A DNA stretch of 64,000 bases, taken from contig JAAHFU020000001.1 of the NCBI GenBank assembly GCA_010672825.2, forward strand, positions 682,001-746,000. Reading direction: 5' to 3'. The notes under the pieces are model-generated. The model searched no databases. It worked only from the letters and a program-made list of their open reading frames with translations, and was not told the DNA's origin. The stretch comes from Leptolyngbya sp. SIO1E4. Its GTDB lineage: Bacteria; Cyanobacteriota; Cyanobacteriia; Phormidesmidales; Phormidesmidaceae. Shown piece after piece: positions 1 to 64,000 of this stretch. Within the stretch, counting starts at the first letter, position 1, and the number at the start of each line of letters is the position of its first letter. Both the position numbers and the translations under genes were made by a program.

Positions 1-307
1 TCACGGCTGTATCGAGCTGCAGTTTGGCGACAGCGATCGCCCTCAAGCGCTCATCATCATCGGTATAGACAGTCACCTGAAAAATGCTGGACAGCCGCTC
101 CAAAGCCCGATGGAGCAGTTTTTGCTTTTGCGCTGTCGCGCGAAAGCTGAGAATTACTCGCCCCTCCTCGACGGTGGTGGGGGCAATACCGCTGCCTAAA
201 ATTCCCTCTAGGGAAACCCCTCGGTTCGAAAAGACCGCCGCCGCCGCTGTCAGCGTACCGGGTCTGTCTAAGGCTTGCACCACAAACACCCAGCGTTGGT
301 TAGCCAC
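1..307 (-). CDS. ACT-domain protein (3' end outside window)
   Basis: Reading leftward from a GTG at 307 the frame is open to the window edge for about 102 codons. The N-terminus (ANQRWVFVVQALDRPGTLTA) has the beta strand followed by D-R-P-G-T-L that is typical of ACT domains, which bind amino acids or other small ligands and regulate enzymes. The start overlaps the stop of the dehydrogenase gene by 8 bp, so the two are probably co-transcribed and translationally coupled. No catalytic domain is visible in the part present; the C-terminus is missing, so the protein could be a stand-alone ACT protein or the regulatory end of something larger. Confidence 0.75.
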   Translation of the reverse strand, partial: MANQRWVFVVQALDRPGTLTAAAAVFSNRGVSLEGILGSGIAPTTVEEGRVILSFRATAQKQKLLHRALERLSSIFQVTVYTDDDERLRAIAVAKLQLDTAV

Positions 308-1355
308 GGGTCAGATCCTCCTTGAGGCGTTGGTTTAGCTGTGTCGCCATTTTGTCGAGCAAATCGGCCTCTTCAGCCCATAGCTGCAGGGGCACCACTT
401 GAGTCCATCCGAACGGGGTGACTACGATGGGCACCCCAAATGGGGTGCGGAGGCCATAGAACTCACCATCAAGCTGCACTTGGCCTGACACCACGACTTC
501 TCGGCCCTCTAGCAGGTTTTGCACCAGGTCAACGGTGACATTGGCGGTTGCAGAGATGGTCTTAGCCCCCGAAACATGGGTGACAAAGGGCTTTACCACC
601 ACTCGTAAATCGGGGGGCAGGCTATCCACATAGCGGTAGGCTTGGGGAATATTGCCCGCCTGGAGATAGCTCATCACCACTTGCTTTTCTTGGGCAACTT
701 CTTCTGGAAATTGACTGACGGTGCGGTCTCGTCGCAGCTTGCGGCGGGCATCCCGCAGCTCATCGGAGGTCATGCCGTGAATTTTGACCGTACTCCACAG
801 GGGCACCATGCCCTCGCCGTGCTCCCCCACAATAAACCCCTGCACGAGCTGACGACGCACCCCTAAATCAGCAGCAATCTCCCGCCGAAACCGCAATGAG
901 TCTGAGTAGGCGCCCACTCCGATGACCCGGCGCCGCCCCAGATGACGGCTGAAAACTTCCACCGCCAGCTCAACCGGGTTCGTCACAATAATGATGACTT
1001 CGTGACCGTAGCCGTGGCGGGCGATCGCCTGGGCATATTGCTCAAAAATAGGCAGGTTTATGGAAGAGAGCTGCGCCCGAGAGGTGATGTTTCCGGCCAC
1101 CGTGGCCCCTGCCGCCATCACAATCACGTCGGCCACAATATCTTCTGGGGCGAGGGCGACATCTAACATGGGGGCTTTTTCGGCATAGGCATCATTCAGG
1201 TCACTGCACAGCCCATACAAAATTTGAGCGCTCCGTCCGCCCTGACGCCCCACCAACTGCAGCCGTTCGGTCGGCATCAGCACACCCAACGTCGCTAGCT
1301 GCAAAACAATTTCTCGACCACAGTCACCGCTGGCCCCAATCACTGAGACATCCAT
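300..1355 (-). CDS. Malate/lactate dehydrogenase family protein
   Basis: A 351-residue member of the NAD-dependent lactate/malate dehydrogenase family. Seen: the dinucleotide-binding loop VIGASGDCG (residues 5-13), the TNPVE segment (125-129), the substrate-binding helix around DSLRFRREIA (152-161) and the catalytic histidine motif GEHGE (177-181, His179). The length is slightly above the usual 310-330 residues because of a C-terminal extension. It most likely interconverts malate and oxaloacetate in the cytosol; the sequence alone does not settle malate versus another 2-hydroxy acid. The residues around 83-95 (GATVAGNITSR) differ from the common loop with a PGMTR core, so substrate specificity may be unusual. 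It lies upstream of and overlaps the ACT-domain gene. Confidence 0.85.
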   Translation of the reverse strand: MDVSVIGASGDCGREIVLQLATLGVLMPTERLQLVGRQGGRSAQILYGLCSDLNDAYAEKAPMLDVALAPEDIVADVIVMAAGATVAGNITSRAQLSSINLPIFEQYAQAIARHGYGHEVIIIVTNPVELAVEVFSRHLGRRRVIGVGAYSDSLRFRREIAADLGVRRQLVQGFIVGEHGEGMVPLWSTVKIHGMTSDELRDARRKLRRDRTVSQFPEEVAQEKQVVMSYLQAGNIPQAYRYVDSLPPDLRVVVKPFVTHVSGAKTISATANVTVDLVQNLLEGREVVVSGQVQLDGEFYGLRTPFGVPIVVTPFGWTQVVPLQLWAEEADLLDKMATQLNQRLKEDLTRG

Positions 1356-1445
1356 AGGCCGTGTTTATAATCGACAGCTTCAGTAAAGCATGGGTCTTTG
1401 GAAGCGTGCTGTAACGGCACAGAGCCAATTTCAAACTATCAGGCT

Positions 1446-1655
1446 TCAGACAGGCTGCTCTTGTTTTTCACACAGCACAATTTCTTTACTGAGTACCTGC
1501 TGTGCAAAGCTACCAGAGGCGTCTTGCCAATCTGCCAAGCTTTTTGATGTCCGAACCACAACATCAATAGGTTCAGTGCAGTTCTCTGCCAGCATCTTTA
1601 AAACCGGTGCACTAGGTTCAGCTAACCCCGTTGCCAGAGCACGCTGTCTCGGAAA
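1446..1655 (-). pseudogene. C-terminal remnant of a nucleotidyltransferase-like protein
   Basis: On the minus strand an open frame of about 69 codons with no plausible start runs from an in-frame stop at 1656-1658 to TGA at 1446-1448. Its translation contains EPIDVVVRTSKSLADWQ and then QVLSKEIVLCE. This resembles the end of MNT-type nucleotidyltransferases (a strand ending in DVVVxTP/S, then a helix and a final strand ending in xVLYE). The N-terminal GSxxxGxxxxxSDxD part is absent, so this is read as a decayed fragment. The assignment rests on pattern resemblance only. Its position beside the restriction-modification locus is consistent with gene turnover there. Confidence 0.4.
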
Positions 1656-1950
1656 TTAGGTTATCTTAGTTGTCCTGAACAGCACAACTTCTGAGGCGGT
1701 CAGTTGATCGCGATTCCAGCCTCTGGCCTGACGATTACGCCAGCGCAGGGAGAGGTGATGAGTATCTTGAGGCGCGATGTTGGGCGATTTCTCCTCTAGG
1801 GCGATCGCCAGTTTCATTAGCAATCGCCGAGAGCCCTGAAGTCTGCTCCAACTCAGGGCTCTCAAATTTTCCAAAGACACTGCAACAGAATGACCTCAAG
1901 CGTAAAAGCCCTTTTACAATGTCATCACGAAGTTTTAGTTTGTCGCGTCT
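1656..1950. other. Intergenic stretch upstream of hsdM
   Basis: No convincing gene is seen. Open frames on the minus strand here lack recognisable motifs and contain a HIP1 site. The stretch holds an 11-bp perfect inverted repeat at 1829-1863 (listed separately) and presumably the promoter of the restriction-modification operon. I could not single out a confident promoter pair or Shine-Dalgarno sequence ahead of the ATG at 1951. Confidence 0.4.
1829..1863. repeat. Perfect inverted repeat (hairpin) upstream of hsdM
   Basis: Arms GAGAGCCCTGA (1829-1839) and TCAGGGCTCTC (1853-1863) are exact reverse complements separated by 13 bases. AAATTTT follows the right arm on the plus strand. It could be an old terminator, a regulatory hairpin in the hsdM leader, or part of a degraded element; there is no upstream plus-strand gene for it to terminate. 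Confidence 0.6.
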
Positions 1951-4008
1951 ATGGATCATGCTACGCACAATGCGATCGTCAGCTTTATCTGGAATATTGC
2001 TGACGACGTGCTCAGAGATGTATACGTGCGGGGCAAGTATCGCGATGTGATCCTGCCGATGACGGTAATCCGGCGGCTGGACTGTCTGCTAGAACCGACC
2101 AAGGTCGAAGTCCTGAAGCGGTACGAATTCCTCGAAGCCCAAAAGATTTACAACCAGGCTCCTCAGCTCACCAAAGCATCAGGCTACCCGTTTTATAACA
2201 CCTCAAAGTTCACCCTACGGCGACTGCTAGATGAGCCCAGCCAAATTCGGGCCAACTTCGAGAACTACCTGAATGGATTCAGCGACAACGTTCAGGAGAT
2301 CATCACTAAATTCAAGTTTCGCAATCAGTTTGAAACCCTAGAAGAGAGCAACCGCCTCTACGGGCTGATTGATAAATACTTGGATAAGGACATTAACCTC
2401 AGCAGTGAACCTGTGCTCAACGAAACAGGCAATGTGATCCATCCCGGATTGAGCAACCATGGCATGGGCTCTGTGTTTGAGGAATTGATTCGTCGCTTCA
2501 ACGAAGAGAATAATGAGGAAGCTGGGGAGCACTTCACCCCTCGCGATGTAATTCAGCTCATGGTGAATCTGATCTTTCTGCCTGTGAAAGATCAGATTGA
2601 GAGCGGCACGTACCTGGTATATGATTGCGCCTGCGGCTCGGGTGGGATGCTCACCGAAGCAGAAGCCTTTATGCAAAAGCTGGCGGAAGAAACCGGCAAG
2701 AAAGTAAGGATTGAGCTGTATGGGCAAGAGGTAAACCCTGAAACCTATGCCATTTGTCAGGCGGACATGCTGATTAAAGGCAAAGACCCGCGCAACATCA
2801 AATATGGCTCGACCCTGGCGCAGGACGGGTTTCGTAAGCTGGAATTTGACTTCATGCTGGCGAATCCGCCCTATGGTAAGTCTTGGAAGCTGGATAAGGA
2901 AGCGCTAGAAGAAAAAATCGGTAAGAAGAAGCAGGTCACCGATCCCCGTTTTGTGGTGGATCATATGGATCTACCAATAGGGGAACGGCTAGAGCTATTA
3001 CCTCGCGTCAGCGACGGACAGCTTCTGTTTCTGGTGAACAAGCTCTCGAAGATGAAGCAGGATACCCCGTTAGGTAGCCGCATTGCCATTGTGCATAACG
3101 GCTCGGCCCTCTTCACAGGCGATGCCGGACAGGGTGAGAGCAACATTCGCCGCTGGATTTTGGAAAACGATTGGCTCGAAGCGATTATCGGCGTGCCGCT
3201 GGATATGTTCTACAACACCAACATCGCCACCTATGTATGGGTGCTGTCGAACCGCAAGCAGGGCACCCCTCGCGAAGGCAAGGTGCAGCTAATTGACGCT
3301 ACAGGCTGGTATCGCAAGCGTCGCAAAAACTTGGGGAAGAAAAACTGCGACCTCTCCCCGGCAGATATTCAGCGGATTACCGAGCTGTTCTTAAACTTTG
3401 AGTCAACGGAGCAGTCCAAGATTTTTGACAATGAGGACTTCGGCTACCACAAAATTACGGTAGAACGTCCGCTACGGCTGGCATTTCAGGTGACGCCAGA
3501 GCGTGTTCAACAATTTCTCGACAAAGCTGATGCCAAAGCCCAGCCGCTGGTGGATCTCATTCAAGACGAGTTTGGAACGGAACGCTACACGGATTTCAAT
3601 CAGGTGAGGGAGCGGCTAGAAGCTGAGCTTGCTGATTACAAACCCAAACCGCGTCAAAAAGACTGGGCGTTAATTCGCGAGACGTTTACCGAAAAGGACG
3701 AAGCCGCAGAACCTATCATCCTTGAGCAAACGGAAGATGGCCCGGTATATGAGCCAGACTCGGAATTACGGGATACGGAAAACGTGCCGTTGAAGGAAAA
3801 CATTGAAACCTACTTTGCCCGTGAGGTGCTGCCCCATGTGCCGGATGCCTGGATTGATTATGAGAAGACCCAACGAGGCTATGAGACTTCGTTCACAAAG
3901 TATTTTTACAAGTTCAAGAAGCTGCGAAGTTTGGAGGAGATTAAAGCTGATATCTTGTCGCTTGAGGCCGCTACGGAAGGTGTCTTGCAGCAAATTGTAG
4001 CTGGATGA
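1951..4008 (+). CDS. hsdM: Type I restriction-modification system, DNA methyltransferase subunit M
   Basis: A 685-residue N6-adenine methyltransferase subunit of a type I restriction enzyme. Seen: an N-terminal HsdM helical domain (residues ~10-160), the SAM-binding motif CACGSGGM (about 225-232) and the catalytic motif NPPYG (about 305-309). It should form the M2S methylase with HsdS, methylating adenine at the recognition site so that HsdR does not cut host DNA. It is longer than the ~520-residue EcoKI type because of an extended C-terminal part (after ~480) that probably contacts HsdS. The stop at 4006-4008 is followed almost directly by hsdS, so the genes form one operon. The ATG at 1951 is the first in-frame start and begins a typical HsdM N-terminus. 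Confidence 0.95.
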   Translation: MDHATHNAIVSFIWNIADDVLRDVYVRGKYRDVILPMTVIRRLDCLLEPTKVEVLKRYEFLEAQKIYNQAPQLTKASGYPFYNTSKFTLRRLLDEPSQIRANFENYLNGFSDNVQEIITKFKFRNQFETLEESNRLYGLIDKYLDKDINLSSEPVLNETGNVIHPGLSNHGMGSVFEELIRRFNEENNEEAGEHFTPRDVIQLMVNLIFLPVKDQIESGTYLVYDCACGSGGMLTEAEAFMQKLAEETGKKVRIELYGQEVNPETYAICQADMLIKGKDPRNIKYGSTLAQDGFRKLEFDFMLANPPYGKSWKLDKEALEEKIGKKKQVTDPRFVVDHMDLPIGERLELLPRVSDGQLLFLVNKLSKMKQDTPLGSRIAIVHNGSALFTGDAGQGESNIRRWILENDWLEAIIGVPLDMFYNTNIATYVWVLSNRKQGTPREGKVQLIDATGWYRKRRKNLGKKNCDLSPADIQRITELFLNFESTEQSKIFDNEDFGYHKITVERPLRLAFQVTPERVQQFLDKADAKAQPLVDLIQDEFGTERYTDFNQVRERLEAELADYKPKPRQKDWALIRETFTEKDEAAEPIILEQTEDGPVYEPDSELRDTENVPLKENIETYFAREVLPHVPDAWIDYEKTQRGYETSFTKYFYKFKKLRSLEEIKADILSLEAATEGVLQQIVAG

Positions 4009-4014
4009 TTGGCG

Positions 4015-5346
4015 ATGAAGAGTTATTCAGCTTATGAACCAGATTCACGACTACCCGGTATTGAGCAAGTTCCTATACATTGGAGTGTATTGAGGAATTC
4101 CGTTATCTTCAAAGAAGTCAATGAAGCTGGATATGGAGAGCTTCAGCTTCTATCAATTCTGGCGGATCGGGGTGTTGTCAGACAGTCAGATACTGGAAGA
4201 AAAGAAAGGGCACCTGATGATAGAAGCAAATACAAACGGATTCTTAAGGGCGATATTGGCTATAACTTGATGAATGCTTTTATGGGAGCTATTGGTGTTT
4301 CTAATTACGATGGAATCATTAGCCCAGCCTATGCAGTTTGTCGGCCTAAGATAAAGATAGAACCAGAATATTTTCATCACCTTTTCAGAACAGGAATATA
4401 TCTAATCGAGTTCGACAGAAATGCCTACGGAATTATGGACGAAAGGAATAGGCTTTATTTTGATGCTTTCAAGAGAATCTATGTTCCTTTTCCACCCCTC
4501 AATGAACAGAAAGTAATTGTCAAATACATCGATCAAAAGCTGGCTGAGATTGATCAATTCATTAGCTACAAGCGTCGCCTGATTGAATTGCTCAATGAGC
4601 AGAAAACGGTTCTTATCAATCAGGCAGTCACTCAGGGACTCGACCCCACTGTTTCCATGAAGCCCTCTGGCATCGACTGGCTAGGCGACATCCCCACCCA
4701 TTGGGAAAGACTTCAAATAAGAAGGGCTTTACAATCTTATGACTACGGTATTTCTGATAGTACCCATGGTGGCGGTTCTATTAAAGTGCTAAAGATGGGA
4801 CATGTCCATGATGGAGTAGTTCATATTCCTGATGAGGGAGGTGTTAAGACTATTGAGGATAATCTGCTCTTAAAGGACAAAGATCTTCTTTTTAACAGAA
4901 CCAATAGCCCTGAGCTTGTTGGTAAAGTTGGACTTTTTCGTGATGATTGTACAAAAAAAGTTACCTTTGCCTCTTACCTGGTGAGGCTAAGGGTTAAAGA
5001 TTGTACAGCTCCAGAATTCTTGAACTATCTTCTCAACTCTCATTTGATGCTGAGTAAAGCGAGACAGAATGCTCTTCATAGTTTGAACCAGTCAAATCTT
5101 AACCCTTCGAGATACTCACAGATGGAAATTTCTCTACCTCCTTTTGATGAGCAGATAGAAATCATTTCCTTTATTGAAAGAGAATCCGAAGTGATTGACT
5201 GTGCGATCGCCCAAGCTGAAAAAGAAATTGAACTCATTCAGGAGTATCGCACGACCCTGATTTCTGATGCCGTTACAGGCAAAATAGACGTGCGCGATAA
5301 GCTAAAGGCAGAGGCAAGTGTCGCCTTAGGAGGCGTTAGACCCTAG
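4015..5346 (+). CDS. hsdS: Type I restriction-modification system, specificity subunit S
   Basis: A specificity subunit of about 443 residues with the usual two half-repeats: target recognition domain 1 (~15-150) followed by a conserved helix (PPLNEQKVIVKYID), then WLGDIPTHWE opening the second half, target recognition domain 2 (~225-380) and a second helix region (PPFDEQIEIISFIE). These domains read the two halves of a bipartite DNA target; the helices set the spacing and bind HsdM. The ATG at 4015 is preferred, although a TTG at 4009 directly after the hsdM stop would add two residues. The recognition domains look more AT-rich than hsdM and hsdR, as expected for domains exchanged horizontally. 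The C-terminal tail (YRTTLISDAVTGKIDVRDKL) is echoed by a remnant just before hsdR. Confidence 0.93.
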   Translation: MKSYSAYEPDSRLPGIEQVPIHWSVLRNSVIFKEVNEAGYGELQLLSILADRGVVRQSDTGRKERAPDDRSKYKRILKGDIGYNLMNAFMGAIGVSNYDGIISPAYAVCRPKIKIEPEYFHHLFRTGIYLIEFDRNAYGIMDERNRLYFDAFKRIYVPFPPLNEQKVIVKYIDQKLAEIDQFISYKRRLIELLNEQKTVLINQAVTQGLDPTVSMKPSGIDWLGDIPTHWERLQIRRALQSYDYGISDSTHGGGSIKVLKMGHVHDGVVHIPDEGGVKTIEDNLLLKDKDLLFNRTNSPELVGKVGLFRDDCTKKVTFASYLVRLRVKDCTAPEFLNYLLNSHLMLSKARQNALHSLNQSNLNPSRYSQMEISLPPFDEQIEIISFIERESEVIDCAIAQAEKEIELIQEYRTTLISDAVTGKIDVRDKLKAEASVALGGVRP

Positions 5347-5401
5347 CTATGAAAACTGCTGACTCTGAAGATTCATTGTCCTAGAAACCTCGGTACATCC
5401 T

Positions 5402-5971
5402 ATGATTCAAGCCATTGATCGGATCTGTACTGCCGAAGAATATCTGGCGTTAGACATCGACTCTGAGGAACGCCATGAATTTGTGGATGGAGAAATCAGA
5501 CCCATAGCCGGGGGCACGCCCGACCATAATGCCATTGCTGGGAATCTGTTGGTAGCCTTAAAGCTGGCCCTACGCGGCAGTCCCTATCGCACCTTCGTCG
5601 CCGATCAGCGGCTCTGGCTTCCAGCCGCTAATCTTTACACGTATCCCGATGTGATGGTGGTGCCGCAACCCCTCCAACTCCAAACTAGGCGTAACGATAC
5701 CGTCATCAATCCTTGCTTTATTGCCGAGGTGCTTTCGACCTCCACCAAAGGCTACGACCGGGGCGATAAGTTTCTGGCCTATCGCACCATCGCCACCTTT
5801 CAGGAATACTTGCTGATTGATCAATATTCCATTCACGTTGAGCACCACATTAAGACCTCTCCCAATCAGTGGTTGCTCTCTGAGTACAACTCACGAGACA
5901 TCACCCTCTCATTCAATAGCTTTGACTGTCAGATCAGCATTGCCGAACTGTACGAAGACATTGATATTTAA
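5402..5971 (+). CDS. Uma2-family (DUF820) putative restriction-endonuclease-like protein
   Basis: A 189-residue protein of the Uma2/DUF820 family, very abundant in cyanobacteria and built on the PD-(D/E)xK nuclease fold; the biological role of the family is not established. Seen: the N-terminal AEEYLALDIDSEERHEFVDG segment, a central YPDVMVV strand with the expected acidic residue, and EVLS followed by a downstream DKFLAY, which supply the acidic and lysine positions of the fold. It lies between hsdS and hsdR in the same direction, so it is probably transcribed with the R-M operon. A duplicated hsdS tail follows it, suggesting the gene was inserted into the hsdS-hsdR junction. Confidence 0.85.
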   Translation: MIQAIDRICTAEEYLALDIDSEERHEFVDGEIRPIAGGTPDHNAIAGNLLVALKLALRGSPYRTFVADQRLWLPAANLYTYPDVMVVPQPLQLQTRRNDTVINPCFIAEVLSTSTKGYDRGDKFLAYRTIATFQEYLLIDQYSIHVEHHIKTSPNQWLLSEYNSRDITLSFNSFDCQISIAELYEDIDI

Positions 5972-5990
5972 TTCAATCAAGCAAACTAAA

Positions 5991-6098
5991 ATGACGTATC
6001 GCACTATCCTGATTGCCGATGACACCATCAGCACAGTAAACGTGCGGGATAAGCTAGAAGCAGGGGCGATCGTAGCCGTGGGAGGCGTAAGGCCATGA
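5991..6098 (+). pseudogene. Duplicated C-terminal tail of hsdS in front of hsdR
   Basis: A 35-codon open frame (ATG 5991, TGA 6096-6098) whose translation aligns without gaps to the last 34-35 residues of the complete hsdS: both contain YRT.LI.D, then a VRDKL block, and both end in GGVRP. Nucleotide identity is roughly 70% by eye, so it is an old duplicate or the end of a different hsdS. Its TGA overlaps the hsdR ATG as ATGA, the kind of coupling an intact hsdS would have had with hsdR. It may still serve as a leader peptide that brings ribosomes to hsdR. It could also be the scar left when the Uma2 gene entered the locus. Confidence 0.75.
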
Positions 6099-9000
6099 CT
6101 ACCGACATGTCAGAACGGGGGCTAGAAACCCTGATCGAACGCAGCCTCATGGAAGCATCGGGCTACTTCAAAGGTAAGCCTAGCGACTACGTGCGCGAAT
6201 TTTGCCTCGACAAAGTGCAACTGCTGGAATTCCTCCGGACAACCCAACCCCAGGCCATTAACCGCCTCACCACAACCTATGGCGAACACTTTGAAGATCG
6301 GCTGTTTAAGCGCATCAGCGACCAGATTAAGTCCAGAGGCATTATTGAAGTTCTCAGGAAAGGGATTAAAGCTCAGGAAGTGAGCCTGACGCTGTATTAC
6401 AAGCAGCCTGCGTCCCAGCTCAACCCCGATGCCACAGCCCGCTACGCCGCTAACCGCTTTTCCGTTACGCGCCAGCTTCGCTACAGCGACGATAACAAGC
6501 AGCTAGCGCTGGATCTCGTCATTCTCGTCAATGGTCTACCGCTCATCACCTTTGAACTGAAGAATCAGGTGACCCGCCAGTCTGTCAAAGATGCCATGCG
6601 GCAGTACCAAAAAGACCGCGACCCTAAAGCTACGCTATTTCAGTTTGGGCGCTGTCTGGTACATTTCGCCGTCGATGACGAGCTAGTCTACATGACGACT
6701 CACCTCAAAGGGGAAGCCACCCGCTTTTTGCCCTTTAACCAGGGGCGTAAGTCTAACCCGGATGAAATTTTTCCCGATAGTGCTGGTAACCCGGTCAACC
6801 CCGACGGCATCGCGACCGATTATCTTTGGAAAAAAATTCTCACCAAATCTAGCCTCAGCAATATCGTCGAAAACTATGCCCAAATTGTGGAGGAAGAAGC
6901 CGACGATGGTTCGATCAAGCGTAAGCTCATCTTTCCTCGTTACCATCAGCTTTACGTGGTGCGTCAGCTACTGGCCCAAACCAAGGAAAATGGCCTCGGC
7001 CATCGCTACCTAATTCAGCATTCTGCCGGTTCTGGCAAAAGCAACTCCATCACCTGGCTCAGTCACCAATTAGTCGAACTGACCGATAGGGATAGCGTAG
7101 AGCCTGTTTTTGACTCTGTGATTGTCGTAACCGACCGAGTTGTGCTGGATAAGCAGATTCGCAACAATATTAAGCAATTTGCTCAGGTGAAAGGCGTCGT
7201 TCAGGCCGTCACCGAAGGGAGTCGCCAGCTCCGTAAAGCTCTGGAGGATGGCAAAAAGCTGATCATCACCACGGTTGATAAATTTGCCTACGTCGTAGAG
7301 GAAATTGACTCGCTCAAATCGAACCGTTTTGCCGTCATCATTGACGAAGCCCATTCGAGTCAGAGCGGCAGCAAAGCAGCTAGCATGAGTGCTGCGCTGA
7401 GTAAAGACACCGCCAAACCTACAGAAACGACTGAAGATAAAATTCTGCAGATTATTGAAGCGCAACAGCTCTGTCAAAACGCTAGCTACTATGCCTTTAC
7501 CGCCACGCCCAAAAACAAAACCCTAGAGCTTTTCGGCTGGCAAAATCCGATAGACGGTAAGTTTTATCCCCACCATCTCTACTCAATGAAGCAGGCCATT
7601 GAAGAAGGCTTCATTCTGGATGTGTTGCAAAACTACACCCCCTACAACAGCTATTACCAACTACAAAAGAAAATTGAAGACGATCCTAAGTTTGATACGC
7701 AACGAGCTAAACAAAAGCTGCTCAAGAACTTGGAGGAATCGCCCTACCCAATTCAAGCCAAAACGAAAGTTATGGTCGATCACTTTTTGGATGAGGTGAT
7801 GGGTCAGCGCAAGATTGACGGCAGAGCTAAGGCAATGCTGGTAACCCGCAGCATCAAAAGCGCTGTTCGCTACAAACTTGCATTTGATGCTTACCTGCAA
7901 GAAGTCAAATCGCCCTTTCAAGCCATCGTTGCTTTTTCAGGCAGTAAAGAGGTGGATGGCAAAGTCGAAGATGAAGCTTCGATGAACGGATTTCCCAGTC
8001 AGGAAATCGAGGCTCGCTTTAAGCAAAGTATTTATCGATTTTTGATCGTCGCGGATAAATATCAAACCGGCTTCGATCAGCCTTTGCTACACACAATGTA
8101 TGTAGACAAGCCCCTGTCAGACGTGAAAGCAGTGCAGACCCTCTCACGTCTCAATCGCTCCTATCCAGGCAAAACTGACACGTTTATTCTCGATTTTGTT
8201 AATTCGGTAGAACAGATTAAGCAATCCTTTGAGCCGTTCTACACGACCACTATCCTCAGTGAAGCGACCGATCTAGATCGCCTTAACGATCTACAAGACG
8301 CGCTAGATGACTTCCAAGTCTATAGTCCAGATAACGTTAGAGAATTCGTTCGCCTCTTTTTAGAAGATGTGGATAGAGATGTTATTGAACCGATTCTTGA
8401 TACCTGTAAAGAAAGTTATAAAACGGATCTGACTGCTGATCAGCAGATTGACTTTAAGCGTAAAGCGAAGTCGTTTATTCGTAACTATCAGTTTCTAGTC
8501 CAGGTTCGTACCTTCAAGAATCCCTATTGGGAAAGCCTTAAAACATTCCTACGATTTTTGGTTCCGAAACTGCCCATTATCACTGAAGAAGACTTGTCGC
8601 AGGGTGTTCTGGAAAGCGTTGATTTAGAAAGCTATCGGGTTGAACGAGAAATGACCCAGGCTATCTTACTCGGCGGTGAACAAGAACTGGCACCCACCCC
8701 ACCCGAACCTCGCACCATTGTCAGACAACCGGATCTCGACTGGCTCAGTAACATTATTCGTGAGTTCAATGAGCGCTTTGGCAACATCGACTGGACTGAC
8801 GAAGATAAAGTTAGGCGGCTACTGTTTGAAGATTTACCGCGAGAAATTAGCCAGGATGAGGAATATCTGAACGCCAAGCAGCATTCAGATCGCCAAAATG
8901 CGCGTATCACTTTTGAGAAAAAACTCACGGATAAGTTTCAAGATCATATTTTTGACCAGACCGAAGCCTATCGCCAATACACCGATAACCAGGAGTTTAA

Positions 9001-9226
9001 AGGATGGCTGGTTAATACGCTCTTCGAGATGGACTACGACCAGGGGCTAAGCTCCTTAAATGGTGAGCGACCCTCTAGACGAGCGGACAATCAGCGCAAC
9101 CCAGCGATCGCGTGGCGCGGGTCTAAGGCGGGTGATCTCCTCAAGTTTGCCGGAATCTGGGCTGGTGATGACCTCGAAGAATGCCGACAGGCGGTTTATG
9201 AAAACCGTAGCGAGGCAGACTTCTGA
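6095..9226 (+). CDS. hsdR: Type I restriction-modification system, restriction/translocase subunit R
   Basis: A 1043-residue HsdR subunit. Seen in order: an N-terminal PD-(D/E)xK nuclease with LDLVILVNG and FELKNQ (residues ~145-157), an SF2 helicase motor with Walker A SAGSGKS (~309-315), the DEAH box DEAHSS (~417), FTATPKN (motif III) and the motif VI region TLSRLNRSYPGK, then a C-terminal helical domain that binds the methylase core. It translocates DNA using ATP and cuts unmodified DNA away from the recognition site. Its ATG overlaps the stop of the hsdS-tail remnant (ATGA) and its TGA overlaps the next gene (TGATG). No disruption is visible, so the system appears intact. Confidence 0.95.
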   Translation: MTTDMSERGLETLIERSLMEASGYFKGKPSDYVREFCLDKVQLLEFLRTTQPQAINRLTTTYGEHFEDRLFKRISDQIKSRGIIEVLRKGIKAQEVSLTLYYKQPASQLNPDATARYAANRFSVTRQLRYSDDNKQLALDLVILVNGLPLITFELKNQVTRQSVKDAMRQYQKDRDPKATLFQFGRCLVHFAVDDELVYMTTHLKGEATRFLPFNQGRKSNPDEIFPDSAGNPVNPDGIATDYLWKKILTKSSLSNIVENYAQIVEEEADDGSIKRKLIFPRYHQLYVVRQLLAQTKENGLGHRYLIQHSAGSGKSNSITWLSHQLVELTDRDSVEPVFDSVIVVTDRVVLDKQIRNNIKQFAQVKGVVQAVTEGSRQLRKALEDGKKLIITTVDKFAYVVEEIDSLKSNRFAVIIDEAHSSQSGSKAASMSAALSKDTAKPTETTEDKILQIIEAQQLCQNASYYAFTATPKNKTLELFGWQNPIDGKFYPHHLYSMKQAIEEGFILDVLQNYTPYNSYYQLQKKIEDDPKFDTQRAKQKLLKNLEESPYPIQAKTKVMVDHFLDEVMGQRKIDGRAKAMLVTRSIKSAVRYKLAFDAYLQEVKSPFQAIVAFSGSKEVDGKVEDEASMNGFPSQEIEARFKQSIYRFLIVADKYQTGFDQPLLHTMYVDKPLSDVKAVQTLSRLNRSYPGKTDTFILDFVNSVEQIKQSFEPFYTTTILSEATDLDRLNDLQDALDDFQVYSPDNVREFVRLFLEDVDRDVIEPILDTCKESYKTDLTADQQIDFKRKAKSFIRNYQFLVQVRTFKNPYWESLKTFLRFLVPKLPIITEEDLSQGVLESVDLESYRVEREMTQAILLGGEQELAPTPPEPRTIVRQPDLDWLSNIIREFNERFGNIDWTDEDKVRRLLFEDLPREISQDEEYLNAKQHSDRQNARITFEKKLTDKFQDHIFDQTEAYRQYTDNQEFKGWLVNTLFEMDYDQGLSSLNGERPSRRADNQRNPAIAWRGSKAGDLLKFAGIWAGDDLEECRQAVYENRSEADF

Positions 9227-9675
9227 TGATTTATCTGCTCGATACGAATCACTGCAGCCGCATCATCGATAAAGATCCAAAGGTACTCAGCAAGCTTCAG
9301 GAAAACGAGAATGCCGCTGTGGGTATCAGCGCTATCACACAGGGTGAGCTGATCTTTATGGCTGAGAAATCGCACCGCCAGGAAGAAAATTACCGCAAAG
9401 TTTCTGAATTCGCATCATCGATCACACTTTACATGATCGATGATGCGATCGCCGATTGTTACGGCAGGCTAAAAGCCCAAATTTTGAAACACTTTGGTCC
9501 TAAGGATTCTGATAAACGAAAGAAGACAACGATTCAAAAGCTAGGATTTAGCGATAACGATCTGTGGATTGCAGCAACTGCAATTGTTTATCAAATGACG
9601 GTTGTTTCAGCAGACAGTGATTTCGTCCGTATCCAAGAAGTACACCATCTGCTCTTAGAGAATTGGCTACAGTAA
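9226..9675 (+). CDS. PIN-domain protein, VapC-like ribonuclease toxin candidate
   Basis: A 149-residue PIN-domain protein. The acidic residues expected for the metal-dependent RNase site are visible: Asp6 in LLDTN, Glu41 in QGELIF, Asp110 and Asp112 in SDNDLWIA, and Asp130/Asp132 in SADSDF. VapC toxins of this type cleave RNA and are normally held by a small antitoxin encoded just upstream. Here the start codon overlaps the hsdR stop (TGATG) and no antitoxin gene is visible on either side. It therefore looks like an orphan translated with the R-M operon; it may be an abortive-infection backup, or its antitoxin may be elsewhere. Confidence 0.85.
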   Translation: MIYLLDTNHCSRIIDKDPKVLSKLQENENAAVGISAITQGELIFMAEKSHRQEENYRKVSEFASSITLYMIDDAIADCYGRLKAQILKHFGPKDSDKRKKTTIQKLGFSDNDLWIAATAIVYQMTVVSADSDFVRIQEVHHLLLENWLQ

Positions 9676-9848
9676 CTAGCTAAATCCAGAGTGTTTGATA
9701 GACTAACCTCCAATAGCAATCGAGTCCATCGCTATTGCTTGAGGTGGATGCTGAGGATAGGCTTTCTTGTTATGGTTGAATTTCATATAAACCTTTAGAG
9801 ATTACAGACACCTATAACCTGTAAGCAGTTCTAAGCAAGGAAAAACCG

Positions 9849-10226
9849 ATGGGAATCATTTCTGGCTTACTGGGCAACGCCGTAGAACTCAAAGGCGCTC
9901 GACTAGATGACTTACTCGAAGCCGTCATCATCCCTGGTGAACAGGTCGAGAAAGCCTATCAGCTGATTCGCGACATTTTTGTGTTTACCAACAAGCGGCT
10001 AATACTGATAGATAAGCAAGGCGTTACGGGTAAGAAAATTGAGTTTCTTTCCATTCCGTACTCCAAAATCACCAAATTCGCACAAGAGAGTGCTGGGCAT
10101 TTTGACCTGGATTCTGAACTCAAGATTTGGGTAGGCAGTGACCCAACCCCCATCACCAAAGAATTTAGGAAGAATGTCAATATCAGCGAAGTCTACGCTG
10201 TGCTCAGCCGATATGTTCTCGATTGA
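9849..10226 (+). CDS. PH-domain (bPH) protein of unknown role
   Basis: A 125-residue protein made almost entirely of one bacterial pleckstrin-homology-like domain: the segment VFTNKRLILIDKQG (about residues 45-58), followed by SIPYSKITKF, is the characteristic beta-strand pattern of the bPH_1/DUF1696 family. These proteins form oligomeric rings of unknown function and are often found beside accessory genes. It starts 173 bp after the PIN gene with a leader sequence (GCAAGGAAAAACCG) holding a Shine-Dalgarno-like AAGGA, so it may have its own transcript. No signal peptide or membrane segment is seen. Confidence 0.75.
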   Translation: MGIISGLLGNAVELKGARLDDLLEAVIIPGEQVEKAYQLIRDIFVFTNKRLILIDKQGVTGKKIEFLSIPYSKITKFAQESAGHFDLDSELKIWVGSDPTPITKEFRKNVNISEVYAVLSRYVLD

Positions 10227-10280
10227 TGCGGCCAAGGCTAAAGCGGACTTGCTAAGTCGATCGCCTAAAGTATCCCTACG

Positions 10281-10360
10281 ATGTCATTCCGTATGTCTTT
10301 CAGACAGGCTACGCCCACGCGGAGCGACTCCGCAGGAGTAACGAAGGGAGGAATCTCCCT
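10281..10360. repeat. Nested palindromic repetitive element
   Basis: Downstream of the PH-domain gene lies a compound palindromic element. An inner hairpin GCGGAG-CGA-CTCCGC spans 10319-10333 inside the phrase CAGGCTACGCCCACGCGG, and a second hairpin AGGGAG-GAAT-CTCCCT spans 10345-10360. The outer phrase begins GTCATTCCG (10282-10290) and closes with ACGAAGGGAGGAATCTC, like the dispersed GTCATTC...GAATCTC repeats seen in many bacterial genomes, with the inner palindrome apparently inserted. It is non-coding. Copy number cannot be judged from this window. Confidence 0.55.
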
Positions 10361-10406
10361 CTGCTACCCAAATCGGCCATGGCATCGGCTAAACCCTGCA
10401 CCGCTT

Positions 10407-11675
10407 CTAACGGCACTGTCGTTGAGGGGCTGTCGAGTTCGGCAGTTCAATCGGCAACCGCACAATAAACGTTGTGCCCACCCCAATTTTGCTCTTCACC
10501 TCAATCGTGCCCTGCTGCAGATCCACCAGCTGCTTCACAATGCTGAGCCCTAGCCCCGTCCCCGGAATATTGCTCACATTACGCCCCCGGTGAAACGGGT
10601 CAAACAGTGCCCGCCTATCCTCAGGGGCGATGCCGATGCCTTCATCCTGCACCTGAAAAATTAGCTGATTTTGGCGTTTGGCCAGCTTCAGGCGAATGCC
10701 TTTATCGTCAGGGGTGTAGCGAATCGCATTCGAGAGCAAATTACTCAAAATAGATCGCAGCAGCCGCTCATCCAAATCAACAACCAGGTGGCGACTGCGG
10801 CAGGCAAACTGAATCGAGTTTTGGGGTCGCAGGTATTCTTGCTCGGCCAGCAAATCGTGGCAAAAGGCAATCAGGTCTAGGGGGTGGGGGGCAGCCTCCA
10901 ACACTTTGGCCTCAATTTTGCCGATCACCAAAATGTCATCAATCATGCCAGTCATGCGCTCAACATTCGCCTGGATATTGAGCAAATATTCGGCTTTTTC
11001 GGCAGGCTGTAGCTGGGTGTCATAGCGATTTAGCGACGAGACCGAAAGCGCAATATTGTTGAGCGGATTGCGAAACTCATGGCAAACCATGGCCACAAAG
11101 CGCGATCGCATCTCGCTGAGTTCCTTCAGCTGCTGGTTTGCTTGCCACAGTTTAGCCGTCCGTTCCCGTACCTTCAGTTCCAGTTCTTCATTGGTGCGCT
11201 GCAGCACCTGCTCTGCCCACCGCCGTTGGGTGATATCTCGAAAGGTGACAACAGCCCCAATGAGCTGCCCCTCCTCATCCCGCATCGGCGTGCTGATATA
11301 TTCCACCGGAAAGCTGGTGCCATCTTTGCGCCAAAACACCTCATCCGTCACCCGACGAATACTGCCATCTTGAAATGCGGCATAAATCGGGCAGTCTTCT
11401 CGCGGATAGGACGTGCCATCCGGGTGAGAATGATGCAACACCGCATGCATCGACTTGCCAATCAGCTCATCCATGGGCCAATCAATCATGGCCGCCGCCG
11501 CTGGATTTACAAAAGTCACATTGCCATCCAGGTCTAATCCGTAAACGCCTTCTCCCACCGCATTTAGGATTAACTCATGCTGACGGCGCAGCTGCTCTAA
11601 AACTTGCATCACTGGCTGATGAGTAGAAGACAGCGGAATCGCCTGGGAACTGGAGAGCCAGTGATTATGCGTCAT
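10407..11675 (-). CDS. PAS-domain sensor histidine kinase
   Basis: A 422-residue soluble sensor kinase. Seen: a PAS domain (about residues 30-150) with the segment YPREDCPIYAAF, a coiled-coil linker (~155-190), a HisKA domain with the phospho-acceptor His199 in CHEFRNP, an N-box (SNLLSNAIRY), and GTGLGLS of the ATPase lid. No transmembrane segment is seen, so the signal is probably cytosolic. It is divergent from the REC-AraC regulator at 12002 across a 326-bp promoter region, so the two likely form a two-component pair. The Cyn cluster lies just beyond the regulator, making cyanate or nitrogen status a plausible, unproven signal. Confidence 0.9.
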   Translation of the reverse strand: MTHNHWLSSSQAIPLSSTHQPVMQVLEQLRRQHELILNAVGEGVYGLDLDGNVTFVNPAAAAMIDWPMDELIGKSMHAVLHHSHPDGTSYPREDCPIYAAFQDGSIRRVTDEVFWRKDGTSFPVEYISTPMRDEEGQLIGAVVTFRDITQRRWAEQVLQRTNEELELKVRERTAKLWQANQQLKELSEMRSRFVAMVCHEFRNPLNNIALSVSSLNRYDTQLQPAEKAEYLLNIQANVERMTGMIDDILVIGKIEAKVLEAAPHPLDLIAFCHDLLAEQEYLRPQNSIQFACRSRHLVVDLDERLLRSILSNLLSNAIRYTPDDKGIRLKLAKRQNQLIFQVQDEGIGIAPEDRRALFDPFHRGRNVSNIPGTGLGLSIVKQLVDLQQGTIEVKSKIGVGTTFIVRLPIELPNSTAPQRQCR

Positions 11676-12001
11676 ATCAACATTGCGTAACGGTATTGGG
11701 CGGGTGTTTCAAATGCTTAGCAGAGGGTGAATCACCCACATTCCTGACAAATTTTCGTCCAGCAAAGTGTAGTGTACGACACCACAGAGCCATTCCCTAA
11801 AGACTACACAGAGAAGATGTCGTTGTTAATGAGACAGGTATTTTTTCTAGTTTAGGAAAGTTAAGTTGGCGCGATTTTGAGTACACCTATCCTTTTTTTT
11901 AGAAAGGTTATCGAGAGGGTTAGGGGTTTTTCTGTGCAAACCTTACCCCCTAGAGTGACCTTAGAATTAACGTTCCTGAAACTGAAATTTCTGAAGCCGT
12001 C
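11676..12001. promoter_or_regulatory. Divergent regulatory region between kinase and response regulator
   Basis: A 326-bp region separates the two divergent genes of the putative two-component pair and must hold both promoters. It contains an imperfect 16-bp palindrome at 11767-11782 (GTGTAGTGTACGACAC) and AT-rich blocks near 11870-11910 and 11960-11995. No gene is seen. I cannot assign a particular regulator to the palindrome. Confidence 0.45.
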
Positions 12002-12814
12002 ATGAGAACAGTATTGGTTATTGAGGATGAAGCTCAGACTCGAAATATCTTTCTGAAATGTTTAGAGTTTGAGGGGTTTCGGGCCTTTGGAGCCGGTGAT
12101 GGAACCACCGGAATGGCCTTAGCCCAAAGCCATCATCCCGACCTGATCGTGTGCGACATTATGATGCCAGATATGGACGGGTATTCAGTTTTGTCGGCCC
12201 TGCGTCACTGCCGCGATACGGCTTCAATTCCGCTGATTTTTTTAACGGCTAAAGTCACCATGGCGGACTTACGGCAGGGTATGGAAATGGGGGCTGACGA
12301 CTACCTGACCAAACCCTGCACGGTCGAACAGTTTTTGGCTGCAATTACAACTCGCCTCAAGCGCCATGAAGAATTGTCTTATCGAGGCAGCCAAGCTGCC
12401 CTCTCCTCAGAGGCTTCTGAAGCCTCTGAGGTCAAGGGTTCTGCAGGGTTGGGCAAGGAGAAGTTTTTCCCGGACTGTCCTAAACTAGCGTCCGTTTTTC
12501 ACTTTATTGAAGCCCACTACCGCCAGCCCATTAACCTTCGTGATGTGGCCCAAGAGGCGGGCTATTCTCCTGCGTATTTAACGAATTTGGTGCAGGGAAA
12601 AACTGGGCGCACGGTCAAGCGCTGGATTATTGAGCGACGCATGGTGCAGGCAAGAGACCTATTAGCAAATACGACCCAGCCAGTGCGGCAGATTGCTGAG
12701 TCTTCTGGCTATACCGATGCGGGGTATTTCACGCGTCAATTTCGCCAATTCCATGGCGTTTCCCCGCAGACTTGGAGACAGCAATCTGTAGCAGATTTAA
12801 CGGATCGCCCCTGA
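12002..12814 (+). CDS. Response regulator with AraC-type DNA-binding domain
   Basis: A 270-residue transcription factor with an N-terminal receiver domain (phospho-acceptor Asp52 in VCDIMMPDMDG, conserved DDYLTKP near 100) and a C-terminal AraC/XylS double helix-turn-helix (about 165-262, with IAESSGYTDAGYFTRQF as the second motif). The linker (130-160) is rich in serine, alanine and glutamate. It is divergent from the PAS kinase, its likely partner, and points toward the Cyn cluster that begins about 390 bp downstream. Control of that cluster is inferred from position only. Confidence 0.9.
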   Translation: MRTVLVIEDEAQTRNIFLKCLEFEGFRAFGAGDGTTGMALAQSHHPDLIVCDIMMPDMDGYSVLSALRHCRDTASIPLIFLTAKVTMADLRQGMEMGADDYLTKPCTVEQFLAAITTRLKRHEELSYRGSQAALSSEASEASEVKGSAGLGKEKFFPDCPKLASVFHFIEAHYRQPINLRDVAQEAGYSPAYLTNLVQGKTGRTVKRWIIERRMVQARDLLANTTQPVRQIAESSGYTDAGYFTRQFRQFHGVSPQTWRQQSVADLTDRP

Positions 12815-13206
12815 ATTTTGGCCTCGATCATGAGGTTCAAAAAAAAGTCCTATCAAGTTCAAAAATTGATCCAATGCGGTTTTGATTTAGCCTTGGTAAT
12901 TTACAAATCAATATCACTCGTCAGCTCATATATAGCGCTGGCCATTTTGATTCAGACACCCAGTGTTGCTGTGAGGTTTAGGACAGCATCAAGATGGCTC
13001 GCAGTCTTTTCCTAATCAGACTGACGACTGCTATACAAACACTGGCGATCGCATTCAGGTGGACTAGCTCTATGGTTTTTACATCAACGCATCCGGGCCA
13101 ACAGCAAAGGATAAATCTCAACTGCGATCGCGGAGGAATCTTGAGTTTGCAGTCGCCCTGTCGGGTTTGTGGGGGGAATCATTTAGCGCACGATCACTGG
13201 GAATTC
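12815..13206. promoter_or_regulatory. Leader/promoter region of the cyanate-type transport cluster
   Basis: About 390 bp without a convincing independent gene. The reading frame of the binding-protein gene is open upstream to 12994, but composition and motifs only look coding from about 13141-13207. I looked for an NtcA box (GTA-N8-TAC) and found none; GTA-N3-TAC at about 12895-12903 is too short. A GGAGG at 13132-13136 precedes an in-frame TTG at 13141 that could be an alternative start for the next gene. Confidence 0.4.
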
Positions 13207-14715
13207 ATGCAAACAATGCCCTCAGATCCGGTTGACTTAGTGGATGACCTGGTCAAGATGGGCGTTTATCAAGAGAACCAGCTACGCGCTGCTGATAGCG
13301 TCAATGCCTACGAACTGCGCAAAACCTTGTTCTTAAAGCGGGTTGGACGTGGGGATGCCAAGCGAGAAAAGCTGATTTTGGCCCTGTGTGAGCAGGCTGG
13401 AGGGCTCGAAAATGCCTTTGCCGCTGCCTTTGGCCCCCAGGCCGGGATGTTCTTCTCTGATTCCATCCGCAATAGCCGGACGACCCGACGAGAGTTTTTG
13501 CGCAACATGGCCGTTGGGGCCTCTTTGGTGGCGTTATCGAGCTGCGCCAACGGTAGTGGGGGGCCTGCAGCTGAAGAGGGGGCCGACGCACCGGTCTCAG
13601 CCGAAGGCTTAGAAAAAACCGATTTGCAGATTGGCTTTATTCCCATCACCTGCGCGACGCCCATCATTATGTCTGAGCCGCTGGGCTTCTACGAGAAATA
13701 TGGCTTCAATGCCAAAGTGGTGAAGATGCCAAGCTGGGGCGCGGTAAGAGACTCTGCGATCGCGGGTGAACTCGATGCATATCACATGCTGGCGCCAATG
13801 CCCATCGCCATGACCCTGGGGCTGGGGTCTGCCGCCTTTGGGGTAAAACTCGCCAGCATTGAGAATATCAACGGTCAGGCCATTACAGTGGCCGAGCGTT
13901 ACAAAGGGCAGGTGAATGGCCCTGCTGACTTCAAGGGCTTCACCATGGGGGTACCGTTCCCCTATTCCATGCATAATCTGCTGTTGCGCTATTACCTGGC
14001 AACCGGGGGGCTAGATCCTGATGTGGACGTGCAGATTCGCCCTGTCCCGCCACCCGACAGCATTGCCCAGCTAGTCGCGGGGGATATCGACGCTTACCTG
14101 ATGCCTGATCCGTTCAATCAGCGCGCCGTTTTTGAAGGGGCAGGCTTCATTCACATGCTCACTAAAGATTTGTGGCCAGGCCACCCTTGCTGCGCCTTTG
14201 CCGCCAGTGACCAGTGGATTAATGAGAATCCCAATACCTTCCGAGCTTTAAACAAATCCATTATTGAAGCGGCTGGCTATGCCAGCGACGCTGCCAATCG
14301 CTCAGAAATTGCGACCGCAATCTCCGAACGGGCCTTTCTTAACCAGCCGGTAGAAGTGGTGGAAGCCGTGCTGACAGGCAATTTTGATGACGGCAATGGC
14401 AACACCCTGAGCGTGCCTGACCGCATCGACTTTGACCCGTACCCCTGGCAAAGCTTCGCCAACTGGATTTCGTCTCAGCTAGTGCGGTGGGATTTGCAAG
14501 GAGATGGGTTGGCTGCCAAGACAATTCCTGAAAAGGGGTATGACGTCGTCGGCAAGGATATTTTCTTGACTGATTTGGCCCGTGAGCTAGCTCAAGAACT
14601 GGGGCAAGCGCCTCCCACAGAGATTTATCGCACAGAAGAGCTGAAATTTGACACGTTTGACCCGGCAGACCCAGGGGCCTACGTTCAGCAGCAAATTGAT
14701 GAGCACGGCGTGTAG
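13207..14715 (+). CDS. cynA: Tat-exported lipoprotein, CmpA/NrtA/CynA-family substrate-binding protein
   Basis: The substrate-binding component of an ABC importer of the NrtA/CmpA/CynA family; with cyanase downstream, cyanate is the likely ligand. From the ATG at 13207 it has 502 residues. An N-terminal block of about 90 residues with no signal features precedes a twin-arginine motif (TTRREFL, Arg94-Arg95), a hydrophobic stretch and a lipobox (LVALSSC, Cys113). The mature part (~390 residues) is a normal NMT1/NrtA-like binding protein. The long cytoplasmic-looking block before a Tat signal is unusual. Alternative starts are a TTG at 13141 with a good GGAGG, or a later start; none removes the extension unless translation begins near 13470. 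Permease and ATPase follow immediately. Confidence 0.8.
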   Translation: MQTMPSDPVDLVDDLVKMGVYQENQLRAADSVNAYELRKTLFLKRVGRGDAKREKLILALCEQAGGLENAFAAAFGPQAGMFFSDSIRNSRTTRREFLRNMAVGASLVALSSCANGSGGPAAEEGADAPVSAEGLEKTDLQIGFIPITCATPIIMSEPLGFYEKYGFNAKVVKMPSWGAVRDSAIAGELDAYHMLAPMPIAMTLGLGSAAFGVKLASIENINGQAITVAERYKGQVNGPADFKGFTMGVPFPYSMHNLLLRYYLATGGLDPDVDVQIRPVPPPDSIAQLVAGDIDAYLMPDPFNQRAVFEGAGFIHMLTKDLWPGHPCCAFAASDQWINENPNTFRALNKSIIEAAGYASDAANRSEIATAISERAFLNQPVEVVEAVLTGNFDDGNGNTLSVPDRIDFDPYPWQSFANWISSQLVRWDLQGDGLAAKTIPEKGYDVVGKDIFLTDLARELAQELGQAPPTEIYRTEELKFDTFDPADPGAYVQQQIDEHGV

Positions 14716-14742
14716 TGGTGCAAGCAGCAGGAGGTTTGTGGT

Positions 14743-15582
14743 ATGGCAGTGAGTAAATCCGCAAGTGCCCCCTTTTATGGAGGCGAGCGGGAATCCCTAT
14801 TCTTCAATGAAAATGTGCGGGCCTTTCTACTCTTTATTGGGTCGTTGACGACCTTCTTATTGGTGTGGGAGCTAGGGGCTCGCCTGGATATCTTCGCCCA
14901 GGGGATGCCGACGGCATCTAAAACCCTGCAAGAACTTTGGTGGTGGATCACCCATCCTTTTTTCAACAATGGGCCGAATGATTTAGGCATCGGCTGGAAC
15001 TTGCTCATTAGCCTACGGCGGGTGGCGATCGGCTATGTTTTAGCCTCCTTAGTGGCGGTTCCGCTGGGTATTTTGATCGGCATTTCCCCCATTGCCCAGA
15101 AAGGGTTTAATCCCTATGTTCAGCTCTTGAAACCGGTCTCCCCTTTAGCGTGGTTGCCATTAGGGCTTTACATCTTTAGGGATTCTGAGATGACGGGGGT
15201 TTTCATCATTTTCATTTCCAGTATTTGGCCCACGCTGATTAATACGTCCTTTGGGGTGGCCAACGTCAATCCAGAATATTTGGATGTAGCTAAAACCCTG
15301 GGTGCTCCTCGGCTCCGAACCATCTTTAAGGTAATTATTCCAGCGGCCTTGCCCAATATTGTTTCGGGTTTACGCATCAGTATGGGCATTGCCTGGCTGG
15401 TGATTGTAGCCGCAGAAATGTTGCTGGGTACCGGGTTAGGGTATTTCATCTGGAATGAATGGAATAACCTTTATATCCCCAATATTTTGGTCGCGATTTT
15501 CATCATTGGGTTAGTCGGGTTGGCCCTCGATAGCATCTTTGCTGCCCTCGAAAACTTTGTTGCATTTGGTCGAAAATCGTGA
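14743..15582 (+). CDS. cynB: ABC transporter permease, NrtB/CynB family
   Basis: A 279-residue inner-membrane permease with about six hydrophobic segments starting at FLLFIGSLTTFLLVWELG. The cytoplasmic EAA loop (YLDVAKTLGAPRLRTIFKVI, about residues 178-197) is the docking site for the ATPase. It belongs to the nitrate/cyanate/bicarbonate/taurine permease family and should carry the substrate delivered by the upstream lipoprotein. It lies 27 bp after the binding-protein gene, with AGCAGGAGG just upstream as ribosome binding site. Its stop codon overlaps the next start (GTGA). Confidence 0.9.
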   Translation: MAVSKSASAPFYGGERESLFFNENVRAFLLFIGSLTTFLLVWELGARLDIFAQGMPTASKTLQELWWWITHPFFNNGPNDLGIGWNLLISLRRVAIGYVLASLVAVPLGILIGISPIAQKGFNPYVQLLKPVSPLAWLPLGLYIFRDSEMTGVFIIFISSIWPTLINTSFGVANVNPEYLDVAKTLGAPRLRTIFKVIIPAALPNIVSGLRISMGIAWLVIVAAEMLLGTGLGYFIWNEWNNLYIPNILVAIFIIGLVGLALDSIFAALENFVAFGRKS

Positions 15583-16463
15583 GTGTTGCCCCTTTGAATA
15601 CTATTCTTCCGATGGATACTTTTTCTCCCTCGGCTCAGCTTTCGATCCGAAATGTCACGAAGGTTTTTCATGGCAAGAAAGATCTCTTTAGCAAACTGTC
15701 TGGCAAAGCTTCTTCCGACTTTGTCGCCATTGAGAACATTAGCCTGGATATTGAACCCAATACGTTTGTGTCCATCATTGGGCCATCCGGCTGTGGGAAA
15801 TCAACCCTGTTGAACATGGTGGCAGGCCTCTCTTCGGCAACCATGGGTGAAATCTTGCTCAATGGGATGCCCATTACAGGGCCAGGGCCTGATCGCGGCA
15901 TGGTCTTCCAAAACTATGCCCTGATGCCCTGGATGACGGTGGAAGAAAACATTCGCTTCGCCGTTGAGACGGTTTACCCTAAGTTGTCTCCCAAGCAGAT
16001 GCAGCGCACCCTGAAGGAGCATATTCAGCTAGTGGGGTTAGCAGGGGCAGAAAAGAAGCATCCCCATGAGCTTTCAGGGGGGATGCGCCAACGAGTCGGC
16101 ATTGCCCGCGCGTTGGCCATTAGCCCGCAAATTTTGCTAATGGATGAACCCTTTGGGGCCTTGGATGCCCTAACCCGCGGCTTTCTTCAAGATGAGGTGG
16201 AGCGCATTTGGGAGCAGCAGCGCAAAACCGTCATCATGATCACCCACAGTATCGAGGAAGCCCTACTGCTCTCCGATCGCATCGTCATGATGACCCGCGG
16301 TCCCGCCGCCCGCATTGATGAAATTCTTGAAGTCCCTTTCCCTCGACCCCGCAATCGCGAAACCATTGACCAGCATCCGGCTTACCACGATCTGAAAGCA
16401 GAAATGGAGAGCCATCTCTTTCGGGAGACTCGGGCGGTTGAGGAAGCCAGGATTAGCGGATAG
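15579..16463 (+). CDS. cynD: ABC transporter ATP-binding protein, NrtD/CynD family
   Basis: A 294-residue ATPase with Walker A GPSGCGKST (about residues 67-75), signature LSGGMRQR (~165), Walker B LLMDEPFGALD (~186-196) and the H-loop MITHSIEEAL. It energises the permease encoded upstream, with which it overlaps by 4 bp from a GTG start; an ATG at 15612 is an alternative start. It lacks the extra C-terminal binding-protein-like domain of NrtC, so it is the NrtD/CynD type. Cyanase follows 133 bp later. Confidence 0.9.
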   Translation: MSVAPLNTILPMDTFSPSAQLSIRNVTKVFHGKKDLFSKLSGKASSDFVAIENISLDIEPNTFVSIIGPSGCGKSTLLNMVAGLSSATMGEILLNGMPITGPGPDRGMVFQNYALMPWMTVEENIRFAVETVYPKLSPKQMQRTLKEHIQLVGLAGAEKKHPHELSGGMRQRVGIARALAISPQILLMDEPFGALDALTRGFLQDEVERIWEQQRKTVIMITHSIEEALLLSDRIVMMTRGPAARIDEILEVPFPRPRNRETIDQHPAYHDLKAEMESHLFRETRAVEEARISG

Positions 16464-16596
16464 GGAGAAGAGTAGATAAGTGGATGGGAATGGCGCAGGG
16501 GGGTAAATCCGAGTCAACGGCGTAAGTCCTCACCATTAACCGACAGCCCATTTCCCTCAACACAGTTGACGTAACGTAATCTAAGAGGATTGAAAA

Positions 16597-17040
16597 ATGG
16601 CCATTCCAGAAATTACCGAAAAGCTTTTAGCCGCGAAGAAAGCAGCGGGTCTGACCTTTGCTGATTTAGAAGCAAAAGTTGGCTGTGATGAAGTGTGGAT
16701 TGCCTCAGTCTTATATCGTCAGGCCAGTGCCTCTCAAGAAGAAGCGACGAAAATTGTTGAGGCGATCGGAGCTGATTCTTCTTTTATTGAGCCGCTGACG
16801 GAATGTCCGGTGAAGGGGTCTCTTGATCCGCTGGTGCCGACCGATCCGCTCATCTATCGTTTTTACGAAATCATGCAGGTTTATGGGATGCCGGTGAAGA
16901 CCGTGGTTCACGAAAAGTTTGGGGACGGCATCATGAGTGCCATCGACTTCACCATCGATGTGGAAAAGGAAGAAGACCCCAAGGGCGATCGCGTCAAAGT
17001 CATCATGTGCGGCAAGTTCCTGCCTTACAAGAAGTGGTAG
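16597..17040 (+). CDS. cynS: Cyanase (cyanate hydratase)
   Basis: A 147-residue cyanase that converts cyanate and bicarbonate to carbamate and CO2; carbamate then breaks down to ammonia and CO2. The catalytic residues known from the E. coli enzyme (Arg96, Glu99, Ser122) correspond here to Arg88, Glu91 (in YRFYE) and Ser114 (in GIMSAIDF), all present. The N-terminal helical domain and the C-terminal [14 protein letters not shown] are typical, and the length is close to the E. coli 156 residues. A good ribosome binding site (AAGAGGA) precedes the ATG. Its place behind a Cyn-type importer gives a full route from external cyanate to ammonia. Confidence 0.97.
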
Positions 17041-17111
17041 CGCTGCCGTTCCTGCTTTCCGCGCCAACGTTCATCCTCGATTAAGGGGTCTTACCTGCAC
17101 TTCACTTGATC

Positions 17112-17139
17112 ATGGCTGTCGGTCAGCGCTGGCAGCCAT
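17112..17139. repeat. Hairpin between cynS and the DUF1348 gene
   Basis: Arms ATGGCTG (17112-17118) and CAGCCAT (17133-17139) can pair and are followed by TTCTC. It could act as a weak terminator or an attenuator that lowers expression of the downstream DUF1348 gene relative to cynS. No long T-run is present, so termination is uncertain. Confidence 0.35.
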
Positions 17140-17158
17140 TTCTCTGAGAATTTGAGTC

Positions 17159-17635
17159 ATGACAACCGCTGCAAAAAAGTTAGTGCCACCGTTTGACCGG
17201 GAAATTGCGATCGCTAAAGTTCGCATGGCCGAAGACGCCTGGAACAGCCGTGATCCGGATCGCGTCTCAATGGCTTACACCGAAGATAGCCACTGGCGCA
17301 ATCGGGCTGAAATTTTCCAAGGTCGCGAGGCGATTCGCGCCTTTCTCCGCCGCAAGTGGGACAAAGAACTCGACTATCGCCTGGTCAAAGAGATGTGGGC
17401 CTTCGGTGACAATCGCATTGCTGTGCGCTTTCAGTACGAATGGCGCGACGACGCCGGACAGTGGTACCGCGCCTACGGCAACGAAAACTGGGAGTTCGAC
17501 GAAAATGGCCTGATGCGTCGTCGCGAAGCCAGCATCAACGATCGCCCTATCCAGGCAGAAGAGCGTCGATTCCACTGGCCCGCCCCAGGCCCCAGACCGC
17601 AAGATCATCCAAGTCTAATTGATTCCCCTGTATAA
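17159..17635 (+). CDS. NTF2-like DUF1348 family protein
   Basis: A 158-residue member of the DUF1348 group of NTF2-like (SnoaL-type) proteins. Seen: the helix [20 protein letters not shown], then [14 protein letters not shown] and a C-terminal run of strands rich in Arg, Glu and Trp ([17 protein letters not shown]). Such folds form a cone-shaped pocket that serves as an enzyme active site or ligand-binding site; no activity is established for DUF1348. It follows cynS by 118 bp on the same strand, so a role in cyanate or nitrile-related metabolism is suggested by position only. Confidence 0.8.
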
Positions 17636-17689
17636 AAGGTTGGTGCTGACACAGATCTTTATAGCAAAAGGCAGAAAGCAATGCTGCCC

Positions 17690-18286
17690 TCAAAACCCAG
17701 AGCCTGGTTGCTGCAAAAACGCAACTTCAGCGGGGGTGCTGGGGCGATCCAGAATCCCGTTACGGTGAGGAAAGCGCCCAAACTGAGCAATCACATCCCG
17801 GTGCCGATAGGCATACTCCAGGGAAGCCTGTAGCTCCGGGGCCTCCTGCGTTAACGCTTCACTCAAGGCTACACATTGGTCTTGATGGGCAAGGTTTTCA
17901 CTATGCTCTAGAGGCAGGTAGAGAAACATGCGCTCCACCGGCAGCAAGGCACGATCATGACCTTGAGAAATTGCGGTTTGGGCTATGGAGAGGGCCTGCG
18001 GGTCAGCCTCAAAGCTTCTGGGCGTTCCCCGAAACATATTGCGCGGAAACTGATCTAGCAGCACGATGAGCGCTAGCACCCCCTTCGGCGTATGCCTCCA
18101 GTCATCGTAATTCCCTTGCCGTGCCTGCTCATAATCGGTCAGAAACTGCTCACGCACCCGCTGATCAAATTCAGGATCTTTGTGAAACCAGATGCGCCGA
18201 TGCTGCCCATATTCGCTCTCTGCCGCAGTGGGGTCATCAAACCAAAAGGTCAAGATTTTAGTGGCAGTTGCTGAAAGGGGGCTCAT
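17690..18286 (-). CDS. DUF924 family protein
   Basis: A 198-residue soluble alpha-helical protein of the DUF924 family, recognised from ILTFWFDDP near the start, the central VLLDQFPRNMFRGTPRSFEA and the C-terminal GRFPHRNGILDR. The family is TPR-like and widespread in bacteria and eukaryotes; its function is unknown. It is convergent with the DUF1348 gene (about 55 bp between stops) and is the downstream partner of the hypothetical gene at 18318-19613 on the same strand, 31 bp away. Confidence 0.85.
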   Translation of the reverse strand: MSPLSATATKILTFWFDDPTAAESEYGQHRRIWFHKDPEFDQRVREQFLTDYEQARQGNYDDWRHTPKGVLALIVLLDQFPRNMFRGTPRSFEADPQALSIAQTAISQGHDRALLPVERMFLYLPLEHSENLAHQDQCVALSEALTQEAPELQASLEYAYRHRDVIAQFGRFPHRNGILDRPSTPAEVAFLQQPGSGF

Positions 18287-18317
18287 TATTCTTAAGTCTT
18301 GTCCCTAGTCTTGTCCC

Positions 18318-19613
18318 TTAGTTGAACCATAGGGCAAATCCGACAAAGCGACCATTGAAAGAGTTCCACAGCCGTTGCCAGAATTCTGGCTGCGTCAGCG
18401 TTCCGTCTTCAAGGTAGGGGGCAGCCGCCGTTCCCTGCACCCAAAGTACTAAATCGGCCCCCTGCGGCTCCATGAAAACGCGATTGAGATTCACACCCAC
18501 GGGGCTATTTCCGCGCCAGAAGGGAACAAGTGTTTCCCCCGCTAGAATGCTGTCTGCTTCATCCAAAAAAGATAGCCACTGCTGCACCATCTCTTCGGTA
18601 ATGGTGACACCCGGGACGACCCCCGTCTGATTCGGGTTAGGAATCCATTCATGGTCATCATCGGTTTCTTGACCGTACAGCGCCCATGTCTCGCGACTAA
18701 GCTGAATCATTTGCTGCAGGTGCGCGATCGCGGCCTGGCTGCGATTTCTATCTTGTACCGGTAGTGCAACCAAATGAATGAACGCGGCTGCATCCATCAA
18801 TGAAATATAGCCTTCACTCAACTGATCTATGTTTCTCAGGAATGAATAAGACGTCTCTGGCTTCTCAAAAAACAGGTGAGCCGTGTGGTCAAACAACCTG
18901 GAATCATCATGGGCCAGGTAGAACTCGAGGAGCGCAGAGAGAAAATGACAATAGCCCCGCAGCCATTGCACATCTCCGGCATCCAGTTTGATCAAGAAGG
19001 TTTCGGCCTGCTCCGCCGTAATAGAAGCCCCTCGGTTTAGTTCAGCATAGATGCGCCACAAAGCTTCTGGGTCGCTGCCTTGTCCGTCTGCATCAAAATC
19101 CAGATAGGCTCTCCCAAAATACACCCCCAGCTGGACGGTTTCACTTTGGATTTGAGACAGCGTCTCCTCGGCGGTCGTCAGGTTCTCAACAAACGTCTCA
19201 AGACTTTGTCGGAAGTCACGGTTGCTAATGGGCTCGGGGTCAGGGTTGAGCGGCACTGGCAACCGCAAAAATGGAATAATCTGACTAAACCAGTTCTGGG
19301 AATTCAGGCCATATTGATACCAGGATTGCCCAAAGGTTTGCACGGCATCGGCAAATTGCAGAAAGCCCACGGCAAAGCGCAGATCATCATCGTCTGGGCT
19401 AACATGCAGTTCTATGGCGAGTTCCGTAACCCCGTCTGAGATGTTGGCGTCTGCTAAGTAAGCGTTGACGCGTTCCTCAAGGGTGGCTTGGGAGGCCTGA
19501 GCCTCTTGAGGGTTGATGCGATCGAGCGTTAACGAGAGCCCCACCACCAAGACCGCTAGCACCCCAATACACACCGCCCAGAGAACCCGATAGCGCCTGC
19601 TGACTTGCGGCAT
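18318..19613 (-). CDS. Hypothetical membrane-anchored or exported protein
   Basis: A 431-residue protein that I do not recognise. The N-terminus has a positive start (SRRYR) and one hydrophobic segment (about residues 10-30: VLWAVCIGVLAVLVVGLSL), so it is exported or anchored with the rest outside the cytoplasm. The remainder is acidic and helical, with a DFDADGQGSD patch (about 173-182) that resembles a calcium-binding loop, and aromatic-rich surroundings. Possible TPR-like helical repeats are only an impression. It is upstream of the DUF924 gene on the same strand. The coding frame is long and uninterrupted, so it is a real gene; its function is unknown. Confidence 0.75.
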   Translation of the reverse strand: MPQVSRRYRVLWAVCIGVLAVLVVGLSLTLDRINPQEAQASQATLEERVNAYLADANISDGVTELAIELHVSPDDDDLRFAVGFLQFADAVQTFGQSWYQYGLNSQNWFSQIIPFLRLPVPLNPDPEPISNRDFRQSLETFVENLTTAEETLSQIQSETVQLGVYFGRAYLDFDADGQGSDPEALWRIYAELNRGASITAEQAETFLIKLDAGDVQWLRGYCHFLSALLEFYLAHDDSRLFDHTAHLFFEKPETSYSFLRNIDQLSEGYISLMDAAAFIHLVALPVQDRNRSQAAIAHLQQMIQLSRETWALYGQETDDDHEWIPNPNQTGVVPGVTITEEMVQQWLSFLDEADSILAGETLVPFWRGNSPVGVNLNRVFMEPQGADLVLWVQGTAAAPYLEDGTLTQPEFWQRLWNSFNGRFVGFALWFN

Positions 19614-19935
19614 CTTGTGACTCCTTGCTTAAGTGACGAATGATTCTCTAACCAGGGGTGGAACAGGCCTGACTTAGAGGCAGTGGACAAGGCCACTCTT
19701 CTGAATATCAAGGTGTTGGCCAACGCCCGCCCTAAACCCCATACCCTGTCTTGACCCAGCTGTTCTGGACTCACTGAACAAGGCGATATAGAGTTTCTAA
19801 TCAGATGCAATGCACCCTAGATCCGAATCCAGAGCCCCCGCCTAAATCCAGGCATATCGTACTTGGCTGCGCAGGGCCGCAGGGCATTTCAGCTGCAAGC
19901 CTCAGGGAAGGCACTTTTAGGAAATTTTTAGCGCT
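19614..19935. other. Intergenic stretch between thyX and the exported hypothetical gene
   Basis: About 320 bp without a convincing gene. A small hairpin AGTGG-ACAAGG-CCACT lies near 19682-19697. Open frames here have no recognisable motif. It should hold the end of the thyX transcript and the promoter of the gene ending at 18318; no clear promoter was identified. Confidence 0.35.
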
Positions 19936-20658
19936 TTATGGGGCCAACCGAGCCTTTTTCAACCGATTGTCTTTATACCAGTCCGCGATCGCGGGTACCC
20001 AGGCTTCAAAGTGGGGCCAAATCACCTCACACATCTTCTGGGCCTCTAATTGAGCATCGGCTTTCCACCGCAGATCCAGCAAGTGCATCAAAGCGCGAAC
20101 GTTGGCAGACATCACCCAGTGCTGGCGTACGTCAAAGGGAATCACCCCCCGCGCATGTTCTTCAGCAAACCCGGCCGCAATTTTATCGCTGTAGCGGTGG
20201 CAAGCTTGCAGGCACCACTCAACGTCTTGCTGGCGTTCTGTAACGGTGTATTCATATTTTTTGCCCTGGCGATCGCTGTAAGCCCCCGCTGGCCGTAGAT
20301 AAAACACCTCTTCTACATCCCGCTTGCCATTAACCACATCAAGAATGCGGCTCCCCGTATAGCGAAAGCTCTGAACATCGAAGCTGACCCCCACGCGATG
20401 GGTTCGAATCTGCTGCATCGTGCTGTGGGGAAACCAGCCCACATTCAGCACCATTTGGGGATGTTCTAGGGGCCCATAGTGTCCCCGCCCCCCTTTCAGC
20501 AGATTTTTGACGACAAGCTCACCGCATTTTTCCTCCTCTGGCCACTGGTCTCGTCCGTGGGCAACGAACCCTTCGGCGTAGTCTTGGTGCATGCCAGCGT
20601 AGATTGTTTGCTGAGGGTTGGGGGTTTGGGAAATAACCTCAACGGTGAAGCGATCCAT
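19936..20658 (-). CDS. thyX: Flavin-dependent thymidylate synthase
   Basis: A 240-residue ThyX, which makes dTMP from dUMP using methylene-tetrahydrofolate and FAD-mediated hydride transfer from NADPH. Seen: the signature RHRxxSxxxxSxRY as RTHRVGVSFDVQSFRY (residues 85-100), upstream HPQMVLNVGWFPHS and downstream DVRQHWVMSANVRAL, which form the FAD/dUMP site. The length is normal. This is the usual thymidylate synthase of many cyanobacteria lacking ThyA. It stands alone on the minus strand, with the armadillo-like protein gene next upstream. Confidence 0.95.
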   Translation of the reverse strand: MDRFTVEVISQTPNPQQTIYAGMHQDYAEGFVAHGRDQWPEEEKCGELVVKNLLKGGRGHYGPLEHPQMVLNVGWFPHSTMQQIRTHRVGVSFDVQSFRYTGSRILDVVNGKRDVEEVFYLRPAGAYSDRQGKKYEYTVTERQQDVEWCLQACHRYSDKIAAGFAEEHARGVIPFDVRQHWVMSANVRALMHLLDLRWKADAQLEAQKMCEVIWPHFEAWVPAIADWYKDNRLKKARLAP

Positions 20659-20767
20659 AGGGCTTGAGAGATGAACGACAGGAACAGTCAGGCGAATGAT
20701 AGCTTTGTTCAGTACTACGTATCTTTTCTCTCAGAAATCCCTTGAATGGAAGAGACCGGTGAATTTC

Positions 20768-21604
20768 TTAAGGTTCCACATACTCCACCGATCGCGACAC
20801 CTCAACCGGGGTTGGGCGCGGCATCAGCGGTTGCATCGCTGGCCGACCGGCTGATAGCTGGGGTTTGGGCTGCAGCGCTTTCAACCCTTCAATCAGCGCA
20901 ACTCGCACCAGCGGTTCTGACTCATGGGTCAACATCACTCGAAAGCAGTCAATCAGGTGCGATCGCACCGTGACGGTCGTCCCTGGTAGATAATTAGCGG
21001 CCCCGGCTTCACTGAGGCTCCAACGCAGCAGGGTACGAACGGCCAGCAGTCTTTTTAAGGCGTCTTGGGCCGTCAGGTTTTGCCACTGCACATCCAAATT
21101 ATGCGTCGAAGCATCCGCCGTATTCGTCATAGATAGGGCAGAGGGTTCCGGGGGGGCTGACGGGGCTGGCGCTGATTTCCGCGTCAGCAACACCACATTC
21201 AGAAGCCCCAGCCCGATTAGAGCGGTTGCGGCCCAACGCCCCCCTAATTCTGACCAGGCTGCCGCCAAACCGTAGGTACCCGCAAACGCCAGAATTGTCG
21301 CTCCTAGTGGGGTTTTACCCACTTGCAAGAAGGGGGTACAAAGGCGATTACACAAGGATTCCAAGGTTGCCCAACGAACTCGATACCCCGCCGTCACAAG
21401 ACGGTAGGTGAGGGTACTCACCGCGATCGCCAGCAACAGCTTGCCATCCACCAGCGCTGCCAACCACGCCAACAGGAACCAGCGCCCATACCGGTTCACG
21501 AAATGGGCGTTCTGTTGATAAACCCGAATTGCAGTCGCCCCTAAGGGCTGATTCAGTTGCCTTGCCACCCGGTCAATCCGTTCCTCTGACGATGCCTGTG
21601 CCAC
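20768..21604 (-). CDS. Conserved cyanobacterial membrane protein (armadillo-fold-like C-terminus)
   Basis: A 278-residue protein with an N-terminal soluble helix, hydrophobic segments around residues 42-62 and 100-140 (RWFLLAWLAALVDGKLLLAIAV, ILAFAGTYGLAAA) and a soluble helical C-terminal part (from ~165). The latter contains ALKRLLAVRTLLRWSLSEAG and EPLVRVALIEGLKAL, which look like armadillo/HEAT-type helices. Related proteins in cyanobacteria are often labelled armadillo-type fold proteins without a function. It is upstream of thyX on the same strand, about 110 bp away. A role is not known. Confidence 0.65.
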   Translation of the reverse strand: MAQASSEERIDRVARQLNQPLGATAIRVYQQNAHFVNRYGRWFLLAWLAALVDGKLLLAIAVSTLTYRLVTAGYRVRWATLESLCNRLCTPFLQVGKTPLGATILAFAGTYGLAAAWSELGGRWAATALIGLGLLNVVLLTRKSAPAPSAPPEPSALSMTNTADASTHNLDVQWQNLTAQDALKRLLAVRTLLRWSLSEAGAANYLPGTTVTVRSHLIDCFRVMLTHESEPLVRVALIEGLKALQPKPQLSAGRPAMQPLMPRPTPVEVSRSVEYVEP

Positions 21605-21702
21605 AGTGTATATAAAAACTGCGCTCTGGTATGCTCACACAGTCGTAAACCTGCCGCAAGCTACCGGCAACTTAATTTACTTAATTTACCTTTACGCCCA
21701 CG

Positions 21703-23112
21703 CTACGCAATGCCCAGGGCCATTAAGACAAATCGCAAAACAAAAACAGCCGCCAGACCCCAAATTATCCAGCTCAGTTCATGGGCTTTGCCTTGAAAGG
21801 ATTTCACCAGCGGGTAGGCAATAAAGCCCACTGCCAGCCCTTCGGCAATCGAAAACGTGAGTGGCATCAGCAAAACAGTGAGAAAACAGGGAATCGACTC
21901 AGCCGGATCCGACCATTGAATCGTGGTCACGCTGCTCATCATCAACACCCCCACCATCAATAACGCAGGTGCCGTCGCATAGCCCGGAATCGCAGACAGC
22001 AGGGGAATAAAAAAGATCGCCAGCACAAAGCATAGTGCCGTGACGACCGCCGTAAACCCTGATCGGCCCCCTTCTGCGATTCCCGAGGCAGACTCAATGT
22101 AGCTGGTTACGGTGGAGGTGCCTAAAATTGCCCCTGCCGTGGTGCCAACCGCATCTGCCATCAGGGCTTGATTGGCTCTGGGCAGTTGGCCATCTGCTTG
22201 AATGTACCCAGCCTGAACGCCAATCCCCGATAGGGTTCCAATCGTGTCAAATAAGTCCACAAATAGGAAGACAAACATGACCACGATAAAGTTGGCAATT
22301 CCGGCAGTCCCGATTTGACCTAATCCAACAAACGCTTGCCCAAAGATATGTCCAGGCCACAGCGGTAGGCCCACAATGCCCTCGGGCCAGGGGGTGATGC
22401 CCACAATCCAACCCAAAATGGCGGTTGCCAAGATTCCCCATAGCAGGGCACCTCTAACCCGGCGCGCTAAGAAGGCGGCGGTGATCAAAATTCCTAACAA
22501 AGCCATCAATGTTTCAGGCCGTCCCAAGTTTCCCAGGGCGGTCTTGGTCGCCTCAGAGGCCACAATGATCCCGGCTCCCCCAAAGTCAGGGTCGCCAGCC
22601 AGGGCAATATACGCAATGAACAAGCCAATCCCAGCTGCCGTTGCCCGCTTCAAGCAGTCGGGAATCGCTTTGATGATGGCGGCCCGCAAGTTGGTCAGGG
22701 TTAAGCCAATGAAAATCAAGCCTTCTATAAACACAGCTGCCAGAGCGACTCGCCAGTCAAGGCCCAGCCCGAGCACAACCGAAAAGGTAAAAAAGGCGTT
22801 GAGCCCCATCCCAGGGGCAAGGGCGATGGGATATTTCGCGACGACACCCATAATCAGGGTTGCGATCGCAGCAGAAATCCCGGTTGCAACCACTAACTCT
22901 CCGAATAGGTCGCCACTCTCGGTCAAAAAGATCGCATCCGACAGAATGCCAGGGTTAACCACCAGAATGTAGGCCATGGTGATGAAGGTCGTAACCCCCG
23001 CCACAATCTCAGTGCGCAGATTGGTGCCCAACGACTCGAAGCCAAAAAAGCGGGAGACCGCTCCAGCAGTCTGCATGGGAGCCGGAGACGATCCAGAAGA
23101 CTGATTGCTCAT
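21703..23112 (-). CDS. NCS2 family purine permease (AzgA/PbuG type)
   Basis: A 469-residue membrane transporter from the ATG at 23112 (MSNQSSGSS). Seen: GFESLGTNLRTEIVAGVTTF near the start, the NPGIL motif, NAFFTFSVVLG (helix 3) and a GTLSGIG segment; about 12 to 14 membrane spans. This is the guanine/adenine/hypoxanthine proton symporter branch (AzgA-like) rather than the uracil branch. An in-frame extension to 23265 reads as non-coding (charged and unlike the family), so the internal ATG is preferred. It probably salvages purines from outside. It is divergent from msrA. Confidence 0.9.
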   Translation of the reverse strand: MSNQSSGSSPAPMQTAGAVSRFFGFESLGTNLRTEIVAGVTTFITMAYILVVNPGILSDAIFLTESGDLFGELVVATGISAAIATLIMGVVAKYPIALAPGMGLNAFFTFSVVLGLGLDWRVALAAVFIEGLIFIGLTLTNLRAAIIKAIPDCLKRATAAGIGLFIAYIALAGDPDFGGAGIIVASEATKTALGNLGRPETLMALLGILITAAFLARRVRGALLWGILATAILGWIVGITPWPEGIVGLPLWPGHIFGQAFVGLGQIGTAGIANFIVVMFVFLFVDLFDTIGTLSGIGVQAGYIQADGQLPRANQALMADAVGTTAGAILGTSTVTSYIESASGIAEGGRSGFTAVVTALCFVLAIFFIPLLSAIPGYATAPALLMVGVLMMSSVTTIQWSDPAESIPCFLTVLLMPLTFSIAEGLAVGFIAYPLVKSFQGKAHELSWIIWGLAAVFVLRFVLMALGIA

Positions 23113-23376
23113 AAGGAAACACCCGATACCTAACAGGGAAGCAGTTTTTTTGATGAGGCATCGGCATTGTATTACACCACCCTGCCGATGACTGTTTTTC
23201 CGATACCGTTCAGGGCGTTTCTCACGCAGGCTGATATTGATTTGCAGAATTATTGCGATAGACAAACAGCGGGTGTCCCCGTCCTCAGGTCCCTCTCAGT
23301 CGTTTCTTAAAACGTTAAATAAGCGCTTGGCTTATAGTGAAAAAGAGGCACTTTAACCAGTTAACCAGTTACACCC

Positions 23377-24030
23377 ATGGTCCTATTTGGCTTTGGCAAA
23401 AAGCTTTCCCTTCCGAGTCCGGATGACGCGCTGCCTGGTCGCAGCGAACAGATGCCGGTTCCCGAAAAGCATTACGTGAATGGCAACCCCCTCAAACCGC
23501 CCTTCCCAGAAGGTCTGGAAACGGTGGTTGTAGGCATGGGCTGTTTTTGGGGTGCAGAGCGCAAGTTCTGGCAAACCGATGGCGTATACACAACCGCTGT
23601 GGGCTATGCAGCAGGGTATACCCCTAACCCCACTTATCGAGAAGTGTGTACTGGCATGACCGGCCATAACGAAGTGGTGCTTGTAGTCTTTGACCCGAAT
23701 GTGATTTCCTACGAAGGCATCCTGAAGGTTTTTTGGGAAAGCCACGACCCAACCCAGGGAATGCGCCAAGGCAACGATGCGGGCACTCAGTATCGCTCAG
23801 GAATTTACGTTTATTCTGAAGCGCAGCGTCAGTTGGCAGAAACCTCTCGGGATGCATATCAAGCTCAGCTCAGAAAGGCTGGATACGGTGACATCACCAC
23901 TGAGATTTTGGATGCACCTGAGTTTTACTACGCTGAACAGTATCACCAGCAGTATCTTGCCAAGAACCCGGGTGGGTACTGCGGTCTTGGCGGCACTGGG
24001 GTAACCTGTCAAACCGGGCTAAGCGTGTAG
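23377..24030 (+). CDS. msrA: Peptide methionine (S)-S-oxide reductase
   Basis: A 217-residue MsrA that reduces methionine-S-sulfoxide in proteins using thioredoxin. The active-site motif [11 protein letters not shown] is at about residues 55-65; the Glu in that motif and downstream YRSGIY and EQYHQQYL segments are as expected. The C-terminal part holds cysteines ([11 protein letters not shown]) that may resolve the sulfenic acid. The N-terminal ~45 residues are typical of the cyanobacterial form. No MsrB domain is fused. A possible terminator lies near 24205. Confidence 0.95.
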
Positions 24031-24350
24031 CGTCAAGGCCCGTTAAATCAGGCAATTTCTGGGAGACCCATAACCAACATCAACAGGGCAGATTTAGCGA
24101 GACTCAAATTTTCGTCGTTAAGGAGATTTCTCGTTAACAAGATACCGGTACGAGCGGGGTTCGCTGGCACCTATCGGTAGTGAGGATTGAATTCTGGCTA
24201 AACCTGCCCCAACGAGCGGGGCATTCTCTTTCTCAGAAAATTGCCTAAGAGCACGTGAGTGTCATAACTCATTTTAATGGGTTTTCTCAATGAGCCCGCA
24301 GTTGACTTGTGGGCAGACGGACAACAGAGTCGAAATATCAGCACTAAACT
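24031..24350. other. Intergenic stretch downstream of msrA
   Basis: About 320 bp between the convergent msrA and protein kinase genes. It contains the GC-rich hairpin at 24205-24223 (listed separately). The rest is not obviously coding and no further motif is seen. Confidence 0.4.
24205..24223 (+). terminator. Possible terminator hairpin after msrA
   Basis: Stem TGCCCC (24205-24210) pairs with GGGGCA (24218-24223) across the loop AACGAGC and is followed by the pyrimidine-rich TTCTCTTTCTC. It could end the msrA transcript, although it lies 175 bp after the stop and the T-run is interrupted. Confidence 0.4.
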
Positions 24351-25649
24351 TTACGACTTCAGCCGCTTCAAGTGATCCGATATCTCCCGTGCCAGCCATA
24401 GCTGCTCGACTCGACTCAGTGCTAACCCAAATGGGTACTTGCCTTCTCCTTTGCAGATAAAATACACAACTGCACTTTCATCTTCCAGACTCAGATCAAG
24501 TTCAACGCGATCGACTATCGAAATCGGCTTTTGATGATGACTCACGCTGACCCCTAAAAAGGTTCGGCGCATATGTAACGCTTTTGAATCAATTTCGATG
24601 GATTCACGGCTGGTGATCGCAGCAGTGGCAGACCTTAACAGCAGCAAACCTGGAATTCCAAACAACAAAAATGTAATGGGGTTGTTTAATCCAATAAGCG
24701 TTAAAAATATTCCTAGCAGCGTTTTTGGGACAGCAATCTGAGATTTAACTGGATAGGTTGCTTTTAACTCCTGGGCAGCTCTTTTCAAGGTAATCCGCTT
24801 GTGGGCAAGAGATTGGTATTTGAGTTCGATGTTGGAGGGTGATGACGGTGACAATGCCTCCAAGGCTGCTTGGGCTGAGGAGAAACGATCTTCAAAGGCA
24901 GGTTCTAAAAGTTTCTCTAGCCAACTGGCAAACTGCCCAGACAGATGAACCTGGGAGCGAAAATCAATCCGCATCCGATATTGAGGCAACAAGTCAGGGG
25001 ATTGGTGCGTTAATAGAAATAACAGCGTGGCCCCTAAACCATACAAGTCAGATGCTGCAGAAACCTGCCCTCGCATTTGTTCTGGGGGCATATACCCTAG
25101 GGTGCCAACAAAAGTACCACTCCCCATGAGAGTTTGCCGGTAAACTTCTTGCACTGAGCCAAAATCAACCAAGAAGATTTGACCTTCTGGGTGATAGATA
25201 ACGTTTTCTGGCTTAATGTCTCGGTGGATAACCGGTGGATTCAGGGTATGTAAATAGTTCAGAACATTGAGAACCTGCTGAGCAATTTGCTTGACTTTTT
25301 CTTCATCGAACCGCCACCCCTTTTTAACCAAATCAGCTAAAGATCCGCCTGGAATAAGTTCTCGAATGAGATAAAAACGCCGATCTTCAGCTGTGTCAAC
25401 GTAAAAGAAATTCAGGTATTGAGGGATACTTGGATGGTTAAGCGTTTGAAGAATTCTAGCCTCGCGTTCAAATAACTCCAGAATTTTCCATTCACCGATT
25501 TGTCTGAGAGAGAGTACTTTGACGGCAACTCGATCGCCGTTCGTGAGATCTTTTGCCTCATAGGTCGCCCCCATGCCCCCTTGACCCAGCAAAGATATCA
25601 CTTGATAGCGATCGCTAATCGTATCGTTTGGTATGTGTGGTAGTTCCAT
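24351..25649 (-). CDS. Ser/Thr protein kinase, membrane-anchored
   Basis: A 432-residue Hanks-type kinase. Seen: the glycine-rich loop LLGQGGMGATYEA (20-32), the catalytic lysine in VAVKVL (Lys44), HRDIKPENV (catalytic loop, ~142-150), DFGSV in place of the usual DFG-L (activation start) and GTLGYMPPEQ. The kinase domain ends near 270. Two hydrophobic stretches around 308-335 (TLLGIFLTLIGLNNPITFLLF, then GIPGLLLL) anchor it, and a C-terminal ~90-residue soluble domain follows. This layout matches cyanobacterial SpkB/SpkF-like kinases. Substrates are unknown. Confidence 0.9.
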   Translation of the reverse strand: MELPHIPNDTISDRYQVISLLGQGGMGATYEAKDLTNGDRVAVKVLSLRQIGEWKILELFEREARILQTLNHPSIPQYLNFFYVDTAEDRRFYLIRELIPGGSLADLVKKGWRFDEEKVKQIAQQVLNVLNYLHTLNPPVIHRDIKPENVIYHPEGQIFLVDFGSVQEVYRQTLMGSGTFVGTLGYMPPEQMRGQVSAASDLYGLGATLLFLLTHQSPDLLPQYRMRIDFRSQVHLSGQFASWLEKLLEPAFEDRFSSAQAALEALSPSSPSNIELKYQSLAHKRITLKRAAQELKATYPVKSQIAVPKTLLGIFLTLIGLNNPITFLLFGIPGLLLLRSATAAITSRESIEIDSKALHMRRTFLGVSVSHHQKPISIVDRVELDLSLEDESAVVYFICKGEGKYPFGLALSRVEQLWLAREISDHLKRLKS

Positions 25650-25772
25650 GCATCCGATATCGTAACCGACCCCAATGATGTCTCAGCACCAGTGATGTCT
25701 CAGCATCAGTTGACGCGTTAATGTCGCGCGCCCGATCCCCCACCCTGAGCCTCATCCTGTATCTCGGTCAGG

Positions 25773-26747
25773 TTAATTATCTCCCCTGCCCCGCCGCCGC
25801 AGGCGATCCAGTTCTTGTTGCAGGTCTGTCAGTTCTTGACGGAGTCGATCTACCTCGCTAGTGGCAGGTTGACTGTTGACATCCACGGCCCCTTCAGCGG
25901 GCGATCGCGCATAGTTGCCCGCTTTAATCCGGTAATATTCATCAGAGTTAGCCCAGGTTTTGAGATAGTAGAGGCGATCTACTGGAAAGGGATGGCTGAG
26001 CATCGGCCCTTGTCCCCCGTTGTATAGCAGAAACTTATACACCTGGCTCAGGCCGTCTTCATCCAGGTTCTGATAGGTTTCGGCCTGCTTCTCAAAAGCT
26101 CTGAAATCTACTTCGTGGGCAAAGCGATGGCTGCCCCCAGCAACACGCATCATGGTTTGGCCCACAAGTTGCCAGTTATCTGTCACCAGTAAGGCCGCGC
26201 GATCGCTGGAAAGCTCAGCCATACGTCGCCACTCATAAAAAGCGTAGATTAGGCCGCTGCTGATAACGTTGCCAATGCCAAAGGTGAGTTCGCCAATGAC
26301 GGCGGCAGTATTCATGGCCCACATGGCCATCTGGGTGAGGGTGGTGTGACCACATTTGATATGCCCTAACTCATGGGCCATCACCGTTCGAATTTCTTCA
26401 TCACTCAGCAGATCCAGCAATCCTGTATTGACGACAACACAAGGATTCTCTTCTCCCAAAGAATAGCTGTTTACCAAGGGGTTTTGAGCCACAAACAGCG
26501 TGGGTTCAGGATGAACATCCAGCGCCTGCACGCACTCCCGAAACATGTGATAAAGCGTCGAATACTGTTGCGGCCCAACTTGAATAGAATTGCCCATCAG
26601 GTAAACGAACTGTGGGCGCTCGTATATAAATTCGACAAACTTGCGCGCCACCATATCGAAGCCAGGCACGCTCCGCAAGGCTTCTTCTGCCTGTTTGTCG
26701 AGGGGGTGGCGAAAGGCGTCGCGGCTAATTCCAGGATAGTCAGGCAT
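25773..26747 (-). CDS. M48 family zinc metallopeptidase
   Basis: A 324-residue peptidase from the ATG at 26747 (MPDYPGISRDAFRHPLD), the start typical for this cyanobacterial group; the frame is open to 26801. The zinc-binding HELGH motif is at residues 125-129, with the third ligand expected in the helix around ELSSDRAALL. A hydrophobic stretch (MAMWAMNTAAVIGELTFGIG) follows the motif. The C-terminus is a charged coiled-coil (RLRQELTDLQQELDRLRRRG). It is similar to HtpX/Ste24-like proteases that act in membrane protein quality control, though without the multiple spans of HtpX. Confidence 0.88.
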   Translation of the reverse strand: MPDYPGISRDAFRHPLDKQAEEALRSVPGFDMVARKFVEFIYERPQFVYLMGNSIQVGPQQYSTLYHMFRECVQALDVHPEPTLFVAQNPLVNSYSLGEENPCVVVNTGLLDLLSDEEIRTVMAHELGHIKCGHTTLTQMAMWAMNTAAVIGELTFGIGNVISSGLIYAFYEWRRMAELSSDRAALLVTDNWQLVGQTMMRVAGGSHRFAHEVDFRAFEKQAETYQNLDEDGLSQVYKFLLYNGGQGPMLSHPFPVDRLYYLKTWANSDEYYRIKAGNYARSPAEGAVDVNSQPATSEVDRLRQELTDLQQELDRLRRRGRGDN

Positions 26748-26896
26748 GGGGGTTTCCAGAGCGAGTAAGGTTGGGACAAGTTGCTTTTTTAGTCTAAACA
26801 ACCTTCACAGGGGAAGAGAGATAGAAGTCCCGGAGCATAATCATCGCTCAACCAACTGAGCCAAGAGGCGTACGATCCCAAAACGACTTTCACTGC

Positions 26897-27280
26897 TTAC
26901 CGAATCACCTGAATCTCGACATCAATGTCAAGTTCTGCCCACGCTCGATCTGCTGTCAGCACCGGGCATTGCATCTCTAGTCCTAGAGCCAAACAAGCTC
27001 GATCCCCTAAAGATAAGCCGAACTGCTTAGTCTTAACCCGCAGTAATCCGGTTCTCAAAGCTTGTTGTTCATCAAAAGGGATTACAGGCAGATGCAAGTC
27101 TGAAAAAATCTCCCGAATCTCATCTTCAGGCAGACCCTGAGTTATTAACTTAGCGGCCACCTCGCTAAAGTTGACTGCCCCTATTAGGGCTATCGGCAGC
27201 GTCTCTGCTACAGCAGTCGCGCCCGACTCCTGATTGATTAAGGCTAACAATGCCGAGGCATCCAAAATGGCGCTACTCAC
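26897..27280 (-). CDS. PIN-domain toxin (VapC-like)
   Basis: A 127-residue PIN-domain protein, toxin half of a VapBC-type module. Seen: AILDASALLALIN with the first Asp, NFSEVAAKL with the conserved Glu, LGDRACLALG with the third Asp and LTADRAWAEL with the fourth. These form the metal site of the RNase. The GTG start at 27280 overlaps the end of the upstream small gene by 8 bp, giving translational coupling to its antitoxin. The frame is open to 27295 but the GTG gives the better N-terminus. Confidence 0.88.
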   Translation of the reverse strand: MSSAILDASALLALINQESGATAVAETLPIALIGAVNFSEVAAKLITQGLPEDEIREIFSDLHLPVIPFDEQQALRTGLLRVKTKQFGLSLGDRACLALGLEMQCPVLTADRAWAELDIDVEIQVIR

Positions 27281-27566
27281 CTTCAGCCTCGGCACGGCGC
27301 TCAGCTATCAACTCATCGACTAGAGATCGCTCCTGAGGAACGTATTTACGAACTCTAGCTTGTATTTTCTTGATTGCTGCAGTCAACGCTCCCTCTCTGC
27401 CTTTTCCTATTTCTCCTAGAGAAGGTTGCATCGGTTCTAGGGATTGAGTTTTGGGCGGAACCAACACAATCACCTGTACATTTATTCCTTCTGGACATTC
27501 TGGTGCTATCAGCTCAATCCTGCCGCCCGCGCCTACTTGAACTGTTTGTTGCAATGCCTGTAACAC
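27273..27566 (-). CDS. Putative antitoxin partner of the PIN toxin
   Basis: A 97-residue protein directly upstream of and overlapping the PIN toxin. The N-terminal half (VQVGAGGRIELIAPECPEG, then INVQVIVLVPP) resembles a swapped-hairpin AbrB/MazE-like DNA-binding fold, and the charged C-terminal half (RSLVDELIAERRAEAEGE) is suited to wrap the toxin. It should neutralise the toxin and autorepress the pair. The family is assigned from size, position and fold impression, not from a strong motif. Confidence 0.75.
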   Translation of the reverse strand: MLQALQQTVQVGAGGRIELIAPECPEGINVQVIVLVPPKTQSLEPMQPSLGEIGKGREGALTAAIKKIQARVRKYVPQERSLVDELIAERRAEAEGE

Positions 27567-27728
27567 AAGTTCCTCCTGAGCCTGAAATCGGTTGCGCTCT
27601 ATCCCAAATGTTTAGGTTGACAGGTTTGTTCAGCAGCTTTAGCTAGAAGTACGATTTCTTTTAAAGCTTTCGAAGTTCGTTGTGAATTAGAAGAAAAAAT
27701 TCCCCTAGCTTACAGATATCCTGCGTTA

Positions 27729-29036
27729 TCAGTCTCTACTGGATAAGCTGGACGTATCGTCAAGTGTAGCAATTGCCTGCGTAATCCGCGTTAACGCTTC
27801 CTGCACCTCTTCAGCAGAGACCACAAGGGGAGGCACCAATCGCACGACTTGCGGGCCTGCAGGTACCAGCAATAGGCCCTGCTCCATCGCTGCTTTAACC
27901 AGTTCGATAGAGGTGATGCCTGCTTCCGGCTTGAGAACCAGGCCATTGATCAGGCCCCACCCCCGTACCCCCGCAAACACCGTGGGATACTGCTGCGAGA
28001 TCGCCCCTAACCCCTCACGCAGAGCTTCGCCTCGGGCCTGGACATTTTGCAACAGGTTTTCTTGTATCAGAGTTTGGCACACAGCAGTCGCGACGCTGCA
28101 GACGAAGGGATTGCCACCAAAGGTGCTGGCGTGGTCGCCAGGTTCAAACACATCGCAGTGAGATTTACACAGCATGGCTCCGATAGGAATGCCGCCCCCT
28201 AACCCCTTCGCTAAGGTAAAAACATCTGGCTCAATGCCTAGATTTTCGTAGCCCCAGAGCTTGCCTGTGCGCCCAACCCCCACCTGCACTTCATCCAAAA
28301 TGAGCAAAATACCCGTCTCATCACACAGGCGACGCACCTGTTGAAAATAGTCGTGATCGCCTGGATTCACCCCACCCTCACCCTGAAGTGGCTCTAGCAG
28401 GATGGCTGCTACCTGCGGATGATCAGCATCTAAGTCTGCGATCGCGGTTTTTAAAGCGGCAAAATTGTTGTAAGGAACATACTCAAACCCAGGAACGAGT
28501 GGACTAAAGTTTTTTTGATATTTGGGTTGACCAGTGGCTGTGATCGTTGCCAGGGTGCGTCCATGGAAGCTGGCATTGGCCGTGAGAATGATCGGATTAT
28601 CAATGCCTCGCTGAACGTGGGCATATTTGCGGGCCAGTTTAATCGCCCCTTCATTGGCCTCTGCCCCAGAATTGCAGAAAAACGCCTTGTCAGCACACGA
28701 TCGCTGAGTCAACCACTGGGCCAGTTCGCCTTGTTCTGGAATGTAATAGAGGTTAGAAACATGATGCAGCTTTTGAATCTGCTGAGTCACGGCCTCCACC
28801 AAGGCGGGGTGCCCATGCCCCAAGGTGCAGGTGGCAATGCCCGCCACAAAATCCAGGTACTCTCGCCCCTCGGTATCCCACACACGGCAGCCTTGTCCAC
28901 GAGCCAACGCTAGCGGAAAACGCCCATAGGTTTTCATCACTGCCCCATCAAAGGTGACAGCATCAAAAGTTTTTTCAGTCGCCTTCTCGGAAGAGAAAGC
29001 GTTTAAGGGGTTTTGTACCAGCGTTTTTAAGCTCAC
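27729..29036 (-). CDS. argD: Acetylornithine aminotransferase
   Basis: A 435-residue class III PLP aminotransferase. Seen: the N-terminal GRFPLALARGQGCRVWD, FCNSGAEANEGAIKLAR binding the phosphate, LILDEVQVGVGRTG with the PLP-contacting Asp, and TLAKGLGGG with the Schiff-base lysine. It converts N-acetylglutamate semialdehyde to N-acetylornithine in arginine synthesis; such enzymes may also act on succinyldiaminopimelate. The start at 29036 gives an N-terminal tail of about 35 residues beyond the common core. Gene neighbours are unrelated. Confidence 0.92.
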   Translation of the reverse strand: MSLKTLVQNPLNAFSSEKATEKTFDAVTFDGAVMKTYGRFPLALARGQGCRVWDTEGREYLDFVAGIATCTLGHGHPALVEAVTQQIQKLHHVSNLYYIPEQGELAQWLTQRSCADKAFFCNSGAEANEGAIKLARKYAHVQRGIDNPIILTANASFHGRTLATITATGQPKYQKNFSPLVPGFEYVPYNNFAALKTAIADLDADHPQVAAILLEPLQGEGGVNPGDHDYFQQVRRLCDETGILLILDEVQVGVGRTGKLWGYENLGIEPDVFTLAKGLGGGIPIGAMLCKSHCDVFEPGDHASTFGGNPFVCSVATAVCQTLIQENLLQNVQARGEALREGLGAISQQYPTVFAGVRGWGLINGLVLKPEAGITSIELVKAAMEQGLLLVPAGPQVVRLVPPLVVSAEEVQEALTRITQAIATLDDTSSLSSRD

Positions 29037-29341
29037 AGGGCTATCCTCGTAGGGTCAAGGTAAATCAGGCGATCGCTGAGCGTGCATTACTTCAACACTC
29101 TTTTATCCTTACAGCATTTCCTTTCTAGGTGAGGTACAGCCTATTGCCTGAGATCAAGGGTTCTAGGTAGATCTGTGCACCTCACTGGATTCAGAAACGC
29201 TGTATTCCAGGTTGCAAAGGCTGATTGAAGAACAAACAATTCTGATTATTCTAAACAGTCTGACCCTCAAAACTAAACTATTCGACAGTAAAGTTGTGTA
29301 GAGGCGAAGATATCGAGCCTCCGCTTTACGGCCCTAAACCC

Positions 29342-29827
29342 ATGCCCAATTCCGCTTCCCCCCGTCCAGATATTGCCTACATTCCTACCCCGAATGATGC
29401 GGTAGAGGCCCTGTTAGATCTGGCCCAGGTGGGGGCCGACGATCTGCTCTATGACCTTGGCAGTGGAGATGGCAGGCTATTGATCCGGGCGGCACAGCGA
29501 TGGGGGACGCGGGGCGTTGGCATTGATATTGATCCCACTCAGATTGCTCAAGCGCAGGCCAATGTTGATGCCGCTGGGGTCACAGACTACATTACCCTGC
29601 GGCAGGAGAATTTATATGAAAGTGATGTGAGATCGGCCACGGTCGTCGCCCTGTACCTTTTGCCCCACCTAAATTTACGACTGCGACCACGCCTCTGGGC
29701 ACAGCTGCGATCGGGAACTCGCGTTATCTCTCATCAGTTCGATATGGGCGATTGGACACCCACTCAAGTTCTTAAACTGATGCCTTCAGAAGAAGAGTCA
29801 ACCCTCTATCTTTGGGTCATTCCTTAA
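29342..29827 (+). CDS. Class I SAM-dependent methyltransferase
   Basis: A 161-residue methyltransferase from the ATG at 29342 (MPNSASPRPDIAYIPTP). Motif I is YDLGSGDGRLLI and the acidic residue ending strand 2 is in GVGIDIDP. The pattern IAYIPTPNDAVEALL...GADD before motif I fits a group of small methyltransferases that includes lysine methyltransferases of the ATPSCKMT type; the substrate is unknown. The frame is open to a GTG at 29294, but the ATG gives the family-like start. Confidence 0.85.
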   Translation: MPNSASPRPDIAYIPTPNDAVEALLDLAQVGADDLLYDLGSGDGRLLIRAAQRWGTRGVGIDIDPTQIAQAQANVDAAGVTDYITLRQENLYESDVRSATVVALYLLPHLNLRLRPRLWAQLRSGTRVISHQFDMGDWTPTQVLKLMPSEEESTLYLWVIP

Positions 29828-29844
29828 CCATGATTTGTCGGGTC

Positions 29845-29957
29845 AAGATATTGCACCTGAGATGCTAGTTAGGACAATCAGATTCCCTGGAATCCTTATG
29901 CAGCAAGGTTTTGATTTCTGCCTTCTGCCTTCTGCTTTTTGCCTTTTGCTATATGCC
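29845..29957. repeat. 113-bp dispersed repeat, copy A
   Basis: This copy aligns without gaps to 39582-39694, with about 10 mismatches by eye (about 91% identity). It contains the phrase GGAATCCTTATG, then GCAAGGTTTTGATTTCTGCC, followed by tandem copies of the heptamer TTCTGCC, a short tandem repeat type known from cyanobacteria. It lies between a methyltransferase gene and the end of the PAP2-like gene and does not code. Confidence 0.85.
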
Positions 29958-29972
29958 CTGGCCCGACACCCC

Positions 29973-30446
29973 CTAATAGGCAGGGGCCGCCAGGCAAGAT
30001 ACCGCTAACCCCAGAACAGACCCCACAATTACCTGCACAGGTGTATGGCCCAGCAGTTCTTTAAGGCGATCTTCGTTAAATTCAGGCTTCTCACGGAACA
30101 GCTCATCAATAATCTGATTCAGAATTTTTGCTTGTTGACCGGCTGCCTGTCGTACGCCTGCCGCGTCATACATCACAATGACAGCAAACACCGTCGTGAC
30201 CGCAAAGGCTGGGCTAGCCCACCCTAGCGTTTGGCCAATCCCACAGGATAGGGATGTGACCAAAGCGGAGTGAGAACTGGGCATGCCACCGGTTTCGACT
30301 AACACTCGAAAATTGAGTTTGCCGTGGCGAGCAAACTCAAACACCACCTTCAGGATTTGAGCCAATAAACAGGCTGCCAAAGCCACGATGAGAACTCGGT
30401 TTTGCAAAATATCACCGATGTCTTGCATGGTTTCTAAAGAGGTCAT
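29973..30446 (-). CDS. Divergent PAP2 / DUF212 family membrane protein
   Basis: A 157-residue membrane protein of the divergent PAP2 (DUF212) family, with VETGGMPSSHSALVTSLSCGIG as the recognisable signature and about four membrane spans. The SSHS piece matches the phosphatase active-site histidine of PAP2 enzymes, but the family is reduced and its activity is not established. Its start overlaps the end of the prenyl synthase gene, so it is in the folD-crtE operon. A role in dephosphorylating prenyl or lipid phosphates is suggested by that position only. Confidence 0.85.
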   Translation of the reverse strand: MTSLETMQDIGDILQNRVLIVALAACLLAQILKVVFEFARHGKLNFRVLVETGGMPSSHSALVTSLSCGIGQTLGWASPAFAVTTVFAVIVMYDAAGVRQAAGQQAKILNQIIDELFREKPEFNEDRLKELLGHTPVQVIVGSVLGLAVSCLAAPAY

Positions 30447-31369
30447 CAGTGGGTACGCGCGACAATGAAGTCGGCTAGAGCTACCAGCGGCTGGGCTTTT
30501 TGCCCAAAGCAGGTAAGCACCTCGCCTTTGGCGTCTTCTACCAACTGCTGTGCCTGCCGACGTGACTCTTCAATGCCCCAGAGGCTAGGGTAAGTTGCTT
30601 TTTGAGCCTGCAGATCTTTGCCCGCAGACTTGCCTAATTCCTCTGATGTCGCTGTGATGTCTAAAACATCGTCCACAATTTGGAATGCGAGCCCAATCCG
30701 TTCAGCGTATTGAGCTAAGGCATCTACTTGCTGATCATTGGCACCGGCCAATATCGCCCCAGAGGTGACGGACACTTTCAGCAGTGCTCCAGTCTTATGG
30801 GTGTGGATGAAATTGAGGGTTTCTAGGGTCACATTTGGATCCCCTTCACAGGCAAGGTCAAGAACTTGCCCGCCCACGAGCCCCGGTGCCCCGGCAGCTC
30901 TGCCCACAGCTGCCACAACCTTAAGGACTCGTTCGGGGGAAACGTCACGGGTCTGAGTGGCAATGTGTTCAAAGGCGTAAGTCAGCAAGGCATCGCCCGC
31001 CAGAATGGCGACGTCATCTCCATAAACCTTGTGGTTAGTGGGCTTACCGCGACGATAATCGTCGTTATCCATCGCAGGCAAGTCATCATGGATGAGAGAC
31101 ATGGTGTGAATCATTTCTAAGGCACAGGCCGTCGGCATCGCCATCGCCTCTGCACCATCGAGCAATTCGCAAGTAGCCAGACACAATATCGGGCGGAGCC
31201 GTTTGCCACCTGCCAGCAGCGAATAGCGCATCGACTCATAAATAGTCTCTGGATAGATGACTTTCACAGCGGTGTCTAAGGCGGCTTCGACACGCTGTTT
31301 ACGCTCGCATAGGTATGCGGTCAAGTCGAATGAGGTAGAAGTTGTGTCTGTAGAGTGGATCATCACCAT
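30446..31369 (-). CDS. crtE: Geranylgeranyl diphosphate synthase
   Basis: A polyprenyl diphosphate synthase of about 307 residues that extends prenyl chains to C20 (possibly C15) for carotenoids and chlorophyll. Seen: the first aspartate-rich motif [23 protein letters not shown] before it and the second DDVLD motif, with the expected spacing. The ATG at 31369 has AGGA at a good distance; the frame is open to a TTG at 31390 that overlaps the folD stop. It is downstream of folD and overlaps the PAP2-like gene, giving a three-gene operon. Confidence 0.9.
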
Positions 31370-31386
31370 ACTCAACATCCTGAATT

Positions 31387-32280
31387 TCAAGACAAAGCAG
31401 AACCGCCGTGGGGTAATCCCGAAGCGCGATTGTAATAGCTCAGCACCGTGTTATGCAGCAGCATGGAAACGGTCATTGGGCCAACGCCACCAGGGACAGG
31501 CGTAATCGCAGCCGAGATCGGGTTAACCGCTTCATAGTCTACATCTCCGACCAAGCGATACTTGCCATTTTCGGCGTCTACGCGATTAATCCCCACATCA
31601 ATGACCACCGCTCCAGGTTTCACATAGTCAGGCGTGATGAGTTTAGGGCGGCCAATGGCGGCGACAACAATATCAGCCTGCTGAGTCAGGGTCGCGAGGT
31701 TACGGGTGCGGGAGTGAGCCATCGTGACCGTGGCATTGGCTTCCAGGAGCATTAGCGCCATGGGTTTACCCACTAAGATACTGCGCCCCAACACGATCGC
31801 CTGCTTGCCTTCTAGCGGAATCTCGTACGCTTGCAATAAACGCATGATGCCTAGCGGAGTGCAGCTGCGCAATCCCATTTCACCCCGCAGTAGCCGTCCC
31901 ATATTGACCGGATGTAAGCCGTCAACATCTTTAGCTGGATCAATCGCATTCAACAAAGCCACTGAATCTAAATGTGCCGGTACGGGCAACTGTAGGAGAA
32001 TGCCATCTACACGATTGTCTGCATTTAAGTCAGCGATTACGCCCAGTAAATAGTCTTGAGCGGTATCTTCCGGTAACTGCTGGCCAAAAGAGGTAATACC
32101 AATGCGAGCACACGCACGTTCTTTATTTCTGACATAGGTGGCACTGGCTGGATTATCCCCAACCATAATGACGGCCAATCCAGGCGGACGCCCGACCTGA
32201 GGAACCCCGTCTTTGATTTTTTGTGCCAAGGTGGACTGGGCTTTTTGCGCTAATGCCTTGCCATCCAGAATCTGAGCCAT
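31387..32280 (-). CDS. folD: Bifunctional methylenetetrahydrofolate dehydrogenase/cyclohydrolase
   Basis: A FolD of about 297 residues, interconverting 5,10-methylene-, methenyl- and 10-formyl-tetrahydrofolate with NADP. Seen: [11 protein letters not shown] with the catalytic lysine region, [31 protein letters not shown] and [13 protein letters not shown]. The start is the ATG at 32280 (MAQILDGK); a preceding ATG at 32286 would add two residues. The gene heads the folD-crtE-PAP2 operon. The enzyme supplies one-carbon units for purines and formyl-Met. Confidence 0.95.
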
Positions 32281-32448
32281 CCGCAATACTTAAGCTAATC
32301 TGTGGTCAGGGGAGAAGCATGATGGACACTCATCACACTGAGGTTGCCATAGACGCAACGGCATCCAGAGTACAGGAACCGGAGCCCCTTTACTCTGATC
32401 TGACCCTAGTGTCTCAGATTTAGAGACATCCTCGCCTTATTTATTGGA

Positions 32449-32895
32449 ATGACACCGATGATGTGGATTGCTGGACGAACTGGCGTAATGGGGCTGGCTG
32501 TGTTGTTAATGAGCTGTAACAACCCCCAAGCAGCATCCCCGCAAAGGGCGTTGCCTAGGGTGCATGTACCCCATGCGATCGCCCAGTTAGGGCAACCGAC
32601 AACGGCTTTACAAGATCTCTCGCAAGCCTCAGTCAATACCACCATTTATGTCGAGGGCGCGGTTCAACAACACGCCCCCCTGTTAGACAGCTGGCTCTAT
32701 CAAATTACGGATGATACAGGTGACATTTGGATAATGACTTCAGAGACCCCTCCCGCTGTGGGGGAGGCTGTCAAAATTCAGGGAGTGGTTCGCTACGAGC
32801 CCATCTTGATCGGTGGAAATGACCAGGGCGAATACTATCTGCAAGAGACCTCACGCTCTGTTGTGGAGGATCCTGATCGCGCTGAAAGTCCTTGA
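32449..32895 (+). CDS. Small lipoprotein with OB-fold-like domain
   Basis: A 148-residue predicted lipoprotein: a hydrophobic N-terminus ends in the lipobox VLLMSC (Cys24). The mature part contains the sequence TTIYVEGAVQQHAPLLDSWL, then YQITDDTGDIWIMT and VKIQGVVRYEPI, a strand order like OB-fold domains of the NirD/YgiW or tOB type. The protein would sit on the periplasmic face of a membrane. Its ligand is unknown. Its stop abuts the stop of the convergent gene at 32896. Confidence 0.7.
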   Translation: MTPMMWIAGRTGVMGLAVLLMSCNNPQAASPQRALPRVHVPHAIAQLGQPTTALQDLSQASVNTTIYVEGAVQQHAPLLDSWLYQITDDTGDIWIMTSETPPAVGEAVKIQGVVRYEPILIGGNDQGEYYLQETSRSVVEDPDRAESP

Positions 32896-33219
32896 TTATC
32901 CCAAGGTGGGGGCAGTGGCTACAGCATGGGGAGGTATCGTCTCGTTGTTGAGCCAGTCTGAGATTGCAGTGGTACCAGCGTTAGCTGCCAGGTATTGCTG
33001 TAGCGCCGTCAAGGCTTCGCGCTCAGATACAAACTGACGTCGCAGACGAAACCGATAGGGCGGTTCTGACCGACTACTAGGCGCTTTGGGTTCCCACAGC
33101 TCCATCGTGACACCATGAATCGTTGGGATAAAGCGATAGTGCACAATCGCTTGAGAGTGCCCAGATGAGCCAGAAATAACCATAGGTAAATCGATATGCT
33201 GCTTACGTGTGGCTGCCAT
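32896..33219 (-). CDS. Hypothetical small protein
   Basis: A protein of 107 residues from the ATG at 33219 (MAATRKQHIDLP), which has GAAAG a few bases upstream; the frame stays open to 33333 but that part looks non-coding. The sequence holds YRFIPTIHGVTMELWEPK and a basic PPYRFRLRRQF segment, without a domain that I recognise and without signal or membrane features. It is convergent with the lipoprotein gene. Confidence 0.55.
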   Translation of the reverse strand: MAATRKQHIDLPMVISGSSGHSQAIVHYRFIPTIHGVTMELWEPKAPSSRSEPPYRFRLRRQFVSEREALTALQQYLAANAGTTAISDWLNNETIPPHAVATAPTLG

Positions 33220-33350
33220 AATCAGCTTTCTTTCTGAAAAACTACTCCTCCGGATAAGATGCCCAGACCCCAGCGGTTGATCCCGGACTCTTTCAGCAAG
33301 GGGCATTCCAATTAACTCATCTACAAAGTCCACCTTTCTGTGGGCAGCGC

Positions 33351-33396
33351 TAAAGTTTTCGCTATTGTCAGCGCAACTGCCGTGAGCGAAACTTTA
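33351..33396. promoter_or_regulatory. Inverted repeat between divergent genes
   Basis: TAAAGTTTTCGCT (33351-33363) and AGCGAAACTTTA (33385-33396) are reverse complements apart from one extra T. They lie between the minus-strand hypothetical gene and the plus-strand response regulator, so they could be a paired operator for one of the promoters. The binding protein is unknown. Confidence 0.35.
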
Positions 33397-33508
33397 AAGA
33401 TGTGACTTCAGCCACGCTATTTGTTTTCCATCAACGTGCCGCGCTTCATTTTTTGATGATAACGGTAGCATCTGCTTCAACCAGTTCCATCCCGTGTTCC
33501 CTAAGCTT

Positions 33509-34201
33509 ATGGCTTCTATAACGACCCCTGACAGCGATCTCTACACGATCTTTGTCGTTGAAGATCATCCCACTACACTGGCTGGCATTCACAGCATTCT
33601 TCAGCGGTTTGGCAGCAAGATTGTCGTTGAAACCCTAAAAACTCTTCAGGAAGCTAGAGAGGCGATTCAGCAATTGCCGCCCAACCTTCTGGTGTTAGAT
33701 TTGCAATTACCTGAAAATTCGAGGGAGCCTGCCTCCACTGAAACGGGTATTCAGTTTCTGAAAGACCTGATGCAAACCTATCCTCACCTCAATATTGCGA
33801 TCCATAGCTCGTATCCTGATGCCCTGATCAGAATTCTTCCTGACATTGACAACCATCGGGGAGGGTTCACAGTCACCAATAAAGATAGCTCCACCGAAAA
33901 AGCGTTTGAGCGCTTTAATGCAGCCCTGCAAGGTTACACTCATACCCGAGATATTCGGAGCTTAAAGGCCGGGCTAGAGCTGAAGCCAGAATGGCTTTCG
34001 ACCTTAGATCTCGCTTGCACAGAAGGGTATCAAGATCGGGCGATCGCCAAGCATCTGCATGTCTCTGAAAGTATGGTGCGCAATTACTGGAGTAAGATTT
34101 ACGACGTCCTCGGTATTTATCCTGAAGATGAAAAGGAAGAAGGTCGAAACCTGAGAATTGTCACTTGTCTAAAGGCACGGGAAGAAGGCTTAGTTGATTA
34201 G
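33509..34201 (+). CDS. Response regulator, NarL/LuxR type
   Basis: A 230-residue response regulator from the ATG at 33509. The receiver domain shows the acidic pair in VVEDH (Glu18, Asp19) and phospho-acceptor Asp64 in VLDLQLP. The C-terminal helix-turn-helix (LACTEGYQDRAIAKHLHVSESMVRNYWSKI) is a LuxR-like one; it is more divergent than usual. It sits 14 bp upstream of a HisKA_3-type sensor kinase, its likely partner. The first GTG at 33494 would add five residues. Confidence 0.88.
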   Translation: MASITTPDSDLYTIFVVEDHPTTLAGIHSILQRFGSKIVVETLKTLQEAREAIQQLPPNLLVLDLQLPENSREPASTETGIQFLKDLMQTYPHLNIAIHSSYPDALIRILPDIDNHRGGFTVTNKDSSTEKAFERFNAALQGYTHTRDIRSLKAGLELKPEWLSTLDLACTEGYQDRAIAKHLHVSESMVRNYWSKIYDVLGIYPEDEKEEGRNLRIVTCLKAREEGLVD

Positions 34202-34215
34202 TATCCGATATCCCC

Positions 34216-36186
34216 ATGCTGCCGATCATCAACTATACCCTCAATGAACTCAAGACGCTGTTCCAGAAGTCTTGGGAATGGCGCATAGGCTACGTGTTGA
34301 TTGGAGGATTCATTGCTGCCAGATGGTTAGGCTTATTTTCAAGTATCGAACTCATTACTCTAGATCTTTTTCTCAGTCATCGGTTACCCGAGAAAAAGGA
34401 TAATCACGTTGTAATTGTTTTAGTAGACGAAACTGACTTTCAAGGCGATGGGGCTCTGACAGACGATGATCTCGTGGAACTTCTGGAGAAAGTGCTCTCT
34501 GCTGAACCTACCGTTGTTGGCCTGAATATTTTTAGAGAACAGTCTGGTGATGAAACTCAGCGATCGCGACTCATTAATTTATTTGAGACCCATGACAACT
34601 TGATTGGCGTTCAAAAGGCCTTTCCTCCTAAGGAAATTCCTCCCCTCAAAGGAGTCTCGCAGGGCGTCGCTGAAGAGCAGTTCGGCATCAATGATATACC
34701 GATTGATCAAGATAGTAGAATTCGACGCGTGTTTGTCGGCGCATATTTGCCTGATGAGACACCTGACATCCCTGATGATAATCCCTTTCAACTATCTTTT
34801 TCCTTTAAAGTTGCGGAGAAGTATTTAGAAAGCCAGAAATACTCATTAGAGAATTTCCCCGCTGATCCGATAACGCCAAGCTTTCGGCTTCGAGACACCG
34901 CAGAGCACATAAAAATTCCCAGACTCAAACCGACGTTTGGAGGATATATTCGCAACAACAATATTTCTGATATTCAAACCCTGCTCAATTTTCGGTTTGG
35001 TACAGATACTTTTACTATTTTTGATGCCAAAGACTTGGTAGATGGCACGATTGATCTGCAAGAGCTGAACCAAAAAGCCGTCATTATTGGAGCGACAGAT
35101 CCTGTCTTTCCGAGGTTTCTGCCGGTTTCTACTTCTTCAAACTTGATTGATGAGGACACCGAAAATCACGAAATCATACCGAGACTGGGCATTATTGGCG
35201 CTGAACTAGAAGCTCACTCGACCAGTCAAATTATCAACGCAGTCTTGCACAGGAGACCACTCATTGACACAATTCATTCTCTGTTTGAGGATGGCCTCAT
35301 CTTTTTCTCCGGTGTGATAGGGATCCTGATTGGCAATACCTTTGAATCAGTCTCCCGTAATTTTCTACTCTTAATTACGACCAGTGGTCTATTGTTAGGA
35401 TCGAGTTATTTTCTATTACTTAAATGGGGTATCTGGCTACCCATATTTCCAGCCTCTTCAATATTAGCTATCACTGGAATTACATATATTGCATTTTATC
35501 AGAGTGAGAGGCTAGCACTCATGGAATCCAGCAAGCTTGAAGAAGAACGGCGAAAGGCGATCGAAAAGACTTTTAATGCCATCCATGCAGGCCCCCTTCA
35601 AACTCTGGCAAGTCTTTTGCGGAATGTGAGAGATGGCAATACAGATCAAAAATATTTATTAGATGACCTCGAATTTCTCAACAAAGAAATTCGAGGGATT
35701 GGGGAAAGACTGCGTCAAGAAGCGATTGAAGATGTTTACTTTATTGATGTTCGGAGAAACATCAAATTAGACCTCACCCACCCTATGCATGAAGTGCTTT
35801 ATGAAGTTTATAATCTATGTTTACAGAAAGATCTCCCCGGATTTAAATGCCTTAAGATTCGCTCCGTTTCTTTTGAGCCTTTTGATTGCAAGTCAATAAA
35901 TTTAGAGATCAAGCAAAAACTCTGTTGGTTTTTGCAAGAGTCTTTAGAGAATGTTGGCAAGCATGCCTTGGGTACAACAAGACTGCTGGTAACAGGAAAA
36001 ATTGTTGAGGAGTTTTATACCTTGTGTATTGAGGACAATGGTCTTGGAGTCACATCCTCCCATATCGGAGAAGGAACTAAGTTTTTCTATCGCCTTGAAG
36101 AATTACTTCGAGGTAAGTTTTATCGTGCTTCTAAACCGACTGGAGGAACAGTTTGTAAATTAACCTGGTCTTTATATGAAAAGTGA
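34216..36186 (+). CDS. CHASE2-domain sensor histidine kinase
   Basis: A 656-residue membrane sensor. Seen: an N-terminal membrane segment, an extracytoplasmic CHASE2 domain (about 40-350) beginning SIELITLDLFLSHRLPEK and VVIVLVDETDF, three hydrophobic segments (~357-430), then a HisKA_3-like dimerisation segment with His457 in NAIHAGPLQ and a C-terminal ATPase domain with LEEFYTLCIEDNG-like motifs and ENVGKHA (N-box). It likely detects an outside signal and phosphorylates the regulator encoded 14 bp upstream. A short secreted-peptide gene follows. The ligand of CHASE2 domains is unknown. Confidence 0.9.
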   Translation: MLPIINYTLNELKTLFQKSWEWRIGYVLIGGFIAARWLGLFSSIELITLDLFLSHRLPEKKDNHVVIVLVDETDFQGDGALTDDDLVELLEKVLSAEPTVVGLNIFREQSGDETQRSRLINLFETHDNLIGVQKAFPPKEIPPLKGVSQGVAEEQFGINDIPIDQDSRIRRVFVGAYLPDETPDIPDDNPFQLSFSFKVAEKYLESQKYSLENFPADPITPSFRLRDTAEHIKIPRLKPTFGGYIRNNNISDIQTLLNFRFGTDTFTIFDAKDLVDGTIDLQELNQKAVIIGATDPVFPRFLPVSTSSNLIDEDTENHEIIPRLGIIGAELEAHSTSQIINAVLHRRPLIDTIHSLFEDGLIFFSGVIGILIGNTFESVSRNFLLLITTSGLLLGSSYFLLLKWGIWLPIFPASSILAITGITYIAFYQSERLALMESSKLEEERRKAIEKTFNAIHAGPLQTLASLLRNVRDGNTDQKYLLDDLEFLNKEIRGIGERLRQEAIEDVYFIDVRRNIKLDLTHPMHEVLYEVYNLCLQKDLPGFKCLKIRSVSFEPFDCKSINLEIKQKLCWFLQESLENVGKHALGTTRLLVTGKIVEEFYTLCIEDNGLGVTSSHIGEGTKFFYRLEELLRGKFYRASKPTGGTVCKLTWSLYEK

Positions 36187-36287
36187 ATATCTTCATCTTA
36201 ATCATGCGATAACCCATGGTGTAATAGGATACACGGGCTCGTAAATATCTATTTTTTGTAAATTTTAATTGTGGGAGATTGAGGGGC

Positions 36288-36455
36288 GTGACCAATACAA
36301 ATGCATTATTTTTATCTGGGATTCAATTAGGCAAAATTCTGACTTTAACGATCGCGTGGCTTTTGGTAATTACCTGTGCAAGTTACGCTGACTACAAGCC
36401 GCAAGGTGGAGACCCCCACGATGGTGGCAGTACCACGTCTGGCATGAGAATTTAA
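36288..36455 (+). CDS. Short secreted peptide gene in the CHASE2 kinase locus
   Basis: A 55-residue protein from a GTG with GAGGGG as ribosome binding site at 36281-36286. The N-terminus to about residue 34 is a classical signal peptide (KILTLTIAWLLVITC...ASYA). The mature peptide of about 21 residues is DYKPQGGDPHDGG and then STTSGMRI, rich in Gly, Pro, Asp and Ser. It is followed by a strong terminator at 36504. It lies 102 bp after the CHASE2 kinase on the same strand. The Pro/Gly-rich tail loosely recalls the N-terminal linker of DUF928 proteins that sit near CHASE2 genes. It could be a cleaved signal or a decayed remnant of such a protein. Confidence 0.65.
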   Translation: MTNTNALFLSGIQLGKILTLTIAWLLVITCASYADYKPQGGDPHDGGSTTSGMRI

Positions 36456-36503
36456 ACATCCACTCGCTGAAATCCCTCAAGAGAGCTTTTGCAAATGTGC
36501 AGT

Positions 36504-36540
36504 TGGCGTAACTGAGCAGTTACGCCATTGTTGTTTTTTG
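36504..36540 (+). terminator. Rho-independent terminator
   Basis: A perfect 10-bp stem TGGCGTAACT (36504-36513) / AGTTACGCCA (36518-36527) with a GAGC loop is followed by TTGTTGTTTTTTG. It ends the transcript of the response regulator-CHASE2 kinase-secreted peptide locus. This is one of the clearest intrinsic terminators in the window. Confidence 0.9.
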
Positions 36541-36643
36541 TAGTCGCAGTTCATGTTTACTGGACTCATTTTCCATCAAAACGCATTGAGGAAAGTAAGG
36601 GGAAATCAATAGCCTTAAGGTGATTCTCGTTAGGGAGAACATC

Positions 36644-36997
36644 ATGAACTTGCTGAAAGCGTTATTCAATACAGAATTGGAGGACACGAACTTCTTCGAG
36701 AATACTTATCCACTCACCAATGACTTCTTCGATAGTTTCCAAGAACCTTGGCAAGAGGGGACAGACGCTTTAGCGGTTGTGAGGAGTCCGATATGTTCTG
36801 GCCGATTAGGCCACGTGAGATTTCATGGCGTTCGGTGGCGGGCTAGCTGCGATCGCCCTACGTCAATTCCAGTCGGCACCAAAGTTCGGGTTCTAGGACG
36901 GCGAGCCAACATTTTAATCGTAGAACCTTTAGATGCGCCGATAAGCAGCCACCAAGCGGATGGCGGCATGTTCAATATAGCGGCGGCGACGTCGTAG
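36644..36997 (+). CDS. NfeD-like protein (soluble OB-fold domain)
   Basis: A 117-residue protein from the ATG at 36644 with AGGGAG as ribosome binding site. The C-terminal half (SGRLGHVRFHGVRWRASCD, then VGTKVRVLGRRANILIVEPL) matches the OB-fold NfeD C-terminal domain, usually linked to stomatin-like proteins and membrane proteases. The N-terminal half is acidic and aromatic (FFENTYPLTNDFFDSFQEP), without membrane spans, so it is a stand-alone cytosolic form. A terminator follows at 37079. Confidence 0.78.
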   Translation: MNLLKALFNTELEDTNFFENTYPLTNDFFDSFQEPWQEGTDALAVVRSPICSGRLGHVRFHGVRWRASCDRPTSIPVGTKVRVLGRRANILIVEPLDAPISSHQADGGMFNIAAATS

Positions 36998-37078
36998 CTT
37001 AAAGTTTGCGATCGCAAGGTTATCGGGATTTCTCGAGTAAGCTTGCTTCGTGATGCACCAGAGGTACATGATTCAGGG

Positions 37079-37101
37079 CGTGCAATGCACGTCTTTTTTT
37101 T
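37079..37101 (+). terminator. Rho-independent terminator
   Basis: CGTGC (37079-37083) pairs with GCACG (37087-37091) and is followed by TC and eight T residues. It should end the NfeD-like transcript. Confidence 0.8.
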
Positions 37102-37266
37102 GCCCCATCAAACCGGAAATGCGGTTGCCGTTACACACGGGGTCAACCAGAGAATTTCGTATCAGCCGCATCGCAACAGGTAGGATGATACTCAGATATT
37201 CCCTAAATCGGAGATGGGTAAACGCTCTGAGACAGGGCCATTCAGGACATCGGTGAGGAACAGCAT

Positions 37267-38550
37267 GTGATGGATATTGTGATCCTGTCTAACGGGCCAG
37301 GGGAAATCACAACCTGGGTCAAACCTGTGGTAACTGCGTTGAGAGGCCAGATACCTTCGCCCGATGACCTCCGGATTTCAGTTGTGCTGTCTCCTTGCCC
37401 GAATGCAACTGGCCGTGAGGGAGACATTGCGCGGCAATATCCAGAGGTAGATCGCGTGCAAGATGCCCGTCACTTTTGGCCCTTTTTGCTATGGGGGGCA
37501 ACTGCTGATAATTGGAGCTGGCGCGATCGTGGGGTTGTCCTATTTCTGGGGGGTGACCAGATTTATCCCGTCGTTGTTGGTAAACGATTAGGCTATAAAA
37601 CGGTCATCTATGCTGAGTGGTTTGCCAACTGGTATCGATGGGTCGATGCTTTTGGCGTGATGAACGACAGCCTCATTCAGCAAACCCCCGAGCGCTTTCG
37701 CCATAAAGTTTCAGTGGTTGGAGACTTAATGGGCGATGGGCAAGCTGTTTTAACAGACAAAGACCACGCCACTCAACAGCTGGGTATAACCGATGAGACT
37801 GAGTTAATCGGTTTGTTGCCGGGGTCTAAGCGGGCTAAGTTGACCCAGGGGATGCCGCTGCTGTTGGCCACGGCTGATTATATTTACCGTCAGCGTCCTC
37901 AAGCACGATTTGTGATTCCCGTTGCCCCAACGGTCGATCTGCAGACATTAGTCAACTATGCAGATCCGCAGCAAAATCCATTTATGGCCGTGTTTCAGGC
38001 GCCATCGGCCACGCTCATAGAAGCCGAGCCTGCTGAATCCCTCCCCTATTTCAAAACCCACCAGGGCACTCAAATTTATCTTTGGCAGCCGTTTCCAGCC
38101 CATGCTGTGACGAGCCAATGCCAGCTTTGCCTGACGACCGTTGGGGCCAATACTGCGGAGCTAGGATCCTTGGGCATTCCGATGATCGTTTTGCTTCCGA
38201 CTCAACAACTAGATGCCATGAATGCCTGGGATGGGGTATTAGGGTTACTCGTGAATTTGCCGCTGATCGGCAGCCCCATCAATAAGCTGATTAACTTAGT
38301 ATTCTTCACGTATATTCGCCGTAGTCATAAATTATTTGCTTGGCCTAATATTTGGGCACGTCAGGAAATTGTGCCTGAACTGCTGGGGCACCTGAGTGCC
38401 GATCAGGTGGGCGATCGCGTGCTGGAGCATCTCAGAAATCCGGAGAAGCTTCAGCAAATACGTCATGCCTTACACGAGGTGCGAGGGGCTTCTGGAGCCG
38501 CACAAAAACTGAGCAATCTTGTCTTGCAAACGGCAGATGCTCACGCCTGA
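37267..38550 (+). CDS. LpxB-related glycosyltransferase-like protein
   Basis: A 427-residue protein related to lipid-A-disaccharide synthase (GT19, GT-B fold). Seen: the N-terminal VILSNGPGEITTWVKPVVTA, central GYKTVIYAEWFANWYRWVDAFG and C-terminal GLLPGSKRAKLTQGMPLLLA and TTVGANTAELGSLGIPMIVLLPT, where nucleotide sugar would bind. Cyanobacteria carry such LpxB-like proteins even where canonical lipid A is lacking, so the actual acceptor is uncertain. It starts at ATG 37267 after a leader of about 165 bp behind the terminator. Confidence 0.82.
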   Translation: MMDIVILSNGPGEITTWVKPVVTALRGQIPSPDDLRISVVLSPCPNATGREGDIARQYPEVDRVQDARHFWPFLLWGATADNWSWRDRGVVLFLGGDQIYPVVVGKRLGYKTVIYAEWFANWYRWVDAFGVMNDSLIQQTPERFRHKVSVVGDLMGDGQAVLTDKDHATQQLGITDETELIGLLPGSKRAKLTQGMPLLLATADYIYRQRPQARFVIPVAPTVDLQTLVNYADPQQNPFMAVFQAPSATLIEAEPAESLPYFKTHQGTQIYLWQPFPAHAVTSQCQLCLTTVGANTAELGSLGIPMIVLLPTQQLDAMNAWDGVLGLLVNLPLIGSPINKLINLVFFTYIRRSHKLFAWPNIWARQEIVPELLGHLSADQVGDRVLEHLRNPEKLQQIRHALHEVRGASGAAQKLSNLVLQTADAHA

Positions 38551-38594
38551 CTATCACGCCGTCTACAAATTACCTCTAAAGGAGGTCTGGAAAC

Positions 38595-38963
38595 ATGTTT
38601 CTGAAAAATCACTGGAAAATGGCTACCATCGCGGTTCTGAGCGGGGTTGCTGTTGCAGGCACCGCTTCTTTAGTCAAAGCACAGTCTCGGACAACTTTTC
38701 TATCAAGTGGTGATTCAGTAACTTACGAAGGCTATTTTTTGGCCGATGAGGATGTTTATGCTAGCTGTGATGCAGACTGCGAAGATTTGGACATCTATCT
38801 ATATGACGCCTTTACAGGGGAACTGATTGCATCAGATACGCTTGTTGATGCAAACCCCATTGTAACTGCCCCCTATGATGGAGATTTTGTCGTTGAGGCA
38901 GTCATGGTTACCTGTTATGCAGAAGTTTGTGAAGCTTGGACTGACTCTGACTATGGATTTTAG
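38595..38963 (+). CDS. Secreted hypothetical protein
   Basis: A 122-residue protein with a clear signal peptide (MATIAVLSGVAVAGTASLVKAQ; cleavage near residue 30) and an ideal ribosome binding site AAAGGAGGT (38578-38586). The mature part is very acidic with four cysteines (ASCDADCED and MVTCYAEVCEA), which could form two disulfides. No family is recognised, although the strand pattern resembles a small beta-sandwich (pre-peptidase C-terminal-like). It is convergent with maf, 21 bp away. Confidence 0.7.
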   Translation: MFLKNHWKMATIAVLSGVAVAGTASLVKAQSRTTFLSSGDSVTYEGYFLADEDVYASCDADCEDLDIYLYDAFTGELIASDTLVDANPIVTAPYDGDFVVEAVMVTCYAEVCEAWTDSDYGF

Positions 38964-38984
38964 TCCACGAGCAAACCCGTCGCC

Positions 38985-39581
38985 TTAGCTGGCTGACCAC
39001 AAGTCTGTGATGCAATATCCCAGCTCTTGGATGAGCTGACGCAACAGCGGCATACTCAGGCCAATCACGTTGGTATGGCAGCCTTCCAGTTTTTCGACGA
39101 ATAGGCTGCCTTTGCCATCAATGGCAAAGGCCCCAGCACACTTCAGGGGTTCCCCCGTCGCCACGTAGGCCTCGATTTGGAGATCGCTCACCAGGGCAAA
39201 AAAGACCCGTGTCACCTGACAGCGAACGATTGTTTGCTGTCGTGCAGTGTCAATCAGAGCATGGCCAGTGTAGAGTTCACCCATGCGTCCCCGCATCTGC
39301 TGCCATCGAGCAATCGCATCAGCTGGCGTCTCTGGTTTGCCGTAGATCTTGCCATCAAAAGCCAGTACCGAATCACACCCCAGCACAAGCGCATTCGCAA
39401 ACTGTGGGGTAACCATTGCCGCCTTTTCTTGGGCCAATGTATTAACCAGTCTGGCCGGTTCTGAAATTTGGATTTGCGCTTCATCAAAGTGACTGGGGCA
39501 GACATAGGCAGAAATACCTGCATCAGTCAAAAGTTTACGGCGGGCCGGGGAAGCTGAGGCCAGCACAAACTGAAGTTCCAT
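38985..39581 (-). CDS. maf: Maf-family nucleoside triphosphate pyrophosphatase
   Basis: A 198-residue Maf protein, from the ATG at 39581. Seen: the N-terminal [12 protein letters not shown] motif, [18 protein letters not shown] and the C-terminal [12 protein letters not shown]. These hydrolyse non-canonical or selected nucleoside triphosphates to monophosphates and act in nucleotide-pool cleaning and septum control. An upstream in-frame ATG would add four residues. Copy B of the dispersed repeat starts directly at the start codon. Confidence 0.93.
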
Positions 39582-39694
39582 AAAATATTGCACCTGAAGT
39601 GCTGGTTAAGACAATCAAATTTCCTGGAATCCTTATGCGGCAAGGTTTTGATTTCTGCCTTCTGCCTTCTGATTTCTGCCTTTTGCTATATGCC
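39582..39694. repeat. 113-bp dispersed repeat, copy B
   Basis: The second copy of the element at 29845-29957, in the same orientation and the same length with about 10 differences. It starts immediately upstream of the maf start codon and ends before the psbP gene, so it fills the maf leader. The TTCTGCC heptamer array is at 39653-39685. Confidence 0.85.
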
Positions 39695-39741
39695 TCAGCA
39701 TCGGTGCTGTCATGACGAAGTAACGCTTAACGTGGCCGGTT

Positions 39742-40281
39742 TTAATAAACTGCGAAAGAGGCAACGGCCTGCTTCATGAGATCTTTTACCTTATCCCAGC
39801 GATCGTTGCGAGTGGAGGCATTAAAGGTAAACAGTTTATCCCGACGAACCGCTACGCTAGCTAGATTATGACGGATCCCAGACGGTAAATCGGCGACATA
39901 TTCTAGGATGTAGTACGTTTCATCTTCCTTCGTGATGGACTGGGCGCTGACAAGCTCAACGTCTCGATCATCCCCAGCGATCGTATTAATGCTTTTTGAA
40001 AGCTTATAGCCGACCTCGGTAGGAGTCCCTAGGTTTTCTAAGGTTAGCCCCCCTGGGATGTCGCTAATCACAACACTTACGTTTTCAGTTTCATTCACGA
40101 TGTCGTGAAACACGACATCAGCCTTGCCTGAAACGCTAACCTCTGTCCACCCAACGGGATAAAGGAAGCGGTAGCCGTCATAGTTGTCTGCGTAGGCAGT
40201 TAAGCCTACCCCTGTGCCAATACATCCCTGTAAGACCAGAGCAGTCACCACAAGCAGTAGGGCAGCGAGTCGTTTCAGCAT
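39742..40281 (-). CDS. PsbP/CyanoP family lipoprotein
   Basis: A 179-residue thylakoid-lumen lipoprotein with signal peptide and lipobox LVLQGC (Cys20), followed by the PsbP domain: DGYRFLYPVGWTEVSV, VFHDIVNETENVSVVISDI, and the C-terminal RNDRWDKVKDLMKQAVASF. CyanoP is associated with photosystem II assembly in cyanobacteria. Length and order agree with the family. Supports the cyanobacterial origin of the window. Confidence 0.93.
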   Translation of the reverse strand: MLKRLAALLLVVTALVLQGCIGTGVGLTAYADNYDGYRFLYPVGWTEVSVSGKADVVFHDIVNETENVSVVISDIPGGLTLENLGTPTEVGYKLSKSINTIAGDDRDVELVSAQSITKEDETYYILEYVADLPSGIRHNLASVAVRRDKLFTFNASTRNDRWDKVKDLMKQAVASFAVY

Positions 40282-40347
40282 GGATATCTCTAAATCGTTG
40301 CGATCGCACGTCCTCTATTTTTGCACTTCATGGAGGGAATGTAGACC

Positions 40348-41082
40348 CTAAACCGGCTTTTCAAAAAAGAACAAATGTTGTTGAGGTAAAGATTCATCCG
40401 TTTTTAGCCAAGTAAGCCCGACTGCCCGCATCTCACGTTTGATCTGAGTTTCACTCATTTTGTGCAGACGCTTAATAAGCACCAGGGGGTTTTCAGCGCG
40501 ATATTCTGCTAGAACCACCCGTCCGCCTGGTTTGAGCGCTGCTTTGAGGTGTGTCATCATCTCAAAGGGAAATTCAAATTCATGGTACGCATCCACCATC
40601 AAGGCTAAATCTACCCGCTCTGGGGGTAAGTGAGGGTCCTCGACGGAGCCGTGGATCCCTTTCACACGAGAGAGCCCCGCTTCTGCAATGCGGGCTTCCA
40701 ATAACTGCAACATCTCGGGCTGAATGTCTACTGCCAGCACTTCACCCTCAGGCACCTTTTCAGCTAACCGGCGGGTCATGTATCCTGTTCCAGCCCCAAT
40801 ATCGGCCACAACATCATCGGGCTGTAGCGCCAACAGATCCACAATGGCTTGCGGATGTTCCTGGGGTTCCCGACTGGGTCGCTCCAGCCAGTAGGCGCCT
40901 TCGTGCCCCATCACCTGAGCAATCTCACGCCCCAAATAAATTTTGCCAATGCCATCACGGCTGGGTGGTTGAAATCGGTAGACTTCGGTACTGCCATCAA
41001 TCACCCCGTCTTGGCAAGCCCACAACGTGAGACACAAGACACCGATGAACAGAAAGCGCATTCGATGCAAAACAGACATCAT
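40348..41082 (-). CDS. Predicted lipoprotein with SAM-methyltransferase domain
   Basis: A 244-residue protein with a signal peptide and lipobox LTLWAC (Cys23) ahead of a class I methyltransferase domain: VVADIGAGTGYMTRRLAEK (motif I), VLAVDIQPEML (motif II acid) and DLALMVDAYHEFEFP. Related predicted methyltransferases with signal peptides occur in several phyla. A SAM-binding enzyme outside the cytoplasm is paradoxical because SAM is not known there. Either it acts cytoplasmically on the membrane face with an uncleaved signal, or it binds another ligand. Confidence 0.85.
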   Translation of the reverse strand: MMSVLHRMRFLFIGVLCLTLWACQDGVIDGSTEVYRFQPPSRDGIGKIYLGREIAQVMGHEGAYWLERPSREPQEHPQAIVDLLALQPDDVVADIGAGTGYMTRRLAEKVPEGEVLAVDIQPEMLQLLEARIAEAGLSRVKGIHGSVEDPHLPPERVDLALMVDAYHEFEFPFEMMTHLKAALKPGGRVVLAEYRAENPLVLIKRLHKMSETQIKREMRAVGLTWLKTDESLPQQHLFFFEKPV

Positions 41083-41106
41083 TCAAATGCTATGGGGTCA
41101 CATCTT

Positions 41107-42558
41107 CTACAGCTTAACGATGTCTGCTTCATCAGTCGCGAACTCTCCCTGTAGGGCAGGCTGCTCTTGATACAAGTAAGTGTGCATTTGCCCACGCCCC
41201 TTGACCTGAATATCGCCACGGTCTTCAAACATGTACTGATCTTTGAGGAGCTGATAGCTGCTTTCACTCACCTGAATACGATTTTCGATGCCATGGGACT
41301 CCATGCGACTGGCAATATTTACCGCATCTCCCCACAGGTCATAGCTAAACTTTTTGATGCCGATGACCCCAGCGACAACTGGCCCAGTGTTAATGCCAAT
41401 TCTGAGCTGAAAGGGGGTGCCGTCGCTGCGCTGAAAGGACTGAATCGTTTCCAACATTTTGACGGCCATTTTCAGAATGGCCTCGGCATGGTCTGGGCGA
41501 GGATTCGGTAACCCCCCCACCACCATGTAAGCATCGCCAATGGTTTTGATCTTTTCTAACCCCAGTTGCTCAGCGATACCATCAAAGGCTGAAAAGATGT
41601 CGTTCAACAAGCACACCAGCTCATTCGGGGGAACCTGTGCAGACAGGCCTGTAAAGTCCACAATGTCGGCAAATAGAATGGTCGCTTCTTCAAACCGAGA
41701 CGCGATCGCCCCCACTTCTAGCTTGAGCTGTTCGGCGATCGCCATCGGCAAGATATTGAGCAGCAGTTTCTCAGACTTCTCCTGTTCTGCTTTGAGGGCT
41801 GTCTCCGCTTCTTTGCGATCAGCAATTTCTTGATGCACCCGCTCAAACATGTCAGAAAATGCCATAGACACTTCACCGAGTTCATCCTGGCGATGAATAG
41901 AACGGGTTTGAAAGTCAGGCTGCTGATCTTGACTCACTGCATAACCAGCCCGACATAAATCATCCCGCAAGTGGAGAATGGGAATGATGAGGATCCGTTC
42001 TAAAACGACGATGGTTACGAGGGTGACAAAGGCCGAAATGATCAGCACGATGCCAACAATGGCCAGCACGTATGTCCGCATTTCACTCTTGACCCCAGTC
42101 GCGTCGTGGCGCACGACTAGGACGTACTGGTTGGCCAGGCGATCGCTGGGCCAAGCAACATCGTAGCTTTTCTGATCTTGACTCAGGTGTCTAACGACCT
42201 GCCCCAAGGGCACCTCCCGACAGTCAACTTCGGGCAGATCTCCAAAGGAGTCGATAATGGCGCCATCGGGCATACACAATGTTGCCCCCAGGATGACAGA
42301 ATTCGGCTTGAGATTTTGTTGAATCGTTTGCAGCAGCACTGTGCGATCTCGTCCCAACATGGCATTTGCTTTAGCCGTGAAGAGGACTTCTGAAGACAAA
42401 TCTTCTAACCCTTTCAGCTTTTCGCGGTAACGCCGGTGATAAGACGGGACGAAAATAACACCTTCAATCACAATAATGCTGAAGAAAACCCAGCTCACAA
42501 TACGGCGAGATAATCGCGATCGCAGCAGCCCCATTGACGATTGCAGAATAGTGGTCAT
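41107..42558 (-). CDS. Membrane-bound class III adenylate cyclase
   Basis: A 483-residue cyclase with an N-terminal membrane anchor, an extracytoplasmic sensor domain (~45-165), a second span (~167-190), a HAMP linker, a short coiled coil and a catalytic domain (~290-460). Catalytic residues seen: the metal Asp in LFADIVDFTG, the adenine-selecting Lys in EKIKTIGDAYM, Asp in SYDLWGDAVNIASRME and Asn/Arg of NIASRM. The Lys/Asp pair points to ATP rather than GTP. It makes cAMP in response to an outside signal. It precedes the lipoprotein methyltransferase on the same strand. Confidence 0.9.
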   Translation of the reverse strand: MTTILQSSMGLLRSRLSRRIVSWVFFSIIVIEGVIFVPSYHRRYREKLKGLEDLSSEVLFTAKANAMLGRDRTVLLQTIQQNLKPNSVILGATLCMPDGAIIDSFGDLPEVDCREVPLGQVVRHLSQDQKSYDVAWPSDRLANQYVLVVRHDATGVKSEMRTYVLAIVGIVLIISAFVTLVTIVVLERILIIPILHLRDDLCRAGYAVSQDQQPDFQTRSIHRQDELGEVSMAFSDMFERVHQEIADRKEAETALKAEQEKSEKLLLNILPMAIAEQLKLEVGAIASRFEEATILFADIVDFTGLSAQVPPNELVCLLNDIFSAFDGIAEQLGLEKIKTIGDAYMVVGGLPNPRPDHAEAILKMAVKMLETIQSFQRSDGTPFQLRIGINTGPVVAGVIGIKKFSYDLWGDAVNIASRMESHGIENRIQVSESSYQLLKDQYMFEDRGDIQVKGRGQMHTYLYQEQPALQGEFATDEADIVKL

Positions 42559-42759
42559 AGCACTGCACGCGTGGCAAGGAACTTCACTTCATACTACTGA
42601 CGCCCTTGAGAAAGTTCCGGGTTAGCCAGTTATGAGTTCCCTAAGAGTTCCCTGAGTATCGCCTGAGAAGGCAACTGGGATTGCCGCTTCAAAGCCCTTA
42701 GGTTTGTTAGACTGAGGAGCAATTGTGTAGGCAACACTGTAACTAAGGACACGGCATCT

Positions 42760-44244
42760 ATGACGGTCGCCCTCACCCCTGGCAAGCTACTCCGTACCCA
42801 AGAGATCCCTTCCTTGGACTTTCAATCAACCCGCGATCGCTTTGACGATTCTTGGCGGGCTCCCCTGGCGATGCTGTTAGGGCTAGGCCGGTCAGCAGGG
42901 GCCGACTTTATAGAATTCTTTCTCGAGCGCAATCAATACATCAGCTGCTTGGCAGAAGACAATGCGATTACCAGCATCTCCCCTCGCTTGGTGACGGGGG
43001 CTGGGGTACGGGTGTTCTTGGGCAATGCTGATTGTTATGTCAGCACCAACGATTTGACATTTAAGGGCCTGCGCAATGCCCTCGAAAAAGGGCTGTCTAT
43101 TATGGGGCTGCATCTGCCAGGGCCGGCGTCTTCAATTCCAGAGACAAATTTAGAGCTGTTGCGAGACTATGCCACGACGAAGGGCAAAGATGCCTGGTTA
43201 GGGGCCTGTAGCTCAATGCAGGAGATGGGTGAGGTTTTGTTGGCTGCTAATGGCGCGATCGCTCAGCATGCCACCCATGTTCAAGCTCGTCGTACGGGTT
43301 ATTTCCGTGACTGGCAAGAGGTACTGGTCGCGGCGAGTGACGGCACCTTTGCTCGCGATATTCGGTTAACGCAGTCTGTTGGCTGCAACCTTCTCTGTGC
43401 CGATGGTGAGCATCGCTCTTCCATTGGGCAGCGCTTGGGAGACACCAGCGACCCTAGTTTTCTGAGAACTTGGGATTATGGCACCACCGCACAAACGGTG
43501 GCTGACTCTGCCGGTAAGATGCTCTACGCCGACTATGTTGAATCAGGCACTTACCCAGTGGTGATGGCCAATCACTTTGGCGGCGTCATTTTCCATGAAG
43601 CCTGCGGTCACCTGCTTGAAACCACACAGATTGAACGCGGGACAACTCCGTTTATTGACAAGAAGGGTGAAAAAATCGCCCATGAAAATCTCACAGCCTG
43701 GGATGAAGGGTTATCGGACGATGCCTTCGGCACCCTCGATATGGACGATGAAGGAATGCCCACCCAGCGCACGCTGCTGATTGAAAACGGCGTTCTGAAA
43801 AATTTCTTGAGTGATCGGGCAGGCTCCATGCGTACTGGTCATCCTCGCACTGGTAGTGGACGGCGACAAAGCTATAACTTTGCCGCCGCATCCCGTATGC
43901 GCAACACTTACATTGCCAGTGGCGACTACACCACTGAGGATCTGTTTGCCTCTATCGAGAAAGGCATTTACTGCAAGAAAATGGGAGGCGGTAGTGTCGG
44001 CCCAACTGGGCAATTTAACTTTGGGGTTGATGAGGCCTATTTGATTGAAAACGGCAAGGTCACTAAACCGCTCAAAGGCGCCACGCTCATCGGTGAAGCT
44101 AAGGAGATTATGCAGCGTATTTCCATGTGCTCTAGCGACCTCAGCCTCGCTGCTGGCTTCTGTGGCTCCGTTAGCGGCAGTATTTACGTCACTGTAGGGC
44201 AACCTCACCTCAAAGTCGATGCCATTACCGTTGGTGGGCGGTAA
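42760..44244 (+). CDS. tldD: TldD-family metallopeptidase
   Basis: A 494-residue TldD protease subunit. Seen: the zinc motif HEACGH (about residues 279-284) with the following [30 protein letters not shown] and a C-terminal block ending in a glycine-rich strand. TldD usually forms a heterodimer with TldE/PmbA and trims or matures unfolded peptides. No tldE gene is next to it here; the next gene is convergent. The start at 42760 follows a GC-rich promoter region; a ribosome binding site is weak. Confidence 0.92.
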
Positions 44245-44305
44245 CCCCTTTAGGCTTTGGGGGCATATGGATAGATGGGGCTTCCATGGATGGATGGGGC
44301 TCTGC

Positions 44306-46195
44306 TTAAAAAGGTATGCGCTCAGGGCTGCGCTCTATCATCAACTCTGATACCGATCCAGATGGTAGAGGGGGTGCGATTAAATAGCCTTGACCAAGCG
44401 GACACCGCAACGCCTGGAGGTGCTGCAGTTGATGGGGTGTTTCAATCCCCTCAGCAATGCAGCTAATGCCAAGGTTGTTGGCCAATGCCATGATGGTTCT
44501 AACCATCCCTAACGACGTTTTATCCGCAGCCATACGGCTGATAAAGGCTGGGTCGATTTTGACAGCATTGATGGGCAAATCATGCAGTGCACTCAGAGAA
44601 CAATACCCCTGACCAAAATTGTCCAAATGAAATTGGATGTCAAATTGGCACAGCTTTTGCATGGCATCTTCAATACAAGCTGGGCTCGACATCAGCATGC
44701 TCTCTGTCAACTCAAATCGTAGTTGCCTGGGCTCAACCCCGGTCGTTCTGATAATTTGCATCACTTGCTCAACCACATCCCGTTGTTCAAACTGTTTGTT
44801 GGATAGGTTGATGCTCATGGTTAGCTCAGGTCGGTTAAAGTGGGTTTGCCAGGTTCGCAGCTGGTAGCAAGCTTCCTGAATCACCCACCAGCCAAGCGGA
44901 ATCATCAAACCGGTTTCTTCAGCTAAAGGAATAAACTCGGCTGGGGCAATGTTAGATTGTTGGGCCGGACACCACCAGCGCAGCAGGGCTTCAAACCCGA
45001 TGAGCGCCTGAGTCGATAGAGAGAAAATTGGCTGATAATGTAGCTGCAACTCGCCCTGGTTGATGGCATTCTGTAGCGCCGCTTCCTGATTGAGACGATA
45101 AACGGCTTGGGTATGCATTTGTTGATTAAAGACCAGATGGCCGCTGCCTTGGCGTTTGGCCTGGTACATTGCCAAATCAGCATTCCGGAGATAATCAATT
45201 GGGCGAGTCAGTGCCGGAGCACTGAAAACAATGCCAATACTGGCTGCAATATGAACATCATGATGATGAATCTTGAATGCTGCCGCGAGAACTTGTTGAA
45301 GACGCGCCACGATATCGAGTGCCTGAGCACACGAATCCGGATCTTCTAAGAGAATGGCAAATTCATCCCCACCAATTCGAGCAACCGTATCTTTGGCCCC
45401 CAGGCAGGCAGATAACCGCTTACCCACTTCAACTAAAAGTTGATCGCCAGCCGCATGCCCTAAGCTGTCGTTGATCACCTTAAACCGATCCAGATCCATA
45501 AACAGGACAACGAATGGATGCTCTGGATGGTGCTTTAAGTGTTGGCAGGCTGCGGACAAACGCTGATTGACATAGGTGCGATTCGGAAGCCTCGTTAATG
45601 GATCGTGCAAACTCTCGTAGGACAGTTTTTCCATGACGGCCTGCCGCTCGAGTTCTGCCCCTGCACGAACAGCAAAGATTTCCATAATGCATAGACCCAA
45701 GGGCTCGGGTTCTCTAGGCTGGTCATGCATAACGACCAGGTGTCCTAGCACTTCTCCAGCAGAACTGGTGATAGGAACCCCAAGATACGCCTCTGCGCTT
45801 AATCGCAACAAATCCAGATCTTGCGGGAATTTTTGCCGTATGAAGGCCGGATAGTAGCACGTTTGGCCATTCAACACCTGTTGACAAGGGGTATCAGCCG
45901 TGGTGTAGCTAAAATTCTGACCAAAGTCAGACCCTTGCCAAAAGGCCAGGGTTTGGACACGGGTTATCCCTTCGCCCTCAATGCATCGAGTAATCAAGGC
46001 GTAGCGAACCCTGAGTGCACAGGCAAGGTAGTACGCTAGAGACCGAAAAAAATGTTCACCCGTTGCCGCTGACGTCCCTTCAACGACGATTCGGAGTGCT
46101 GCTTCGATATCAAATGAAGGAGAACTGACGTCAGTCGACTCACGCAAACAAAGGGAATTGCGCTGATGGGGGATAGGATGTCCGAGGTTCATCAA
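44306..46195 (-). CDS. GAF-GGDEF-EAL cyclic di-GMP signalling protein
   Basis: A 629-residue soluble protein: N-terminal GAF-like domain (~25-175), GGDEF domain (~195-355, active-site GGDEF near 273-277 intact) and EAL domain (~370-620). The EAL signature is GFEALLRWW, followed by INLSNKQF and ELTESML; the loop normally DDFGTGYSSL reads DNFGQGYCSL, so the second metal-binding Asp is Asn. The catalytic KIDPAFI and AEGIET segments are present. It could both make and cleave c-di-GMP, but the Asn change may weaken the phosphodiesterase. Confidence 0.9.
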   Translation of the reverse strand: MMNLGHPIPHQRNSLCLRESTDVSSPSFDIEAALRIVVEGTSAATGEHFFRSLAYYLACALRVRYALITRCIEGEGITRVQTLAFWQGSDFGQNFSYTTADTPCQQVLNGQTCYYPAFIRQKFPQDLDLLRLSAEAYLGVPITSSAGEVLGHLVVMHDQPREPEPLGLCIMEIFAVRAGAELERQAVMEKLSYESLHDPLTRLPNRTYVNQRLSAACQHLKHHPEHPFVVLFMDLDRFKVINDSLGHAAGDQLLVEVGKRLSACLGAKDTVARIGGDEFAILLEDPDSCAQALDIVARLQQVLAAAFKIHHHDVHIAASIGIVFSAPALTRPIDYLRNADLAMYQAKRQGSGHLVFNQQMHTQAVYRLNQEAALQNAINQGELQLHYQPIFSLSTQALIGFEALLRWWCPAQQSNIAPAEFIPLAEETGLMIPLGWWVIQEACYQLRTWQTHFNRPELTMSINLSNKQFEQRDVVEQVMQIIRTTGVEPRQLRFELTESMLMSSPACIEDAMQKLCQFDIQFHLDNFGQGYCSLSALHDLPINAVKIDPAFISRMAADKTSLGMVRTIMALANNLGISCIAEGIETPHQLQHLQALRCPLGQGYLIAPPLPSGSVSELMIERSPERIPF

Positions 46196-46383
46196 AATAC
46201 ACCGACGGCGAACGAAATGTGCCCGGATAGAAACCGCTGAATCAAGGGCGACGAGCGGTGCTTAGTCTATGCTTGGCGTTGCAGCAATATTAGACAAGTC
46301 TCATATCTCATGTTGAGATGGGGTAACACGAAAGGGTTCCTTTTAGGTTGAAAGGAGTCATTGAACGATAAATTCCAATAATC

Positions 46384-46438
46384 TGACTCAGAAGGATATT
46401 CCTGCTTATCCGAAAACTAGGGATATCCTCCTGAGTCA
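46384..46438. repeat. Imperfect 19-bp inverted repeat after the halogenase-like gene
   Basis: TGACTCAGAAGGATATTCC (46384-46402) and GGGATATCCTCCTGAGTCA (46420-46438) are reverse complements with two mismatches, around a 17-base loop. It lies just downstream of the minus-strand halogenase-like gene (stop at 46455). No T-run follows on either strand, so it may be a processing or stability hairpin rather than a terminator, or a piece of a small mobile element. Confidence 0.55.
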
Positions 46439-46454
46439 ACTATTGCAGCAGTTG

Positions 46455-48071
46455 TTAAACCAAGGCTGCAATGCGATCGTTTTGCACTACATACGGTGTG
46501 AGTTCAACATGCTGTTCCAAATAATGATGGAGCTGCGCCTTCATTTGTCGCACCATGTCATCATATAAAGCACATCGAAGTTGAGCATCATCTGCTGCAG
46601 CAGCGTGCTGCTCAGCCTGATGCATTATCTGCCAAAGCTGTTTCTGCATAACCTGATAAGAAGGACTGAGAATACCCCAGACATTCGTATCTGCGAGTCG
46701 ATAGTCATCCATCAGATTTTGATGTTGATTAAAGTGTCGCCTCGCGTCAATTTCTTGAAAGCGCTGCACCAACTCGATCGCCTCTGGGTGATTGAAAGAC
46801 ATGTAGACTAGCTGATTATCACGCTCCAGTGCTTCATGGAGGTAATGAGCAAAGTGTTCATAGCGCCCAAAGTTGGCCCGCGTAGCTTTGTTGCCATCAA
46901 TCACCTGTAGCGATTCTTGAGCTGCAAAATAGGCTGTTGCAACCCCCCCGGTCAGACCAGGAGAAATAAGAGGATCTACAAAAAAGGCCGCATCGCCAAT
47001 AATGAGCCAGCCATCACCACTCACCTGGCGGGCGTGACTCCGCACATTGGCTCGACTCAAATAATCATGCTTCCCGTAACAATCATCCACGAGGGTTGCC
47101 CCTGCGAGCAGCTGAGCGATCGCAGGGTATTTTCGCGCATAGTGATCAAAGACCGCTTTAGGGCCTTGATTCTTGAAAACATGATCCCGATCATCCCGTA
47201 GCACCAAGCCAACACTGATCAGATCTTCAGCCTGGCAGTCAAATGCCTGCTGCAGATCATCTCGATTAGGGATTTGCCCCGTTGGCGACAGGAGTTGTTC
47301 CAGCATCGGAGCCAGCTGATCGTCAGCCACATGCTCCCAAGAAACGAGTGGAATGTACCAAAGCCAGCCTTCGTTAAAGCACAAGTGTTGGGTATATTCA
47401 TCTCGAGAAAACTGTGCCGCTGCTGGCCAAGGATCAAGACTGCCTAAGCGACGGACGTTTTTGAAATAGCCCCAAACGGCATTATTTTGAAAGAGGCTGT
47501 TTGTTTTGGTGTGTAGACCTAAATGCTTCGCCAAAACACTAGCAGGACCAGTCGCATCTACCAGCAGATTGGCCGTGATGCTGTGCTGCTGTTGCCGGGT
47601 CTGATAAATAATTTGGTTTCCAGTATGGTCTAAGGTAGAGCGCTTGATATTGACTCTGGCACCCTGCAACACTTCAACTCCAAGGCGACGAGCATTTGCG
47701 ATTAGCAGGTTCTCCAACACCCGGCGCTCAATCTGAAAAGTTTCGTCAAAGGTCTCCAAGATATATTCAGACGCGGCTCTGACATCAGCAACTGTTTCAT
47801 CGACATGAAAAAAGCCGAGCCCATTCTTTGGGAAAAACAGTCGGTCTAGGGTTTCCTGGCGAATGCCAACAGAACGTAAGGCTTTGCAAAACCCTGAAAG
47901 TGTGCTCTCACCAATCTTGTGACGCGGTGTCTCAGACCGCTCTAAGACAATAATGCGACTCTGAGGGCGCGCCAGCTTGATCCAGGAGGCATAAAGCAAG
48001 CCTATGGGGCCAGCACCGATAACTGCAATGTCGTAGCTCGTAGCCTTCGAGGTAGATGTTGTTGCAGACAT
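46455..48071 (-). CDS. Flavin-dependent halogenase-like oxidoreductase
   Basis: A 538-residue FAD enzyme of the tryptophan-halogenase-like superfamily. Seen: FAD-binding GAGPIG (19-24), IGEST (53-57), a Lys at residue 82 in FFPKNGLGF in the region of the halogenase catalytic lysine, the WxWxIP motif as WLWYIP (236-241), GD in WLIIGDAAFF (about 359-364) and the FxxPxxSxG motif as FVDPLISPG (364-372). These motifs mark flavin-dependent halogenases, which activate chloride or bromide with reduced FAD. No flavin reductase, carrier protein or biosynthetic cluster lies nearby. It could instead be a monooxygenase or reductase of the same fold; the substrate is unknown. Confidence 0.75.
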   Translation of the reverse strand: MSATTSTSKATSYDIAVIGAGPIGLLYASWIKLARPQSRIIVLERSETPRHKIGESTLSGFCKALRSVGIRQETLDRLFFPKNGLGFFHVDETVADVRAASEYILETFDETFQIERRVLENLLIANARRLGVEVLQGARVNIKRSTLDHTGNQIIYQTRQQQHSITANLLVDATGPASVLAKHLGLHTKTNSLFQNNAVWGYFKNVRRLGSLDPWPAAAQFSRDEYTQHLCFNEGWLWYIPLVSWEHVADDQLAPMLEQLLSPTGQIPNRDDLQQAFDCQAEDLISVGLVLRDDRDHVFKNQGPKAVFDHYARKYPAIAQLLAGATLVDDCYGKHDYLSRANVRSHARQVSGDGWLIIGDAAFFVDPLISPGLTGGVATAYFAAQESLQVIDGNKATRANFGRYEHFAHYLHEALERDNQLVYMSFNHPEAIELVQRFQEIDARRHFNQHQNLMDDYRLADTNVWGILSPSYQVMQKQLWQIMHQAEQHAAAADDAQLRCALYDDMVRQMKAQLHHYLEQHVELTPYVVQNDRIAALV

Positions 48072-48807
48072 ACAGATAAACCCTTAAAGAAAGTTGAAGC
48101 TTTTATAAATATTTAGTTTTTCTCCGGGAAAACAACATTGTATTTTTACATAACTGTAAAAGCAACCTGCGAAGATGTTGCGTAGGATTACGGTTGGTAG
48201 TCAAGGGGATATCTTATGTTAGCTTAGGGGACTGTTGACTTTAATTCTCATCTCGTCGGGTTTACCGATGGCAGACTATACCATAGGGTTGACTTAGCCC
48301 AGTGGCCACTCAACGGACTTCATGCCAGGGTTTACGCTGACAATATAAACGGCTACTGTCTTCTAGCAAGGCCTAGGCCGTGCCGATGGGCAGGATGAGG
48401 TCTGGTTGTTAGGCGTTGTCGTCAAGCGTCATTAGTATCTAGATAAGTTCAGGGCTAAGCAGTTCGATACGGTAGAATTTCTAGCCCTTGACATAGCAGG
48501 ATCGTTCTTCGACATTCACTGCAAAATAGAGTTTCTTACTTTCTATGGCGCTTGCAATTAAGATTGAGAGTCACCGGTCGCTAACCGTTCAGAGTTTACG
48601 TAAATTTAGCGCTTCATGACCCGACAAAACACCCATAATACGGCGATATCTCTGCAAGCTGGCCAGGTGGAAGACGATTCTTATTAGGAACAAGACTGAA
48701 TATTAAGGCTCCTCAAGAACCGTATACTCCCCCAGAATCAAAATGCTGAGCTTCCTATACTGATCACTATCTTCAGTTAATAGCTCGAATGCCAGGAGGG
48801 CAGAGCC
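48072..48807. other. 736-bp gap upstream of the halogenase-like gene
   Basis: No gene was recognised on either strand. It holds the palindrome at 48144-48161 and presumably promoters for the divergent flanking genes, with AT-rich sequence at 48100-48150. I looked for tRNA-like and tandem-repeat structure and found none. The length is large for this genome and may hide a small RNA. Confidence 0.5.
48144..48161. promoter_or_regulatory. Perfect palindrome (TTTTACA-N4-TGTAAAA), operator candidate
   Basis: The arms TTTTACA and TGTAAAA flank TAAC, about 75 bp upstream of the halogenase-like start codon. A palindrome in that position could be an operator of a dimeric repressor, or a hairpin in the leader. 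No regulator gene is adjacent. Confidence 0.4.
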
Positions 48808-49008
48808 ATGAGCCATACTTATGAGGCTTTTGTGGATATCAAAGAGTATGTAGAGGGAGGAGGCGCTCCTACACGAATCTATACAGAACGTTACGAAGTT
48901 GATGCCATATCAGTCAGGGGGGCTGATGAGGCAGCTTTATCTAAGGCAACAGGTATCCACCCGAAAGCAGCAGAACTTGACGTCAGGATTACTCGTCTAC
49001 TGAAATAA
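48808..49008 (+). CDS. Small hypothetical protein (66 residues)
   Basis: An open frame with a strong ribosome binding site AGGAGGG (48794-48800) and an ATG at 48808. The protein is mixed charge (YEAFVDIKEYVEGGGAPTR..., then YEVDAISVRGADEAALSKATG), with a strand-rich first half and no membrane segment. I do not recognise a family. The ribosome binding site and codon use support a real gene. Confidence 0.6.
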   Translation: MSHTYEAFVDIKEYVEGGGAPTRIYTERYEVDAISVRGADEAALSKATGIHPKAAELDVRITRLLK

Positions 49009-49113
49009 TTTTCGACTTTCTAGCATTTCTTTCCAAGCAAGTTAAAGCATTATTTTTAATGGGGCAATTGATATTGCCCCATTTGTTTTTGATGTATGAA
49101 TACCCTCCTTTCT

Positions 49114-49503
49114 TCATGTAACGGAGCCATTGGCGATCGCAACTGCATAAGACTTTGTCTGAGAAGCCTTCCAGAGTTTAAAGAGACGTTGCTCAAGACG
49201 GGGATTCAGCTCTGTGACAAAGACGCCTTCCTCCTGATCAGGGTCTTCTGTAATCCACAAACCTCGCAGCGTAATTTCTAACCAATCAAGATCGCACAGA
49301 GACAGTTCCAATTCTTGGAACTGCTTGAGTCCTTGAATCCCAGCCAAAGTTGTAGGCAGGGGAATGCTGGCTTGCATGGGTTGTACGGTAATCGGGCGCT
49401 GAGCATGGACATATAGGCACACGCGATCGCTCAGCAAGAGATCTAAAGGTTTAGGGCAGTACTCTAAACAGAGTCCCGTCTCGGTATAAGTAACTTTCAG
49501 CAT
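49114..49503 (-). CDS. Conserved cyanobacterial hypothetical protein
   Basis: A 129-residue protein from the ATG at 49503 (MLKVTYTETGLCLEYC). The sequence with LLLSDRVCLYVHAQRPITVQP and ASIPLP, then LELSLCDLDWLEITLRGLW, resembles a cyanobacterial conserved family of unknown function. The frame runs to 49545 but the first 14 residues look unlike the family. No membrane or signal features. Soluble, function unknown. Confidence 0.7.
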   Translation of the reverse strand: MLKVTYTETGLCLEYCPKPLDLLLSDRVCLYVHAQRPITVQPMQASIPLPTTLAGIQGLKQFQELELSLCDLDWLEITLRGLWITEDPDQEEGVFVTELNPRLEQRLFKLWKASQTKSYAVAIANGSVT

Positions 49504-50200
49504 GGAGACACCTGAAGCTGGAAGGGAAAAAAGAAGCCTATTCAAGCACGATGCAAAGGGTGTAAACGCTTGGTGGCAAAGGGCCTATATCCAAAGAAAA
49601 CCATCTACGATGGTAGACCTCTTCAGATGACGAAACGTCTATGGTGGCGATCGCCCTCAGTGTTGCCTAGCAAGACACAGTAGAACGGTGGGGATCGCCC
49701 TGGGTGGTATTGGCTGCGGCTTGCTAAGTTACGCGCTTGCCAAAAAGCTATAAACGCTGCAAACCGCCTCTGTGAAAATTCCGGTTAATGCTGCTGCAGC
49801 TGCACGCAGTTGAGCAGTGAGTGCCAATGCCATTGTCGATGCGGGCGTTTCGTCAGGCCGGTTGCAGCCTTCATAGCCGTTGGGATAAGAGCGCTAGCGC
49901 TCATCCAGGGAAACGGATCGTTGCCATCAAACGTCCCAAGATGTCGAAAGGGGGATACATCAGGCGTGCTTGCTGCCAACCCATCGATCTGACATCCACG
50001 AGCAATCGGGCTAATGTAGCGGGTTTGGATGCGGATGAATTGGTTCGGCATTTGCATCAGTCTCCGTATCAGGCACTCTTTCATGAATGCCAAGGCACTG
50101 TTACTTTCTTCTGTTAATACTACACTCGTATTACAAAAGTGTCTAGACTATGGGGTAGTTTAAGAACGAACACAAACAATCTCAGGAGGTGCCCCCATCC
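49504..50200. other. Gene-poor stretch upstream of the RHH-like gene
   Basis: Nearly 700 bp without a convincing gene. Overlapping open frames on both strands at 49785-50117 have no recognisable domain and conflict with each other. A perfect 14-bp palindrome GAGCGCTAGCGCTC lies at 49889-49902. It may be the site of a decayed gene or a mobile-element remnant, which I could not identify. Confidence 0.4.
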
Positions 50201-50542
50201 ATGCCCACACTTTCCCGCACATCCACCACTGATATGGAAGTTACTAGTATCCGCCTAGAGAAGGCGTTGAAGGAGAGTTTGAAAGCCATTGCCGGCAATC
50301 GGGGCTATCAGGCACTCATCCGGGAAATTTTGTGGGCTTACGTGGAGCAGCAATCGGGCACCGTTAGCAATACTATTGATTGTTCGGAGATTCGGGCAAC
50401 GATTCAGGCCACAGCTGAGCGCGCAGAGCGCTGTGCCATTACTGGCCAGGCGATCGCGCCTGGAGAGTCGATGCTGTTAGGGTTGACCTCCCAAGGGGCT
50501 TTAGTTCCCCTGTGTCAGGACGTGACGGTAACAGTGCCTTAG
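50201..50542 (+). CDS. Small protein with ribbon-helix-helix-like N-terminus
   Basis: A 113-residue protein. AGGAGGT at 50184-50190 fits the ATG at 50201 (MPTLSRTS) better than the GTG at 50189. The segment MEVTSIRLEKALKESLKAIA, followed by GYQALIREILWAYVEQ, looks like a strand-helix-helix ribbon-helix-helix fold used by small repressors and antitoxins. The C-terminal half contains CAITGQAIAPGESMLLGL, with paired cysteines that might bind a metal (Cys at 'RCAI' and 'PLC'). Its role is unknown; it may be a DNA-binding regulator for neighbouring genes. Confidence 0.65.
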   Translation: MPTLSRTSTTDMEVTSIRLEKALKESLKAIAGNRGYQALIREILWAYVEQQSGTVSNTIDCSEIRATIQATAERAERCAITGQAIAPGESMLLGLTSQGALVPLCQDVTVTVP

Positions 50543-50608
50543 CGCTTATCCGCCAGGCACGCTCTTAGCCAGCACAGAGCCTTGGCTCTGCCCGTACGGC
50601 ATGAATTG

Positions 50609-51982
50609 TTATGATTGCCTTTCTCGATGGCAAAAGCGATGATCTAGGCGGGCATTTTCAGGGATTTGCTTGTTTTCGCGCCAATAGTTAGGAATGTGAG
50701 CAATCACGGCATCATCAACATGCTCAATAGGTTTCCAACAGACATGGCAGGTTGGATGTTTTTCTAACAAAGACTGCTTAAATGCCAGAGAAAATGTGCG
50801 AGGTTCGTCTGCGTTTCTCCCCTTTAAAGACGCTATCAATGTTTGTAAGCGATCCCGCCAGGCTTCTGCACGATACTGAATGCGCTCAACTTTATCCGTG
50901 CTGGTGCTAATGTAATCTGAAAACTTTTTGTCATCCGTGATCATCGCCAGGAATTCTTCTCGGATGTGGTCTTTGATGGGTAGAATCTCATCAAGCTGGT
51001 AATAGCTAAAGGTATACAAAATAGTATCCCAGAGGGCGACATTAAGCCGTGATTTTTCCCAGGTACCGTTGGGATTGTAAGTATTGCCAGAATAATAGCG
51101 CCGAAAAGCCTTTTCTTGGAACACGGAATAGGCCATCTCGATGGACTTTTCAAACGTCTCGCGCATTTCTATAATGGCTGTCTCACTTAAATTACGGTGC
51201 AGCTCCATTTCGGTATTGAGAAATCGCTTTGTCGGACCTTTATAGTTGTGGTGGGTGTTGCGCCACATGGCAAAGAAACGCAGGATTAATTGGCGATCGG
51301 CCATGCGGGAATGGGGTTCTTCCGATTGCAAAACCTTTAGCATGTAAGGAGTCTGAGAGAGCGATCGCAGCAGTTCGTTATAGTTGCCGCGATACACACA
51401 GTTCCGAACTTCTTGGTCATTCAGCTTTTCGGCCCCTAGATTCAGTCGCTCAAAAACCTCAAATTTAACGTCTGGATCAGAGTCCTTTTCGATAATGATC
51501 AGCCTTAGCGTAAAGTTGAGAATTTCTTCTTGTAATTCAATCGATAAATCCCCAAACGCCTTTCGATTTAGATCGGTTAAGACCTGTAATCCAGAAAGCT
51601 TAAACTTTTGCCCATTGGGAAATTGACCATTCACAAAAGAGCAAATGCTTGTTAGACGCTGCTGACCATCCACCACGGAATAAGTACGATTGGGCTCTTC
51701 AGCCACATAAATCACTGGAATTGGAATTGCCAGCAATAAAGACTCAATTAAACGGCTAGCTTTGCCACTATTCCAGACAAAATTACGTTGAAAATCTGGT
51801 TGTAAATTGAGTTTGCTTCGGTTAACCCAACTCACAAGCGTTTCTACCGGAACATCTTGCTTTTCAGTTCTCACACACCGCTTTTCAGGTGCAATTTCCA
51901 GCGGGCTATTATCTTCGCTTTCTTCAATAATTAGGTTCGATTGTGAGGGGGCCTGTTCGGAAAGGGATTTGGAATCAACCAT
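50609..51982 (-). CDS. DUF262 (GmrS-like) protein with C-terminal HNH-type motif
   Basis: A 457-residue protein from the ATG at 51982. The DUF262 domain (~45-300) begins WVNRSKLNLQPDFQRNFVW, and the hallmark DGQQRLTS is present, as in ParB/Srx-fold NTP-binding domains of GmrSD-type modification-dependent restriction. The C-terminus has CHVCWKP, AHIPN and then NARLDHRFCHRE, an altered HNH zinc-ribbon pattern. DUF262-HNH proteins occur in phage-defence neighbourhoods; in GmrSD the two domains act together to cut glucosylated DNA. Here the protein stands alone with an RHH-like gene divergent to it. Whether it cuts DNA is unknown. Confidence 0.85.
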   Translation of the reverse strand: MVDSKSLSEQAPSQSNLIIEESEDNSPLEIAPEKRCVRTEKQDVPVETLVSWVNRSKLNLQPDFQRNFVWNSGKASRLIESLLLAIPIPVIYVAEEPNRTYSVVDGQQRLTSICSFVNGQFPNGQKFKLSGLQVLTDLNRKAFGDLSIELQEEILNFTLRLIIIEKDSDPDVKFEVFERLNLGAEKLNDQEVRNCVYRGNYNELLRSLSQTPYMLKVLQSEEPHSRMADRQLILRFFAMWRNTHHNYKGPTKRFLNTEMELHRNLSETAIIEMRETFEKSIEMAYSVFQEKAFRRYYSGNTYNPNGTWEKSRLNVALWDTILYTFSYYQLDEILPIKDHIREEFLAMITDDKKFSDYISTSTDKVERIQYRAEAWRDRLQTLIASLKGRNADEPRTFSLAFKQSLLEKHPTCHVCWKPIEHVDDAVIAHIPNYWRENKQIPENARLDHRFCHRERQS

Positions 51983-52264
51983 GGCGATGGTGAGACACAC
52001 TAAGTTGCCAAGTTATAAGAATACGTCAAAGCAAGTCGGATATCTTTCAGGGCTTCCTGAATACTTGCCTAGCTAGATTTTCCTAGTTTAGATGGACATC
52101 CTTGCTCAGTTAGACACTCTACCCTGGTTCAGGTGCAGCACTTGTCTATAGAGAACTATAAAGGGTGAATCTAGAGTAATTGAAAGGATTTCCTTTAGCT
52201 GCAGCGTGGAGACTCCACTTAACCGGGCATTCTGAATCTAAAGTGTGCTTTAGAGCCTTGCCCA

Positions 52265-53797
52265 ATGACCTTCTCAAGCAGCGTTCGCCTGTTTCAGACC
52301 CTGGTAACGTCTTTTCACGCAGCCATTGTGATTGAAACGGTTGAAGAAGAACGGGTTCGTACCCTAATCAACACGGCTGTTAATGATCTGCAAATGTCGG
52401 TGTTTGAATGGAGTGTGGCCCAAGGGTTAACGCGATCGCAAGGCAATATTCACAACCGCTGGACAAATGAGTATGCCCCGCCTGGGAGCCAAACCCCCCA
52501 GGCCATTGAAGCAACGAAGGAGCCACTCGATGTCTTGAAACACATTCAAGAGATGCAGTTTCAGGCTATCTACTGGCTCAAAGATTTAGGTCCCCATTTA
52601 AAGGATGAAGTGGTTGCGCGGCAGTTACGGGAAGTGATTCAGCAGTTTTCCCGCAATCGTTCTGCCATCATTATTACCGGCCATAGCATCACCTTGTCTC
52701 CAGAGATTGCCCAAGAGGTGGTGTATTTTGACCTCAAGTTGCCAGAACCCGATGAACTCTACCAAACCATTTCAGAGGTGGTGCGATCGCTCAAAGGCCG
52801 CATCACTGTTGAAATTCAACCTGAGGGCATCAAGTCTTTAGTACAGGCAATGAGGGGCATGACGCTACACCAGGCCCGCAAAGTCATTGCCTTTGCGGCG
52901 CTAGATGATGGCAAACTTAGCCCAGATGATGTGAAGCGGGTGTTGCAGCGCAAGGCACAAGTGCTTCACGAAGAAGGACTTTTAGACTACATCCCTCCGG
53001 AGATGAATCCGGCCCAATTGGGAGGTTTTGAAGGTTTAAAGACGTGGTTGGCCAGGGCACGAGTTGGCTTTAGCCCCCAGGCTAAAGCGCTGAATTTACC
53101 CCCTCCCAAGGGGATCCTAATTGTCGGAATTCAAGGCTGTGGCAAATCGTTGGCCGCCAAAACGATTGCCCGTGAGTGGCGCATGCCCCTTCTCAAGCTG
53201 GATGCCGGACGCCTTTATGACAAATATGTGGGGGAATCTGAGAAGAACTTTCGCCGCGCAGTGGCCTTAGCAGAAACCATGGCGCCAGCGGTGCTGTGGA
53301 TGGATGAAATCGAAAAAAGTATGGGCCAGTCCGATAGCGATGCTGACGGAGGGCTGAGTCGTCGTTTATTCGGCTATTTCCTCACCTGGCTCCAGGAAAA
53401 ATCTGAAGATGTTTTTGTCGTCGCGACGGCGAACGATCTATCGCGCATTCCCCCTGAACTACTGCGTAAGGGCCGCTTTGATGAAATTTTCTTTGTAGAT
53501 TTGCCGGACGAACAAGAGCGTGCAGCCATTCTGCAAATCCACCTGATACGCCGTAAGCAAGATCCAAGACGGTTTAACCTACCTGAACTCGTACGGGCAA
53601 CGGATGGCTTTAGCGGAGCGGAAATTGAGCAGGTTATTATCACGGCCCTGTATCGCGCCATTTACGATAAAAAAACTGTGAATACTGAACTCGTAATTGA
53701 AGAAGTCAAATCTACCGTGCCGCTTTCGATCAGCCGCCGCGAAGATTTGCACACCCTACGCATCATGGCTCAAGAGCGATTCGTTGGGGTCAAATAA
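52265..53797 (+). CDS. ycf46: AAA+ ATPase, Ycf46 family
   Basis: A 510-residue AAA+ ATPase of the Ycf46 group that is conserved in cyanobacteria and red-algal plastids. Seen: an N-terminal Ycf46-specific domain (1-250, with [11 protein letters not shown]) and an AAA module with Walker A GIQGCGKS (~290-297), Walker [30 protein letters not shown] and the sensor region GFSGAEIEQ. It has been linked to inorganic-carbon and stress responses in cyanobacteria. No transmembrane or signal features; a single module rather than a two-ring structure. Confidence 0.92.
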
Positions 53798-53818
53798 ATT
53801 AATTGGCTGCGCCTCCCC

Positions 53819-54520
53819 CTATTGCAGGAGTGCTTGCCACGTGGCTGGCCCCACAACTCCATCAGCGGCGAGTTCAGTGCTTCTCTGGAAGTTCATGACG
53901 GCGGCTTCAGTGCCTGGGCCAAAGACGCCATCAACCGCACCTTGGTAAAACCCCAGTTCCTTTAAGGTCTCTTGAACACGGGTTACGGCGGGGCCATACA
54001 TCCCTTGCCTTAAGATCGGTAGGGCGACGGGCTGATCTTTACTTTCCTCTTGCCCAGGGGTCTCTGCAGCATCGGTTGCGCTTTCAGGGACTGCTGGAGG
54101 ATTGAACTCTGTGGAGGGGGTTGGTAACAGTTTTGCCCACGTAGCTGGCCCCACAATCCCGTCGTTGGTCAGGCCCACATCCTGCTGAAAAGTTTCGACT
54201 GCCACTTCAGTGTCGTCTTGGTATTCCCCATTAACAGGGCCATCATAATATCCCAATAGGGCCAATAGTGCTTGTAATTCTACGACGGAGTTGCCAGTGC
54301 TACCGGGCCTGAGCGTGGGGCGAAGGTCAGCCTGGGCAACCTCTATGGCTGGGTTGGCGATCGCCGTGGTCGAATAACTCGCGATCGCGATCAGGGTAGA
54401 GGACACAAGCAAACCCATCATCAGACAGCGGTTCAACCCACCCAACTGCTTGCAGGCTCGCTTACAAGGTTGCGTTATTGAAGTCAACGCATTGGTTCGA
54501 TCGGGAAGAGAGTAAAGCAT
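53819..54520 (-). CDS. Exported protein with two peptidoglycan-binding domains
   Basis: A 233-residue protein from the ATG at 54520. After a hydrophobic export segment (MMGLLVSSTLIAIASYSTTAIA) there are two PG_binding_1 domains: RPGSTGNSVVELQALLALLGYYDG (with NGEYQDDTEVAVETFQ and VGPATWAKLL) and YGPAVTRVQETLKELGFYQG (with FGPGTEAAVMNFQ and VGPATWQALL). A Pro/Glu-rich linker joins them. It should bind peptidoglycan in the cell envelope. No enzymatic domain is seen. A GTG at 54580 would add 20 residues. Confidence 0.85.
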   Translation of the reverse strand: MLYSLPDRTNALTSITQPCKRACKQLGGLNRCLMMGLLVSSTLIAIASYSTTAIANPAIEVAQADLRPTLRPGSTGNSVVELQALLALLGYYDGPVNGEYQDDTEVAVETFQQDVGLTNDGIVGPATWAKLLPTPSTEFNPPAVPESATDAAETPGQEESKDQPVALPILRQGMYGPAVTRVQETLKELGFYQGAVDGVFGPGTEAAVMNFQRSTELAADGVVGPATWQALLQ

Positions 54521-54626
54521 GTGCTCTAATGACAAAGGCTTTCCTGTATCTAAACGCTGAACTGAGGTTGTGCTTGACACAATCCCTATAGAGTACCGTG
54601 GAGTCTAAAAGTGGACACAGATTTCT

Positions 54627-55487
54627 ATGTTTTCTTTTCGGCGAGACCAGTTTAGGGCAATTTTTTTAGGGGTTCTCATTGCCGATGCCCTCAGTTACCG
54701 GCGCTTACCTTGGGGAGTGCCAGCGAGCTTTGAAGGGGGTCAACGGGCGGAAACAATGGCAACGCCTTTCAGCTCAGCGATCGCCAGCGATCGCTGGTGT
54801 CGTGAGATGATCAGGAGCCTGTGTCTCCCCTTAGAGAAGGGGCCACTCCGTCAAGATATACCCCTAGAGTCAGGGCCCACTGCTGGGGAAAAGACAGACC
54901 CGGGCAGCCAGGGAATTGAAGCGATGCTTGCTACCCTGCCGCTGTTTCTACAGGAGCTTGACCCCCCTGACTCAACCTTTCCAAGTTGGGTAAATCCAAA
55001 CTCCCAGACATCGCCAGCGGCCGTATTGACCTTTCACCAGGGGATGGCAGCCCTGTTGAACGCTAACATTGCTTTAGCCAGAAAAGCCTGGATTGAAATC
55101 GCGCAGATGGGGAGTTCCTCCCAAAATCCAGAAGCAGGCCTGATTTCTCTAGCCTTTGAACAGGTGTTTTTAGCCGACGGAGATTTTGGGTTAACGCTCG
55201 GTCAAAGTCTACACAGCCCTTCTGAGTTACCTGGATTGCCTATTCTAAGCGGTATTTTGAGCGCATGTTGGGTGGGCAGCAGAGGCATCCCAGTGCGTTG
55301 GTATCAGGCCTTGATAACCCCTCCTGCAACCCTCCAGGCCTGGCTGCAGCAACGTTGGCAGATTCCCAGCATTCAAAGAATTGAGACAGGGACAGAGGGG
55401 CTTTGGCACCGGTGGTTGGGGTCAGATGCGTCGCCCTCACGCACCCGTAAAAACACTGCCTATCCAGTGGTTCAGCCAGTGATTTAG
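54627..55487 (+). CDS. Degenerate ADP-ribosylglycohydrolase-like protein
   Basis: A 286-residue protein with a shape like the ADP-ribosylglycohydrolase fold: GVLIADALSY at the start, AGLISLAFEQVFLADGDFG in the middle and ILSGILSACWVGSRGIPVRWYQAL near the end, where the usual form has a 'GALxGAxxGxxxIPxxW' block. The paired metal-binding Asp residues (GDD / DDT motifs) of active enzymes are not seen. It is read as a non-catalytic relative; the family call is moderate. Confidence 0.55.
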   Translation: MFSFRRDQFRAIFLGVLIADALSYRRLPWGVPASFEGGQRAETMATPFSSAIASDRWCREMIRSLCLPLEKGPLRQDIPLESGPTAGEKTDPGSQGIEAMLATLPLFLQELDPPDSTFPSWVNPNSQTSPAAVLTFHQGMAALLNANIALARKAWIEIAQMGSSSQNPEAGLISLAFEQVFLADGDFGLTLGQSLHSPSELPGLPILSGILSACWVGSRGIPVRWYQALITPPATLQAWLQQRWQIPSIQRIETGTEGLWHRWLGSDASPSRTRKNTAYPVVQPVI

Positions 55488-55693
55488 AGATCAGCGTAAC
55501 TTAATTTAAGGTGACTATAATAGCTAGTAACAATCTGACATTATCGGGTAGTCATGGCTAAACACCGCACACGCATCAGAACGTTCTGGCACAATAGCTG
55601 AGAAGAACAGCGACATACTTTCGCAATCACATGCTATCAGGGCCAGATGAGACCGATCATTTGTGTTTGGGCTAAGACATTATTAATACACCC

Positions 55694-58255
55694 ATGAAAA
55701 GGATTTGGCGGTGGATTAAGCGCACTGACACGCTACAACACCCACTTGATTGTCAGGAAAATCGCTTCAAAACTGACGATCAGCTGGGTGTTCGTCAGCT
55801 CAAACAAGGGTTGAACATGGGTGAGCGATCTAGTTGGGTTTTCAACTGGTTGCGGCCTCCATTTCAATTTCAATCTCAAATTCCGCTCCCTCCAATTTCA
55901 AAACGTTGCCGTCCAGAAAAAGGGGAGCGAGGGCGGATAAAACCGGCGATCGCCCTCACGCTATCGATTGTGACCCTGACTGCGGCGATGGGGCAACGCT
56001 TTTACCGGCAGCCGGAATTACAGGTTGGAACTTTTGCGCCTAAAACCGTTTTTGCCCCAGAAAGTGCGTCGGTTATTGATGCAGAAACGACCGAGGCCAA
56101 GCGGACAGCCGCCCGCAATGGGGCTGTCCCGGTGTTGGTTCCCAATGAAGAAAAAGACAGACAAATTCAAAATTCCCTAAATAGCGTATTCAAGCAAGTT
56201 GACATTGTCCGGAAGGAAGCGGGTGATTTTCCGTTTTTCGCCGTCAATCGGCTGACAACGGCAACCCAGCAGTATATTCAAGAAACCCCATCCTCAGAGT
56301 GGGATGCTGTTTGGGCAGTGGTGGAGGATGTTGTCACAAAGGCCCAAGCAGACAACGCCACGTCAACGGATCTCGAGTCTCGGCTGACAGATCATTCAAA
56401 CTTTTGGGCGTTAAGCACTCAACAACAATGGATTGTTCGCGACTTGATGCGCTATCAGCAACAGCGATCGCTAGCCGCTCTTCAATCGCTCAAAGGCCAG
56501 ATTGACAACACCCGCGCGAATTATCAAGCAGCCATCTTAAGGCTACAAAACCTGGCTGCAGCAGAACGGGGACTTCCTAACGACGCCGAATTGCTTCGGC
56601 TTTCGGATGCTGAGTGGGCCAAAATCCAGAAGAACCTGCACCGCGCTTTAAACAATATGCTGCTTCAAGGGATTGCCGAGGGCGTGCCCCGTGAGCAACT
56701 ACGGGTTGCGGGTAGGGCTCAATTAGATGGGGTTGTGCCGGAAGGGACAGAAGCCTTGGCCAACGCGCTCTTGATGGTGGTGTTGGAACCCAATTTAGAG
56801 AAAGACCTGGAAAAAACCCGAGCGAAGGCAGAGGCGGCTGCCGAGCAGGTAAATGAGGTGCTTGTCACCGTGGAAGATGGGGAAGTCATCATCTATCAAG
56901 GGGAAATTATTGGGCAATCGGACTTCGTCTTGTTAGACCATTTTGAGCTCAGCCAGCGGCGTCTCAATATCTGGGGGCTGATGGGATTCGGAGTCCTAGT
57001 CGCGGGTGTTACCGGCCTTTTCCTCCTCGCTGAACGAACTGTCAGGCCCGCCTTGCGTAAGCAAGATCACGGCTTAATCATTTTTATGCTCCTGGGCGTT
57101 TCGGGGCTCAGCGTTGTGGGGTTAGCCGTTTATAGTTTGCCTGCGGTGGGGTTACTGATCAGCAGCTTTTACGGAGCCACCCTCGGCTCAACGCTGATCG
57201 GGGCGCTGGCGATTCTGCTCCCCATTGGCACTCAAGTCAGCGAGATTTCTCTGTTGGCCAGTGCCGCAGGCGCTTTAGTCTGTAGCCTGATCGCACCACG
57301 CTTGCGTTCACGAGAAGAAATCGCTCTGCTGGGTGGTATCGTGGGGCTCATTCAAGGCACTGTTTATTTGGCGTTAACCTGGGTGATGAGCCCAGTATCT
57401 GTTACTACCTGGCTACCGTTAACTGGAGCCATTCTGCAGGGGGTTTATGGCATTGTCTCTAGCGTCATTGCCTTGGGGCTCAGCCCCTACCTAGAACATC
57501 TCTTTGATTTGGTCACGCCTATTCGCCTAGCGGAGTTGTCTAGCCCCAATCGACCGACCTTAAAGCGATTGGCATCTGAGGCCCCAGGGACATTTCAACA
57601 CACATTATTTGTGGCCTCATTGGCAGAAGCCGCCGCCAGGGCATTAAGCTGTAATGTCGAGCTGGTCAGAGCTGGGACGCTGTATCACGATATTGGCAAA
57701 ATGCACGATCCGCTAGGCTTCATTGAAAACCAGATGGGCGGCCCCAACAAACACGACGAGATTGCGGATCCCTGGGTGAGTGCAGACATTATCAAAAAGC
57801 ATGTCAGCGAAGGCTTAGTTATGGCTCGCCGCTGTCGTTTGCCAAAGGCCGTCAGGGCGTTTATCCCTGAACATCAGGGCAACATGCTGATCAGCTATTT
57901 CTATCATCAGGCTAAGGAACGGGCTAAGGTCGACACCCACCTCGTCGTTAACGAGAAAGACTTCCGTTATGACGGCCCGATTCCACAATCGCCAGAAACG
58001 GGCATCGTCATGTTGGCCGACTCCTGTGAGGCGGCGTTGCGATCGCTCAAAGATGCTTCTACCGAGGAAGCCCTGGCCATGGTAAATCGCATTTTGAAGG
58101 CTCGCTGGCGGGATCAGCAACTGGTCGATTCGGGGCTAACTCGAGAACACATGGGCATGATTGCTCAAGTCTTTGTCCAGGTTTGGCAACAATACAACCA
58201 CAAGCGCATTGCTTATCCTAAAAACAGCTTGAGCCCTATCATCAATCGCTCATGA
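55694..58255 (+). CDS. 7TM-HD family phosphohydrolase (PgpH-like)
   Basis: An 853-residue membrane protein. After a basic N-terminus and one membrane segment there is a large extracytoplasmic domain (~115-420), then a block of seven or so membrane spans (~426-600) and a C-terminal HD domain with HDIGKMHDP (~666-674), EHQGN and DSCEAALRSLKD. This is the 7TMR-HDED / PgpH architecture, whose known members hydrolyse cyclic di-AMP. It should control c-di-AMP in response to a signal in the periplasm. The ATG at 55694 gives about 100 residues before the first membrane segment, longer than usual; a start at 55817 (MGERSS) is an alternative. Confidence 0.9.
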   Translation: MKRIWRWIKRTDTLQHPLDCQENRFKTDDQLGVRQLKQGLNMGERSSWVFNWLRPPFQFQSQIPLPPISKRCRPEKGERGRIKPAIALTLSIVTLTAAMGQRFYRQPELQVGTFAPKTVFAPESASVIDAETTEAKRTAARNGAVPVLVPNEEKDRQIQNSLNSVFKQVDIVRKEAGDFPFFAVNRLTTATQQYIQETPSSEWDAVWAVVEDVVTKAQADNATSTDLESRLTDHSNFWALSTQQQWIVRDLMRYQQQRSLAALQSLKGQIDNTRANYQAAILRLQNLAAAERGLPNDAELLRLSDAEWAKIQKNLHRALNNMLLQGIAEGVPREQLRVAGRAQLDGVVPEGTEALANALLMVVLEPNLEKDLEKTRAKAEAAAEQVNEVLVTVEDGEVIIYQGEIIGQSDFVLLDHFELSQRRLNIWGLMGFGVLVAGVTGLFLLAERTVRPALRKQDHGLIIFMLLGVSGLSVVGLAVYSLPAVGLLISSFYGATLGSTLIGALAILLPIGTQVSEISLLASAAGALVCSLIAPRLRSREEIALLGGIVGLIQGTVYLALTWVMSPVSVTTWLPLTGAILQGVYGIVSSVIALGLSPYLEHLFDLVTPIRLAELSSPNRPTLKRLASEAPGTFQHTLFVASLAEAAARALSCNVELVRAGTLYHDIGKMHDPLGFIENQMGGPNKHDEIADPWVSADIIKKHVSEGLVMARRCRLPKAVRAFIPEHQGNMLISYFYHQAKERAKVDTHLVVNEKDFRYDGPIPQSPETGIVMLADSCEAALRSLKDASTEEALAMVNRILKARWRDQQLVDSGLTREHMGMIAQVFVQVWQQYNHKRIAYPKNSLSPIINRS

Positions 58256-58361
58256 TGGTGAGGTTTCAGTCTGCGAAATGCTGGTGCACCTCACCCTTAC
58301 CAATCCATAAGACCGCTGCGGTCAGCGCGCAGGTGCTTTCAAGACGGATGCGCTTGAGGTG

Positions 58362-59096
58362 CTATTGGGTCAAGGCACGGATGAACTGCCCCAGTTCAGC
58401 AAAAACGCCCCCTTTCTTAGGGCGATTGGGCGCAGCCCCTGGGGTGCCCTCGGCTCCCTCTGGAATTTCATCGGCAAATAAGTTGGCGATCGCTTCGCCT
58501 GAGGGCTTCCGTGGGAATTCTCCCAGCAGCTCATAGTCGTCGTTTTCTGTTTCGCCCCACACTTGCCACAGCCCTGGATAAATGCGAAGAACCGTCGCGC
58601 CCTCCAAGGGTTGCAAGTAGTAACAGGTCTCTAAGGTGCTGAGGAAACGCTCTCGTAATTGCCGTCCTGCATAGCCGATCCCAATGGTGGCAATATCTTC
58701 CAGCTTGGGGTTGAGCATCACCACGTACCGCCCAGTGACCTCATTGCAGAACTCTTCGACATCATTCACTTCTACCGAAGAGGGCTCAATAATCAAAAAG
58801 GCTTCATCGTCTGCGTCTACACGGCCCTTCGCTTCGTTGATGCCTCGGATGCTGAAATCAGGGCTCTGCCAATCACGCTTCGCTAAAGCTGCAGCTCCGG
58901 CATCAGGAAAATACACCTTAAACTGAAGCCCCAATTCTTCGAGCACTGGGTAGAACTGCTCAGCAATTGGCAGAATCTTCAATTCAGGAATATTAATATC
59001 AATCAGGATGCGGGGCACCCCGGCTTGAATAGCCGCGCGGGTAGCTTCCTTAGCCTGTTCAACGGCTGCTTCGAGACTCTGGGGGAGTTCAGACAT
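58362..59096 (-). CDS. DUF1995 family protein
   Basis: A 244-residue soluble protein of the DUF1995 family, conserved in cyanobacteria and plastids and related to LPA3, a photosystem II assembly factor in plants. Seen: ILIDINIPELKILPIAEQFYP, VYFPDAGAAALAKRDW, LIIEPSSVEVNDVEEF and the TCYYLQPLEGATVLRIYPG segment. It is upstream of nothing in its own operon but is 10 bp downstream of the cysteine desulfurase gene, suggesting co-transcription. Confidence 0.88.
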   Translation of the reverse strand: MSELPQSLEAAVEQAKEATRAAIQAGVPRILIDINIPELKILPIAEQFYPVLEELGLQFKVYFPDAGAAALAKRDWQSPDFSIRGINEAKGRVDADDEAFLIIEPSSVEVNDVEEFCNEVTGRYVVMLNPKLEDIATIGIGYAGRQLRERFLSTLETCYYLQPLEGATVLRIYPGLWQVWGETENDDYELLGEFPRKPSGEAIANLFADEIPEGAEGTPGAAPNRPKKGGVFAELGQFIRALTQ

Positions 59097-59105
59097 GGCT
59101 TTTTG

Positions 59106-60275
59106 TTAAGACACGTGGACAGGGGTTAAGCGGGGTAACAAGCGCCCGATGATTTGGCATAACACCATAGAAGTCCAGTCAATATCGGCTTCCGTGGTGT
59201 GGCGCCCCAGGGTCAGGCGAATGCCGCATTTGGCAGCGCGATCGCGATATCCCATTGCCGTCAAAATTGGGCTGGGACTCAGCTTACCACTGTGACAGGC
59301 GGATCCGGCACTGATGCCAATCCCAGCGAGGTTCATCTGGCGCACCAGGGTTTTACCCGTGATTGTCTCGCCATCAGCGCTCGTGAGGCAAAAGCTTGCA
59401 TGGTGGGGTAAACGCTGGCGTCGATCACCGGTAATTGCCAGTTCTGGTACATCTGCAAGCTGATTGAATAAGCGATCGCGGAGCTGAATCAGACGCACGG
59501 TTTCCGAAGGCATTTCCGCTGCGGCCAGGGCGGCGGCTACCCCAAACCCAGCAATATTTGGCAGGGCTTGCGTCCCAGAACGCCAGCCAGATTCTTGGCC
59601 CCCCCCTCCCAGCAGCGGTACCAGCTCCACCCCAGGGCGAACGTACAAAGCGCCAGCCCCTTGAGGGCCGTAGAGTTTATGGCTAGACAAGGAAAGCAGA
59701 TCAACCGGTAACGATTGCACATTCAGGGGCAGTCTTCCGGCCACCTGTACCGCATCGGTATGAAACAAAATACCGTGGGAGCGAGCGATTGACCCTAATG
59801 CTTCAATGGGCTGCAGGGTCCCCACTTCACTTTGACCATAAATCACAGACACCAATGCCGTGTCTGCGCGGAGGGCCTGTTCCAAATCGGTCGGATTTAC
59901 ACGCCCCGTATTGTCAACGGGTAACCAGGTTACCTGCCATCCCCGAGCTGCAAGCTGGCGAACTGGTTCTGCGATCGCTGAATGCTCAACACTGGAAACA
60001 ACGATATGGCCAGGGCTATGATATCGCCGGGCAACCCCCAGGATGGCCAGGTTATCGGCCTCCGTGCCACCGGCAGTAAATACAATACTCTCTAAGGGGG
60101 CATTTAACAGGCTGGCGACTTGCAGTCGAGCTTGCTCCAGCGCAGTTGCGGCTCGACTGCCCCACTGGTGTAGGCTTGATGGATTGCCCCACTGCTCAGC
60201 CATCACCGTTTGCATCGCGGCGATCGCTTCTGGGCGCGTGGGGGTGGTCGCACTGTAGTCCAGGTAAATCTGCAT
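59106..60275 (-). CDS. Cysteine desulfurase (NifS/IscS-like)
   Basis: A 389-residue PLP enzyme taking sulfur from cysteine for Fe-S clusters and thio-cofactors. Seen: YLDYSATTP at the N-terminus, VFTAGGTEADNLAI, HTDAVQVAG (PLP contacts), SSHKLYGPQGAG with the PLP lysine (about 202) and GSACHSG with the active-site cysteine (about 322), with a normal family length. It belongs to the class V aminotransferase family. It is co-directional with the DUF1995 gene. Confidence 0.93.
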   Translation of the reverse strand: MQIYLDYSATTPTRPEAIAAMQTVMAEQWGNPSSLHQWGSRAATALEQARLQVASLLNAPLESIVFTAGGTEADNLAILGVARRYHSPGHIVVSSVEHSAIAEPVRQLAARGWQVTWLPVDNTGRVNPTDLEQALRADTALVSVIYGQSEVGTLQPIEALGSIARSHGILFHTDAVQVAGRLPLNVQSLPVDLLSLSSHKLYGPQGAGALYVRPGVELVPLLGGGGQESGWRSGTQALPNIAGFGVAAALAAAEMPSETVRLIQLRDRLFNQLADVPELAITGDRRQRLPHHASFCLTSADGETITGKTLVRQMNLAGIGISAGSACHSGKLSPSPILTAMGYRDRAAKCGIRLTLGRHTTEADIDWTSMVLCQIIGRLLPRLTPVHVS

Positions 60276-60480
60276 AGGTCGGGTTCAAAGTCCCGGTTCA
60301 ACAGTTCTGATCCTAGCAGGGGGCGTCGTTCTTACGGCCTCCGACAGCGATGTGAATTCATGCCCCCTCTCCCCATACAGTTGCCTAAAAGCCTGTGCTA
60401 AGATTCCGCCACATACCATCACCTGAAGGCAGCATCCTAATTGAGGACTGATTGATGACTGAAATATTCAGGAGTCTGAG

Positions 60481-60969
60481 ATGAAAAAATTATTGCTGGG
60501 TTCGTTGTTGGGGTTATCGACCACCTTTGGGCTTGCGACTGCGGCCTGGGGGCACGCAGTCCAAACCGATTATTTTGTGGATCTGTTCTCTGAAGAGTTG
60601 GAGCTGGCCTTTACGGCAACATATAGCACCGGGGAACCCATGGAAGACGCCACCGTTTTGGTCTATGCACCAGGTGACCAAGAGACCCCTTGGTTAGAGA
60701 GCCAAACGGATGCAGCTGGCAACTTTACATTTTTACCCGATGAGTCTCTGCAGGGGGACTGGCGGATTGAATTTGAAAAGGAAGGCCATCAAGATATCTT
60801 GAGCGTGCCGGTGGATGAAAACGGGATTGACTACACCAACATCAGCCAGATTGAAAATACCGACATTCACTATGCGGAGATGGCCCCTGAAGCGATCGGC
60901 GTTCTATCGGCAGTTAGCCTGGGTGCCCTTGCTGTTGCGATTCGACGGCGCCTGTCTGAGGCAGCATAA
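60481..60969 (+). CDS. Exported membrane-anchored protein with carboxypeptidase-regulatory-like fold
   Basis: A 162-residue protein with a signal peptide (MKKLLLGSLLGLSTTFGLATAAWG), a beta-rich domain with EDATVLVYAPGDQ, TDAAGNFTF and WRIEFEKEGHQ (a CarboxypepD_reg/DUF4198-like pattern), and a C-terminal membrane helix with a positive tail (VSLGALAVAIRRRLSEAA). Thus the beta domain faces the periplasm and the tail the cytosol. It resembles small proteins that accompany metal uptake genes, but none is adjacent here. RBS AGGAG at 60470-60474. Confidence 0.75.
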   Translation: MKKLLLGSLLGLSTTFGLATAAWGHAVQTDYFVDLFSEELELAFTATYSTGEPMEDATVLVYAPGDQETPWLESQTDAAGNFTFLPDESLQGDWRIEFEKEGHQDILSVPVDENGIDYTNISQIENTDIHYAEMAPEAIGVLSAVSLGALAVAIRRRLSEAA

Positions 60970-61339
60970 GGCAGGATGGTGCCTGACTTCCCTTAATCCC
61001 TCCTTGCGCTTGGCGCAGCCTGTCCAGAGGGCTTAGCAGGGAAACCCATTTCTCCCCTTTATCAGTTCTCCCCTTTAGTAGGGCGGAGTTAGAGGGGGTC
61101 TCCAGCACACTCCTGGATTCAGACCAGGACTTATGTATAAGCAGTAGCCTTACACATCCGATTCCATAGTGCTATGCCTTGATCAAGGCATAGCACTATA
61201 GACACTTCGCCTGCTTGAGGGGAGCAGGGAACCAGGTGGGCACCATGCGACTGCGTGTCGCTATGCACAGAAAGTGGGCTATCTCTTACAGAAGGGCCTG
61301 CGACTTGGGAATCTGCTTAGACATGAATCCTTCAAGTGT
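60970..61339. other. Intergenic stretch with a long palindrome
   Basis: About 370 bp between convergent genes. No protein gene is recognised; the open frame at 61215-61547 overlaps the EamA gene and has no support. The stretch contains the 34-bp perfect palindrome at 61166-61199, listed separately. Confidence 0.5.
61166..61199. repeat. 34-bp perfect palindrome centred on GATC
   Basis: Every base from 61166 to 61199 pairs with its partner across the centre (arms of 15 bp plus a central GATC). It begins ATAGTGCTATGCCTT. It lies between two convergent genes, about 140 bp downstream of the EamA gene, and no T-run follows either arm. Possible roles are a bidirectional processing or termination hairpin, or a site-specific recombination or binding site. 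Confidence 0.9.
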
Positions 61340-62209
61340 TTATGACGACTGCTTTCGAGTGGCTGGGTGCCAGGTAGAACCCGCACTAGCGAGACTCACC
61401 AGGCAGATCGCCACGATCATCCGTAGGCTCAACTGTTCTCCTAAAATCATTAACCCAATAAAAGAAGCGACCGCGGGTTCCAGGCTCATTAGCACCCCAA
61501 AAACCTTTATAGGTAGCTGTCGGAGTGCTGCCATTTCGAGAGAGTAGGGCAACGCTGAAGACAAGATGGCAACCGCTAACCCCAGAAGCAGCACCAAAGG
61601 TGACAGCAGGTTGGTGCCTTCAGCAGCAATACCAAACGGTAAAATGACGATCGCCCCGGCTGTAATGGCCATCGCAACCCCTTCGCTGCCAGGGAAAACC
61701 TTACCCACTTGAGCAGACAAAATAATGTAAGCAGCCCAACACGCCCCCGCCATTAACGCCAGGACGACCCCCAGAGGATGCAGAGAAAACCCACCAATCG
61801 GTGCTAGGAGCGTGACCCCGGCAGCAGCCAGAGCAACCCACAGCCAATCAACACCCCGACGAGAATGGGCCAGGGCAACCCCTAAAGGCCCCACAAATTC
61901 TAAGGTCACCGCAACACCAATTGGAATGTAGGCGATCGCGTGGTACAGCAACGTATTCATGACCCCCATCGACAGCCCTAACAACCCCAGCAAACGATAC
62001 TCTTGCCAAGAATGGTGTCGCCAGCGTGGACGGGTTAGCAGTATCAGCACTAGCGCCCCTAAGCTCAGGCGTAGGCTGACCATGCCGAAGGGCGTGACCT
62101 GAGCAAACAGACTCTTGGCGATCGCAGCCCCTGAGTGAATCGAGGCCATAGACAAAAACACAAATAAAATAGGTGACTGCCAGCGCGGCTGAGTAGATGG
62201 CTGCAACAC
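61340..62209 (-). CDS. EamA-family transporter (RhtA-like)
   Basis: A 289-residue exporter of the drug/metabolite superfamily with about ten membrane spans in two EamA repeats (LFVFLSMASIHSGAAIAK...; GVVLALMAGACWAAYIILS). The closest named relative by pattern is RhtA (threonine/homoserine export). The C-terminus has a conserved YSLEMAALRQLPIKVFGVLMSLEPAVA segment typical of that group. The substrate cannot be read from the sequence. Confidence 0.88.
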   Translation of the reverse strand: MLQPSTQPRWQSPILFVFLSMASIHSGAAIAKSLFAQVTPFGMVSLRLSLGALVLILLTRPRWRHHSWQEYRLLGLLGLSMGVMNTLLYHAIAYIPIGVAVTLEFVGPLGVALAHSRRGVDWLWVALAAAGVTLLAPIGGFSLHPLGVVLALMAGACWAAYIILSAQVGKVFPGSEGVAMAITAGAIVILPFGIAAEGTNLLSPLVLLLGLAVAILSSALPYSLEMAALRQLPIKVFGVLMSLEPAVASFIGLMILGEQLSLRMIVAICLVSLASAGSTWHPATRKQSS

Positions 62210-62294
62210 AACTCCTCAAGTAGGACAACTCGGATAACACAGCTGACCTGTGACAATACCTTAGAAAGAACCGGTAATCCAACCAAGGCACTCA

Positions 62295-62325
62295 TCGCAA
62301 CTATGAACTGAGATCATAGTTGCGA
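62295..62325. promoter_or_regulatory. Perfect 12-bp inverted repeat between divergent genes
   Basis: Arms TCGCAACTATGA (62295-62306) and TCATAGTTGCGA (62314-62325) are exact reverse complements around a 7-base loop. They lie between the minus-strand EamA gene and the plus-strand hydrolase gene, where an operator for one or both promoters would be expected. It may also be a leader hairpin. Confidence 0.6.
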
Positions 62326-62477
62326 CAGGCGTTGAGGGTATCGTTCCAACCACCGCTCCCGTGTGAGGGGAAACCCAGTCCCTGAAAAGCCTTGTAAACT
62401 TATTTAAAGTGCGCTGCATTCACGATGCCGCTGCATTGGCTCGTCAAACTTTTTCGTCTGTACTCAAGTGGTTTCTT

Positions 62478-63371
62478 ATGCCGATCGCGACTGCTGTTAA
62501 CGTTTCTGATTGCACCTGGCCCTGGCGAGGATTTCCCATTCGCTATCAAACAGCAGGCACCCAGGGAGCGCCCATACTGCTCATCCACGGCTTTGGTGCT
62601 TCCAGCGACCACTGGCGTAAAAATATTCCTGTTTTAGCGGAGACTAACCGCGTCTATGCGATCGACCTGATTGGGTTTGGCAAGTCGGTTAAGCCCTGCC
62701 CCAATGAGTCGATTGCATACACGTTTGAAACCTGGGCGCAGCTAGTCATCGACTTCTGCTGTGAGGTGATTGGTGCCCCCACCTTTTTAGTCGGGAATTC
62801 AATCGGCTGCGTTGTCGCCATGCAGGCTGCCGTTTTGGCCAACGCTCAGTTTCTGGGCGTAGCGATGCTGGATTGTTCTTTGCGTCTGTTGCACGATCGC
62901 AAGCGATCGACCCTGCCCTGGTACCGAGGGGCACCGGCCCCCATCCTGCAAAGCCTGTTGGGAATTCCCCCTGTGGGACATTTTTTCTTTTCTCGCTTGG
63001 CTCGCCCCAAAGTCATTCGCAATGTGCTCAAACAAGCCTATGCCAGAGAAGACGCCGTCACTGATGAGTTAGTGAACCTTCTGCTTGCCCCTGCAAAGGA
63101 TGCGGGTGCTGCTGATGTATTCCTCGCCTTTGTCCGATACTCCCAAGGGCCTTTGCCAGAAGACCTGTTACCGCAACTGCAGTGCCCTGCCCTCTTTATT
63201 TGGGGCACAGATGATCCGTGGGAACCCATTGCCCTCGGGCGTGAACTCGCGAATTATCCTACGGTTGAAGATTTTATCGCTTTAGAGGGTGTCGGACATT
63301 GCCCCCAAGATGAGGCACCTGAGCTAGTGAATCCGATTCTGCAGCGTTGGGTAGCCCAACATATTGCCTAA
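62478..63371 (+). CDS. Alpha/beta-fold hydrolase
   Basis: A 297-residue hydrolase from the ATG at 62478 (MPIATAVNVSD). Seen: the oxyanion region LLIHGFGASSDHW, the nucleophile in VGNSIGC (elbow GxSxG), IWGTDDPWEP with the Asp and EGVGHCPQDEAP with the His of the triad, plus a WRKN segment. The layout resembles cyanobacterial hydrolases near the pheophytinase/haloalkane dehalogenase group; the substrate is not identified. The frame opens at 62409, but the ATG gives a better start. Confidence 0.85.
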   Translation: MPIATAVNVSDCTWPWRGFPIRYQTAGTQGAPILLIHGFGASSDHWRKNIPVLAETNRVYAIDLIGFGKSVKPCPNESIAYTFETWAQLVIDFCCEVIGAPTFLVGNSIGCVVAMQAAVLANAQFLGVAMLDCSLRLLHDRKRSTLPWYRGAPAPILQSLLGIPPVGHFFFSRLARPKVIRNVLKQAYAREDAVTDELVNLLLAPAKDAGAADVFLAFVRYSQGPLPEDLLPQLQCPALFIWGTDDPWEPIALGRELANYPTVEDFIALEGVGHCPQDEAPELVNPILQRWVAQHIA

Positions 63372-63497
63372 TTTCAAGCCTTTCATCCCAGGATGATGGG
63401 GATCACACAGAGCCCAGCATACTAAGACATCTGGCCCATTTGGGCATTTTGTATAAGAACGAAGGATCTTGATGGGCCAATACAGGTCCGCCTATCC

Positions 63498-63541
63498 GGA
63501 TGCCGAATTCTTTCAAAAGGGATGCCGAACTCTTTCAAAAG
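63498..63541. repeat. 22-bp tandem duplication at a start codon
   Basis: Two adjacent copies of a 22-base unit (63498-63519 and 63520-63541; consensus GGATGCCGAAYTCTTTCAAA plus AG) differ at one base. Each contains an ATG, but since 22 is not a multiple of three only the second ATG (63522) is in frame with the downstream sensor gene; the first starts a short separate frame. Confidence 0.9.
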
Positions 63542-64000
63542 CTGGTTCTTAAAAGCAACAAGCAAGTTGTCGCTGCAGGGCCTGCTAATTCTGCCCTTTT
63601 TGCTGCAAACCGTAGGTATTGTTGGCCTGGTTGGCTATCTGTCATATCGGACAGGGCAGCAAGCGGTGAATGATCTTGCCAATCAACTCATTCAAGAAAA
63701 CACAAAACTCGTTGAAGCCAGACTAGATGCTTATCTCGAGACGGCTCATCAGATCAATCAGACACACCAGTTACTGGTGCAGTCAGGCCAACTCGATTTG
63801 CAAGATATCGGTCAGATTGAACAAAATCTCTTGGCGCAACTGCAACAGCATCCGACTGCCAGTTCAGTTTTGTATGGTGATCCTCAAGGCACCTTCAGGG
63901 CGTTTTCTCGGCGTGAAAACGATCAGATAGAGGCGAGTTTTGCCAATCCTGACGTCCCTACTCGCTTAGGCGTGCAGTTGCTGGATGTCCAAGGAGAGCC
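63522..64000 (+). CDS. Membrane sensor protein, N-terminal part (cut by window end)
   Basis: An open frame from the ATG at 63522 to the end of the window (about 159 codons). After a basic start (MPNSFKSWFLKATSK) there is one hydrophobic segment (LILPFLLQTVGIVGLVGYLSY, split as LILPFLLQTVGIVGLVG and YLSY) and then a helical and mixed region that begins RTGQQAVNDLANQL and looks like the periplasmic dCache/CHASE-type sensor part of a cyanobacterial cyclase, histidine kinase or GGDEF protein. The output domain lies beyond the window, so the type of signalling is unknown. Confidence 0.8.
   Translation, partial: MPNSFKSWFLKATSKLSLQGLLILPFLLQTVGIVGLVGYLSYRTGQQAVNDLANQLIQENTKLVEARLDAYLETAHQINQTHQLLVQSGQLDLQDIGQIEQNLLAQLQQHPTASSVLYGDPQGTFRAFSRRENDQIEASFANPDVPTRLGVQLLDVQGE

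Follow-up and report, generated by a model that had tools for sequence, protein, structure and literature searches.

A probable cyanobacterial flavin-dependent halogenase gene paired with a gene for a GAF-GGDEF-EAL protein

Main finding

The gene at 46455–48071 on the minus strand of the 64,000-nucleotide stretch of Leptolyngbya sp. SIO1E4 DNA analyzed here (the window) very probably encodes a flavin-dependent halogenase, because sequence motifs, a candidate catalytic lysine, profile matches, the phylogenetic tree and the predicted fold all agree. The adjoining gene encodes a GAF-GGDEF-EAL protein, and this neighborhood is conserved among the closest relatives. The predicted halogenase fold, the motifs and the conserved pairing are features of the sequence itself. 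With modest confidence, we favor the explanation that the enzyme is a two-component halogenase that acts on a free small metabolite and is functionally tied to c-di-GMP signaling through its GAF-GGDEF-EAL partner.

Identity of the probable halogenase

The ORF is intact and encodes 538 residues from an ATG start. WxWxIP and FxxPxxSxG are generally taken as motifs of flavin-dependent halogenases, and both were confirmed where a first-pass annotation of the sequence had noted them, as WLWYIP (residues 236–241, 47349–47366, minus strand) and FVDPLISPG (residues 364–372, 46956–46982, minus strand). W-x-W-Y-I-P occurs in all 17 rows of the family alignment, as do the F, P, S and G of the second motif. 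The FAD site reads GAGPIG; GxGxxG fits 16 of the 17 rows, the remaining row having GGGPLA. The candidate catalytic lysine proposed in the same annotation, Lys82 (codon at 47826–47828, minus strand), is present, is conserved in 17/17 rows and aligns with Lys108 of the halogenase MalA', which is named as the catalytic lysine in PMC9144378. The same column contains lysine in five known halogenases that were aligned (CndH, CmlS, RadH, PltA and FasV) and in 11 out of 12 further rows from cyanobacteria, to which we assign no function, so that the lysine alone does not discriminate. The position of the substrate-binding Glu494 of MalA', an Asp in the aligned E494D variant, pairs with Asp442 of the window protein, and the invariant Glu440 (17/17) is two residues off. 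Among the profiles, PF04820 (Trp_halogenase) scores 67.2 bits against a cut-off of 21, PF01494 (FAD_binding_3) matches as well, and in NCBIfam the CmlS halogenase model reaches 117.6 bits and the model of the geranylgeranyl reductase family 73.4; each score falls short of its model's own cut-off.

An AlphaFold model of the protein (pLDDT 78.3, pTM 0.85, with loop 364–369 below pLDDT 50) has MalA' (PDB 5wgr) as its top Foldseek match (E 5.4e-31, TM 0.81 over the query). Ranks 1–36 are occupied by halogenases only, and no geranylgeranyl reductase is found among the best 50 rows. By sequence, the closest solved structures are again MalA' variants, the best E being 1.9e-45 (chain 5wgv, residues 11–478); 144 of 448 aligned residues are identical to the 5wgu fragment, and structure alignment gives 25–27% identity. 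In the tree, the family groups with MalA' at 99/98, a value that carries a long-branch warning. Placement with geranylgeranyl reductases, the outcome that the first-pass annotation had named as speaking against a halogenase, did not occur in the Foldseek ranking or the NCBIfam scores; the tree held no identified geranylgeranyl reductase. A geranylgeranyl reductase or other oxidoreductase is disfavored by the fold ranking, the motifs and the NCBIfam scores.

MalA', a late-stage indole-alkaloid halogenase of Malbranchea aurantiaca, is the nearest solved relative both by sequence and by Foldseek. It differs from the window protein in its fungal origin, its length of 667 residues with a longer C-terminus, and its WVWVIRL, where the window's halogenase family has WxWYIP. 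The MalA' gene belongs to a biosynthetic cluster. Eight other solved FADH2 halogenases (PltM, CtcP, PltA, CmlS, CndH, RadH, FasV and Bmp2) have the same fold at 18–25% identity, with most of the best local stretches ending near residue 243.

The GAF-GGDEF-EAL neighbor

The gene for the GAF-GGDEF-EAL protein (44306–46195, minus strand; TTG listed at 46195, ATG at 46192) comes directly after the halogenase gene in the direction of transcription and encodes at most 629 residues. A scan of the full protein yields PF00990 (157 bits) and PF00563 (227 bits) but no GAF domain at E 0.01; scanned alone, the GAF domain (45596–46117, minus strand), which served as the specificity probe, scores 26.6 bits with PF01590 against a cut-off of 22.4. 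Four of the seven GAF domains in the alignment match PF01590 at a threshold of E 10, and the GAF profile has no PDB sequence match at E 0.1. The GGDEF motif, RIGGDEF in the window, is present in six of the seven aligned copies and is SGDEF in the Oscillatoria copy (L039). EAL is retained in the window copy, yet the combination of EAL with both Asp of DDFG expected of a c-di-GMP phosphodiesterase is incomplete, as Asn526 (counted from the TTG; 44618–44620, minus strand) creates DNFG where the other six copies have DDFG. The I-site Arg is also replaced, by Gly. Output is likely to differ among the copies, given DNFG and the I-site Gly in the window protein and SGDEF in that of Oscillatoria. For the window protein, an active diguanylate cyclase with weak phosphodiesterase activity is predicted, the latter from the Asn in DDFG.

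A GAF-GGDEF-EAL gene adjoins the halogenase gene, in both gene orders, at 9/9 loci with a visible flank in the window's clade, clade A (window, L043 (=L039), L044, L045, L047 (=L038), L048, L057, L073 and L074), a raw count to which no chance frequency is attached. For L073 the pairing was read from ORF positions and sequence matches. GGDEF-EAL proteins and the related GAF type are common in cyanobacteria: in the order of one relative, genome G070, 80 of 120 genomes contain a match to the GAF probe at 1e-20. The three highest-scoring matches in these genomes (332, 295 and 245 bits; next 195) sit beside the halogenase gene, in exactly the three of the 120 genomes that possess it. Among 386 cyanobacterial genomes, the best match outside the window's genome was the halogenase-adjacent GAF of G070 (205 bits), followed by one of 159 bits. 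In a tree of GAF domains the paired ones are split, with two changes; they form a single clade in 8% of bootstrap trees (p-AU 0.317), and this tree neither demonstrates nor rejects that the pairing arose once. The distances of the halogenases correlate with those of the GGDEF-EAL proteins (r 0.99 over 7 loci), a correlation not counted as evidence because shared strain descent alone would give the same. In the window the two genes are about 260 nt apart and a strong hairpin lies in between, which makes their co-transcription doubtful.

A third gene accompanies the halogenase in relatives. It encodes a predicted beta-barrel protein of 111 residues that was found in four of five clade genomes and in no other among about 500 genomes searched: in three of the 120 genomes of the G070 order, the same three that have the halogenase; in one of 386 cyanobacterial genomes (G070); and in one of 59 genomes (G405), there on a contig other than that of the halogenase. 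A search of the window's genome found no such protein. In structure comparison with VIA, the barrel gave Z 10.4 with the Cap15-like cyclic dinucleotide receptor 7n35 (92 residues, 2.4 A), 9.3 with GID4 and about 7–9 with avidins; the best Foldseek match, to a protein other than the top VIA match, has a non-significant E of 0.18. The profile of the barrel protein has no PDB sequence match at E 1.

Gene surroundings and repeats

Pfam detects no NRPS, PKS or carrier-protein domain in the ten ORFs scanned from 37 to 58 kb, one of which encodes a generic methyltransferase (40351–41082). This agrees with the first-pass statement that no biosynthetic genes are adjacent. The term orphan, applied there to the halogenase, holds as to NRPS and PKS genes nearby but is misleading, because the conserved c-di-GMP neighbor was overlooked. 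Action of the enzyme on a free metabolite, proposed at the same time, is plausible, since the scanned ORFs lack a carrier-protein gene and the nearest solved relative takes a free alkaloid. Across 44000–50700 there is no Rfam match at E 0.1. Promoter-like sites (5 observed, 4.3 expected) and terminator-like sites (4 observed, 3.6 expected) are near expectation.

The halogenase gene had been described as bracketed by inverted repeats, a description that fails, as one genuine hairpin and one palindrome of chance level are present. The hairpin, a stem-loop between the halogenase and GGDEF-EAL genes (46376–46445, minus strand), is terminator- or attenuator-like with no T-run; its predicted energy is −36 kcal/mol (z −7.7, 0/200 shuffles as good), and it is absent from the predicted terminator-like sites. 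The inverted repeat claimed after the gene is thus real, but it is a single intergenic hairpin and not part of a bracketing or mobile pair, since it is single-copy in the genome, where two other matches extend over just 18–21 nt (E 0.5 and 0.9). At L043, a hairpin of different sequence lies between the same two genes. Upstream of the halogenase, the imperfect repeat at 48099–48163 has 17-nt arms that are 76% matched, and the region 48072–48170 folds no better than its shuffles (minus strand z +0.75, 157/200 as good; plus strand z −1.43, 19/200), so that a promoter palindrome was discarded. A mobile element flanked by repeats was rejected as well: in addition to the single-copy hairpin, no phage record matches, the 63 matching plasmid records are all below 60% identity (at least 80% cover in one, at 25% identity), and one viral contig matches only over a fragment of 79 residues at 37% identity.

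Distribution of the subfamily

The subfamily is rare: a pattern-based search across 84,980 species recovered 16 loci. Named strains that carry it are Oscillatoria sp. CS-180, Pleurocapsa sp. CCALA 161 and Hyella patelloides LEGE 07179. Clade A has modest support in the tree (82/72). In sister clades either a SnoaL-like gene adjoins the halogenase gene (6/6) or the halogenase is fused to a TetR-type domain (3/3); of the regulator models, ScbR gives the TetR part of L051 its highest score, 39.3 bits where the cut-off is 150. No GGDEF-EAL neighbor was seen in clades B and C, in viewed stretches down to 3.3 kb. Among the literature matches listed, mostly non-subscription papers, no assay of any subfamily enzyme was found, and in the accessible text of those matches, including PMC8269204 and PMC8472315, neither the subfamily nor the GGDEF-EAL pairing nor a TetR-halogenase fusion is reported.

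Proposed function and alternative readings

As a two-component flavin-dependent halogenase, the enzyme would depend on a flavin reductase encoded at an unlinked locus for its supply of reduced FAD. Reduced FAD, O2 and chloride or bromide would form hypohalous acid, which would pass to Lys82 and from there halogenate a free, small, electron-rich metabolite, probably phenolic or indolic. Together with the GAF-GGDEF-EAL gene, the halogenase gene may constitute a small functional module; membership in such a module would link the making or sensing of a halogenated compound to c-di-GMP. The direction of this coupling is something we infer: either the GAF domain might sense the compound or its precursor, or the timing of the compound's synthesis might depend on c-di-GMP status. 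A more elaborate version, in which a small halogenated effector is read within the cell by the partner GAF, the barrel acts as a carrier of ligand or messenger and a fused TetR-type domain is used in sister lineages, is speculative and unlikely to be correct in full.

Two systems resemble the proposed coupling. In Synechocystis, CylC-type dimetal halogenase genes cluster with genes for PriA and a diguanylate cyclase/phosphodiesterase, which the accessible text reports as cluster content only (PMC8406957). There too, a cyanobacterial halogenase-type gene is located near a c-di-GMP enzyme gene with no carrier proteins nearby (PMC8406957), but the halogenase class is unrelated to that of the window. 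In Dictyostelium, stalk-cell differentiation and cell death involve c-di-GMP as well as DIF-1, which depends on the chlorinase ChlA; a review, as far as accessible, suggests synergy of the two, notes that stalk differentiation remains possible after deletion of chlA, and does not mention gene linkage (PMC4686194). The likeness lies in the combination of a chlorinated signal with c-di-GMP, here in a eukaryotic host.

A rather unlikely alternative is an ordinary tailoring halogenase of natural products whose other genes are located elsewhere in the 8.2-Mb genome, with the GGDEF-EAL neighbor being incidental. The abundance of related GAF domains in cyanobacteria, the GAF tree, in which one origin of the pairing is not apparent, and the different neighbors in clades B and C fit this reading; a like partner at every visible clade A locus in both gene orders, the clear score gap between paired and unpaired GAF homologues, and the co-occurrence of the barrel gene in G405 despite the lack of close linkage argue against it.

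That the protein is a flavin monooxygenase of the same fold, a hydroxylase that does not halogenate, is improbable. The common fold does not by itself demonstrate halogenase function: the hydroxylases PqsL, PnpA and KMO give VIA Z values of 24–26 and the known halogenase CmlS just 24.5, so that Z cannot separate the two groups, and both the PF01494 match and the lysine in other cyanobacterial rows suit a hydroxylase as well. Against this stand the joint occurrence of Lys82 and both motifs in 17/17 rows, the exclusively halogenase top ranks in Foldseek and the grouping with MalA', subject to the long-branch warning. Finally, as a special case of the coupled halogenase, the enzyme might inactivate incoming signals or toxic phenols by halogenation, with the GAF or TetR domain sensing the unmodified compound. 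The absence of biosynthetic genes from the scanned ORFs, the association with sensory or regulatory proteins or domains, by adjacency or fusion, in two clades and the ScbR match of L051 are compatible with this idea, which we consider quite improbable, as nothing direct supports it and a substrate from other organisms would be needed.

Significance

The location of a probable halogenase gene beside a gene for a c-di-GMP enzyme in several cyanobacteria hints at a coupling of halogenation and cell signaling. The three named strains are places in which to seek the product. Hyella makes carbazoles such as chlorohyellazole, which were weighed as the product; nothing was found in their support. If the more elaborate version, with a halogenated effector read within the cell, were true, bacteria would possess a parallel to Dictyostelium, where chlorinated DIF-1 and c-di-GMP serve as signals. 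The best-known role of flavin-dependent halogenases is that of tailoring enzymes in biosynthetic clusters; a subfamily partnered with second-messenger or transcription-factor proteins would suggest the existence of halogenated internal or population signals in bacteria.

A rare subfamily of probable halogenases related to MalA'

The minus-strand gene at 46455-48071 encodes a protein of 538 aa that matches the Pfam model Trp_halogenase with 67.2 bits (cut-off 21). Among proteins of solved structure it comes nearest to crystallised variants of MalA', a fungal halogenase; this match covers residues 11-478 of the window protein with a best E of 1.9e-45. With most other solved halogenases the best sequence stretch stops near residue 243. 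In the alignment, Lys82 of the window protein lies opposite Lys108 of MalA', which according to a review is the conserved residue by which hypochlorous acid is fixed (PMC9144378). The halogenase-like motifs and the candidate catalytic Lys82 recognized in the first-pass annotation hold up; Lys82, WxWYIP, FxxPxxSxG and Glu440 are conserved in 17 of 17 aligned rows. The lysine alone is not decisive because the same column contains K in 11 of 12 other cyanobacterial rows, to which no function is assigned, and in all six pasted halogenases. The best-scoring NCBIfam model was that of the CmlS halogenase, at 117.6 bits against a cut-off of 900; next came that of the geranylgeranyl reductase family, at 73.4 bits against 158.8. 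Judged by these sequence scores the protein is akin to both and belongs to neither model.

An AlphaFold model derived from the 17-row alignment (mean pLDDT 78.3, pTM 0.85) contains weak loops at residues 89-107, 214-227 and 364-369, the last within the FxxPxxSxG motif. Foldseek placed MalA' first (E 5.4e-31, TM 0.81 by query), and every protein at ranks 1-36 was a halogenase. In the VIA comparison MalA' (Z 30.4 over 506 residues) was tied with Bmp2 (Z 30.7 over 382), followed by hydroxylases at Z 24-26. The fold alone cannot decide the chemistry because the halogenase CmlS, with 24.5, scores amid these hydroxylases.

The gene is present in a single copy in the window's genome. Some match at E 0.001 was obtained in 58 of 386 cyanobacterial genomes, a full-length match only in the window's genome and in genome G070. 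Of 59 relatives, six, including the window's genome, contained full-length matches, and in a seventh the match was partial; in the order of G070, three of 120 genomes were positive at E 1e-60. Two short peptide patterns, run against a collection that covers 84,980 species, matched 60 stretches, 16 of which encode relatives; such a scan can overlook members. Genomes G438 and G477 were found solely by the genome searches. Identity to the window protein ranges from 48 to 74% across sixteen aligned relatives.

In a tree rooted at the midpoint for drawing, clade A consists of the window, Oscillatoria sp. CS-180 and six Pleurocapsales (support 82/72), clade B of six cyanobacterial loci (100/100) and clade C of three MAG loci (94/93). 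Loci L073 and L074 were assigned to clade A by identity alone (95% and 72% to locus L048). The entire subfamily joins MalA' at 99/98, with MalA' forming a long branch flagged by the tree program. Pleurocapsa sp. MO_192.B19 holds a clade A (L044) and a clade B (L056) halogenase.

Sequence and predicted fold together make halogenation by the subfamily enzyme likely. The subfamily is real, rare and apparently uncharacterised. AetF is of cyanobacterial origin. To the knowledge of authors writing in 2021, no cyanobacterial flavin-dependent halogenase had been characterised in vitro by then (PMC8406957); the structure of AetF has since been determined (PMC10306068).

Neighbouring genes and repeats

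In clade B, a SnoaL-like gene of 120 aa lies directly 3' of the halogenase in six of six loci (L052-L056, L058; SnoaL_2 scores 72.4 bits on the L054 copy). In all three clade C loci a TetR-type N-terminus is fused ahead of the halogenase, giving ORFs of 756-773 aa (L049:7350-9620, L050:2486-4765, L051:7260-9581). TetR_N scores 51 bits in the L051 fusion; compared with the N-terminal part of L049, that of L050 shows 43% identity and that of L051 55%. A GNAT-like gene, scanned with Pfam in L051 alone, comes next after the fusion, which in two of the three loci is preceded by a gene whose N-terminus resembles fatty acid desaturases (L049:5543-7357, L051:5549-7297; Pfam on L051); the long C-terminal part of both copies looks ferritin-like by eye. 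By title, two of the three clade C assemblies are MAGs and the third is metagenome-derived; the labels of the three are Obscuribacterales, Rubripirellula and Actinobacteria. L051 carries the label Actinobacteria, yet in the tree its halogenase pairs with that of the Obscuribacterales assembly (100/99) and the gene order is the same; the contig may be misbinned.

Inverted repeats had been proposed to bracket the window gene. The downstream one stands, as a single-copy hairpin between the halogenase and the next gene (z -7.7), whereas the upstream palindrome is at chance level. The downstream hairpin is absent from the predicted terminator-like sites, and Oscillatoria has a hairpin of other sequence at the equivalent site (z -4.9). 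The approximately 1 kb upstream of the halogenase (48072-49113) contains no ORF of at least 80 aa and no Rfam match. Elsewhere, 50609-52000 encodes a stand-alone GmrSD_N protein (99 bits), possibly a defence gene, and two second-messenger genes lie less than 10 kb from the halogenase, a class III nucleotide cyclase (41107-42558) and a PgpH-like 7TM-HD protein (55694-58255).

Pairing of clade A halogenases with a GAF-GGDEF-EAL protein

The gene had also been called an orphan, which is not quite correct, since a GAF-GGDEF-EAL gene lies beside the halogenase in nine of nine clade A loci with a visible flank; at the remaining locus, L046, the contig stops 482 bases upstream. In the window this partner (44306-46195, minus) is the next gene on the halogenase strand, and Oscillatoria sp. 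CS-180 has the same order. In L044, L045, L047, L048, L057, L073 and L074 the partner is immediately upstream of the halogenase on the same strand and has a longer N-terminus (placement in L073 is based on ORF positions and the halogenase and GAF matches). The N-terminal GAF domain of the window partner exceeds the Pfam cut-off when scanned alone, and PF01590 was found in four of seven aligned GAF rows. Probing genomes with GAF domains points to specificity: the paired gene of G070 scored 205 bits and the next 159 in the set of 386, and three paired genes scored 332, 295 and 245 bits and the next 195 in the set of 120. The 8.2-kb stretch examined with the 195-bit gene, of genome G442, contains no halogenase.

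In the window copy GGDEF is intact, Gly replaces the I-site Arg and DNFG stands where DDFG is expected; Oscillatoria has SGDEF and DDFG, and all five aligned Pleurocapsales-type partners combine GGDEF with DDFG. These residues suggest that the net c-di-GMP output probably differs among strains.

A 111-aa protein accompanying clade A

A gene for a 111-aa protein lies downstream of the halogenase in eight of ten clade A loci. The L048 copy matched neither Pfam nor NCBIfam, and a six-row profile found nothing in the PDB at E 1. The profile detected the protein in one of 386 genomes (G070), one of 59 (G405) and three of 120. These searches cover 500 different genomes (G000-G499), all also searched for the halogenase. 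Five contain a clade A halogenase, and four of these five the 111-aa protein, which was found in none of the others of the 500 (E 1e-5; 1e-15 in the 120-genome search). It is missing from the window's genome, where even a threshold of E 1 gave no match. Of the four genomes with the protein, three belong to one family, so that few independent events are represented. In G405 (Oscillatoria sp. CS-180) the 111-aa gene and the halogenase are on different contigs, separated by tens of kilobases or more, so that close linkage does not account for their co-occurrence there.

The protein is predicted to form an eight-stranded barrel (pLDDT 80, pTM 0.67). Foldseek found nothing significant for this model (best E 0.18); the best VIA scores were those of the Cap15 cyclic-dinucleotide receptor (Z 10.4), GID4 (9.3) and avidins (about 7-9). 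The modelled likeness to Cap15 is a lead, not an assignment.

A possible link to c-di-GMP

In the portions of the literature covered by our search, no report ties a flavin-dependent halogenase to GGDEF-EAL proteins. The nearest precedents in these sources are some Synechocystis CylC clusters with a diguanylate cyclase/phosphodiesterase, mentioned in passing (PMC8406957), and Dictyostelium with its signals DIF-1 and c-di-GMP, where stalks still form when the chlorinase is lost (PMC4686194).

It is the conservation of the gene pair that suggests coupling of the clade A halogenase to c-di-GMP. Counting against the GAF specificity, in a tree of 21 GAF domains the window/Oscillatoria pair stands apart from the Pleurocapsales-type, and joining them is not rejected (p-AU 0.317). 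Because the tree neither joins nor rejects, the pairing arose either once, followed by rearrangement, or twice. Two origins, if true, would be the stronger argument for a function of the pairing.
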